Shown: positions 1 to 39,206 of the stretch, piece after piece
Numbering within the stretch: position 1 is the stretch's first letter
How the letters are laid out: every line of letters begins with the position of its first letter
Origin: Thiomicrospira sp.
GTDB lineage: Bacteria > Pseudomonadota > Gammaproteobacteria > Thiomicrospirales > Thiomicrospiraceae
Direction: 5' to 3'
NCBI RefSeq assembly: GCF_014859555.1
Contig: NZ_JACUTY010000015.1
Span: forward strand, 1 to 39,206
DNA length: 39,206 bases
The notes under the pieces: model-generated
Database searches by the model: none
Told to the model about the DNA's origin: nothing
Seen by the model: only the letters and a program-made list of their open reading frames with translations
Program-made: the position numbers and the translations under genes

Positions 1-13
1 AAGTAAATTCATA

Positions 14-41
14 TTTCTTGTATTATCAATCATACAAGAAA
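14..41. promoter_or_regulatory. Inverted-repeat operator candidate upstream of pirin
   Basis: TTTCTTGTAT, an 8-nt spacer, then ATACAAGAAA: perfect 10-bp arms about 40 bp before the pirin start. The size and symmetry fit a dimeric repressor or LysR-type site. Pirin/FMN-reductase operons are often controlled by a redox or quinone-sensing regulator, which may be encoded just left of the window. The regulator's identity is not visible. Confidence 0.5.
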
Positions 42-80
42 AAGTTAAACTTTAGTTGTCAATTAATTAAGGAGACTGAA

Positions 81-776
81 ATGTTACGTTTAAGACCTTC
101 TAACGAGCGCGGCTATGCCGAGCATAGCTGGTTAAAATCCTATCACACGTTTTCATTTTCAAGCTACTTTGATCGTAATCAGATGAACTTTCGAAGTTTG
201 CGTGTGATGAACGAGGATTGGATTGATCCAAGTTCAGGTTTTCCAACCCATCCACACGACAATATGGAAATTATTACCTATGTGATTGAAGGCCGAGTGG
301 CGCATAAAGACAGCATGGGCAATGTGGAAGAAATTCAGCCGGGTGAAATTCAGTGCATGAGTGCCGGCACGGGGATTACTCACAGTGAATTTAATCCGTC
401 AGACACGGATACCACGCATTTATACCAAATTTGGTTAATGCCGGCTGAAAACAATATCAAACCCAGCTACCAGCAAATCCGTTATGATCAGGCCGCGTTG
501 GGTGACTTGGTGTTATTAGCTAGTCAGCAACCGCCTGAGGGCGCGGTGTTTATTAACCAGGACGTGGATTTGTATCGTGCTGAAATGCAGGCCGGTCAAG
601 AGGTGAAATTTGATATTCGCCCAGGTCGTGGGGTGTGGATTCAGCTGGTGAAAGGCGAGTTGGATGTAAATGGCGCAAGCATGCAAACCGGTGATGGCTT
701 GGCGGTTGAAGATGAAGCAGGCCTGGTGATAACCACCGATTCGCACGCCGAATTCTTATTGTATGATTTATGTTAA
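81..776 (+). CDS. Pirin family protein (cupin, quercetinase-type)
   Basis: 231-aa bicupin of the YhhW/pirin family, a cytoplasmic metal-dependent protein; several members have quercetin dioxygenase activity in vitro, but physiological substrates are generally unknown. The four metal ligands of the family are present: His57 and His59 (THPHDN), His101 and Glu103 (THSEF). The start is ATG 81 because TAAGGAG lies 7-12 bases upstream; the in-frame TTG at 18 would put the operator inside the gene. It is followed after 25 bp by an FMN reductase, so the two probably form an oxidative or quinone-stress operon, as such pairs do elsewhere. Confidence 0.9.
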   Translation: MLRLRPSNERGYAEHSWLKSYHTFSFSSYFDRNQMNFRSLRVMNEDWIDPSSGFPTHPHDNMEIITYVIEGRVAHKDSMGNVEEIQPGEIQCMSAGTGITHSEFNPSDTDTTHLYQIWLMPAENNIKPSYQQIRYDQAALGDLVLLASQQPPEGAVFINQDVDLYRAEMQAGQEVKFDIRPGRGVWIQLVKGELDVNGASMQTGDGLAVEDEAGLVITTDSHAEFLLYDLC

Positions 777-801
777 CTAACTACGATTTTAAGGGAAAAA
801 T

Positions 802-1335
802 ATGAAGTTTTTAGCGATAAGTGGCAGTGTGCGTAAGGGTTCTTTAAACACCTCATTATTACGTGCCGCGGCCGAGTTAGTGCCGGAAGATGTGACGATG
901 GATATTCGCACGTTGCAGGGTATTGAGTTATTGGATCCGAACACCTTGGAAAATGGCTTCCCAGATTTAATTAACAAGTTGGCGCTGGAAGTTAAGCAAG
1001 CCGATGCGTTAGTGCTGGCTTCGCCTGAGTTTAATTATTCGGTGACGGCCGCGATGAAAAACGTGATTGACTGGTTGTCGATTCACCCAGAAAAGCCGCT
1101 TAAAAATAAGCCCACCGCCATGATGAGTGCAAGCCCAAGTGGTTTAGGTGGCGCACGTGCGCAGTATCAATTGCGTCAAATGTTGATTTATCCAGATGTA
1201 AAAGTGTTGGCGGTACCAGAGGTAATGGTGGGTAATGCATTTGAGCGTTTTACGGCTCAAGGTGAACTCACCGATGACAACACCAAAGCCTTGATCAAAC
1301 AACAAATGCAGGTGTTAAAAGATATGTGTGCTTAA
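802..1335 (+). CDS. NADPH-dependent FMN reductase (flavodoxin-like)
   Basis: 177-aa cytoplasmic flavoprotein of the NADPH-dependent FMN reductase / chromate-quinone reductase family. The N-terminal phosphate-binding loop reads ISGSVRKGSLNTSLL and the flavin-contact motif ASPEFNYSVTAAMKNVIDW is intact. The likely role is two-electron reduction of quinones or FMN with NADPH. It sits 25 bp after pirin on the same strand with AGGGAAAAAT before the ATG, and a strong terminator follows, closing a two-gene unit. The substrate cannot be told from sequence. Confidence 0.9.
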   Translation: MKFLAISGSVRKGSLNTSLLRAAAELVPEDVTMDIRTLQGIELLDPNTLENGFPDLINKLALEVKQADALVLASPEFNYSVTAAMKNVIDWLSIHPEKPLKNKPTAMMSASPSGLGGARAQYQLRQMLIYPDVKVLAVPEVMVGNAFERFTAQGELTDDNTKALIKQQMQVLKDMCA

Positions 1336-1370
1336 GCTTTATTTAAAGATTCAAGCGTTACTTCAGTTTT

Positions 1371-1401
1371 AACCCGTCCTTCAAACCGGCGGGTTTTTTT
1401 T
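1371..1401 (+). terminator. Rho-independent terminator
   Basis: Stem AACCCG (1371-1376) with CGGGTT (1390-1395) followed by a run of eight T (1394-1401), 35 bp after the FMN reductase stop. Confidence 0.8.
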
Positions 1402-1472
1402 ATCTCCGTTATAGCAAATCGGCAGCCCGTATATAAAGGTGATAAAATTCATCGCTTATGTTAGGTCTAAAC

Positions 1473-1484
1473 ACCAGGCCTGGT
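1473..1484. repeat. ACCAGGCCTGGT palindrome, intergenic copy
   Basis: One of 19 CCAGGCCTGG copies. Here symmetry extends to 14 bp (1472-1485). It lies between the FMN reductase terminator and the acyltransferase start, one of only two copies outside genes. Confidence 0.9.
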
Positions 1485-1508
1485 GGTTAAGTTAAGCGGG
1501 AGATAAGG

Positions 1509-2732
1509 GTGGCGTTTTGGCAAATTAAGTCGGATTTTTCACAGGTGATGAACGCCAGTGACCATGAGCATTCTGCCATTGATGGCTTACGTGCTTTAGC
1601 GATTTTAATGGTGATCGCATTTCACGCTTTGTACATTGCGCATGTGGTGCTGGATAAACAAGCGTTTGTCGATCTGGTGGTCAACCTGCCATTTGGCCTG
1701 GGTTTAATGATTAGTTTTGATAAAGCCGTAGATGGTTTTTTTGTGATTTCGGGGTTTTTGCTCGCGAGCTCGTTATTACAGTCACAACAACGCGGACAAA
1801 CATTGGATTTTTGGCGTTTTTACCGTAAACGTTTATATCGTATTTTGCCGTTGTTTTTTATTGCGTTGGCGCTTTATGCGTCGGTGGCTTGGAAAGGCGA
1901 TTGGTATAGTCTGTTACTCAATTTGTTTTTTATGGAAAACAATTTTCCTGAGGCGACTAAGCTGATTCCGGTTGGTTGGTCACTGGCGATCGAAATGCAA
2001 TTTTATTTATTACTGCCGATTCTGTTAGTGTTGAGCGGGCGTTTTTTACCGCAAGTCTTGCTGTTTTTATTAGCGCTCGCCTTGCTGATTAAGTTTTGGG
2101 TTATTTTTTCTGACCCTAATCTACACCAAGTATCGGTACTGGCTTTTTTATCTGCTCAAGTACACCCGGCTATTTTATTAGATCAGGTGTATTATCCGAC
2201 CTGGATGCGTTTTGATCCGTTAATTATGGGGGTATTGGCGGCCTGGTTTTGGGTGTATGCCCGTCCACAACTGCAACAGTATAAAAGCCGATTATTTCAT
2301 TTAGGTTGGCTATTAGTGGTGGTGAGTTTTGTCTATCCTGACCATCGTCAAGTCGAGGTGGTTTACCCAATTTTAAATGGTTTGGGTATGGCCTTGCACC
2401 GTCCGGCGTTTGCATTAGGCATTAGCTTTTTATTACTGGCCTTGTTATTACCGAATAGTGGTGGAGTGTTGCAAGGTTTAAAACGTGGGTTGTCGGTGCG
2501 TTTTTGGCGTTCTTGGAGTGAGATGGTGTTTCCGCTGTATTTATTCCATTTTCCGATGTTGGCGATTGCAGCGGTCGCCGTCTTTGGCACCACGGATCCG
2601 AAAGCCGTTAGCCAAGTGCATTATTGGCAAGTTGGTTTAATCTTTGTGTTGGGTGCGGTGTTGACCTGGTTGTTTAGTTTGGTGCTGCACCTGTTGGTGG
2701 AAAAACCCTTCCATCGCTATGGCCGCGCTTAA
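1509..2732 (+). CDS. Acyltransferase 3 family membrane protein (OafA/YrhL-like)
   Basis: 407-aa polytopic inner-membrane acyltransferase that would O-acetylate or acylate an envelope glycan such as O-antigen or exopolysaccharide. Family signatures: IDGLRALAILMVIAFHA near residues 24-40 with the conserved catalytic-type His, FFVISGFLLA near 77-86, and the basic stretch YRKRLYRILPLFF near 106-118; about ten hydrophobic helices follow. GTG 1509 is chosen because GGGAG lies 8-12 bases upstream; ATG 1548 is the alternative and would still retain the domain. It stands alone, and no glycan genes are nearby to suggest the acceptor. Confidence 0.85.
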   Translation: MAFWQIKSDFSQVMNASDHEHSAIDGLRALAILMVIAFHALYIAHVVLDKQAFVDLVVNLPFGLGLMISFDKAVDGFFVISGFLLASSLLQSQQRGQTLDFWRFYRKRLYRILPLFFIALALYASVAWKGDWYSLLLNLFFMENNFPEATKLIPVGWSLAIEMQFYLLLPILLVLSGRFLPQVLLFLLALALLIKFWVIFSDPNLHQVSVLAFLSAQVHPAILLDQVYYPTWMRFDPLIMGVLAAWFWVYARPQLQQYKSRLFHLGWLLVVVSFVYPDHRQVEVVYPILNGLGMALHRPAFALGISFLLLALLLPNSGGVLQGLKRGLSVRFWRSWSEMVFPLYLFHFPMLAIAAVAVFGTTDPKAVSQVHYWQVGLIFVLGAVLTWLFSLVLHLLVEKPFHRYGRA

Positions 2733-2754
2733 GCAGCCACTCACCCGAAGTTGG

Positions 2755-3903
2755 TTAAGCGTATTTACGCTGAAATTGCGTGACCTTTTGCATATAACGG
2801 CGGGTTTCTTCGTAAGGTAGGTTTTTGACCAACTGCTGGTAAACCTGATTTGGGCTAAGTTGGTTAATCCGATCAAACGCCTTGCTTCGATCCGCATCAA
2901 ACGCTTTCAGCACGTTTCCGCTGCCAGTGTTGTAACCGGCAATCACACAATATTCACGAGATTGCGGATGCGTCACTCGCACCAAATAACGATCATTTAA
3001 TATCGACAAATAACCCACGCCCATTCGAATATTGTTTTTGGGCACAAACAAATAGTCTTTGGTTGGCGTGCCAGGTTTGTTGTAGACCAGCTGGTGCGCA
3101 TCACGCCCAGCTGAACTCGGCACAATTTGCATCAAACCATAGGCTGGAATATGGCTGATCGCATAGGGGTTAAAACTACTTTCGGCTTCCATAATGGCAT
3201 ACACCAACGAGGTTTTAACCTTATAACGTCGAGCATTTTCGGTAACATAAGCCGCGTATTTGTTTTGTGAATCGGTTTGGTGATCTTTCACCATGTTGAA
3301 GCTCACAAAATGGCGGGTTTTTTTATTGTAGCGGTCATGCTGATAGGCGGTGCGCATTAAATATTTTGCATATTGTTGGGCGCGCCAAGCATAACGCACG
3401 GGTTGGCCTTGGTGATCTAATACCAGGTTTAACAAAAACGGTTCACCATTCGGTGTGACATCTTTGTCGGTTAGCAGTTCAACCTTGCTGGGGTCGTCTG
3501 GGGTTAATAAGGTGGCAATAATCGCTTGTTCCAGTTTGGCTTTGGAATCGACCGAATCGACGGTTTCAACCCGAATCAAACCGGTTTCAAAGTTAACAAT
3601 CGCCCGGCTTTGATATTCGTCGGTATATTTAATATATTCGCGCTGGCTGGCGACCTTTTCATCACCCCATTCTTTTAGTAAGCGTTCGGTTAATTCTTCG
3701 AACTGTTTGCGAACCAATTGATCTAAAACCGGAATGCCAGTGGTAGGGAGCTGATCGGTCAGGGCTTTACTAACCTCACCTTTGGTTAGGTTTTGGCCGG
3801 CTTGAATCGAGCGTCTGACTTCGTTGGGTGTGCAACCGATTAAACCGACCAGCGGCCCGGCGGCAAGTAATTGGAGGAGTTGGCGTCTTTTCATGGTTTG
3901 CAT
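2755..3903 (-). CDS. mltC: Membrane-bound lytic murein transglycosylase C-like lipoprotein
   Basis: 382-aa outer-membrane-type lipoprotein that cleaves the MurNAc-GlcNAc bond of peptidoglycan with 1,6-anhydro formation. The signal peptide ends in a lipobox LIGC with Cys24. An MltC-type N-terminal domain (about 85-200, including YQSRAIVNFETGLIRVETV) precedes the SLT domain (about 215-380). The catalytic Glu is Glu241 in EAESSFNPYA, followed by YGLMQIVPSSAGRD and YNTGSGNV, all typical. Start could be Met1 or Met4; neither has a clear ribosome site. It converges with the acyltransferase gene 22 bp away. Confidence 0.88.
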   Translation of the reverse strand: MQTMKRRQLLQLLAAGPLVGLIGCTPNEVRRSIQAGQNLTKGEVSKALTDQLPTTGIPVLDQLVRKQFEELTERLLKEWGDEKVASQREYIKYTDEYQSRAIVNFETGLIRVETVDSVDSKAKLEQAIIATLLTPDDPSKVELLTDKDVTPNGEPFLLNLVLDHQGQPVRYAWRAQQYAKYLMRTAYQHDRYNKKTRHFVSFNMVKDHQTDSQNKYAAYVTENARRYKVKTSLVYAIMEAESSFNPYAISHIPAYGLMQIVPSSAGRDAHQLVYNKPGTPTKDYLFVPKNNIRMGVGYLSILNDRYLVRVTHPQSREYCVIAGYNTGSGNVLKAFDADRSKAFDRINQLSPNQVYQQLVKNLPYEETRRYMQKVTQFQRKYA

Positions 3904-3995
3904 TATAGCTAAACACCATGTGTGTCACCAACTTTGTTAAATAATGTGGGTGGTTAGCTCAAGTAATATCCATGCGCTAAATAGCAGTTATCCGC

Positions 3996-4001
3996 TATAA
4001 T
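3996..4001 (+). promoter_or_regulatory. Possible -10 hexamer TATAAT very close to a start codon
   Basis: TATAAT at 3996-4001 is only 8 bp from the ATG of the His-rich protein, so if used the mRNA would be almost leaderless. No good -35 is visible. The surrounding GTTATCCGCTATAATC is weakly dyadic (TTAT-N5-ATAA) and may instead be a regulator site. Confidence 0.25.
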
Positions 4002-4009
4002 CGTCGATT

Positions 4010-4372
4010 ATGAAATCTTACCGCTTTAGCCTATTTCTCATTTTAAGTCTGTTGTTTGTACAGACACTCAGCATAACGCATGCCGTGGCGCATCCGTTTC
4101 ATGCCGATGCCGCACAGGCCGATTCGGCGGCGCATTCGCATGCTGTTTTTGAAATAGCGCAAGCCAGTCACTCACATGACCAAACCGGAATCGACGATTG
4201 GGTTTGTGAGTTGTTTGACAGTGTGCCCAATACCGCACTCGAAAATAAAACCAACTCTAGTTGGTTAATGGCTGAAGCATTAGCACCAGGCCTGGTGGTC
4301 CCATTTACAGTTTTAATCCCGCCAACACTCTACCCTTCCAACTGGAGTCGTGCACCGCCTATCCTTAATTAA
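4010..4372 (+). CDS. Small His-rich secreted protein, probably metal-related
   Basis: 120-aa protein that I do not recognise. A clear signal peptide (residues 1 to about 27, ending THAVA) is followed by a His-rich stretch with HPFH, HSH and HSHD, then a hydrophobic Pro-rich C-terminus (LIPPTLYP). The His cluster suggests binding of Zn or another transition metal in the periplasm. It is 39 bp before a TonB-dependent receptor and probably co-transcribed, which supports a metal-uptake link (inference). A copy of the CCAGGCCTGG palindrome encodes its Ala-Pro-Gly-Leu-Val segment. Confidence 0.65.
   Translation: MKSYRFSLFLILSLLFVQTLSITHAVAHPFHADAAQADSAAHSHAVFEIAQASHSHDQTGIDDWVCELFDSVPNTALENKTNSSWLMAEALAPGLVVPFTVLIPPTLYPSNWSRAPPILN
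4285..4296. repeat. ACCAGGCCTGGT palindrome in the His-rich gene
   Basis: Exact 12-mer; read in the Pro-Gly-Leu frame (APGLVV). Confidence 0.9.
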
Positions 4373-4402
4373 TTTGATCAAATTATTTGTCTATTAATTA
4401 AG
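4364..4402. repeat. Inverted repeat reaching the receptor's ribosome site
   Basis: CTTAATTAAT (4364-4373) and ATTAATTAAG (4393-4402) are perfect 10-bp inverted arms, and the 14-bp palindrome AATTTGATCAAATT (4371-4384) overlaps the left arm. In mRNA the right arm ends inside the AAGGAG ribosome site of the TonB receptor, so the hairpin could limit translation. Confidence 0.5.
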
Positions 4403-4403
4403 G

Positions 4404-4419
4404 AGTTTCACGTGAAACA
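4404..4419. promoter_or_regulatory. parS: parS site (ParB binding)
   Basis: AGTTTCACGTGAAACA matches the bacterial parS consensus TGTTTCACGTGAAACA at 15 of 16 positions with the 14-bp core perfect. It spans the GTG start codon of the TonB receptor. Chromosomal parS sites cluster around oriC and are loaded by ParB for segregation. Confidence 0.85.
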
Positions 4420-6574
4420 TACAAGTTTACGTTTGGCCGTGCTTGCGGCTTTGGGTGTGAGTGCCCCCATTTTGGCGGCCGATTTGTCGGCTATTGTTAT
4501 TTCAGCCTCCCCGATTCACTCTCATGAAGTCTTTGAAGTACCGACCCAGGTTGATAGTTTGTCCGGTGATGAAAAATCTGAGCGTGATAGCGCATCATTG
4601 GGTGAGTTGTTAGAGGCTTTTCCGGGGGTTAATAATCAGTCAACCGGAGGCGCGGTTGGCAAGCCGGTGATCCGTGGTTTGACGGGTGAGCGAACTAAAG
4701 TGTTGTCAAATGGTAATACGTTGGATTATCAAGCTTATGGTGAACGCCATGGGCCAACTCTCGATCCTTATTTATATGACCGAGTGGAAGTGATTCGGGG
4801 TGCTCAAGGGGTGCTGTATGGCAGCGAAGCCATGGGGGGTGTGGTGAGTTTACATTCACCAGAGATTCCTTATGCACCACCTGGAGAAACACATCAGGAA
4901 GGTGAATTGGCGACGGAATTCCAGCCCAACAACCAGGCCTGGATGGCGGGTGCAAAAGCTGGAATCGCATCAGATAAATTAGGCTTAACCTTTGGCTTAG
5001 TTCAGCGTTCGGCGGATAATTTTCGCTCGGCTAACTCAAGCGCAGCGGACGAACCTGCACCGGGCGATAACCCAAGCTCTAAACCCCTCGTTACTGGTGA
5101 AACGCCCTATACCAATTATGAAAACCAAGCGGTCAATATTGGGCTGGGCTACCAGGCCGACTGGGGTAATGTCGAAGCGCGTTATAGTCAATGGCAGGGT
5201 AAACAAAACTTTTTATTGGTGCATGAAGAAGCGACAGGCTATGATTTGGAAGGTTCTGGTCAACAAATGCAGCATGACGAATTTCAATTAAAAGCTGAGG
5301 TGGCGCTTAACCAGGCCTGGTTGTTCAAGCCGAGCTGGACACGTTCTTACAACACCCGCGAAGAAAGTCATGATGAGCCGTTTGAAACCATGGCCGAACA
5401 CAAGGGTACCGATCATTATCTCGATCTAAGAGTTAAACGCGATGATGTAAAGCTTGGCCTAGTTCATCCTAAAGTTGGCGCGTTTGAAGGCGAAGTTGGG
5501 ATTGAATTAATGGATAAAACCCAAACTCTAAAATCGGGCCATTTGGCACCCAGCGCCAAAGAAACACGACATGCGGTATACCTATTTGAAGAAGCCGATT
5601 ACGACCGTTGGTTGGTGCAATGGGGCGCGCGATATGACGTGCATAAAATCAAAGCCGGAATGGGGCTCGATAATGAACATTTCTGGGATGATATGGCCAT
5701 CTATGCTGATTCCAGCAATGAACGCCAGTTTTCGGTATTGACTGGTGCGTTGGGGGCGACTTATCGTTTCAATGAGCGTTGGAAGTTGGCGGCGAATTTG
5801 GGCCAAGGTTTCCGTGCGCCAAGTGTGTTTGAGTTATTTGCCGGTGGGACGCATAGTGGAGTCGATGCATTTCAACGCGGTAATCCAGACTTAAAAGCCG
5901 AAACTTCGTTAAATACAGACCTTTCGTTGCGTTGGCAGGCCGAGCAAAGTGCGATGAATATGACCGCTTATCAAAACAGCATTGATAATTATATATATTT
6001 AGAACGTACCGGGTTTGAAGTGGATGCAGAAGGTGACCGTTTAGCGGATTGCAATACGGTAACTTGTTATGACGAAATGCAAGCCGAGCAAACCAATGCC
6101 GTAATGCAAGGTTTAGAGTGGCAGTTAAGCCATCAGTTTAACCAGGCCTGGTCGGTGGACACGGCGTTGGAATTGATTGCGGGTCGTGATACGTCAAATA
6201 AGCGCGATTTACCCTTGTTGCCAGCCAACAATTTGCGACTGAATGTGCATTATGTTTTAGCACCTGTTGGTCAGTTACAAAACCAGCGCCTAAGTGTTGG
6301 TTTTAAAGCCGTAGCCGACAGAAAAACAGCGGGTGAATTTGAGGCCTTTAGTCAATACGACGATATGCCATTTGGTACCGCTTCCACCGAGGCTTATCAA
6401 CTGTGGAACATGGGTTATCATGCACAAATAAAAATCGATAAAAACCAACTCGATTTAGGGCTCAAGGTGGACAACCTGTTTGACACTGCTTATCGTGACT
6501 TTTTAGATACCTATAAAGGTTATGCGCAAGGCATGGGCCGTAATATCAAACTGAGTGCGCGTTTAGCATTTTAA
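4412..6574 (+). CDS. TonB-dependent outer-membrane receptor, possibly for metal
   Basis: 720-aa TonB-dependent receptor. Signal peptide residues 1-22 (ends ILA-A), TonB box-like region IVISASP near 28-34, plug domain about 45-150 with PGVNNQSTGG and the conserved VEVIRGAQGVLYGSEAMGG, then a 22-strand barrel ending in the terminal aromatic motif KLSARLAF. It imports a substrate across the outer membrane using TonB-ExbBD energy. The plug resembles ZnuD-type receptors, and the His-rich protein upstream also points to Zn or a metal chelate, but the substrate is inferred. Start is GTG 4412 with AAGGAG at 4400-4405. The gene carries three CCAGGCCTGG copies, all read Asn-Gln-Ala-Trp. Confidence 0.88.
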   Translation: MKHTSLRLAVLAALGVSAPILAADLSAIVISASPIHSHEVFEVPTQVDSLSGDEKSERDSASLGELLEAFPGVNNQSTGGAVGKPVIRGLTGERTKVLSNGNTLDYQAYGERHGPTLDPYLYDRVEVIRGAQGVLYGSEAMGGVVSLHSPEIPYAPPGETHQEGELATEFQPNNQAWMAGAKAGIASDKLGLTFGLVQRSADNFRSANSSAADEPAPGDNPSSKPLVTGETPYTNYENQAVNIGLGYQADWGNVEARYSQWQGKQNFLLVHEEATGYDLEGSGQQMQHDEFQLKAEVALNQAWLFKPSWTRSYNTREESHDEPFETMAEHKGTDHYLDLRVKRDDVKLGLVHPKVGAFEGEVGIELMDKTQTLKSGHLAPSAKETRHAVYLFEEADYDRWLVQWGARYDVHKIKAGMGLDNEHFWDDMAIYADSSNERQFSVLTGALGATYRFNERWKLAANLGQGFRAPSVFELFAGGTHSGVDAFQRGNPDLKAETSLNTDLSLRWQAEQSAMNMTAYQNSIDNYIYLERTGFEVDAEGDRLADCNTVTCYDEMQAEQTNAVMQGLEWQLSHQFNQAWSVDTALELIAGRDTSNKRDLPLLPANNLRLNVHYVLAPVGQLQNQRLSVGFKAVADRKTAGEFEAFSQYDDMPFGTASTEAYQLWNMGYHAQIKIDKNQLDLGLKVDNLFDTAYRDFLDTYKGYAQGMGRNIKLSARLAF
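4933..4942. repeat. CCAGGCCTGG palindrome in TonB receptor (copy 1)
   Basis: Exact 10-mer with flanking A...A, so the 12-mer is broken at one end; read Gln-Ala-Trp. Confidence 0.85.
5310..5321. repeat. ACCAGGCCTGGT palindrome in TonB receptor (copy 2)
   Basis: Exact 12-mer; AACCAGGCCTGGTT is symmetric over 14 bp; read Asn-Gln-Ala-Trp. Confidence 0.9.
6141..6152. repeat. ACCAGGCCTGGT palindrome in TonB receptor (copy 3)
   Basis: Exact 12-mer, read Asn-Gln-Ala-Trp. Confidence 0.9.
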
Positions 6575-6585
6575 CCCGTGTTAAC

Positions 6586-6610
6586 AACGCCCACCTGTTT
6601 GGTGGGTGTT
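6586..6610. terminator. Bidirectional terminator hairpin
   Basis: Stem 6586-6595 with 6601-6610 (ten pairs including one G-U; core CCCACC/GGTGGG) and loop TGTTT, followed by TCTGTTT. It lies between the convergent receptor and nuclease genes. Confidence 0.7.
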
Positions 6611-6620
6611 TCTGTTTAAA

Positions 6621-7586
6621 TCAATATCGTGCACTTTGAGTCGCGATTCTTTCGTTAAAGTCCCAAGACTGGGGGTCTATTAAGGTTTCAACATAGGCTT
6701 CGACACCATCATCTAACTCATGTAGAAAATCCAAACCGGTTTGTTCTTCAATATCTCGAATACTCACTAAAAACTGACTTAAATCTTCATTGCCTTGTGC
6801 GGTTTGTGGCATTACAAAAGCCAACACTTTTGGTGGCTCGCCATTTTTAGACTCCCGTACAAAGATTTTATAAAACCCTTTTGGAATCGCGATGAACTTA
6901 TAACCCGGAAGATGATTGGGTTTGTCATCAAAAATTGGGCCGGTTATCACCGTAAACGGGGCATAGCGGTCAGCAAAATGATTCGCCGAAATTTCTTCTA
7001 AACGCTGCCAAGCGCGACGGTTTAAATTTGGTGCTTGTGGGCTAATGTTGGTCATTAAAAAGGTTTCGAGTTGGGCATTTTGGCCATAACGTGACGCAAT
7101 CACGTGGTTAGGGGCAAGATGGCCACGGTCGTAACCCGTTGCGGTGTAGTCATCGTGATCAATACAAGGCAAAACTAGCCAGCAACGTGTGCTACGCCAG
7201 TCGGACTTAAATTGACTGGGGCGTGGCAATCGTGGACTAGATTCCGCTTTGGGTAAAACTTGATAGGTCACCCAAAGCGGATTACCGAGTTTTTCAGAAT
7301 AGCCGACCATGTAGGCTTCGTTACGAAACACGCGCGTGCTGAAGCGGTCTGTCCAATCGGTGTCGAAATCAATGTCGCGATGTTTAGGCACACCCTCAAA
7401 ACTCATGCTACTGCGCATGACTTTGGATTCAACTGCATACCAAACACTGGCGGCTATTATCCCGACTCCGGCCAATTTGGCATAGGTTTTTAAACGCGAA
7501 GCTTTAGGTTTTGTTGGTTGATTGCTAGTGGTGTAGCCATTGCCGTTATTGCCTTTGCGGCGTCGCCATCTGCGCCATCTTGCCAT
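6621..7586 (-). CDS. Membrane-anchored DNA/RNA non-specific endonuclease
   Basis: 321-aa beta-beta-alpha-metal nuclease of the NUC/EndoG family, cutting DNA and RNA without sequence preference. The N-terminus is very basic (RWRRWRRRKG) with one transmembrane or uncleaved signal segment near 37-52 (LAGVGIIAASVWYAV), so the catalytic domain is probably periplasmic. The catalytic motif DRGH is at 153-156 with His156 as the general base; the Mg-binding Asn is in TNISPQAPNLN (180-189). Family members act in extracellular nutrient recovery, as toxins or in DNA processing during competence; no immunity gene is adjacent, which argues against a toxin role. Confidence 0.88.
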   Translation of the reverse strand: MARWRRWRRRKGNNGNGYTTSNQPTKPKASRLKTYAKLAGVGIIAASVWYAVESKVMRSSMSFEGVPKHRDIDFDTDWTDRFSTRVFRNEAYMVGYSEKLGNPLWVTYQVLPKAESSPRLPRPSQFKSDWRSTRCWLVLPCIDHDDYTATGYDRGHLAPNHVIASRYGQNAQLETFLMTNISPQAPNLNRRAWQRLEEISANHFADRYAPFTVITGPIFDDKPNHLPGYKFIAIPKGFYKIFVRESKNGEPPKVLAFVMPQTAQGNEDLSQFLVSIRDIEEQTGLDFLHELDDGVEAYVETLIDPQSWDFNERIATQSARY

Positions 7587-7677
7587 GCTTTATCTCCGAT
7601 TTAGATGGGGTTATTATACGAGAATCTTTAACGGATTCGATCACTGTTTAACGTGGATGAAAATTTTAAAATTGTGG

Positions 7678-8457
7678 TTAACGGCGTCTCGCAAGCAGGT
7701 GAACGTAACGCCCCATGTCACGATAAGTCGGCAGGCGACAATATTGATATTCCAAATCCAACAAGGCCAGTGGGTCACTTTTTTCTAAAGTTTCCGGACG
7801 AATATAATCGTTAAACACACGAATGCCGGTATGAATTTCAACTTCAAATCCCCATTCTTCTAACCAGCCTAAAACCTCGTGCGGATATTGGGGATTGGGC
7901 GGGGTGAGTTTTTTACCTTTGCCAATATAGGCATTTTGCAAAATAAGCGGCCAACGCCATTCGCCTTTTAACACATTGTTATAAACAAAGGCATTACGAT
8001 TGTAAAACAGTAAAGATAAGTAACCACCAGGCCTGGTTTGGTGAGCCACGGTTTGTAAGGTGGCTTTGGGTTCGGCTAACCATTCCAATACCGCGTGGAA
8101 CAGTACCAAATCAAATTCTGGTAAATCGGCCACTAGGTCTTGCGATGCGCCATGCAGAAACTGAGCTTCAATCCCGGCTTGCGCAAAGTTTTGTTGCGCT
8201 CGATCCAGCATATTGCGTGATAGATCACATAAGGTAAGTTGATGGCCGACTTGCGCCAACCACAGCCCCACTTGAGCAAAGCCACAGCCTGCATCCCAAA
8301 TTTGTAAGGCATCCGAGGGCTCGGAAGGTTTCACGTGAAACCTAGCTAGATCTTCTTTAATCAGTTTTAAACGCCATTCACCTTTAACTGTGCCATAGAC
8401 CTTTTGTTCAAATTTATCAATTAAGTGGTCAAAATTACGATCTTTGGGTTGGCTCAT
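7678..8457 (-). CDS. cmoM: tRNA (cmo5U34) methyltransferase CmoM-like
   Basis: 259-aa class I SAM-dependent methyltransferase. The N-terminus DRNFDHLIDKFEQKVYGT matches the opening typical of CmoM (formerly SmtA), which methylates cmo5U at tRNA position 34. The SAM-binding motif I is DAGCGFAQVGLWLA near 54-67, with later DLVLFHAVLEWL. CmoM activity is an inference from that N-terminal signature and length (E. coli protein about 261 aa). A parS site is embedded in the sequence coding RFHVKPS, and one ACCAGGCCTGGT copy codes TRPGG. Confidence 0.8.
   Translation of the reverse strand: MSQPKDRNFDHLIDKFEQKVYGTVKGEWRLKLIKEDLARFHVKPSEPSDALQIWDAGCGFAQVGLWLAQVGHQLTLCDLSRNMLDRAQQNFAQAGIEAQFLHGASQDLVADLPEFDLVLFHAVLEWLAEPKATLQTVAHQTRPGGYLSLLFYNRNAFVYNNVLKGEWRWPLILQNAYIGKGKKLTPPNPQYPHEVLGWLEEWGFEVEIHTGIRVFNDYIRPETLEKSDPLALLDLEYQYCRLPTYRDMGRYVHLLARRR
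8026..8037. repeat. ACCAGGCCTGGT palindrome in cmoM
   Basis: Exact 12-mer; on the coding (minus) strand read in the Arg-Pro-Gly frame. Confidence 0.9.
8327..8342. promoter_or_regulatory. parS: Second parS site (ParB binding) inside cmoM
   Basis: GGTTTCACGTGAAACC contains the full 14-bp core GTTTCACGTGAAAC, 14 of 16 to consensus and fully palindromic. It lies 3.9 kb from the first site. Confidence 0.82.
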
Positions 8458-8497
8458 GGCGGGCTCAGTTGCTGTTAACAGCCGTTATTATAATGGT

Positions 8498-9100
8498 TTA
8501 ATTAATCGAATCGTCATTTGCTTCGCGTAACGCCTTGCGAAGTTTTATTAATTCAGACTTAAAGTTTTCCGCATCCCCAAATTCCGTAAATTCAAGATAA
8601 AGTGGATGGGCACCTAAGCGTTTTTTTGCATGTTTAATTGGGCAAAAGTATTGTTCGGTTCGCGCAATGATTTCACTCGCATAAGCCATTAGACCGTTGC
8701 CATAAGCGCAGTATTGACAGTTGATTTTCTGCACAATATTTAGGTAACGTAATTGGTCGCGGTCGAAAATGAAATAGGCGCCACGTTTAACACGCGCCAT
8801 ACCGTAAATCGGAAAACAGGTGTATTGATAAAAACTGATGAAGATGTCCATGATCACCAGCGGGATTGCCATGCCATAGATAATCGGTGCGGTGATAATA
8901 TTTTGCGGTCGATCAACAAACAAGGTTTGAAATAGACTGGTTTTAAGTTTTTTATGTGTGCGGCCGATTGAATCTTCGAACTCAACTCGTTTGCCTTTTA
9001 GGTGATAGCTAATCTGTTGTTGACGTTCTCGTAAGGTTGCACCGAGCTCATCTTCAAGTTGCGTAATTTGTTTAAGTAGATTTTCAATTCGATTTGGCAT
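8498..9100 (-). CDS. Conserved-type membrane protein of unknown function with CxxC
   Basis: 200-aa protein with no function I can name. N-terminal coiled coil (about 5-50, rich in Gln, Glu and Arg), one or two hydrophobic segments near 70-100 (IITAPIIYGMAIPLVIMDIF), then a soluble part with NCQYC and a later FCPIKHAKK; the three cysteines and His could bind a metal. ATG 9100 is preferred to the GTG two codons upstream because AAGAAG precedes it at usual spacing. It is 40 bp upstream of cmoM on the same strand, so probably one transcript. Confidence 0.6.
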   Translation of the reverse strand: MPNRIENLLKQITQLEDELGATLRERQQQISYHLKGKRVEFEDSIGRTHKKLKTSLFQTLFVDRPQNIITAPIIYGMAIPLVIMDIFISFYQYTCFPIYGMARVKRGAYFIFDRDQLRYLNIVQKINCQYCAYGNGLMAYASEIIARTEQYFCPIKHAKKRLGAHPLYLEFTEFGDAENFKSELIKLRKALREANDDSIN

Positions 9101-9261
9101 AAGCACTTCTTTTTATAAGTTTCATAAGTATCATACCAGTGGGAGTGGCTATGCAAAGCGAAGATTTATAGCGGGTCTAACTAATCTCGCCTAGCGGTTT
9201 AGTAGGTTAATATTTATAATGAAATAAAGCATGATGATGCTTAACTAATCAAGGATTCTAA

Positions 9262-10146
9262 ATGATAGATGAAGCCGCGATGCGAGAAGGCATAACCAAA
9301 GCCAGCTTAATTCTAAAGACCTTAGAAGTTGAAACGGTACCGGTAGAAATTTTGCAGTTACACGTCTTAATCAGTGGGGATTCGCCGAGTATTGCGGATA
9401 TTGAAGCGGTTATTTCGCGCAATCCAGAGGTTATGGGGTCTTTTTTAAGTATGGCGAACCAGGCCCTTAATCGTCCAGTGGATGACTTAATTCTAAATGT
9501 AGCAGCGGCTATTCATTTATTAGGTTTAGAGGAAATTCACCAACTGTTTGTATTATCTCATGTGCTTAAAATCGTGCCAGTATCGCAAACGGATCAAACA
9601 ATATTAAAGCGCTGTATGCGTGCCGGAATTGCTTCGGCTGAACTGACACACTGGATATATGGCTTAAGCCGTAGCGAAGCTTTTTTGATCAGTTACATGC
9701 AGGACATCGGGGCTTTGTATATGATGCGGCATGATCCGCTCAATTATCGAGATCAAGTATTTAACCAACAACAAGCGTTTCCGATTTCTAAATACCAGGA
9801 CGAAGTGGATTACTATAAAACCTCGCATTGTTATGTCGGTGGCCTAATCACCAAACGGTGGAACTTAGGGAGCTTGCTATATCGAAGTGTGTTGTTCCAT
9901 CATCATGCTGACTTAAAAAGTTTGGCTGTCATTGATGATCTTACCAGCAAAATGGTGGCGTTAAATCGGATCGCTAACTTTTTGGTGTTTGATCGTTTTT
10001 CAGACTACTATTTTACGAAAGAACTGGAAGACAGTTTTGATGAGGCGTGTGCGTTTGTAGGTGTCACAGATCATATGTTACATGCCGCTGATGCCGCATT
10101 AGAAAAATGGGCAGATGCGGAAAGTTTGCCCGAAGCCAGTCACTAA
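9262..10146 (+). CDS. HDOD domain signalling protein
   Basis: 294-aa cytoplasmic protein made largely of an HDOD domain (about 18-220), a non-catalytic relative of HD phosphohydrolases seen in bacterial signalling and c-di-GMP networks. Recognisable features are the opening helix with PVEILQLHVLISGDSPSIADIEAVISRNPE and the NVAAAIHLLGLEEIHQLF segment typical of HDOD. No output or receiver domain is fused. ATG 9262 has AAGGA 7-11 bases before it. It converges with a diguanylate cyclase gene only 12 bp away, in a window rich in c-di-GMP enzymes, which makes a role in that network plausible. Confidence 0.8.
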   Translation: MIDEAAMREGITKASLILKTLEVETVPVEILQLHVLISGDSPSIADIEAVISRNPEVMGSFLSMANQALNRPVDDLILNVAAAIHLLGLEEIHQLFVLSHVLKIVPVSQTDQTILKRCMRAGIASAELTHWIYGLSRSEAFLISYMQDIGALYMMRHDPLNYRDQVFNQQQAFPISKYQDEVDYYKTSHCYVGGLITKRWNLGSLLYRSVLFHHHADLKSLAVIDDLTSKMVALNRIANFLVFDRFSDYYFTKELEDSFDEACAFVGVTDHMLHAADAALEKWADAESLPEASH

Positions 10147-10158
10147 AAGATTGAAGGC

Positions 10159-11526
10159 TTAGTTTATTGTTTTTGCATTGGCCGAGTCCGGATAGTGATC
10201 AGTATTCGCCGCCATCAGTAAATGTTCACAACCTTCGACGCGGTTGCGACCAGTGTTTTTGGCTTTATAGAGCGCAATATCAGCTCGGTTAATGACTTGT
10301 TTAATTTGATCTTGATAGGTCACCCTTGCCACGCCGATGCTGACCGTGATCGAATCCAAGCTCGAGAAAGTATGCATTTCAACCGCCTGACGAATACGTT
10401 CAGCTTGGTCACAAGCCTGGGCTTTATCAAGCGAGGCATTGAGCATAATAAATTCCTCGCCACCCCAACGACCAATTAAGTTGGACTCACCAAACTGGAA
10501 CTCCAGCAGGGAGGCAAACTCCACCAGCACCTTATCGCCCAGTTCATGACCATGTTCATCATTAATTTGTTTGAAGTGATCAATATCCAAAAATAATACC
10601 TGATAAGGTTCACCAAATTTGAGAAAACGTTGGTGTGCGGTTTGCAGGTATTGATCCATTTTAAAACGGTTCACCAAGCCTGTTAAAGCATCGGTTTCTG
10701 AGAGTTTTTGCAACATGCGATTTTTATCAATCAAGGTGTTTTGAATATCGGTTAACGCGACGGTGCGTTCTGCAACACGTTGTTCAAGTTCTTCATTGGC
10801 ATATCGCAGTGCCTGGTTGATATGGCTGAATCGGTTAAACACAAACAATGCGAATAAAAAACTCAGCATAATGAGTGAAATCGCCAAACTCACTACATTA
10901 ATCATGAGTTTATCAATAGATTGGCCAGCCTTTTGAATCGAATTTTGAATTTCAATCGCCTGATAATGGGAGAATTCATTGACCTTATCGGTGAATTGAT
11001 TAAGCAGATCAATGCTTTGTGTGGTGACTAACTTCCGTGCTTGCTGCTCTTCACCCTGCAATGTCATTCGGGCAATTTGGGTTTGTAATGGACCGGTTAC
11101 ATTCGCCATTTGATGAATGTCTTCCATCCATTGACGTTCAAATGCATTTTCATCCGACAGGTAAGCGAGGATTTCACGGTTAGACAAATAATCGCTCGCA
11201 TTATCGTAAAACTTCATTAAGGTTTCATCTATAAGCAGCGGATCGTCCAGCAACAACATTTGCTGTAAATTGATGGTGCGGTTTTGACCCGCAATGTGCA
11301 TATTTAAAAGGCTGTGGAGTTTTTGATGTTGGTGATTAACCAGTTGACCGGCTTTGTTCAAGGTTGAGCTGGTTAATTGTTGGGCGGTCAAAACTAAGGC
11401 CGTGATCAGCACCATTACCAATATCAAACTCAGTGCAATCCATAAGCCAAACGAGTTTTCGGTCATTTTTTTCATAAGAATTGCTTTAAGCCTTAAAAGT
11501 CGTTTTATAACGTTACTTTTTAACAT
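10159..11526 (-). CDS. Membrane diguanylate cyclase with periplasmic helical sensor
   Basis: 455-aa GGDEF protein making c-di-GMP from two GTP. Transmembrane segment near 25-50, a helical periplasmic sensor of about 150 residues resembling four-helix-bundle sensors, a second transmembrane segment near 205-230, coiled coil, then a GGDEF domain. The signature is GGEEF (RWGGEEF), an active variant; the allosteric RxxD inhibition site is absent (the equivalent residues are ESNL), so product inhibition is unlikely. ATG 11526 is used; TTG 11535, ATG 11475 and ATG 11466 are alternatives and no candidate has a strong ribosome site. It lies downstream of nnrS in the same direction, separated by a 36-bp palindrome. 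Confidence 0.85.
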   Translation of the reverse strand: MLKSNVIKRLLRLKAILMKKMTENSFGLWIALSLILVMVLITALVLTAQQLTSSTLNKAGQLVNHQHQKLHSLLNMHIAGQNRTINLQQMLLLDDPLLIDETLMKFYDNASDYLSNREILAYLSDENAFERQWMEDIHQMANVTGPLQTQIARMTLQGEEQQARKLVTTQSIDLLNQFTDKVNEFSHYQAIEIQNSIQKAGQSIDKLMINVVSLAISLIMLSFLFALFVFNRFSHINQALRYANEELEQRVAERTVALTDIQNTLIDKNRMLQKLSETDALTGLVNRFKMDQYLQTAHQRFLKFGEPYQVLFLDIDHFKQINDEHGHELGDKVLVEFASLLEFQFGESNLIGRWGGEEFIMLNASLDKAQACDQAERIRQAVEMHTFSSLDSITVSIGVARVTYQDQIKQVINRADIALYKAKNTGRNRVEGCEHLLMAANTDHYPDSANAKTIN

Positions 11527-11671
11527 AAAAACCAAGCTAACAGTATATTTTTAAACGAGTTTAGCGCAAAAATTTTGAATTGGTGTAAAAATCTATTATA
11601 TATAAACAAGTGTGAATATTAGCTGAGATTAATGTGATATTTAGCGGTTAAATGGCGTAACCGCTAATGGG

Positions 11672-11707
11672 TAGCCTTAAAGCACCAGGCCTGGTGCTTT
11701 AAGGCTA
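11672..11707. repeat. 36-bp perfect palindrome at the nnrS 3' end
   Basis: Perfect symmetry from 11672 to 11707 centred on the ACCAGGCCTGGT copy at 11684-11695, with arms extending TAGCCTTAAAGC. It includes the nnrS stop codon. There is no T-run, so it is not a classical terminator; as RNA it would fold into an 18-pair arm and could block read-through into the cyclase gene or protect the 3' end. Confidence 0.9.
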
Positions 11708-12837
11708 GGGCGTGTGAGGATGCGCCAATACAAAATCAGTAATAAACCAAAGCCGATAATCCAGCCCAGTTGGCTTAATTGAATCCAGTTTAAAGTCTGT
11801 TGCGGCCAAATCAATGGCAAAACAACCCGTGCAAAGGCTGCGAAAGTTAACGCGACAAAAACCCAAATCAAACCCTTGGGTGGCTCAAATACGTTACGCT
11901 GAGTGTGACCTAAGCTGATACGCGCCATCATAGCAGAACATAATAAACCGATGCCCCCCGCTGCGAGCGCATGAATGGCTAGACTGGCGGACACCATCCC
12001 GATCCCTACAAACCCATATAACACTAAGCCTAGCGTAATAAACGCATGCGATAAATGCAACGGCCATATTAAGAGCTGTGACCAGACTCTAGGATGATAC
12101 CACCAGGCCTGGCGGATCATAAATAAGCCGGCTAAAGGCCAAGCGATCAAACTGATTAACCAACTACTGGGTGCGAAAACCAGCGTTAGCATTAAACTTA
12201 AAAAACCAACCATAATGCAAGTATCTAACCAATCTGCGTTACGAAATGGCGCGACACCCAATGCTTTTTCAGTAAAGAAAGGGGTTAAACGCCGGATCAT
12301 AGTTAAGTTAATACTCAATACTAAGAATAAACCGACAATTAGGCTTTCCTGAACCCAAGACCAGGCCTGGTGGGCATTGATATAGAAGCTTAGATTAGCC
12401 ACAAAAATCGCCACGAACAGCAAAGCCAAACCGGTTTGCGCGTTCAGTCGCTGTTTCCATACTGGCCAGACAAAGTGCAACACCAGCCCTAGATTAAACG
12501 CCAAATCAAACAGCGCGACCCAAACAATCGGCAAATCAACTAAAAACGCGACCCGTGCTAACGCCCACAAGCTAAATATAAGCCCGAGTTTCCAACCCGA
12601 CGCCGAGTTCATACGCGACCAGTTCATCACCGCGGTTAGCAAAAAGCCGGTTACGGTGGCCAAGGCATAGCCAAAAATCATTTCGTGTGCATGCCAAACC
12701 ACGCCGGATGTGCCACTAAAACCAGCGCTGGAAATAGGAAATTGCCACCACCAAAAAGTCATGGCTATCACCGCAAATACCGCACCGCCCAAAAAGAAGC
12801 TACGAAAAGCGCGGTCAAAAAAAATGGATGAATTCAT
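11677..12837 (-). CDS. nnrS: NnrS family membrane protein
   Basis: 386-aa polytopic inner-membrane protein (about 12 helices) of the NnrS family, heme- and copper-associated proteins that protect against nitrosative stress and depend on NO-responsive regulators. Family features seen: WHAHEMIFGYALATVTGFLLTAVMNW near 47-72 with conserved His residues, and IHALAAGGIGLLCSAMMARISLGHT near 289-313. The ATG is preceded by AGGGA. It is 77 bp downstream of hmp in the same direction and so should share the NsrR-controlled promoter. Three CCAGGCCTGG copies lie in it, one forming the palindrome at its end. Confidence 0.92.
   Translation of the reverse strand: MNSSIFFDRAFRSFFLGGAVFAVIAMTFWWWQFPISSAGFSGTSGVVWHAHEMIFGYALATVTGFLLTAVMNWSRMNSASGWKLGLIFSLWALARVAFLVDLPIVWVALFDLAFNLGLVLHFVWPVWKQRLNAQTGLALLFVAIFVANLSFYINAHQAWSWVQESLIVGLFLVLSINLTMIRRLTPFFTEKALGVAPFRNADWLDTCIMVGFLSLMLTLVFAPSSWLISLIAWPLAGLFMIRQAWWYHPRVWSQLLIWPLHLSHAFITLGLVLYGFVGIGMVSASLAIHALAAGGIGLLCSAMMARISLGHTQRNVFEPPKGLIWVFVALTFAAFARVVLPLIWPQQTLNWIQLSQLGWIIGFGLLLILYWRILTRPSLKAPGLVL
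12103..12112. repeat. CCAGGCCTGG palindrome in nnrS (copy 2)
   Basis: Exact 10-mer, flanks A...C; coding strand reads Arg-Gln-Ala-Trp. Confidence 0.85.
12360..12371. repeat. ACCAGGCCTGGT palindrome in nnrS (copy 3)
   Basis: Exact 12-mer; coding strand reads His-Gln-Ala-Trp. Confidence 0.9.
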
Positions 12838-12914
12838 GGTGTCCCTGTGAATTAAAAATCAAACACATCGGGCCAGTCTAAACCTGACCTGACGTGTTGA
12901 ATAAATTACCTAAG

Positions 12915-14096
12915 TTATTTAAGTGACGTGGTCGGACCAAATACTTCATAGTGAAGTTGTTCGGGTTTAAAACCCAGCTCGGTGCAAGCATCGTGAATCG
13001 CTGCCATAAAGGGTTTGGGGCCACAGAAATAAACATCGGCTTGAGTATTAGAGAGCCATTTTTTCAAGATGTCAGCATTTAAGTAACCCTGGTGATCGGC
13101 GCCTTCGCCAAACTGATAAGCACTGAAATATTCAAACCCGTATTTATGCTTTAATAAGCTGATCTCGTTTTTCATTATATGATGTGATGCGTCTCGCACA
13201 CATTGAATAAAACACAAATTTTGCTTAGGGTCTTTGTTGAGTTGGTCATGCAACATGCTTAATAACGGTGTGATGCCCACACCTGCGGCAATAAATATTT
13301 TGGCATTAATTTGATTTTTAACAATAAAATCACCAGTTGGCGGTTGAACCCATACTTGATCACCTACTTGGGCTTGATGCAAACGATTAGACACCTGCCC
13401 TGGGTGATCGGGTGAGTGGGCTTCAGTTTTAACGCTAATACGATAATAAGGTTCACCCGGGGCATTCGAAATGGAGTATTGACGAATTTCATCAAACTCA
13501 GCCTTTCCGCCTTTAAGTTTGATGCCCAAATATTGACCCGCTTCAAACTCAACTAACTCACCATCTTCTGGGATCAAATAAAAAGATTTAACTGCCCCGC
13601 CTTCGTTGACGATGCGCGAAATATTGAAGGCTTTAAAACCGCGCCAGCCGCCGGTTTTTTGTTCATTAGCCGCGTAAATTTGTTCTTCGGTATCCACAAA
13701 CACTTGAGCTAAAAAACCATAAGCCACCGCCCAAGCTTTTAATACTTCGTGATCATCGGGTAAGGACAAATGTTCCTGTATCGCTTCCAGCAAATACTTG
13801 CCCACAATGGGGTAATGGTCTGGTTGAATATGCAAACTTGCGTGTTTATGTGCAATGCGTTTTACCATCGGCCCAAGTGCCTCGAGCTCGTCAATTCGGC
13901 TGGCGTACATAAAGACCGATTCCGCTAAGGCTTTAGACTGTTCGCCTTGTGCTTGGTTGGCCATGTTAAACACATGCTTAAGTTCAGGGTGGTGGTTAAA
14001 CAATTTTTTATAGAACAGATGGGTAATGTCGACACCTTGTTCAGCCAGAATTGGCGCAGTGGATTTAACGGTTTCAATAATTTGGGGAGTTAGCAT
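12915..14096 (-). CDS. hmp: Flavohemoprotein, nitric oxide dioxygenase
   Basis: 393-aa cytoplasmic flavohemoglobin converting NO and O2 to nitrate with NAD(P)H. The globin domain (1 to about 138) has proximal His85 (AHKH), distal Tyr29 and Gln53 as in E. coli Hmp. The FAD domain (about 150-258) contains RQYSISNAP, and the NAD domain (about 265-393) contains GVGITPLLSML, YFCGPKPFM and the C-terminal EVFGP. Length and residues are standard, so it should be fully active. It is first in an hmp-nnrS unit divergent from nsrR, with an NsrR-type operator in the shared upstream region. Confidence 0.97.
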   Translation of the reverse strand: MLTPQIIETVKSTAPILAEQGVDITHLFYKKLFNHHPELKHVFNMANQAQGEQSKALAESVFMYASRIDELEALGPMVKRIAHKHASLHIQPDHYPIVGKYLLEAIQEHLSLPDDHEVLKAWAVAYGFLAQVFVDTEEQIYAANEQKTGGWRGFKAFNISRIVNEGGAVKSFYLIPEDGELVEFEAGQYLGIKLKGGKAEFDEIRQYSISNAPGEPYYRISVKTEAHSPDHPGQVSNRLHQAQVGDQVWVQPPTGDFIVKNQINAKIFIAAGVGITPLLSMLHDQLNKDPKQNLCFIQCVRDASHHIMKNEISLLKHKYGFEYFSAYQFGEGADHQGYLNADILKKWLSNTQADVYFCGPKPFMAAIHDACTELGFKPEQLHYEVFGPTTSLK

Positions 14097-14175
14097 AAAA
14101 CACTCTCTAGTCGTTAGTGGGTTTTAGGTTGTACGAAAAGCCTATTTGAGAAACTTAGAGCAACTCGGATCACTT

Positions 14176-14198
14176 AAGATTCATATTAAATGTATCTT
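14176..14198. promoter_or_regulatory. NsrR operator
   Basis: Two 11-bp half-sites, AAGATTCATAT and (on the other strand) AAGATACATTT, separated by one T. The known NsrR half-site is AAGATGYATTT in an 11-1-11 inverted repeat; the halves match at nine and ten positions. It lies between hmp and nsrR, 79 bp before the hmp start, as expected for NO-relieved repression. Confidence 0.85.
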
Positions 14199-14201
14199 TT
14201 A

Positions 14202-14224
14202 AAGGTGCATACTATTTGAATGTT
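14202..14224. promoter_or_regulatory. Weak second NsrR-like site over the nsrR promoter
   Basis: The left half AAGGTGCATAC resembles the NsrR half-site; the right half matches at about seven of eleven positions. It overlaps the putative -35 of nsrR, which would suit autoregulation. Confidence 0.35.
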
Positions 14225-14245
14225 TGATTGTTTGTCAACTATAAT
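14216..14245 (+). promoter_or_regulatory. nsrR sigma-70 promoter
   Basis: TTGAAT (14216-14221), an 18-bp spacer, and a consensus TATAAT (14240-14245), 26 bp before the start codon. Confidence 0.65.
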
Positions 14246-14271
14246 AGCCAAAAGACAGGGGGAGAATCGCC

Positions 14272-14724
14272 GTGCAATTGACCAAACAGACAGATTTTGC
14301 GTTTCGAGTATTGATTTATTTAGCCTCCAAACCGGCCCAGGATTTATCACAAATTCAGACGATTGCGACACGTTTTAATATTTCGCGTAGTCATGTGATG
14401 AAGATTGTGCAAAAAATGGCTAACAGCGGCTTAATTGAGTCGATTCGTGGCCAAGGGGGTGGTTTAAAGTTGGCCAAACCGAGCGATCAAATTAACTTGA
14501 GGGAAGTGGTGGAGTTAATGGAAACCACGTTGAATCCGGTGAATTGTCATGAGCCAGTGTGTTTAATCGAAACCAGTTGCGTGCTTAAAAACCATTTGTA
14601 CCAAGCGCAAGAGCAATACTTGGCACATTTAAGTCAGTTCAGCTTACATGACATAGTGACACCACAAGTACGCCAGGAAATCTTTATAACGCAAATTTCA
14701 ACTCAGCCGGCTGCATTGCATTAA
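14272..14724 (+). CDS. nsrR: NsrR, Rrf2-family Fe-S nitric oxide sensor repressor
   Basis: 150-aa Rrf2-type winged-helix regulator. DNA-binding region about 1-65 (SRSHVMKIVQKMANSGLIES, then RGQGGG in the wing), followed by the three Fe-S cluster cysteines Cys92, Cys97 and Cys103 with the spacing C-x4-C-x5-C that is typical of NsrR. NO damage to the cluster releases DNA. Its location facing hmp-nnrS with a matching operator between them makes the identification strong. GTG 14272 is the start, preceded by GGGGGAG at ideal distance. Confidence 0.95.
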   Translation: MQLTKQTDFAFRVLIYLASKPAQDLSQIQTIATRFNISRSHVMKIVQKMANSGLIESIRGQGGGLKLAKPSDQINLREVVELMETTLNPVNCHEPVCLIETSCVLKNHLYQAQEQYLAHLSQFSLHDIVTPQVRQEIFITQISTQPAALH

Positions 14725-14771
14725 TCGAGGTGCCCAACATAGATTTTTGTGGCGGCGTCTTTGATGGAAAT

Positions 14772-15428
14772 TTAAGGCTTCACGGTGGTTAAACCCAGTG
14801 ACTGCCAAGCCTGCATTCCGCCTCTGTACCAAAATATCTTGTGTGCCGGATAACCTAGGTTAATTAAAGCTCGGATGTTGGTAGGCGACTGTCCGCACCA
14901 AGGGCCGTTACAGAAAAAAACCAGGGTTTTAGCATTCGAAAAATTCCAAATGCCATCGCTGACGCTGGCGTTAAACTGTAACGTTAAGATGCCTTCGACC
15001 TCAATAGGTTCATATCCATCGGACGCAGGATGCAGCTTGGTCCAGGGTAAATTGGTGGCACTTGGAATCGTGCCTTTTTCAACCCAATCTGGGGTGCGTG
15101 AATCGATAATTAGAATGGAGTCATCGCCATCGGATTTACGTTGTAAAAAGTCAAATAACTCAAGTTCACCAATGGTAGTTACCCCAGGTGCAAGCACCAT
15201 AGGTTGTACACAAAATGGCGGGCAGGCTCGTGAAGTTAACGCAAAGTCGTCCACGACTCTATTATTTGGGTCTTGTACACGCTGAATGGTGACGGTCTGA
15301 CCTTTATGTTGAACCTTAACCTCACTCAATTGTGAGCTAATTTTGACTTTTAGATCTTCGGCGAATGTCGCCTGGCTCAGGCTGAGCGCGAAAAAGCATG
15401 GCACGATTAGGCTGGATTTATGGAACAC
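14772..15428 (-). CDS. Exported rhodanese-domain protein
   Basis: 218-aa periplasmic protein. Signal peptide HKSSLIVPCFFALSLSQA-TFA cleaved before EDLK, about 70 residues of unclear type with CPPFC near 71-75, then one rhodanese domain. The sulfur-carrying active loop is FFCNGPWCGQS, a C-N-G-P-W-C version rather than the common CxxGxR. It probably handles sulfane sulfur or a thiol partner in the periplasm; the substrate is unknown. GTG 15428 is chosen because GGGGGG lies 6 bases upstream and the signal peptide begins there; the open frame extends to 15542. It converges with nsrR. Confidence 0.8.
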   Translation of the reverse strand: MFHKSSLIVPCFFALSLSQATFAEDLKVKISSQLSEVKVQHKGQTVTIQRVQDPNNRVVDDFALTSRACPPFCVQPMVLAPGVTTIGELELFDFLQRKSDGDDSILIIDSRTPDWVEKGTIPSATNLPWTKLHPASDGYEPIEVEGILTLQFNASVSDGIWNFSNAKTLVFFCNGPWCGQSPTNIRALINLGYPAHKIFWYRGGMQAWQSLGLTTVKP

Positions 15429-15603
15429 GGTAACCCCCCTTTGACCCAATTTAGATGAGTGGTTTGTGCGGTTTAGGTCATCAGTAAAATTAGCAAATAA
15501 AACGGGACTTGTCAAAAAAACCAAGCAACCACGAGAGTTCAAAAAGGTTTAAAAATCAGAAACTAAGCTCCAAATAAACTAGAAAAATACGAGGAAATGG
15601 ACC

Positions 15604-16326
15604 ATGAAACAATGGATTAAGTCAGCTTTTTCGTTTGAAGCCAGTCATCTATCCGAACTGATTGTATCGGTGAGTGGTGTGTTTATCGCCATGATCGCAG
15701 TGGTACTAGTGATGGCCTGGGTGAGTGAGGGTGTGTATGCCTGGTTTGTCATCGCTTCAGTGGGTGCTAGTGCAATTATCTTGTTTTCTACCCCTCATGC
15801 CCCTATGGCGCAACCCTGGGCGGTATTAGCGGGACAAATGATAGCCGGTATTTGTGGCCTAGCCAGTTGGACGCTTTTTAAAGACCCGATGATGGCCGTG
15901 CCGATAGCGGTAGCCAGCACGCTTTTGTTTATGCTGTTGTTTAAAGCACGTCATGCACCAGGTGGCGCAACCGCTTTATTTATTGCGTTGGGTACGGTTG
16001 AAGTTGAAACGCTGGGTTGGAGTTTATTATGGTTAAGTTTGTTACCCAGTTTATTAACCTTAATTGTGATGGCGACGTTATTTAACGCCCTGTTTAAATG
16101 GCGGCGTTATCCTTATATTGTGTTTAAAAAAACTCAACCACAGGCTGACAAACAGCCAGAAATCACACATGAAGATTTGGTCTACGCCAGCGAGAAAATG
16201 CAGGGCTATTTTGAAATGAGCGAAGCCGAATTTATGCAACTTTACCGTGCTGCCCGCCAACACCACAAAACCACCAGGCCTGGTGGTTTTGTGTGCTTGA
16301 GTGAGTTAAACCGCGTTTGCTTCTAA
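15604..16326 (+). CDS. HPP family transmembrane protein, possible nitrite transporter
   Basis: 240-aa inner-membrane protein with four or five helices in the first 165 residues and a soluble tail. HPP-family features are STPHAPMAQPWAV near 61-73 and HAPGGATALF near 119-128. HPP proteins in cyanobacteria and chloroplasts transport nitrite; the NO-stress genes alongside fit a nitrogen-oxide role, but this is inference. AGGAAA precedes ATG 15604. The C-terminus (KTTRPGGF) is encoded by a 30-bp palindrome and the gene overlaps the end of the convergent GGDEF-EAL gene by 21 bp, so the last residues may be an extension created by that element. Confidence 0.75.
   Translation: MKQWIKSAFSFEASHLSELIVSVSGVFIAMIAVVLVMAWVSEGVYAWFVIASVGASAIILFSTPHAPMAQPWAVLAGQMIAGICGLASWTLFKDPMMAVPIAVASTLLFMLLFKARHAPGGATALFIALGTVEVETLGWSLLWLSLLPSLLTLIVMATLFNALFKWRRYPYIVFKKTQPQADKQPEITHEDLVYASEKMQGYFEMSEAEFMQLYRAARQHHKTTRPGGFVCLSELNRVCF
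16264..16293. terminator. 30-bp perfect palindrome, likely bidirectional terminator
   Basis: Perfect symmetry centred on ACCAGGCCTGGT (16273-16284): arms CACAAAACC ... GGTTTTGTG. Read in either direction the GC-rich stem ends in TTTT, so it can terminate both convergent transcripts. It lies within the HPP reading frame, 12 bp beyond the stop of the GGDEF-EAL gene. Confidence 0.75.
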
Positions 16327-18738
16327 CACCAGGGTTTCAAATTCGTCAATCGGGCTGGGGTGACCGTATAGGTAACCTTGGTAGTGGAAGCAGCCTAGTT
16401 GCGCTAAAACCGCTTGTTGCTCTAGTGTTTCAACGCCTTCGGCAATTACGTCTAAGCCCAGTGATTCAGATAAGGCCACCACCATTTTGGCAATCGCGAC
16501 ATCATTTTTGTCGATCAGAATATCCTGCACAAAGCTCTGATCAATTTTGAGCTGATCCAGTGGTAATTGTTTTAGGTAGGATAAAGATGAATAACCTGTA
16601 CCAAAGTCATCTAATGAGAAACGCACGCCATTGGCTTTAATCTGATGCATTTTACTCATCACGTGATGAATGCCAACCACCAACATGCTTTCGGTTATTT
16701 CGAGTTTAAGTTTATGCGGGTTCGCGCCACACTGCTCGATAAGGTGGAGCGTTTGTTCCACAAAGTCGGTTTGGTGTAGCTGGCGTGCGCTGATATTGAC
16801 CGACAGGGTGAGAGATGCGAGAGCCGGTTGCGTCGCCCAACGCACTAGGATTTGGCAAGCTTGCTGTAACGCCCAATGCCCCAAAGGCAAAATTAAGCCA
16901 GTTTCTTCGGCTAACTGAATAAACTCTCCCGGTGTCAGAATGCCAAGTTTAGGATGTGCCCAACGTATTAAAGCTTCGGCTCCCATAATATGACCATCTT
17001 GATCAACTTGAGGCTGCAGATAGAGCACAAACTCTTGTTTATTGATGGCACTGCGTAAATCTCGCTCAAGTTCGCTGCGTTTCATCACCAAAACTTGCAT
17101 GCTGGGATCAAAAAACTTAAAGGTATTGCGACCGTTTTCCTTGGCGCGATACATCGCGACTTCGGTACTTTTAATTAAGTCATCTACTAAGTGATGATCA
17201 CCCTGGAAAAGCATAACCCCGACACTGCAAGTGGTTTGATAATCATGATGCGCCAACTGATAAGGCAACCCCAAGGTTTGCATAACGGTTTGAATAAATT
17301 GATTGGTTTTGGTGGTGGCGCGTTCGATATTGTTAGATAGATTTTCGAGCAGAATCATAAACTCATCACCACTAAAACGCCCTAATTTGGCTTGGCTTTG
17401 GGTTAAGTCAGTGAGTCGGACGGCAACTTTTTGTAACAGCTCATCCCCCACATCATGGCCTTGCGATTCGTTGAGGAGCTTGAAATTATCCAAGTCAATT
17501 AAGATCACCGCGCCGTATTGCTGGGTTTTTTTGCTGGTTTGCAGCGTATTCATTAAGTATTGGGTAATAAGCTGGCGGTTGGGTAACTGAGTTAACAAGT
17601 CGAAGTTGGTTAAGTAGTCGATTTCGGTTCTGGCTTCGCGCACATCGGTGATGTCTAAACCATGCCCAATATAGCCGACAAATTGACCTTGAGCATCATA
17701 GCGCGGTGTACCTTCGTCAACAATCCAGCGGTATTCACCATCATGACGTTTTAGGCGGTAAATCATGCTGAACTTTTGGCGTGCATCAAATGCAGTTTGG
17801 TAGGTGTTTAAACAATGCGTTAAATCATCTGGATGTACGCCCACTGTCCAGCCATTACCCAGCTCTTGATCTAATGTTCGCCCAGTAAAATCGAGCCATG
17901 GACGATTGAAAAAGGTACAAAGTTTATCTAAGTCTGCAATCCAAATTAAGGCTTGGCCATTATTGGTCATGGTGCGATAAAGGGCTTCATTTTCTTCCAG
18001 CTGTTTGGTTTTATGAAGACGTTCGGTATTTAGAAAACGTTCACGCCGCCAACCTAAACCAAACCCCGCCACACCGATTAACCAAATCAACATATGAGAC
18101 CAAACCAGTTTCATGCCACGGTCTTCATAAAAATAAGAAAAAAGTTTGATCGGCACTGCGGTACCGATGCCGCCTAATACATCGCCGACTTGATAGCCCT
18201 GTTGAGCATGGCATTTTAAGCAGCTGGCTTGTGCGATAAAGGGTTTCATTAATCGCAGATAAGTTTCTTCATTATACTCACGTAGTTCTTGCACCGGCTC
18301 TAGAGAATGTTTGAATTGATTCAGCACTTTAATTTCCCAGTTATCTGGTGCATTTTGCGGGTTCATCGGCGCTAAGCTGATGATGCGCGTCAATATACCT
18401 TCAGGATCACCGTAGTTTTCATGAATGTCGCGTAACACATAAGCCGGATTCATCAAGGTTAAGGCTATACCAGAAGTGGTGGTCACATCACGTTGAGGGT
18501 GGTTTAGATAGGGGTTCGGCGGGGTTTGTTGGTTAGGCGGCACATAGACGCCGCCATGATTAGTGGCCCATTGTCGAATCCGCATATCTTGATTGATGCG
18601 TTCACTGGCTGCCGAACTCGCCATGGCCAAGGTATGACTTTTTATTCCATAAAGGTTATAAGCCAGTGATCCTAAGGCTAAACTGGTCCATATCAATAGA
18701 ATTAATGGTAAGCGAAATTGTCTAAGGCGGCTGAACAT
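16306..18738 (-). CDS. DUF3365-PAS-GGDEF-EAL c-di-GMP enzyme with CxxCH heme site
   Basis: 810-aa membrane signalling protein. Segment 10-27 is transmembrane; a periplasmic DUF3365/Tll0287-like domain (about 35-205) has Cys173-Cys176-His177 (CLKCH), the covalent c-type heme motif, suggesting redox or gas sensing. A second transmembrane segment (213-230) leads to a PAS domain (255-370), GGDEF (375-540) and EAL (555-800). The GGDEF signature is SGDEF (456-460), likely weak or inactive as a cyclase. The EAL domain keeps EAL at 588-590, NISARQL, ITES, DDFGTGYSS, LKID and AEGVE, so it should hydrolyse c-di-GMP. Net phosphodiesterase is the best guess. Confidence 0.88.
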   Translation of the reverse strand: MFSRLRQFRLPLILLIWTSLALGSLAYNLYGIKSHTLAMASSAASERINQDMRIRQWATNHGGVYVPPNQQTPPNPYLNHPQRDVTTTSGIALTLMNPAYVLRDIHENYGDPEGILTRIISLAPMNPQNAPDNWEIKVLNQFKHSLEPVQELREYNEETYLRLMKPFIAQASCLKCHAQQGYQVGDVLGGIGTAVPIKLFSYFYEDRGMKLVWSHMLIWLIGVAGFGLGWRRERFLNTERLHKTKQLEENEALYRTMTNNGQALIWIADLDKLCTFFNRPWLDFTGRTLDQELGNGWTVGVHPDDLTHCLNTYQTAFDARQKFSMIYRLKRHDGEYRWIVDEGTPRYDAQGQFVGYIGHGLDITDVREARTEIDYLTNFDLLTQLPNRQLITQYLMNTLQTSKKTQQYGAVILIDLDNFKLLNESQGHDVGDELLQKVAVRLTDLTQSQAKLGRFSGDEFMILLENLSNNIERATTKTNQFIQTVMQTLGLPYQLAHHDYQTTCSVGVMLFQGDHHLVDDLIKSTEVAMYRAKENGRNTFKFFDPSMQVLVMKRSELERDLRSAINKQEFVLYLQPQVDQDGHIMGAEALIRWAHPKLGILTPGEFIQLAEETGLILPLGHWALQQACQILVRWATQPALASLTLSVNISARQLHQTDFVEQTLHLIEQCGANPHKLKLEITESMLVVGIHHVMSKMHQIKANGVRFSLDDFGTGYSSLSYLKQLPLDQLKIDQSFVQDILIDKNDVAIAKMVVALSESLGLDVIAEGVETLEQQAVLAQLGCFHYQGYLYGHPSPIDEFETLVLEANAV

Positions 18739-18869
18739 AGGCTGGCGTTACTTATTGGTTTGTGGTTTGTGAGTGATTTTTAATTATACTTAAATCCACT
18801 TTAATCACACGTTTTTAAGTGCGGACCCCAATGTTTGCAAGGGTTCTCATAACTTACAAGAGAATGAAC

Positions 18870-19508
18870 CTAGCTTTGTACTCGCCACTCCGGATACCCT
18901 TCGGCGAGTCGTTTAGCTTGAATGCCGCGTTTTTGCAGCTCATCGACCGCCTGTTGTGACCACATGCAATAAGGGCCACGGCAATAGATGACCAGTGTTT
19001 GATCCGTCGCAAGGTCATGGAGTTTGCTGGGGATTTGTTCAATTGGAATATTGATGGCGTGCGGAATATGCCCGGCCACAAATTCATCTTCTGGTCGTAC
19101 ATCTAACAATGTATAAGGCTGTTTAAACTCGCGCAAAGCTTTGAGGGAAATGGGCTCATAAGCGGTATTGGGTTGCAGGTGCTCTAATAACAACGCCTGC
19201 ATGCTATCGAGCTGCGATTCAGCGACATCACGTAAACTCACAATCAGGCGAAACACGCTGTCATCACTTAACGAATAAACGCTGTGTTGGCCTTGGCGTT
19301 CACTGGTCACCAGGCCGGCATGTTTGAGGGTTTGTAAATGTTTCGACACATTGGCAAGGCTGAGCCCGAGTTTTTTATGCAGGGTTTCAACATCGCAATC
19401 GGTTTGCGCCAGCACGTCTAAGATCATTAAACGGTTAGCATGTGCTAAGGCTTTACTAACCTGAGCCAATTGTTCAAACAAGCTAAGTTTAAGTGGGTTG
19501 ATGGCCAT
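18870..19508 (-). CDS. ArsR-family regulator fused to a rhodanese domain
   Basis: 212-aa two-domain protein. Residues 1-100 form an ArsR/SmtB winged helix (SLANVSKHLQTLKHAGLVTS is the recognition region); residues 115-210 are a rhodanese with active loop YCRGPYCMWS. This architecture occurs next to sulfur genes. The HTH half has only one cysteine (Cys38 in QTDCDVE), so it does not obviously form the two-Cys tetrasulfide switch of BigR/SqrR; the rhodanese loop may supply the sensing sulfur instead (inference). ATG 19508 is used; GTG 19517 is possible. It is last in an operon with a YeeE/YedE transporter and a persulfide dioxygenase, and is the likely reader of the three operators near 21.6 kb. 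Confidence 0.85.
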   Translation of the reverse strand: MAINPLKLSLFEQLAQVSKALAHANRLMILDVLAQTDCDVETLHKKLGLSLANVSKHLQTLKHAGLVTSERQGQHSVYSLSDDSVFRLIVSLRDVAESQLDSMQALLLEHLQPNTAYEPISLKALREFKQPYTLLDVRPEDEFVAGHIPHAINIPIEQIPSKLHDLATDQTLVIYCRGPYCMWSQQAVDELQKRGIQAKRLAEGYPEWRVQS

Positions 19509-19550
19509 ATTTATCACTTTGGTGAGTTTTCATACGAAATTGAATGTTGA

Positions 19551-20672
19551 TTAACAACCCTTTTTCTGACGCCATAATGGCTCAAACTTAATGCCTACCA
19601 ACGCCCCAGCCGTGATGGCGGCGACCGCTACAAATGAACCTAAAGCCAAAGTAGCCACGCCAGACAAGCCGTGACCAACCGAACAACCCATCGCTAATAC
19701 GGCACCAAACCCAACCAGCAAGGCACCGATGCTTGAGATCACGCCATCTTTAGCCGAATCAAAACCCGTTACTTTGAATTCACGATTGATTAAGCTGCTC
19801 ACAAACGAACCCAGCGCCACACCAACCACGGCGATCAGACCAAACGAGATTAAACTCAAATTGGTGGGGCTCATTAAAAAGTTAACCGTGTCACCCATTG
19901 GGGCGGCAAATGTAAAGGATTGTGTGCCTAACCCAATGGGTGGGCTTTCCATAAAGGCGGCCTCTTCCATCACATAAGCACCTAACTGGCCGCCGGTTAA
20001 GGCATAAGCCGCCGCAATAATCGCACCCACAATTAAAGCTGTGATGACTGGCATTGGACGACGAAACTCGGCATTTCTAAACGCAAAATATAAAAAACTT
20101 AAACCAATCGCCCAGCTTAAAACCAGCAGGGCGTGATCTATGTATTGACTGCCCGAACCAAAAATTAAACTGGCTAAGTCTTGTGAACCGGCATAGTCGA
20201 GGTGAATAGTTAAGGGCGCCATGATGGGCATAATCCATTCACCATAAAACGAGGTACGGGTCATGATATAAGCCATCACCGACATCAGCGCAACTAGCCA
20301 AAGTGACTTGTAGCTTCCTTGGCCTAATTTAACCGTATTACGCATGCCGCAACCAGTCGCTAGCACCATACCTAAACCGAAAATAAAGCCACCGATAATA
20401 TAACGGCCCCAAGCAAAATCAGCGGTTCGGTAAGGAGGGTGGCTGTCTGAAAGGTTCATCACATTAAACCATTCTAAACTACCTGAAATAATAATGCCGA
20501 CACCCATTGCGGCGACAAACGTCCAAAGCCGTGTGCCATTGCCGAGGGTCAGGCGGTCTCGTAAACCACCGACCGCACAAAAGTTACTGCGTTGAGCGGT
20601 CGCCCCTAAAATAAAGGCGAGCGCGAACGCCAGCACGTAATAATTTATGAAGAAACTTGGAATATCGTTCAT
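19551..20672 (-). CDS. YeeE/YedE (TsuA/PmpA-like) sulfur transporter
   Basis: 373-aa inner-membrane protein with about ten helices, of the YeeE/YedE family whose best-studied member TsuA imports thiosulfate along conserved cysteines. The signature cysteines are present: Cys32 in SNFCAVGG, Cys108 in ATGCGMRNT and a third in AMGCSVGHGLSG near the C-terminus. The full-length form with both repeat halves suggests a complete transporter. GGGAG precedes the ATG. It lies between the persulfide dioxygenase and the ArsR-rhodanese gene on the same strand; it could move thiosulfate or another sulfane-sulfur species. Confidence 0.88.
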   Translation of the reverse strand: MNDIPSFFINYYVLAFALAFILGATAQRSNFCAVGGLRDRLTLGNGTRLWTFVAAMGVGIIISGSLEWFNVMNLSDSHPPYRTADFAWGRYIIGGFIFGLGMVLATGCGMRNTVKLGQGSYKSLWLVALMSVMAYIMTRTSFYGEWIMPIMAPLTIHLDYAGSQDLASLIFGSGSQYIDHALLVLSWAIGLSFLYFAFRNAEFRRPMPVITALIVGAIIAAAYALTGGQLGAYVMEEAAFMESPPIGLGTQSFTFAAPMGDTVNFLMSPTNLSLISFGLIAVVGVALGSFVSSLINREFKVTGFDSAKDGVISSIGALLVGFGAVLAMGCSVGHGLSGVATLALGSFVAVAAITAGALVGIKFEPLWRQKKGC

Positions 20673-20755
20673 GAAGTGTGGCTCCCGGCTTTGGGGTTAT
20701 TTTGTTATTTGTGGGGTCGGTGGATTGAGCACTCCACCGACTATCATGCCGGTGA

Positions 20756-21490
20756 TTATAAAGGTTTAACGTTAAAACCGATAATTTTTTGCATATCTTC
20801 TGGGTAAGGCAGGATGGTGTTAGTAAGCTGGTCAACAAACGCGGCTTTATCAAGACTCAAACTTGGGTTATAACGTTTCTCAAACCCAATGGTCGATACC
20901 GCCTTACCGCTGATGCCCGCGCCACACACACTGCCGGCTTGCGCACCGGGTAAAATTTCCATGTAATCCGGCAAAGTTAATAACTTTTGCTGGATAGAGT
21001 CATAAAGTTTATTCGCCATTTCAACTTCACGACCGCGCAAGTCCGGACGCCCCACACTGCCGACAAATAACGTATGCCCAGTAATCACAAACCAAGCCTC
21101 ATCGCAGCGCGATTTATCGGTTACCAATAAACTAATGCTGTCTTCGGTATGACCAGGGGTGTATAAAACTTGAGCATGTACATTACCAGCTTGAATTACT
21201 TGATTATCAGCCAAAGGCGTAAAGTCACATTGAGCCGGTGAATCTTGATGTAAACAGTATTCGCCGCCAGCACGTTTGGCCAATTCTGCGCCACCGGTAT
21301 AATGGTCGGCATGTACGTGGGTGTCGATGACATAAGCAATTTTGACGCCTTTTTGCTGTGCTTTTTCTAAATAAAGTTCCACCTCATCCTGGTGAACATC
21401 TACCGCAATTGCCAAACCCTGACCGACACAACCTAACATGTAAGATAAAGAACCCGGCTCAGAATCAGGGGTATGTTGAAATAAAAACAT
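20756..21490 (-). CDS. ETHE1-like persulfide dioxygenase (MBL fold)
   Basis: 244-aa metallo-beta-lactamase-fold protein. Metal motif THVHADH (57-63), His114 in TPGHTEDS and Asp150 in VGRPDLRG correspond to the mononuclear iron ligands of persulfide dioxygenases, which oxidise glutathione persulfide to sulfite and glutathione. The length matches ETHE1 proteins (about 250 aa). ATG 21490 is chosen because AAGGAG lies at ideal distance; the open frame continues to 21550. First gene of the leftward sulfur operon; a related glyoxalase II activity is less likely given the neighbours. Confidence 0.88.
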   Translation of the reverse strand: MFLFQHTPDSEPGSLSYMLGCVGQGLAIAVDVHQDEVELYLEKAQQKGVKIAYVIDTHVHADHYTGGAELAKRAGGEYCLHQDSPAQCDFTPLADNQVIQAGNVHAQVLYTPGHTEDSISLLVTDKSRCDEAWFVITGHTLFVGSVGRPDLRGREVEMANKLYDSIQQKLLTLPDYMEILPGAQAGSVCGAGISGKAVSTIGFEKRYNPSLSLDKAAFVDQLTNTILPYPEDMQKIIGFNVKPL

Positions 21491-21558
21491 CGCATTTCTC
21501 CTTGCTAAGACCCGATAACTCACCACCAGGCCTGCTTTTGATGTGATCAATTAGATAG

Positions 21559-21580
21559 TATTCAACTAATTGGTTGAATA
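21559..21580. promoter_or_regulatory. Palindromic operator 1 of the sulfur locus
   Basis: TATTCAACTAA followed by TTGGTTGAATA, a 22-bp inverted repeat with one mismatch, 69 bp before the persulfide dioxygenase start. Confidence 0.75.
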
Positions 21581-21604
21581 AGACTATATCGGGTTCGGGT
21601 TTTT

Positions 21605-21626
21605 TATTCAACCCATTAGTTGAATA
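21605..21626. promoter_or_regulatory. Palindromic operator 2 of the sulfur locus
   Basis: TATTCAACCCA followed by TTAGTTGAATA; same outer arms TATTCAAC/GTTGAATA as operator 1, start-to-start 46 bp. Confidence 0.75.
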
Positions 21627-21704
21627 AATTTATTTATGCCGCCCAAAAAAGTTTTGGGGTGAGGTTTTGACCAATTTGATTGCAATTTTAAAACGAACCC
21701 ACTA

Positions 21705-21728
21705 ATATTCAACCAATTAGTTGAATAT
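21705..21728. promoter_or_regulatory. Palindromic operator 3 of the sulfur locus
   Basis: ATATTCAACCAA followed by TTAGTTGAATAT, a 24-bp inverted repeat with one mismatch, 20 bp before the MFS start codon, where bound protein would block transcription or translation start. Confidence 0.8.
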
Positions 21729-21748
21729 AAACCAAAGAGGATTTTAAA

Positions 21749-23011
21749 GTGCAGAATCAGCATTCCGTCGAACACGGTATTAAAGCCAATTTAAACCAAA
21801 TTATACAACAACTCATACAGGTATTTTTGGTGGGTCTGGCGCTGGGGATGACACGCACGGTTGTACCCGGGCTGGCCGAAACTGAATTTGGTTTAGCCGC
21901 GCAAGCTTTTATGAGTTTGGTGATGTTTGTGGTGGTGTTTGGTTTAGTTAAAGCCTGTATGAACTTATTAGCCGGGCATTTAAGTGACCGCTGGGGGCGA
22001 CGTTCTTTATTAGTGGCGGGCTGGTTGCTGGCGATACCGGTGCCGTTTTTAATTTATTTTGCACAAGACTGGTCTTGGATTGTGTGGGCGATGGTGTTTT
22101 TAGGTTTGAACCAGGGTTTATGCTGGTCTATGGCGTTAAACAGTAAATTAGACTTAGCCAAAGCCAATCAGAAAGGTTTAATTAACGGTTTTAATGAGTT
22201 TTCAGGTTATGCGGCGGTGGGGATCGCCGGCTGGTTAACCGCTTATTTGGCTGAACTTTATGGCGCGCGTGAAGCCCTGCTAGGGTTTGGTTTAGTGGTG
22301 GTTGGTTTAGGTCTCATTTTGGCAATTTGGAAAGTCATCGATACTCGTGCTTGGTCTGAACTGCATCAACATCACCATCGTCAAACGAACGGCGCCGATC
22401 CTGAGAAATCCAGCTTAGCGCAAATGTTTGGTTATGCAACGTTTAAACAACCTCAGCTAGTGGCATTAAACCAAGCGGGTCTGGTCGAAAAATTTATTGA
22501 TGCATTGGTGTGGATTTTTATGCCAGTATATCTTATTAGCCAAGCGCAAAGTTTAGTGCAAGCCAGCGCCATTATTGCCATTTATGGTGTGGTCTGGGGC
22601 GGCTCACAATTAATTACCGGGCCTTTGTCGGATCGTTGGGGGCGCCGCGGTTTAATTGTATGGGGCTTTTGGTTGTGTGCGATCAGCAGTTTTGCTTTTG
22701 TGTTAGTAGACACGGCTTGGGCTTGGTCAATATTGGCGGCGTTAATGGGTTTTGGTATGGCCATGCTTTACCCAACTTTAGGCGCGGCAGTGGCGGATAA
22801 CAGTGTGCCCAATCAGCGCGCGACTATTTTAGGCATTTATCGTTTTTGGCGTGACTTTGGTTACGCGGCCGGTGCTTTTTTAATGGGCTTATTGGCTTTT
22901 TATACCGAATCGGTAATCTGGCCATTTTATTTTGTCGGCATAATGATGTTTTTATCTGGACTCTGGGTTTGGTTGGCTTTGCCCGCTTCGCCGGCTAAAG
23001 CTAAGTCTTAA
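21749..23011 (+). CDS. MFS transporter of the sulfur locus
   Basis: 420-aa major facilitator with twelve helices. The loop 2-3 signature GHLSDRWGRRSLL (near 75-87) recurs in the second half as GPLSDRWGRRGLI, typical of the family. Substrate is unknown; shared operators with the persulfide dioxygenase operon suggest export or uptake of a sulfur compound such as sulfite or thiosulfate (inference). GTG 21749 is the start, with AGAGG 9-13 bases before it. A His-rich loop (ELHQHHHRQ) sits between the two halves. Confidence 0.85.
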   Translation: MQNQHSVEHGIKANLNQIIQQLIQVFLVGLALGMTRTVVPGLAETEFGLAAQAFMSLVMFVVVFGLVKACMNLLAGHLSDRWGRRSLLVAGWLLAIPVPFLIYFAQDWSWIVWAMVFLGLNQGLCWSMALNSKLDLAKANQKGLINGFNEFSGYAAVGIAGWLTAYLAELYGAREALLGFGLVVVGLGLILAIWKVIDTRAWSELHQHHHRQTNGADPEKSSLAQMFGYATFKQPQLVALNQAGLVEKFIDALVWIFMPVYLISQAQSLVQASAIIAIYGVVWGGSQLITGPLSDRWGRRGLIVWGFWLCAISSFAFVLVDTAWAWSILAALMGFGMAMLYPTLGAAVADNSVPNQRATILGIYRFWRDFGYAAGAFLMGLLAFYTESVIWPFYFVGIMMFLSGLWVWLALPASPAKAKS

Positions 23012-23138
23012 GCAAGGGACAATCACCCTCTAATTTTACGTGTTATTAAGTTTTGGCAAGCAGGTTGCAATAGCCGCCTAAACCTAAAGTTCAACCCACG
23101 AAATTGAAACCGATTATATTTGTTTACAAGGAATTCTG

Positions 23139-24107
23139 ATGATGTCGACGCAACAAGCCTTTATGGGGTTAAAAACCCATTTACAAAAAACCATTGTGGG
23201 TCAAGAAGCCTTATTAGAGCGCATGATGATCGCCATGTTAACTGGCGGCCATGTGTTATTAGAAGGCCCACCAGGCCTGGCGAAAACCACCGCGGTGAAA
23301 ACCTTGGCGAAGGGCGTGCATGCGAGTTTTCAACGCATTCAATTTACACCGGATTTAATGCCCGGTGATGTAATGGGCTCGGATATTCTCGACCCCAACA
23401 CCGGTTCGCTCAGTTTTGTAAAAGGCCCGATCTTTAATGAAATCGTGTTGGCGGATGAGATTAACCGCGCGCCACCCAAAGTACAGTCAGCTTTATTGGA
23501 GGCGATGGCGGAAAAACAAGTTACCGCCGGCGGACAAACGCGTGCTTTGCCAGAATTGTTTATAGTAATGGCCACGCAAAATCCGCTTGAACAAAGTGGT
23601 ACTTATCCTTTGCCTGAAGCGCAAATGGACCGTTTTATGTTGCATGTGGTGCTGGACTATCCAACCGAAACCGAAGAGTTGGAAATTCTGCGTCGTGATC
23701 GCGCCAAACACTATGGCATAGATAAAGAAGCCGACACCTCAAGCTTAACACCGCAAAACGTATTGGACGCGCGTCGTGAAGTCGCTGAACTACATGTTGC
23801 CGAACCGGTAGAAAAATATCTGGTGGCGTTGGTCGCCGCCACCCGTAAGTTGGATGAACTCGATGACACACTTAAAGCTGTGCTGGATGTAGGCGCCTCG
23901 CCACGGGCCTCGCTCGCTTTATTGCATGCCGCCAGCGCTTATGCCTGGTTGCAAGGTCGTGACTTTGTCACCCCGGATGATGTGGCAAGATTAGCGCCCG
24001 ATGTATTACGCCATCGTTTAGCCCTCAGTTTTGCTGGCCGCGCCCAAGGTTGGACGCCCGATCAATTGATCGCCCGGTTATTAGAACTGGTCAAAGTGCC
24101 GGTTTAG
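23139..24107 (+). CDS. MoxR family AAA+ ATPase
   Basis: 322-aa AAA+ ATPase of the MoxR group, which acts as a chaperone-like partner of VWA-domain proteins. Walker A GPPGLAKT at 43-50, Walker B IVLADEINRAPP at 102-113, sensor 1 MATQNP near 145-150 and the C-terminal lid with DVGASPRAS are intact. ATG 23139 or 23142 follows AAGGAATTC. It starts a bat-type (aerotolerance) gene set; the next set gene is separated from it by a DUF559 insertion. A CCAGGCCTGG copy lies exactly in the Walker A codons (Pro-Gly-Leu). Confidence 0.93.
   Translation: MMSTQQAFMGLKTHLQKTIVGQEALLERMMIAMLTGGHVLLEGPPGLAKTTAVKTLAKGVHASFQRIQFTPDLMPGDVMGSDILDPNTGSLSFVKGPIFNEIVLADEINRAPPKVQSALLEAMAEKQVTAGGQTRALPELFIVMATQNPLEQSGTYPLPEAQMDRFMLHVVLDYPTETEELEILRRDRAKHYGIDKEADTSSLTPQNVLDARREVAELHVAEPVEKYLVALVAATRKLDELDDTLKAVLDVGASPRASLALLHAASAYAWLQGRDFVTPDDVARLAPDVLRHRLALSFAGRAQGWTPDQLIARLLELVKVPV
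23271..23280. repeat. CCAGGCCTGG palindrome in moxR Walker A
   Basis: Exact 10-mer, flanks A...C; read Pro-Gly-Leu within GPPGLAKT. Confidence 0.85.
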
Positions 24108-24116
24108 TTAGCTACA

Positions 24117-24152
24117 CCCCTCCCTTGATGGGAGGGGGCTAGGGGCGGGTGA
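24117..24152. repeat. Left inverted repeat of the DUF559 cassette
   Basis: Begins with CCCCTCCCTTGATGGGAGG and continues to CGGGTGA. It is the reverse complement of 24535-24571 apart from one substitution and one extra G. Each arm also folds on itself (CCCTCCC/GGGAGGG). It starts 9 bp after the moxR stop. Confidence 0.85.
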
Positions 24153-24182
24153 ATTGCAGTTGTGTAACTGGTAGTAAATAAG

Positions 24183-24578
24183 ATGCTAAAACAAAACCCA
24201 AAATTGACAAACTACGCAATAGATATGCGTAAAAATCCAAGTGATGCGGAGGATAAGTTATGGTCTTTTCTGCGTGCAAAGCGTTTTGAAGGGTTGAAGT
24301 TTAGACGACAGCAACCTTTGCAAAACTATATTGTCGATTTTGTGTGCCATGAAATTAACCTGATTATTGAGCTAGATGGCGGTCAGCACAATGAAACTGA
24401 AATGATAAGTTATGATCAACAAAGAGCAGCAAAGTTTGAGGAAGCGGGTTATCAAGTGCTTCGGTTTTGGAATAATGATGTGCTGATGAATACAAACGAT
24501 GTTTTGGAAGCGATACGTTTAGTGTGCTTGCAGCTCACCCGCCCCCTAACCCCCTCCCATCAAGGGAGGGGGGAGTAA
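24183..24578 (+). CDS. DUF559 endonuclease-like protein, cassette gene
   Basis: 131-aa protein of the DUF559 family, related to very-short-patch-repair and restriction-endonuclease folds. Family features: MRKNPSDAEDKLWSFLR, RRQQPLQNYIVDFVCHE and the catalytic-type IIELDGGQH with downstream FWNNDV. Role unknown; members are often found alone between repeats of this type. The last residues (LTPSHQGRGE) are encoded by the right inverted repeat. It interrupts an otherwise tightly overlapping operon and its codon use looks more AT-rich than its neighbours, both consistent with insertion. Start ATG 24183 has no good ribosome site. Confidence 0.85.
   Translation: MLKQNPKLTNYAIDMRKNPSDAEDKLWSFLRAKRFEGLKFRRQQPLQNYIVDFVCHEINLIIELDGGQHNETEMISYDQQRAAKFEEAGYQVLRFWNNDVLMNTNDVLEAIRLVCLQLTRPLTPSHQGRGE
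24535..24571. repeat. Right inverted repeat of the DUF559 cassette
   Basis: Reverse complement of the left arm. It encodes the DUF559 C-terminus, and its GGGAGG run, with the four bases after it, serves as ribosome site for the next gene. Confidence 0.85.
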
Positions 24579-25517
24579 GTGCGTTCTATTTTTAAATTCT
24601 GGCGTAGTTCGGCTATAAACCAACACAATATCAGTCAGCAACCGATTCTGTCGGCTCAGCAAATTGCGGATTGGGGGCAGGAGCTGGAGGCTTATTGGGC
24701 GAGCTTGCCGAGTTCACAGCGTTTAAGTGAATTGGCATTGTTTGGCGACCAATCCAGTCGTTTTCGTGGTCAGGGCATGGAATACGAAGAAAGTCGTTTA
24801 TACCAGCCAGGCGACGAATTGCGCCATCTTAATTGGCGATTAATGGCGCGTACCGGTAAAGCCTTTACCAAGCTGTTTCAGGAAGAACGTCAGGCGCAGT
24901 GGGTGATCTTACTGGATCAGCGTCAGTCAATGCGTTTTGCCACCCAGGGTCAGCTAAAAGTCACGCAAGGGGCACGAATTGCAGGTTGGTTAGCCTGGAT
25001 GGCACAGCAGCAACGAGTGCAAATTCAAGCCATCGGCCTAAGCGAAACCGTGTCGATGACACCGGTGATTCAGGGAATGAATTTGTATCAGCAAGTCATG
25101 CAGGCGTTAGCGATTCCTTGTCCGCCCACAGCCGATCAAGTCGAACCTAAGTTAGCGGATGTTTTAAACCAGCTTAAAGCCCATTGGCCGAATGGCACAC
25201 GGGTTTGGATCATTAGCGACTTTGCCGACTTAACCGAATCCGACCAGGCCTGGTTGACGGCGATGAATCAATCCTGGCATTTAAGTGCGTTTTGGATTGA
25301 AGACCCAGCCGAAGTGCAATTACCCGCCAAGCAGCCATTAAAACTCCAAACCCACCACCAGGCCTGGTTGTTAGATAATCAACAACAATCTCAATACCAA
25401 GCTTGGGCAAAACCCCAACGCGATAAGCACCAGGCCTGGTTAAAACAAGCGGGCGTGGATGTGCATAACGTGCAAACCACCGATAGCTTACAACGCATAC
25501 TGGCCGCCGAATTATGA
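24579..25517 (+). CDS. DUF58 domain protein of the bat operon
   Basis: 312-aa protein with the DUF58 domain, a partner of MoxR ATPases with a VWA-like fold. Signature near 64-95: FRGQGMEYEESRLYQPGDE, LNWRLMARTGK, then a VWA-like core starting WVILLDQRQSM. GTG 24579 directly follows the DUF559 TAA, with GGGAGGGGGGAG (24564-24575) just ahead; this ribosome site belongs to the inserted repeat. The original start may have been different. It carries three ACCAGGCCTGGT copies within 200 bp (DQAW, HQAW, HQAW). Function in the set is usually envelope or complex maturation; no substrate can be named. Confidence 0.85.
   Translation: MRSIFKFWRSSAINQHNISQQPILSAQQIADWGQELEAYWASLPSSQRLSELALFGDQSSRFRGQGMEYEESRLYQPGDELRHLNWRLMARTGKAFTKLFQEERQAQWVILLDQRQSMRFATQGQLKVTQGARIAGWLAWMAQQQRVQIQAIGLSETVSMTPVIQGMNLYQQVMQALAIPCPPTADQVEPKLADVLNQLKAHWPNGTRVWIISDFADLTESDQAWLTAMNQSWHLSAFWIEDPAEVQLPAKQPLKLQTHHQAWLLDNQQQSQYQAWAKPQRDKHQAWLKQAGVDVHNVQTTDSLQRILAAEL
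25243..25254. repeat. ACCAGGCCTGGT palindrome in DUF58 (copy 1)
   Basis: Exact 12-mer; read Asp-Gln-Ala-Trp. Confidence 0.9.
25357..25368. repeat. ACCAGGCCTGGT palindrome in DUF58 (copy 2)
   Basis: Exact 12-mer; read His-Gln-Ala-Trp. The related palindrome CCAAGCTTGG (25397-25406) follows 29 bp later and also codes Gln-Ala-Trp. Confidence 0.9.
25429..25440. repeat. ACCAGGCCTGGT palindrome in DUF58 (copy 3)
   Basis: Exact 12-mer; read His-Gln-Ala-Trp, 72 bp after copy 2 and in the same frame. Confidence 0.9.
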
Positions 25518-25873
25518 ACTTAACTCTAATGGATATCGATTTATTAAGCCCGCCACCGGCCGAGCCATTGATGAGTGCTTGGCTGTGGGCTTTGATCATA
25601 ACCCTATTATTGGTCAGCTTGATAGGCCTAGTTATTTGGTTGTGGCGATCACCAGGCCTGGTGGTTTGGCGTTGGCGACGTCGGTTAGCGGGTTTACAAA
25701 CCGATCAACAACGCAAACAGCTGGCATTAGACATCTACGACTGGCTCGCCCAACGCCATATTCCGCTCGATACCGCTTGCCACCAAGCTTTATTAACCGT
25801 CTGTTTTTCAGCCAACAAGGTGGACGCGGAAGAATTGGCAAACTGGTTAACCAAGATGAAGGCCTGTTTATGA
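25514..25873 (+). CDS. DUF4381-type membrane protein of the bat operon
   Basis: 119-aa protein with one transmembrane helix near 20-44 (AWLWALIITLLLVSLIGLVIWLW split by charged ends) and a helical cytoplasmic tail; length and position between DUF58 and VWA genes match DUF4381 proteins. ATG 25514 overlaps the DUF58 stop in ATGA, indicating translational coupling. It probably anchors or scaffolds the DUF58/VWA complex (inference). Confidence 0.75.
   Translation: MNLTLMDIDLLSPPPAEPLMSAWLWALIITLLLVSLIGLVIWLWRSPGLVVWRWRRRLAGLQTDQQRKQLALDIYDWLAQRHIPLDTACHQALLTVCFSANKVDAEELANWLTKMKACL
25651..25662. repeat. ACCAGGCCTGGT palindrome in DUF4381 gene
   Basis: Exact 12-mer; read Pro-Gly-Leu (SPGLVV) at the membrane border. 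Confidence 0.9.
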
Positions 25874-26952
25874 CGATGTTATTAGACTGGTGGGATTCTT
25901 GGCATTTTGCTTATCCGGCCTGGTTTTGGGCGTTAGCGGCTTGGCCGTTTGTGCAAACCATCTGGCCAAACACTTGGCGACCCAGCGGAGAAGCCGGTCA
26001 AATGCCGGTGTTTTTCCATCCGAAAATTGATCAGTTTATGGCAGATTCATCACACACGGATTTCACCTCCACAACCCAACAACGTGACTTAAGTCGGCGT
26101 GTGCTGATCAGTTTGCTTAAGTTCAGCCTTATGCTGAGTTTGTTAGTGGCTTTAGCTCAACCTCAACGTCTGATAGAACAAGCGCCGCAAGCCAATAGCC
26201 AGCCGGTGCGTGATATTGCGTTGGTATTGGAAAGCTCGGTGTCTTTCGTGCTTGAGGATTACGAACTGCAAGGCCAGCCCACCAGCCGGATGGAGGTGGT
26301 AAAAGCGGTATTGGACGAGTTTGTGCAAGGTTTAAGTGATAACCGTTTTAGCTTAGCTTTATATGCCGAACAGGCATACACTTTGGTGCCGATGACGTTT
26401 GATAACCAAGTCATGCGTGCCAATTTGCAAAGACTGCAACCCTATTTAGCTGGCCGCACCGATCAAGCGGTGGGCGAAGCCTTAGGCTTAGCTTTAAGAG
26501 AAGTCGCGCAAGCCGAGCAAACCGATAGCATTCAAAAACGTTTGGTCGTATTGGTGAGTGATGGCGTGCAAACCCCCAGCCGGATCAATTTAGATTCTAT
26601 TATTGAATACGCCAAGCATTTATCCGTGCCGATTTATACCATAGGTATTGGCGCAGGCGCGGCGATACCCGCCGAAAACCCAACCTCCGGCTTGATTTAC
26701 CAAGCCTTGCAAACCCGTGAACTCAAAAAATTGGCGGAGCAAACCAAGGGGCAGTTTTATCAAGTCGGCGGGCCGGATGATTTGCAATCGGTATTAAGTT
26801 CGATTGAACAAACCGAAGGTGTGCAACGTACGCCCACCAGCGAAACCCGTTGGCAAACCCAGCCGCTATATTACACGCCGTTAGCTTTTGCGTTAGGCTT
26901 ATTACTGATTTGGTGGTTGCTGACCTTGGGAGGCCAAAGATGGAATTGCTAG
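25870..26952 (+). CDS. VWA-domain membrane protein (BatA-like)
   Basis: 360-aa protein with N-terminal membrane segments (WFWALAAWPF region and about 75-95), a VWA domain about 115-310, and a C-terminal transmembrane helix (LAFALGLLLIWWLLTLG). The metal-site motif is unusual: ESSVS replaces the canonical DxSxS, while the later GRT and SDG elements remain, so metal binding may be altered. ATG 25870 overlaps the previous stop in ATGA; the open frame extends 411 bp further upstream but only as antiphase sequence of the two preceding genes. Works with MoxR and the next VWA protein. Confidence 0.85.
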   Translation: MTMLLDWWDSWHFAYPAWFWALAAWPFVQTIWPNTWRPSGEAGQMPVFFHPKIDQFMADSSHTDFTSTTQQRDLSRRVLISLLKFSLMLSLLVALAQPQRLIEQAPQANSQPVRDIALVLESSVSFVLEDYELQGQPTSRMEVVKAVLDEFVQGLSDNRFSLALYAEQAYTLVPMTFDNQVMRANLQRLQPYLAGRTDQAVGEALGLALREVAQAEQTDSIQKRLVVLVSDGVQTPSRINLDSIIEYAKHLSVPIYTIGIGAGAAIPAENPTSGLIYQALQTRELKKLAEQTKGQFYQVGGPDDLQSVLSSIEQTEGVQRTPTSETRWQTQPLYYTPLAFALGLLLIWWLLTLGGQRWNC

Positions 26953-28835
26953 CCGAATTAAGTCAATTTAGTTGGCGTGAAGCCAATTGGCTGTGGGGAT
27001 TAGGTTTTCCACTGGTTTGGTGGTTATACCAGGCCTGGTCGTTACGTCGCCAACAAACCGATTACGCCCAAGCCGAATTTTGGCCTTGGGTACTGAGTCA
27101 AAAGTCAGCGCAACGCAAATTTAATCTGCTGGCGAGTTTGGCTTGGGTTGCTTTGATATTGGCGTTAGCTGGGCCGCGAATTGAACAAACCGATGTGATT
27201 GAATCCGATCGAGCTGGTGTGGATTTACTGGTGGTAATGGACGCGTCACGTTCGATGAGTGCACAAGATCAAAAACCGAATCGGTTTGCTTTTAGTCAAA
27301 CCCTAATCGAATCGGTTAGTCAGCAGCTTAATGCACAAGATCGAATCGGTTTAATCAATTACACCGCTCAAGCCCATTGGGTCACGCCTTTTACCCAAGA
27401 CAAATCGCTGTTTAAACGCGCTTTGTATTTAACCGAACCCAACTTATTGCCGCTGGCTGGCAGCCAACTTATCGACAGCCTGAGTTTTGCAGTGCAACAA
27501 GCCGCGCGTCAAACCATCGCGCCGTTAGTGGTGTTATTGGTTACCGATGGTGGCGGATTGGATGAGGTGTTGGATTCAAGCCAGCTGAGTGATTTGAGAA
27601 ACCAACTTGCACAACAAGATGCCGAGTTAATTTTATTAGCGGTGGGCAAAACCCAAACCGTTTGGTTGGCAGATGAGCAACATCCTTCCGGTTGGCTACA
27701 TGATGATAATCAGCCAGTGGATGTGGCCTTGCCTCGGGCGGCCTTGCAAAACCTGAGCCAGCAACTGAATGCGGACTATTTAGAAGCCAGTGGTGAGGCC
27801 GCTCTGCTGGAAAAATTACTAGACCCGATTCGTGCCAAAGCTGAACCTTTGCCGGTTAACCAAACCAAAACCGAGCAATCGGATTTAGCCCCTTGGTTAA
27901 TGGGGTTGGCATTGGGTTTATTCATGATTATTCTGCACCTACCCAAGCCAGGCTTTAAAAGACTTTTACCGGGTTTGTCGATGCTTGGATTAGGTTTATT
28001 TAGTTTGATGTCAATTACCCCGAATACGGTTTGGGCGGCATCCACATCGTTAGAACATCAAGCTTACCAAGCGTTTGAGGCGCAAGAGTTTGAGCAAGCC
28101 GAACGACTTTATACGCGTTGGCTGGAAACGACTCAAGTCGAACAACCCGATCAAATGTTTCGGGCTTTAATCGGCGCAGGTAATGCGGCTTATCGCCAAA
28201 CCCAATATGCACGTGCGTTAACCTGGTATCGCCAAGCCGTGTTAAACGCACGCCAAGATCAAGCACGTGCGCAAGCCTTGTTTAATTTAGGCAACGCTTA
28301 CGCGCAACTTGAAATATGGGGTTTAGCGGTGGAAAGTTTTGAAGCCGTGAGTTTGTATCAAACCGAGCATGTCAAAGCCCAACAAAATTTAACACTGGCT
28401 TTAGCCGCCTTAACCGAACAACAAGCCAAGGCGGCAGAACAGGCTGCGGCCGAGTTGGCGGCAAAACAACAAGGCTTACGTAAAGATTTAGACGGCAGTT
28501 TGCACGGTGGCAGCCAGCCAAACCCGAACAATGAAGCCGGTTCGGGCGCCGAAGGCGAATCGGATGATGGTCGTTCAGAAGGCACGGGCTTTAGTTTGCC
28601 GGAACGATTGGCGGATTCTGAACTCTTAACGGGTCAAGACTGGGCGTTAGCCGGTTCAGCCAAATTCGTTGAAGCGCAATTACAAACCCAGCGCCGTTTA
28701 GACAATCTGCAAATGGAATTAAAAAACCTGCAAGACAATCAACAAGCCTTATTAAAACATCTGTTTGAACGCGAAGTCGGATTTCAGGCGCGTCAAGAAA
28801 AAGCACATGCGATACCGGGGGTGCAACCATGGTAA
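26940..28835 (+). CDS. VWA-TPR fusion protein (BatB-BatC-like)
   Basis: 631-aa membrane protein combining a VWA domain with tetratricopeptide repeats. Two transmembrane helices near 15-35 and 60-80, VWA about 95-300 with canonical DASRS metal site (VVMDASRSMSAQD), a transmembrane pair near 317-360, then TPR about 370-500 (YQAFEAQEFEQAERLYTRWL, ALFNLGNAYAQLEIWGLAV), Ala/Gln-rich coiled coil, and a Gly/Ser/Glu-rich linker. ATG 26940 overlaps the previous gene by 13 bp with GGGAGG just before it; an upstream ATG-free extension to 26850 is rejected. Bat proteins support oxygen tolerance or envelope integrity. Confidence 0.88.
   Translation: MELLAELSQFSWREANWLWGLGFPLVWWLYQAWSLRRQQTDYAQAEFWPWVLSQKSAQRKFNLLASLAWVALILALAGPRIEQTDVIESDRAGVDLLVVMDASRSMSAQDQKPNRFAFSQTLIESVSQQLNAQDRIGLINYTAQAHWVTPFTQDKSLFKRALYLTEPNLLPLAGSQLIDSLSFAVQQAARQTIAPLVVLLVTDGGGLDEVLDSSQLSDLRNQLAQQDAELILLAVGKTQTVWLADEQHPSGWLHDDNQPVDVALPRAALQNLSQQLNADYLEASGEAALLEKLLDPIRAKAEPLPVNQTKTEQSDLAPWLMGLALGLFMIILHLPKPGFKRLLPGLSMLGLGLFSLMSITPNTVWAASTSLEHQAYQAFEAQEFEQAERLYTRWLETTQVEQPDQMFRALIGAGNAAYRQTQYARALTWYRQAVLNARQDQARAQALFNLGNAYAQLEIWGLAVESFEAVSLYQTEHVKAQQNLTLALAALTEQQAKAAEQAAAELAAKQQGLRKDLDGSLHGGSQPNPNNEAGSGAEGESDDGRSEGTGFSLPERLADSELLTGQDWALAGSAKFVEAQLQTQRRLDNLQMELKNLQDNQQALLKHLFEREVGFQARQEKAHAIPGVQPW
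27028..27039. repeat. ACCAGGCCTGGT palindrome in BatB-BatC gene
   Basis: Exact 12-mer; read Tyr-Gln-Ala-Trp. Confidence 0.9.
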
Positions 28836-30145
28836 GGCGCAGAAATGGGCGACTATTAAACTTCACGACTTTTGTCGGCTTTTGGCTGATTTTATTGTCA
28901 ATTAACAGCGTGTTCGCGCAAACTCAAACCCTAATGTTAGGCGAGAGTTTAAACATTAATTTGCGCAGTGATGATACGTTTGGCGATTACAAAAAGCTTG
29001 ATTTAACGCCGCTCAAAACGCACTTTAAATTAGACGACTCATCACAAACCAGTGATCGTATTCGGTTAGTTTTAACACCCAAACAAGCTGGTCAAATTGA
29101 AATCCCGCAGATCAGTAGCGGGGGTTTAACGATTCCCGCCCAAATCCTAAACGTAAAGCCAAATGAGCAGGTCAATATAGAATGGCAACTACCACGCTCA
29201 ATTCTTTGGCAAGGCGAATGGGCGGTTTGGCGAGCCAAGGTAACAGTAAAGGATGCCGGCTTGCCGGTGGCGATGGAAGCGTTAGATACGCCGGATATTC
29301 TTTATAGTGCGCAAGCACTTGCGCAAACCTTAGACAATCAGCGGACCGCCGAATTTGTACTGGTTCAAAGACTGGCCAACACCAGCCCAAAATTAACTCC
29401 ACCAGTGATTCGGGTGCAAAATCGACAAGGTTTGCGCTGGCAGTTTTTTGCACCAGAAAACGATTATCAAATTCAGCCTTTACCTAGCTATGTGCCAGCT
29501 CAAATACCGGTGGGCGAGTTTTCATGGTTAGTTAATCGGCCACTTTGGAATCGCACGGGTGCGTTAGAAACGATCGAACTGACATTAAGCGGAATGAATG
29601 CGAGTCGTTTACCTGACTTAGGTGATCGAATGACCAGCGGCGAAGGCATTAATTGGTTGACGGCACAAACTAGCACCACAGAAAATTTAGGATTAGAGGG
29701 GCGGACTGAAACACAAACCTTAAACCAACCCTATCGAATCATGTCATCTGGTTGGGGTTATTACCCCGAAATAAGGCTTCAATATATTGACCCAGAGACA
29801 GGCAAATTAGTTGATTTGATTCAACCCGCCGAGCTTTATATTGCGTTACCGGCTTGGCTGTATTGGGTAGGGTACGTTGTGTTAATGTTCGTTGGGATTG
29901 GGCTGCTAATGGTTTCAATCAAATTCGGTAAAATAGGCTTTTACCGAGTGCGGCGTGATCGTGCTTTGGCACACACAACCGATGCATTGGCACGTTGGCA
30001 AATTTACCAAGCTTGGGGGCAAGCGCGTGGATTAGGTTTGCCCCAAACCCACCAGGCCTGGTTGGATGCCTATGAATCAAAGTTTGGCATTAACTCGGCG
30101 TTGCGTGCCGAGTTTGAAGACTTGGATCGTCAACTTTACAGATGA
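28829..30145 (+). CDS. BatD-like exported membrane protein
   Basis: 438-aa protein with a signal peptide (about 1-31, ending NSVFAQ), a periplasmic beta-rich region of about 310 residues, a transmembrane helix near 343-365 (WVGYVVLMFVGIGLLMVS) and a cytoplasmic tail. Length, topology and last position in the set match BatD. ATG 28829 overlaps the previous stop by 7 bp. Its 3' end overlaps the convergent trxC by 10 bp. The palindromes CCAAGCTTGG (30007-30016) and ACCAGGCCTGGT (30051-30062) both lie in the tail and both read Gln-Ala-Trp. Confidence 0.82.
   Translation: MVRRRNGRLLNFTTFVGFWLILLSINSVFAQTQTLMLGESLNINLRSDDTFGDYKKLDLTPLKTHFKLDDSSQTSDRIRLVLTPKQAGQIEIPQISSGGLTIPAQILNVKPNEQVNIEWQLPRSILWQGEWAVWRAKVTVKDAGLPVAMEALDTPDILYSAQALAQTLDNQRTAEFVLVQRLANTSPKLTPPVIRVQNRQGLRWQFFAPENDYQIQPLPSYVPAQIPVGEFSWLVNRPLWNRTGALETIELTLSGMNASRLPDLGDRMTSGEGINWLTAQTSTTENLGLEGRTETQTLNQPYRIMSSGWGYYPEIRLQYIDPETGKLVDLIQPAELYIALPAWLYWVGYVVLMFVGIGLLMVSIKFGKIGFYRVRRDRALAHTTDALARWQIYQAWGQARGLGLPQTHQAWLDAYESKFGINSALRAEFEDLDRQLYR
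30051..30062. repeat. ACCAGGCCTGGT palindrome in batD
   Basis: Exact 12-mer; read His-Gln-Ala-Trp. Confidence 0.9.
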
Positions 30146-30567
30146 CGTGACAGCCATTGTTTAAATTGGGTTAAGTCCATCGCGCCTGAAATTCGATCGA
30201 CTTCTTGGCCATTTTTAAACACGGCCAAGGTCGGAATTGAACGAATGCCAAATTGCGCCGCCACCGCTTGTTCTTGCTCGGTGTTAATTTTGACAAAACG
30301 CGCCTGCGGATGGGTTTTAGAAAACTGTTGCGCCGCTTGTGCAAAAGTGGGTGCAAACATTTTGCAAGGACCACACCAGGCTGCCCAAAAATCAACAATC
30401 ACAACTTGGTCAGTTTTTTGAATCGCTTTATTAAGTTGTAAGCCCGTCATTTCAAGCGGTTTATCAATTATTAAAGCTTGTTTACAATGTCCGCAACTCG
30501 GTTGGTTGGACAGTTTTTCAGCCGGCACACGATTTAAACCACCACAATTTGGGCACATAATAATCAT
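30136..30567 (-). CDS. trxC: Thioredoxin 2
   Basis: 143-aa cytoplasmic thioredoxin of the TrxC type. An N-terminal zinc ribbon has CPNC (5-8) and CGHC (25-28), followed by the thioredoxin fold with active site WCGPC (FWAAWCGPCKMFAP) and the cis-Pro segment RSIPTL. It reduces disulfides and in E. coli is induced by OxyR under oxidative stress. TAGGAGAG lies at ideal distance from ATG 30567. Its zinc ribbon makes it redox-sensitive, fitting the oxygen-tolerance genes alongside. Confidence 0.95.
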   Translation of the reverse strand: MIIMCPNCGGLNRVPAEKLSNQPSCGHCKQALIIDKPLEMTGLQLNKAIQKTDQVVIVDFWAAWCGPCKMFAPTFAQAAQQFSKTHPQARFVKINTEQEQAVAAQFGIRSIPTLAVFKNGQEVDRISGAMDLTQFKQWLSRHL

Positions 30568-30654
30568 CTTGACTCTCCTAACTTGAATGGTTTAACTATA
30601 GTTGTAAACCTGAAAAATTCAAGACTAAACTCAATACTTCTAAACGCCTCGTTA

Positions 30655-31101
30655 CTAACTCAGCCAATTCGGTTTGGGGCTTTGTTGACCCGACTTTTCA
30701 TAACCGTAATCCACAAATTGATGCAGGGTTTCATCGTGTGAATGAATGAGTTCGACCAGCTTAGGATCATCCGATGTAATGCGGGCTTCAACGCCATTTT
30801 CAATCGCTCGATATTGCATCTGAATTTGTTCACGAAACTCAAACAAGGCCGCAAATAACGGATCCCAGGATCGAATTGCGCGTCCCGAGGCAAAACGTTT
30901 TTCCATACCTTCTACATGATCAATTAACACATTTGCCAATCGAGGGTCTTCGCTGGTGGTGCGCGCTAATATGCCGTTTGCTAGCTTTTCAGTTTCGCGT
31001 TTTAGTTGCTTGTGTTGCTCTAATAACTCAGCAAACAAAGCTTGATCGCGTTTATGGGATTCATCACTGCCGTGTCCGTGTCGGTAGGGCTTGTCAGACA
31101 T
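30655..31101 (-). CDS. Small soluble protein with an internal 49-residue duplication
   Basis: 148-aa protein that I do not recognise. Residues 22-70 and 82-130 align without gaps: both open LFAxL and contain ARxTSxDPxL, followed by an xxHxExxxxF-like end, so the gene arose by tandem duplication of a helical unit. His62 and His122 are at equivalent places and the N-terminus is HGHGSDESH, so metal binding is possible. No signal peptide or membrane segment. AGAGG precedes the ATG. A transcript from the structured region at 31174-31320 would reach it, and trxC follows 87 bp downstream. Confidence 0.6.
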   Translation of the reverse strand: MSDKPYRHGHGSDESHKRDQALFAELLEQHKQLKRETEKLANGILARTTSEDPRLANVLIDHVEGMEKRFASGRAIRSWDPLFAALFEFREQIQMQYRAIENGVEARITSDDPKLVELIHSHDETLHQFVDYGYEKSGQQSPKPNWLS

Positions 31102-31173
31102 ATAAAATTACCTCTATGGATATTTTAACCACATAACCAAAACAACATCAAAACAATGAAAAAATAGGGGCAT

Positions 31174-31197
31174 AAAAAAAGCGACCAATAAGGCCGC
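31174..31197 (-). terminator. Rho-independent terminator, minus strand
   Basis: Six-pair stem GCGGCC/GGTCGC with loop TTATT, then TTTTTTT. Confidence 0.75.
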
Positions 31198-31320
31198 CTA
31201 ATATTCTGAGGAGCTGAGACTCCCGACAAGAGACTCAGTTAAGACTAAAAAACCAACCTGGTTAAACAATGACAAATAACCAAATCGTTATAATATAGTC
31301 TACAACATAAAAAACAGTAA
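31174..31320 (-). ncRNA. Candidate small RNA or attenuator leader
   Basis: On the minus strand three hairpins follow one another: AACCA-GGTTGG-type small stem (31251-31263), a nine-pair stem with one mismatch (31214-31238) and a terminator GCGGCC-TTATT-GGTCGC followed by seven T (31174-31197). An AT-rich TATAAC/TATATT stretch near 31291-31301 could be the promoter. The terminator is 73 bp before the small protein gene on the same strand, so this could be a leader with attenuation or a stand-alone sRNA. Confidence 0.4.
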
Positions 31321-31342
31321 ATTATTGAGAAACTATGAAGAT

Positions 31343-31390
31343 AGCGTTAGGGCAATCCTCAACACGGGCATGCCGTGTTGAGTTAACGCT
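31343..31390 (-). terminator. Long two-tier hairpin after the low-complexity gene
   Basis: Inner stem CTCAACACGG/CCGTGTTGAG (10 pairs, loop of five) within an outer stem AGCGTTA/TAACGCT. It starts six bases after the stop codon of the minus-strand gene. No T-run follows, so it may stabilise the 3' end rather than terminate. Confidence 0.5.
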
Positions 31391-31395
31391 CAGTA

Positions 31396-31758
31396 TTAAG
31401 CTGAAGTGTTTGGCGTTTCAGCCGAATCTGTCTGGCTTAATTGTTGCGCATTATAGTTAGCCTGCGCTTGCAAAGTTGAGGCGTAAGTTAAACCGTGGTT
31501 GGTATCACTCGCTTGGGTGTTTTGATCTTGCACAGGCGCATTTTGATTCACTGTTTGGCTGGCGGCCAAGTCCATATAATCATTACCGGCTGCTTGGCCT
31601 TGGCTTGACAAGGTAACCGTTGTATTACCACCGCTGCTGACATCAGTAGAAGCGCGGTCGGTTACACGGTTTTCAGCTTGTTGGGCCGCTTGGTTCTGTT
31701 GCGGCACCACACTCATAGCGACCGATTGCATGGCTGGATTGATTGTATTACTCATCAT
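31396..31758 (-). CDS. Low-complexity Gln/Asn/Ser/Thr-rich small protein
   Basis: 120-aa hypothetical protein rich in Gln, Asn, Ala, Ser and Thr, with almost no large hydrophobic residues and no cysteine, so probably disordered. A VTLSSQGQAAGNDYMDLAA stretch near 47-65 is the only ordered-looking part. No signal peptide. GGGAG precedes two tandem ATG codons (31758 and 31755), supporting that it is translated. Function unknown. Confidence 0.55.
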   Translation of the reverse strand: MMSNTINPAMQSVAMSVVPQQNQAAQQAENRVTDRASTDVSSGGNTTVTLSSQGQAAGNDYMDLAASQTVNQNAPVQDQNTQASDTNHGLTYASTLQAQANYNAQQLSQTDSAETPNTSA

Positions 31759-31888
31759 CAACTCCCTGGTTGTGTTGTGACTTCGGTTGCATTATCACAT
31801 TCGCAAGTGACTAAAAGCAAGTGAAACTGTGCAGATAGTATGAATTAAGTGGTTGATTTATAAAGCGCCTTAGCCAGGTTGTTGGCAA

Positions 31889-32407
31889 TTAGTCGTTATA
31901 TTGAATCACTGAGCGTACTTTCATATCGGCGTATTCAAAGCTGTTTAATGCGGCTAAATCGACTAAACAAGCCAAGCCGACTACTTGATAACCAACCCTA
32001 TCGCAGAGTTCGCAAGCGGCTTGCATTGAGCCGCCGGTGGCAATTAAGTCGTCTAATATAATAATGCGCGAGCCATCGCCTTTTTGCATTTCTAACTTAT
32101 CGCGCCCATATTCCAAGCCATACTCAATTGAGGCGTGCACATTGGGCAACTTGCCGGGTTTGCGTACCTTGATAAAGCCCTTGTTGTGTTTGTAAGCTAA
32201 AGCGGCGGCAAAAATAAAACCGCGAGACTCAATACCCGCAACATGGTCAATGTTGGCCCATTCTTGTTGACTAAATAAATCACTCATCGCATCAATGGTG
32301 GCGTGTAAATGATTTTTAAGTAAAGGTGAAATATCACGAAACAAAATGCCCGGTTTTGGAAAGTCCGGTACATTTGACATATATTGGCTTAAAGGATGTG
32401 GATTCAT
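31889..32407 (-). CDS. apt: Adenine phosphoribosyltransferase
   Basis: 172-aa purine salvage enzyme converting adenine and PRPP to AMP. The PRPP loop is IIILDDLIATGGSMQAACE (near 119-137), with the FPKPGILFRDI opening and the VAGIESRGFIFAAALAYK segment typical of Apt. Length is normal (E. coli 183). It follows the GGDEF-EAL gene by 31 bp on the same strand and could be read from that transcript. Confidence 0.96.
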   Translation of the reverse strand: MNPHPLSQYMSNVPDFPKPGILFRDISPLLKNHLHATIDAMSDLFSQQEWANIDHVAGIESRGFIFAAALAYKHNKGFIKVRKPGKLPNVHASIEYGLEYGRDKLEMQKGDGSRIIILDDLIATGGSMQAACELCDRVGYQVVGLACLVDLAALNSFEYADMKVRSVIQYND

Positions 32408-32438
32408 TTAGGTACCTTAAAAATGAGTATTCTATAGT

Positions 32439-35171
32439 TTAACGAGTTTCTCTGACAAAATCAGGCGATGGGCGACCGTACAAGTAACCTTGTAATAAAT
32501 CGCAGCCTAAATCATGCAAGATACGGGCTTGTTCAGGCTCTTCAACGCCTTCGGCGACCACGGCTAATTGTAATTCTTTTGCTAGGGTAATAATGGTTTT
32601 AACAATCGCGGCATCATTTTCATCAACCAGCATATCACGCACAAACGACTGATCCACTTTTAACGAACCTAAGGGTAAGGATTTTAAATAATTTAAAGAC
32701 GAATAGCCAGTGCCAAAGTCATCTAAGGCAAAGTTGATGCCGAGGGTTTTTAATGCATGCATTTTTTCAGCGGTATCCTGAATATCATCCATCAACATAC
32801 TTTCGGTAATTTCGAGTTCTAGTTTGCTAGCATCAATATTATATTGACTTAAGGCATGATTAATAGAGTCCACAAAATCTGGCTGGTGGAATTGACGAGC
32901 ACTTATATTAATCGCCAGTTTTAGATTTTGTTTGTCGGGTTGTTCTTGCCAGGCTTGCAGGGTTAAGCAGGCCTGGTGGAGTATCCATTTGCCGATGGGG
33001 ATAATGAGTCCGGTTTCTTCGGCGACACCAATAAAATCAAATGGAGTAACTAGCCCCTTTTGTGGGTGCTGCCAGCGAATTAAGGCTTCATAACCGTGTA
33101 ACTCACCCGAAAAACAATATTTAGGTTGATAATAAAGCACAAACTCCTTGAGTTCGATTGCGCGCCGCAGGTCAAATTCAATTTCGCTGCGTTTAGAGGC
33201 GGCTTCTTGCATAGATGGATCAAAGAACCGAATTGTATTACGCCCTTGAGCTTTAGCTTGGTACATCGCCAAATCTGAACGTTTCATAATTTCATCGGCG
33301 GATTCGTAGTGGTCAATAAACAGGTTAATCCCGATACTGGCGGTTAAAACATATTGGCTCTCAGATAACGGATAAGCCTCATTAAAGCGATTCAAGATTT
33401 TTTCCGACACCAGTTTGGCGTGGTTGGCGGCCTCTTCCTGTTTGAAGCCTATATCTTGCAATAAGATAATGAATTCATCACCACCGGGTCGGGCGACCGT
33501 GTCGCCTTCTCTCACGCAGGATTTTAAACGCTCAGCGACTTGTTTTAAGAGTTCATCGCCCAGTTTATGCCCTAACGTATCATTGAGGTTTTTGAAATGG
33601 TCGAGGTCAATAAACAGCAATGCACAATAATGCAGATTGCGCGAGCTGGCGGAGATCGCCTGAGCAATATGGTCTTCCAGCAAACGACGGTTCGCCAAGC
33701 CGGTTAATGGGTCGTAAAACGCGAGTTTATGAATACGTTCTTCATTGAGTTTACGCATCGTGATGTCACTAAAAGTCGATAAATAGTGAGTAATTTGACC
33801 TTTAGGATTCCTGATCACAGTGATAACTTGGTGTTCGGGATAAATTTCGCCGTCCTTGCGACGGTTCCATATTTCGCCACGCCAGCCGCCGGTTTCAATA
33901 ATGTCGGCCCACATTTGCTGGTAAAACTCATCGTCATGCACACCAGACTTAAGAATACGCGGGGTTTGACCCACGGCTTCTTTCTCGCTAAAGCCGGTAA
34001 TGTCGGTAAACGCATGGTTGACCCGAATAATGGTTTGATTGGCATCGGTGATTAAAATCGCCTCTTGAGTTTCAAACGCCACTGATGAAATTCGCAGGTT
34101 TTCTTCGTTGCGTTTAACCAGCGTTAAACTATTCGATAAACGTTGGTTGTAAATCATTAATAAAAAGCCCAGCAGCAAGATGATCGCTAACGCCACCCAG
34201 CTCATCATGACCTCTACTTTGCGTGCTTGCCAAATGTCTTTCCAGCCAATTTCAGGCAGAATATGGTACGGGCGTATTCTTAAACTTCGCATCAGTTCAC
34301 GAATAGGTTCGTAATCGGCTGGCACACTGAAACCGTAAAAATTGGCGTTACGTAAAACCGGGCTATTATAAGGTATGGCTAAAAATGCGCTGGTGACCTG
34401 TCCAGCATACTCCATGCGAATATGTGGCATAGCCGCGAGCGGCCATTCTGGATAAATTTGGGTAGAAATTAAAAACGGAAAGCCGGCCAATTCTTGTGGA
34501 TTCAGTACGCGCAGATGGTCTAAATTTATTAAGCCACGCGCTTGCATGTTTTCTAATACACCAGTGCGTACAAAAGCGGCATCGGCACGATCATCCAGCA
34601 CCGCGTTAACCGCTAAATCATGTGGCATTTCGGTTTCAAATACACTGTAACTATCAGGCTCAACACCTGCGAGTTTAATTTCGTAGGCTTGCATCATATA
34701 GCCACCAAACGAGCCTTCTTTAGGTGAGGCAATACGTTGACCTTTTAAATCAATCAAATCTAAAATGTCGGTTCGGTCATTTTTAACCACAACCACACCG
34801 CCAAAGCCCCGCAGCGGGATACCATCATGCAACGTCATTAAACTTACCAAAGGACTTGACAGGCCTTGAGAGTGTGCCAGTTCAACATAAAAAGCCGAAT
34901 TGGTAAGCACAAAGTCGAGCTCACGTCGTGCCACCGCTAAACTTAATTCATCATAATATAACGGCCGCAGTGTTAATTCTATGTCGGTGAGCTGTCGATT
35001 TAGGTGGTCGATAATCGGTTGCCAGCGTGCTTCAACTATCGGCTTAGGTTGAAAGGCGAGCACACCCAGCACAAAGGTTTCTTTTGCTTTAAGTGTGGTG
35101 GAATAAAAAACAAATAGAAGCCCAAGCAATAATCCCCAGCCAAGTTGCTGGTCGGAACGTCGGCCGATCAT
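32439..35171 (-). CDS. PhnD-type sensor-PAS-GGDEF-EAL c-di-GMP enzyme
   Basis: 910-aa membrane protein. After a signal segment (10-28) residues 32-300 form a periplasmic phosphonate-binding-like (PhnD/type 2 substrate-binding) domain, then a transmembrane helix (324-341), PAS (360-475), GGDEF (485-650) and EAL (665-905). GGDEF is canonical at 563-567 with the RxxD inhibition site Arg554-Asp557; EAL 695-697, NISARQF, ITES, DDFGTGYSS, LKVDQS and AEGVE are intact, so both synthesis and hydrolysis are possible. Its ATG overlaps the stop of an orphan solute-binding lipoprotein gene, implying co-expression. Confidence 0.9.
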   Translation of the reverse strand: MIGRRSDQQLGWGLLLGLLFVFYSTTLKAKETFVLGVLAFQPKPIVEARWQPIIDHLNRQLTDIELTLRPLYYDELSLAVARRELDFVLTNSAFYVELAHSQGLSSPLVSLMTLHDGIPLRGFGGVVVVKNDRTDILDLIDLKGQRIASPKEGSFGGYMMQAYEIKLAGVEPDSYSVFETEMPHDLAVNAVLDDRADAAFVRTGVLENMQARGLINLDHLRVLNPQELAGFPFLISTQIYPEWPLAAMPHIRMEYAGQVTSAFLAIPYNSPVLRNANFYGFSVPADYEPIRELMRSLRIRPYHILPEIGWKDIWQARKVEVMMSWVALAIILLLGFLLMIYNQRLSNSLTLVKRNEENLRISSVAFETQEAILITDANQTIIRVNHAFTDITGFSEKEAVGQTPRILKSGVHDDEFYQQMWADIIETGGWRGEIWNRRKDGEIYPEHQVITVIRNPKGQITHYLSTFSDITMRKLNEERIHKLAFYDPLTGLANRRLLEDHIAQAISASSRNLHYCALLFIDLDHFKNLNDTLGHKLGDELLKQVAERLKSCVREGDTVARPGGDEFIILLQDIGFKQEEAANHAKLVSEKILNRFNEAYPLSESQYVLTASIGINLFIDHYESADEIMKRSDLAMYQAKAQGRNTIRFFDPSMQEAASKRSEIEFDLRRAIELKEFVLYYQPKYCFSGELHGYEALIRWQHPQKGLVTPFDFIGVAEETGLIIPIGKWILHQACLTLQAWQEQPDKQNLKLAINISARQFHQPDFVDSINHALSQYNIDASKLELEITESMLMDDIQDTAEKMHALKTLGINFALDDFGTGYSSLNYLKSLPLGSLKVDQSFVRDMLVDENDAAIVKTIITLAKELQLAVVAEGVEEPEQARILHDLGCDLLQGYLYGRPSPDFVRETR

Positions 35172-36154
35172 AAACGTGCCTTAGGAATAAATTCGTTGGT
35201 AAAAATGGTGCGTAAATCACAGTCGTCTACAATAATGCCAGCTTCATGCATCACGTAAACTAAGTGGGCCGCGGCTTTTATCATACGGTCATCCAGTTTG
35301 GATAAATAAGCGTAGTTGGCAAGCGCATCGGGCATTAATAAGCCACGGTAAACTTGCATTATATCTTCGGCTGGCATATTCATGCGTTTAGCAATGCGGT
35401 GGCTGGCATCCATAGGATTGGTGCGGAAATGATGAAGTGCATTAAAATGTGTATCAATCAGATCATACAGCGCCATTTTATGGCGCTGAGCGGCGTCGGC
35501 CGTGACCACCAACAAGTCAAAGATTTTGTCGGGAATTTGTTGGCTATTAAACAGTCTGTGACCACCGGAATAGAGTAGTTTGGTGGCATTGGGTTCATAG
35601 GTAATAAGCGCATCTACTTCATTATCCAACCAGGCCTGGTGGTGATGGTCGAAACTCATGTCGACCAACTTGATTTCATTTCGATCCAAAATGCTGTGGT
35701 TCAGAAACTCGTGCAGCATCAGCGCGCCTAAAGCAGAGGCTTCGTAACCAATGGTTTTGCCGGTTAAATCTTGCGGCGTTTTTATGTCAGGCTTTGCGAT
35801 TACGACATCGGCACCCACCGAAATATCAAAAATCATCGCCACGCGTAAATCGTAGCCTTCACTGCACAAACGAATCATTTCATCTAGCGTTAACATCGCC
35901 GCTTGGGCTCGGCCATCACGAATCGCTTGCATGGATTCTGAGGCATTTGGTGTGTCTAGACTTTGCATACCGTTTAGTGGCAGCCAGCCTAAGTCACGCG
36001 CCATAAAAAAGATTTCGTAACCCGGCCAAGGATGCCCTGCGACCACCAGTGGTTCAGTCGGCCCACAAGCTGATAACCACGGCGCGAGCATAGAGACGCC
36101 AGATAATTGTAATAGCTGGCGCCGACTAAGTGATGGGAGGCGTTGCGAAGCCAT
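35168..36154 (-). CDS. Orphan NMT1/SsuA-type solute-binding lipoprotein
   Basis: 328-aa periplasmic-binding protein with a twin-Arg-containing lipoprotein signal (SRRQLLQLSGVSMLAPWLSAC, Cys30). The body has the two-lobe type 2 binding fold of NMT1/ABC-nitrate/sulfonate receptors (GHPWPGYEIFFMARDLGWL near the N-terminus; DLTGKTIGYEASALG; DALITYEPNATKL). No ABC permease or ATPase is nearby; instead it overlaps a c-di-GMP enzyme with its own binding domain by 4 bp. It may present ligand to that sensor rather than import it (inference). GAGG precedes ATG 36154. One ACCAGGCCTGGT copy codes HHQAW. Confidence 0.85.
   Translation of the reverse strand: MASQRLPSLSRRQLLQLSGVSMLAPWLSACGPTEPLVVAGHPWPGYEIFFMARDLGWLPLNGMQSLDTPNASESMQAIRDGRAQAAMLTLDEMIRLCSEGYDLRVAMIFDISVGADVVIAKPDIKTPQDLTGKTIGYEASALGALMLHEFLNHSILDRNEIKLVDMSFDHHHQAWLDNEVDALITYEPNATKLLYSGGHRLFNSQQIPDKIFDLLVVTADAAQRHKMALYDLIDTHFNALHHFRTNPMDASHRIAKRMNMPAEDIMQVYRGLLMPDALANYAYLSKLDDRMIKAAAHLVYVMHEAGIIVDDCDLRTIFTNEFIPKARL
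35629..35640. repeat. ACCAGGCCTGGT palindrome in solute-binding gene
   Basis: Exact 12-mer; coding strand reads His-Gln-Ala-Trp. Confidence 0.9.
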
Positions 36155-36227
36155 GGTTTACCTCGATCAGTTCAAAAGAATTAAACTGATTTTATACGTT
36201 TTTGTGATTAGCGTGTCTGTTTTTCGA

Positions 36228-38813
36228 CTATTTTACATGTTCTGGGACGTGTTGCATAAATTCGGCCGCCGGAAAACCCACAAAATAACCCTGTGCATAA
36301 TGAATGCCGAGTTTTTTAACCGCATCCAGGGTTTCTCGGTCTTCAATAAACTCGGCCACGGTTTCAATCCCAATCGATTTAGCGAGCGCCACGGCACTTT
36401 CGACAAACGCGTGATCAATCCGATCATGCAACATATTGCTAATAAATTCACCTTCAATTTTTAAATAATCGATCGGGAAATGTTTTAAATAATGGAAAGA
36501 CGAAAAGCCTGAACCAAAATCATCAATTGCAAACCGAAAACCTTCAAATTTGAGATCACGCACAAATTTTTCAAGCAAACTAATGTTGCGCACGGTTTCG
36601 CGTTCAGTCAGCTCAAACACAATAGAGTTAGGCGAAATATCGAATTCTTGTGCGAGGGTTTTAACCTGGTTAATGAACTCATTTAAGATCATCGCCTTGG
36701 GCGATAAATTGATGAATAACAGGCCTTTGTATTGCGAATCGCGCATTTTCTTAAAGGCTTGTTTAATCAAAATATAGTCGAGTTTGTGCACGATTCCCAT
36801 GTTTTCTGCGACATCAATAAACTCATTGGCGGTCACTAAACGCCCCTTGTGGCGAATACGCATTAGCAGTTCATGCACCTCCACCACTGGTTGATCGCCA
36901 GCGATACCTAAAATCGGCTGGAAATGGGCTTCAATTGAGGACTCGTTTTCTAAAACATCCAACAAGAAAGAAGTTTTTTCGGTGTTTCGATGATACAAAT
37001 CGTGCAATTCATCGTCGGTTGGAATCGACACTTGATCTTTACCGATATGCTTACTTTTGTACATCATGTTGTCGGCGACCACAAACAACTCTTTGCTGGA
37101 TTTAGCGTGTTCCGGATAACTCGCGAGCCCAATCGAACAGGCGACATGCACACGTTGGTTGTTATGCGCGATTTCCTCAATTTTATGCACTTGATCCAGC
37201 ACTCTTTGGGCGACATCGTAGGCTTGGCCCAGGTTGGTTTCGGGCAATAAAATCACAAACTCATCGCCACCGTAACGTCCAAATACATCGCCAGGGCGCA
37301 AGATGTCGTGTACCTGAGTGGCAAAACTTTGCAACATCAAGTCACCAAACGCATGGCCAAACCGGTCGTTGATGTTTTTAAAGTTATCAAAATCCAACAC
37401 CATTAATGAAAACGCATAGTCTTTGCGATCGGCACGGCCCATTTCGTATTCCAGCATTTCATTAAACACGCGCTGGTTAAATAAATTGGTAAGTGGATCA
37501 CGTGTAGCGTAATACTCTAAATCGTGGGTGTATTTATTGATGGCTTTGATCGAGCCGACCACGTTAATTAAAGTGGTTAAAATGCTTTCGATCACCATCG
37601 CGCGGGTTAGGTCCTGGCCAACCAGCGATTGCACACCTATGCCGACTACGCCACCAATTTTGGGTGTATCTAACATTAAGCTTTTGGTTTGGAGTTCAAT
37701 ATCTACACTATTTTCACGCAATGATCGACTTTCATCCGCAATCGAATGATGAATATCAATGGTTGGGTCATGGCGCAAAATTGGGTGATTTTTAATTTGA
37801 TTACACGCCGAATCTTCAAACATCTTTTTCATCGAATCGGTGGGCACACCGGCCCAAAAAATCTCCATCGCAAAACGTTCTTCGTCGTCGGTACGAAACA
37901 CCACAAACAACGCGTACATGGGAAGAATTGTGGTCATCTCAATAATCAGATTATTAATGTGCTCTTTCCAGTCTTTGACGACTTCAGAGGTAATAATAAA
38001 CTTATCCAGCAGCTGAATTTCAAACTCCAAAATATCGCGATCCACCGCCACGGTTTGAAGTTTTTCCGCCAAGCTTTGGAACTGTTCACCGAGTTGCTGG
38101 AATTCACTGTATTCAGAAAACAACGCATTCGGTTCAATGTCTTTTAAGTCGCGCACCTTCTGAATGCTTTGCACCTGGTTGTGCAAGGTGGTGATGGCTT
38201 TGTTTAATACCGAAGTTAGTTTAAGACCAATCAAATAGGCCATCAACATAGGCAAGGGTAATAACACCAAGAAAAACCAGAAAAACTGGGTTTTGGCCTC
38301 AGAGATTTCCGAACCTAAATCCTGTGAGATATGCATAATGCCCAGCACGTCGCCTTTTTTTGCGTTGGCATGGCAACTTAAGCAACGCGCTTCGGCTTTT
38401 AGAGGTAGCAGGCTTAAGCGTAAATCACCTTTGGCGTGCACCGCGGCTTCACCTGTGCGAAATACCGGGCTAATCCATTGCTTAACATCCTCATTCATGT
38501 CTTGCTTAAATGCGCCGTATAAATCAGCCACTAAAGCACTGCGGTATATATCAATTTCAATGTCCGAACGTTGGTAGGCTTGCTGGGTATCGTCTAAAAA
38601 CTGGTTAAGTTGCTCGCGACTCCAACCTTGGCTCATAATTTCGTACATCTTGTCGAAGGTCAGTTGCGAAAGTGTGACCGCCCCTTTCTGAGCATTTTGA
38701 GTGAGCACTCGTTCAAAAATATTGGAGGCGACCAAATAGGACAAACCAAATAGAGCGAAAGAGGCGACAAGTGCGCCCATTAAAATAAGTTTTTTGATGC
38801 TGGTCGGTTTCAT
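36228..38813 (-). CDS. DUF3365-GGDEF-EAL c-di-GMP enzyme with CxxCH heme site
   Basis: 861-aa membrane signalling protein. Transmembrane helices 9-29 and 177-198 bracket a periplasmic DUF3365 domain with CLSCH (Cys144, Cys147, His148), a c-type heme motif. A coiled coil and a GAF-like cytoplasmic region (265-425) precede GGDEF (430-600; motif intact at 515-519, RxxD site Arg506-Asp509) and a divergent EAL domain (605-855; HELLMR in place of EALIRW, NLSPKAM, LTERE, DDFGSGFSS, LKIEGE, AEFIE). Metal and base residues appear kept, so phosphodiesterase activity is possible but less sure than cyclase activity. The solute-binding gene follows 73 bp downstream. Confidence 0.88.
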   Translation of the reverse strand: MKPTSIKKLILMGALVASFALFGLSYLVASNIFERVLTQNAQKGAVTLSQLTFDKMYEIMSQGWSREQLNQFLDDTQQAYQRSDIEIDIYRSALVADLYGAFKQDMNEDVKQWISPVFRTGEAAVHAKGDLRLSLLPLKAEARCLSCHANAKKGDVLGIMHISQDLGSEISEAKTQFFWFFLVLLPLPMLMAYLIGLKLTSVLNKAITTLHNQVQSIQKVRDLKDIEPNALFSEYSEFQQLGEQFQSLAEKLQTVAVDRDILEFEIQLLDKFIITSEVVKDWKEHINNLIIEMTTILPMYALFVVFRTDDEERFAMEIFWAGVPTDSMKKMFEDSACNQIKNHPILRHDPTIDIHHSIADESRSLRENSVDIELQTKSLMLDTPKIGGVVGIGVQSLVGQDLTRAMVIESILTTLINVVGSIKAINKYTHDLEYYATRDPLTNLFNQRVFNEMLEYEMGRADRKDYAFSLMVLDFDNFKNINDRFGHAFGDLMLQSFATQVHDILRPGDVFGRYGGDEFVILLPETNLGQAYDVAQRVLDQVHKIEEIAHNNQRVHVACSIGLASYPEHAKSSKELFVVADNMMYKSKHIGKDQVSIPTDDELHDLYHRNTEKTSFLLDVLENESSIEAHFQPILGIAGDQPVVEVHELLMRIRHKGRLVTANEFIDVAENMGIVHKLDYILIKQAFKKMRDSQYKGLLFINLSPKAMILNEFINQVKTLAQEFDISPNSIVFELTERETVRNISLLEKFVRDLKFEGFRFAIDDFGSGFSSFHYLKHFPIDYLKIEGEFISNMLHDRIDHAFVESAVALAKSIGIETVAEFIEDRETLDAVKKLGIHYAQGYFVGFPAAEFMQHVPEHVK

Positions 38814-38932
38814 TAGATGCGTTTCAAATTCGAATAAGATGTTCAGTATAGTGGAGCCACCGCAGGACGGCTAATAAAAAACCGTTATAACCCAATGCAG
38901 TTGTATAAAAAGTTGATACGGAATAATTTTAG

Positions 38933-38944
38933 ACCAGGCCTGGT
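38933..38944. repeat. ACCAGGCCTGGT palindrome, intergenic copy
   Basis: Exact 12-mer outside any gene. Confidence 0.9.
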
Positions 38945-39076
38945 GCTGGATAAGCTGAAGGCTTTCAATAACTTGACAATCTGAAATGACGGTTAGATTG
39001 GAATTTTGCCAGGTGAGTAAGCGTTAAAAACAAAGTAAAAATAATTATAAAGTGAATTGTTTAGCGAGAGCTTGGC

Positions 39077-39105
39077 TGAAAACCCGAAGCATTTCGCTCC
39101 GGGTT
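39077..39105 (-). terminator. Terminator of the ABC-F gene
   Basis: Minus-strand stem AACCCG/CGGGTT (39100-39105 with 39081-39086), extended inward by AGC/GCT, followed by TTTTC; six bases after the stop. Confidence 0.6.
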
Positions 39106-39111
39106 GAGGGG

Positions 39112-39206
39112 TTAGACGAAGCCTTTGTAGCTTAAATAAGCCTCATAATTGTCGTTAAAGTCTTCAATACCTTCTGGCGACATCACCCACAAGCGTTGCG
39201 CTAATG
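39112..39206 (-). CDS. ABC-F family ATPase, C-terminal fragment
   Basis: Only the last 31 codons are in the window. The C-terminus, ending PEGIEDFNDNYEAYLSYKGF-V, resembles ABC-F proteins of the YbiT type (pattern of Asp-Phe ... Asn-Tyr-x-x-Tyr-Leu near the end). ABC-F proteins act on ribosomes. The gene runs off the right edge, so assignment rests on this short tail. Confidence 0.55.
   Translation of the reverse strand, partial: LAQRLWVMSPEGIEDFNDNYEAYLSYKGFV

Follow-up and report, generated by a model that had tools for sequence, protein, structure and literature searches.

The repeat that Holder et al. (2015; PMC4666352) treat as the Box C, PIT or TM-ECO intrastrand triplex motif occurs in 23 copies in Escherichia coli MG1655, and the parts of that paper drawn on here call its origin unclear and its loci unstable, and relate that an earlier study saw no promoter or terminator activity in PIT motifs. 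Words starting with "nuclease" or "DUF" are absent from its main text. The DUF559 family member YcjD has been classed with the PD-(D/E)XK superfamily, close to Vsr, according to the relevant section of PMC1189080, and a DUF559-containing gene has been assigned to the EDxHD homing family in the portion of PMC9403480 consulted. Excerpts of PMC12907096 report that Caulobacter cells devoid of the cytosine methyltransferase ScmA require the DUF559 protein VsrA (CCNA_02930) for their SOS response, a need that fits DNA cutting in vivo. In the excerpted text of a Legionella evolution study (PMC12308824), a segment carrying a transposase and DUF559 is present three times, and its copies are hotspots of recombination. 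In the open-licence PMC literature searched, as far as its text was covered, neither DUF559 nor YcjD was connected with Box C.

The locus described here lies in the window, i.e., the whole 39,206-bp stretch of Thiomicrospira DNA that was analysed, and its features are collected in Table 1. It resembles the RAYT/REP system in that short palindromic repeats adjoin or flank an enzyme gene, inverted doublets without the gene are scattered over the genome, and enzyme and repeat are apparently matched. In contrast to RAYT, which is an HUH Y1 transposase, the enzyme of the cassette is a DUF559 protein with a Vsr fold, and in contrast to REP palindromes, its repeats are homopurine/homopyrimidine hairpins with a G-rich tail. 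The GTAG or CGTC tags named for REP sequences in the title of PMC3733652 are absent from the cassette arm sequences. The only Y1_Tnp match in the genome of the window is weak (E 2.2e-5), and the gene between the arms is DUF559. With Box C, as outlined in PMC4666352, the repeats share the same hairpin and tail, the window's own arms being a variant that misses the strict consensus. VsrA is a Vsr-like DUF559 protein as is that of the window, and has been investigated, per the excerpts of PMC12907096, for a repair function connected with DNA methylation.

Table 1. Features of the DUF559 cassette and its host genes in the window
Feature	Position	Strand	Length	Remarks
Upstream host gene, MoxR-type AAA ATPase (PF07726, PF20030; AAA_3, bpMoxR)	23139..24107	+		Pfam; TAG stop ends at 24107
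Spacer TTAGCTACA, moxR stop to left arm	24108..24116			No clear target duplication against the right flank
Cassette, two inverted hairpin arms around one DUF559 gene	24117-24571		455 bp	Between moxR and DUF58
Left arm	24117..24152	+	36 nt	Hairpin 24117-24137 (8-bp pyrimidine/purine stem, 5-nt loop), then G-rich tail towards the gene; Box C-like layout
DUF559 (YcjD family) putative nuclease gene	24183..24578	+	131 aa	C-terminus encoded by the right arm
Right arm, inverted copy	24535..24571	-	37 nt	Hairpin 24550-24572, with the tail facing the gene; arm shares sequence with the 3' end of the DUF559 ORF
Downstream host gene, DUF58 protein (PF01882)	24579..25517	+		Pfam; GTG start directly after the DUF559 stop

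The original prediction had described a 455-bp unit whose arms differ by one substitution and one G, holding a single DUF559 gene and separating moxR from DUF58. The letters bear out the unit and its arms (the left arm and the reverse complement of the right differ by one C/T substitution and one G), the single gene matches PF04480 (134.8 bits, E 1.3e-39, curated cut-off 20.6), and both host genes are confirmed by Pfam with the junction as described. A core hairpin pattern has four matches in the window, which are two places read on both strands each, and none in 100 dinucleotide shuffles; run over the full 39,206 bp, a general pyrimidine-loop-purine hairpin detector returns exactly two hits, and both are at the DUF559 gene. 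When held against the features of IS elements and MITEs, the cassette has inverted arms and no clear duplication, the flanks being too diverged to define the insert. As a side observation, the palindrome CCAGGCCTGG has 19 sites in the 39-kb window (1474 to 38943), several of them inside genes, against 0.01 expected in shuffles. This oligonucleotide's abundance is reminiscent of HIP1 of cyanobacteria.

The window protein carries all of the residues E23, R42, D52, E63, D65, G66, H69 and D78, each kept in 94-97 of 97 family members, as well as R94, kept in 94 of 96. The nearly invariant acidic and histidine residues are a putative active site with a predicted catalytic role. The predicted structure of the protein (pLDDT 83) has as its best solved folds 3hrl (Z 16.8), a sequence relative, followed by I-Bth0305I (3r3p, Z 12.4; Foldseek E 2.6e-4) and Vsr (1cw0, Z 10.3), such that the model points to a Vsr/EDxHD nuclease fold common to the DUF559 protein, I-Bth0305I and Vsr. 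Conserved residues, model and fold matches are all in keeping with where the cited section of PMC1189080 puts YcjD. The match to I-Bth0305I is to the catalytic domain of a homing endonuclease, and homing endonucleases are also among the weak matches in PHROGs. The 131-residue window protein has little beyond the nuclease domain, whereas I-Bth0305I has extra DNA-binding regions (PMC3943268, in the text consulted), and, unlike the case of that EDxHD homing endonuclease, no intron or intein is seen at the window cassette. A reading as a defence gene was set aside, as the PADLOC match is partial only, covering 63 of the 1078 positions of DpdF (E 9.9e-7).

Among eight other genomes of the genus, strong DUF559 matches are present in two, at the same junction in G003 and elsewhere in G008, both with the same kind of arms. 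The genome nearest to the window, G001 (moxR 96% and DUF58 91% identical), has an empty site with 8 nt from the moxR stop to the next ATG, and in G008 (moxR 91%) the moxR-DUF58 junction is likewise empty, the cassette lying at another place. The comparison at this junction proposed with the original prediction thus gave an empty site in G001 and G008, which means that relatives differ in whether this position holds the cassette; of the two signs sought there, the empty site was found and a clear target duplication was not. Between the window's genome (G000) and G003, identity is 67% for DUF559, 91% for moxR and 57% for DUF58, and for the copy at the same junction, old vertical inheritance with loss in G001 may be no less possible than separate gains. 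The hairpin core is present in G000, G003, G008 (at the cassette only), G004 (a genome 83% complete) and G007 (once, weakly), and absent from G001, G002, G005 and G006 by pattern search. DUF559 was not found in the incomplete G004 genome, though the hairpin core is present there.

A search of the window's own genome for DUF559 returned one match, and further copies of the repeat lie on its other contigs without DUF559, meaning that the repeat is dispersed and not confined to the cassette, as a search with and without the gene had been proposed to establish. Seven gene-less places were read: four are inverted doublets (L004, L005, L006, L008) and three are single (L013, L015, L016). In the doublets the tails face each other with 46-52 nt between the hairpins, and because these four places are inward-tailed doublets of the same layout, the cassette looks like a doublet in which a gene lies between the two hairpins. 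The window's repeats have the Box C layout, i.e., a pyrimidine-loop-purine hairpin plus a purine tail, as singles or inverted doublets. The strict Box C consensus (CCCTCNCCCN3-6GGGNGAGGGN3GGGNGAGGG) is matched by the gene-less L006, L008, L013 and L016, and loci spanning the window's arms (such as L001 and L009) are not among its matches. We also observed that the doublet halves in L004, L006 and L008 are of two subtypes, with CCCTCTCCC and CCCCCTCCC stems, resembling the rule of type A with type B given for E. coli doublets in the text of Holder et al. (PMC4666352) drawn on here. Separately, a second repeat (CCACGAAGGACACGAAG and its inverse) stands beside or around the gene-less repeats L004, L006, L008, L015 and L016. 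We take this second repeat to accompany GxxExxY nuclease genes elsewhere, a possible parallel pairing.

The arrangement is not a local oddity. With a hairpin defined as a pyrimidine stem of at least 7, a loop of 2-12 and a perfect purine partner, no more than 250 bp from the gene, 179 of 188 strong DUF559 loci in 105 proteobacterial genomes have one (122 on both sides, 57 on one side, 9 with none); weak DUF559 domains inside long proteins were left out. Taking one locus per genome (n=105) gives 64 with hairpins on both sides, 35 on one and 6 with none. Neighbouring ORFs (n=43) have a hairpin in 16 cases, 1 on both sides and 15 on one, with 27 having none; this control is small and near the same repeats, and is therefore if anything too high. 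The gammaproteobacterial set takes in, among the matches listed, those scoring above about 104 bits (with G381:C45, G208:C33 and G170:C1:3484743 left aside), together with three additional relatives of the window (G003, G008, G026). It has hairpins on both sides at 63 of 95 loci, on one at 26 and at none for 6, and the control positions offset by 1.3 kb gave 0 of 111 on both sides and 6 on one. For the other classes (the 17 non-gammaproteobacterial loci returned), 8 have hairpins on both sides, 9 on one and 0 none, against 0 of 33 on both and 2 on one at offset positions. A further 80 loci, picked mostly from multi-copy genomes and hence a non-random set, divide into 53, 24 and 3; four places common to these last two sets were counted once in the 188. 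The tails point towards the gene at the 188 loci by 161:12, with 128 unreadable, and hairpins of the same kind, judged by eye, lie beside most of 13 genes found by protein similarity. Across the sampled Proteobacteria, the pairing of DUF559 with Box C-type repeats is specific, oriented and largely matched by clade.

Arms and enzymes also go together in kind. The left and right arms of one locus have a similarity of 0.63 (n=122), against 0.36 (n=141) for arms of divergent paralogues, and paralogues in one genome often have different matched pairs of arms. In G125, for instance, two genes that are 50% identical differ in their arms, one being enclosed by the CCCTCTCCC type and the other by the CCCCCCTTT type; in G067, the same arm type is found at three nearly identical genes, and a fourth gene has another. 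Arms were closer to those of the nearest foreign relative than paralogues' arms are in 91 of 112 comparisons, the points not being independent, and in 60 of 65 at an identity of at least 60%. A within-genome arm permutation with a linear statistic was weak (559/5000), and the nearest-relative test was devised after it and should be weighed accordingly. The three G067 proteins are 96-98% identical, with the same arms at three places and a main DNA match of 534-638 bp. In the G067 loci concerned (L143, L144, L086 and L319-L328), these cassettes are enclosed by longer inverted repeats that end in a motif, AAAGGTATCTACACAAG, also found at places without DUF559 arms, such that the enclosing repeats may have carried the cassettes. 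The 9-bp duplications around these three cassettes were dropped as a candidate, as the outer motif and palindromic context recur without DUF559.

Repeat number was compared over 369 gammaproteobacteria with one repeat pattern, 78 of them with strong DUF559 and 291 without. At least three repeats are present in 50 of 78 genomes with DUF559 against 37 of 291 without, and at least five in 41 of 78 against 31 of 291, both being counts that ignore phylogeny. The within-family contrast is 28:6 with 5 ties, and 21:11 with 7 ties (p 0.11) after the harsh step of subtracting two arms per gene. There are 16 DUF559 genomes among the 78 without a match to the one pattern used, and 14 repeat-rich genomes without strong DUF559 (G049, G070, G080, G082, G127, G147, G197, G204, G297, G304, G322, G349, G364, G398), of which G082 has 50 copies of the pattern and no Y1_Tnp match. 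PF18741 was considered as an alternative enzyme in these 14 and rejected, with none over the cut-off and sub-threshold matches in four. With the pattern reversed as a control, at least one match was found in 28 of 78 DUF559 genomes against 39 of 291, a control that is not independent of the motif because mirror-like repeat variants match the reversed pattern. Y1_Tnp presence is also linked with repeat number (60/241 with it, 12/128 without), more weakly than DUF559, and the DUF559 link is found both in Y1-positive (35/59 against 25/182) and in Y1-negative genomes (6/19 against 6/109).

In E. coli K-12, YcjD (PRK09767) scores 167 bits against the DUF559 profile, and the published Box C no. 9 (1,351,204-1,351,239) is located in the fabI-ycjD interval, 168 bp away from the 3' end of ycjD (1,351,407), with a degenerate hairpin running through that 3' end. 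The gene is thus of the same DUF559 family as that of the window, with Box C at its 3' side; unlike the window's cassette gene, it looks resident, lying between fabI and sapF in the records opened. In E. coli FDAARGOS_943, a strict Box C overlaps the ycjD 3' end (L300, 664-698; ycjD 675-1040, at 366 nt 12 longer than in K-12), an overlap parallel to that of the window gene with its right arm. The ycjD region is covered to at least 80% in 3364 of 5426 genomes, and the nine genomes without it that were inspected have efflux genes beside fabI or sapF instead. These absences are in line with the part of PMC12817139 consulted, which reports ycjD in phylogroups A, B1 and C plus ST69 and ST182. Box C matches per E. 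coli record have a median of 17 with the locus (n=37) against 5 without (n=22), a difference confounded with phylogroup; records were scored as "with the locus" when a match covered 97% or more of Box C no. 9 plus flank, which stands in for ycjD, and one of 60 rows, a plasmid, was dropped. At three E. coli Box C sites where other strains lack the copy or have it cut down, no target duplication is visible. One E. coli control genome has no PF04480 match, although K-12 carries ycjD, and we assume it to be a strain without the gene. As a separate observation, two Box C doublets (L291 600-699, L293 448-532) share flanks, TTTTCT before and GGGGACYGAYCGAG after, and the repeat as published may therefore fall short of the full unit.

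Pairing, matching of arms, inward orientation, co-specificity, the link with repeat number and presence or absence between relatives were all observed by computation, and the reading of them that we prefer, at a probability of roughly 55%, is that Box C-type repeats have DUF559 as their cognate nuclease, in a RAYT-REP-like system with an unrelated enzyme of Vsr/EDxHD fold, the cassette being the gene-bearing form. The single-domain putative nuclease would recognise its own hairpin and G-rich tail, probably while the repeat is exposed as a single strand during replication, and would nick or cut there. Cutting would promote copying of short inverted doublets, gene-less and in many copies, and more rarely of a doublet holding the DUF559 gene itself. 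Counting against this reading are the VSP-type repair role given to VsrA in the one functional study consulted, the 14 repeat-rich genomes without strong DUF559, the 16 DUF559 genomes that do not match the pattern, the within-family contrast after subtraction, the weak permutation result, the absence of a visible target duplication, the dependence of E. coli counts on phylogroup, the repeats enclosing the G067 cassettes and the 9 loci of 188 with no hairpin. The original suggestion of a nuclease acting on its own repeats gains from the wide pairing, the inward orientation and the co-specificity as to which repeats are concerned; activity, substrate and spread of the repeats by DUF559 are what we infer beyond that. 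Going further, and more tentatively, at somewhat under even odds, cassettes of about 450 bp could be minimal autonomous mobile elements moved by a lone Vsr-fold nuclease, without a transposase or recombinase of known type, with Box C and related proteobacterial purine-rich hairpins as their non-autonomous offspring and each DUF559 clade having its own repeat.

The same nuclease could instead behave as a homing-type element that cuts existing gene-less doublets, with host repair copying the gene into the break and the repeats arising otherwise. The nearest folds beyond the sequence relative, a homing endonuclease catalytic domain and Vsr, would suit such an element, as would the EDxHD homing label given to a DUF559-containing gene in the consulted portion of PMC9403480, the homing endonucleases among the weak PHROGs matches and the availability of gene-less inverted doublets of the same layout in the window's genome and E. 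coli. Homing alone does not explain why repeats are more numerous where DUF559 is present, and the empty junctions of G001 and G008 have no doublet, though one could have been lost; we consider homing unlikely, at about one chance in five. A housekeeping role, less probable again, would have DUF559 perform Vsr-like repair, either of the VSP type or by trimming hairpin or triplex structures of the repeats, with the repeats tolerated and the gene kept beside them. This draws on the Vsr fold, on the instability of Box C loci noted in the cited parts of Holder et al. (PMC4666352), and on the proposal by its authors that VsrA carries out VSP repair in connection with a solitary cytosine methyltransferase (PMC12907096, excerpts), the text examined of the latter containing no link of VsrA to hairpin repeats. 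It leaves unexplained both why the gene is so often between a matched, inward-facing pair and why paralogues in one genome have different arms.

That DUF559 is a bystander, hitch-hiking on repeats spread by another enzyme such as a RAYT, seems improbable to us: Y1_Tnp does have its own link with repeat number and 14 genomes are repeat-rich without strong DUF559, but the DUF559 link is kept among Y1-positive and Y1-negative genomes alike, and the arms track the DUF559 protein. We give hardly any credence to the arms serving to terminate transcription of a small cargo gene or to insulate it, since there are 0 terminator-like sites in 24050-24650 and hence none at the arms. The GC-rich arm hairpins do fold stably, but the earlier study cited in the available text of Holder et al. 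(PMC4666352) had PIT motifs without promoter or terminator activity, and both the tail orientation and the enzyme-specific arm sequences would be left unaccounted for.

Taken as the cognate enzyme of these repeats, DUF559 suggests itself as an overlooked family and the missing partner of the long-known Box C repeat. A candidate enzyme makes the origin of Box C testable in E. coli K-12, where ycjD adjoins Box C. If the pairing is what we propose, a widespread family of "unknown function" would gain a role, and REP-like repeats could be served by an enzyme unrelated to RAYTs.
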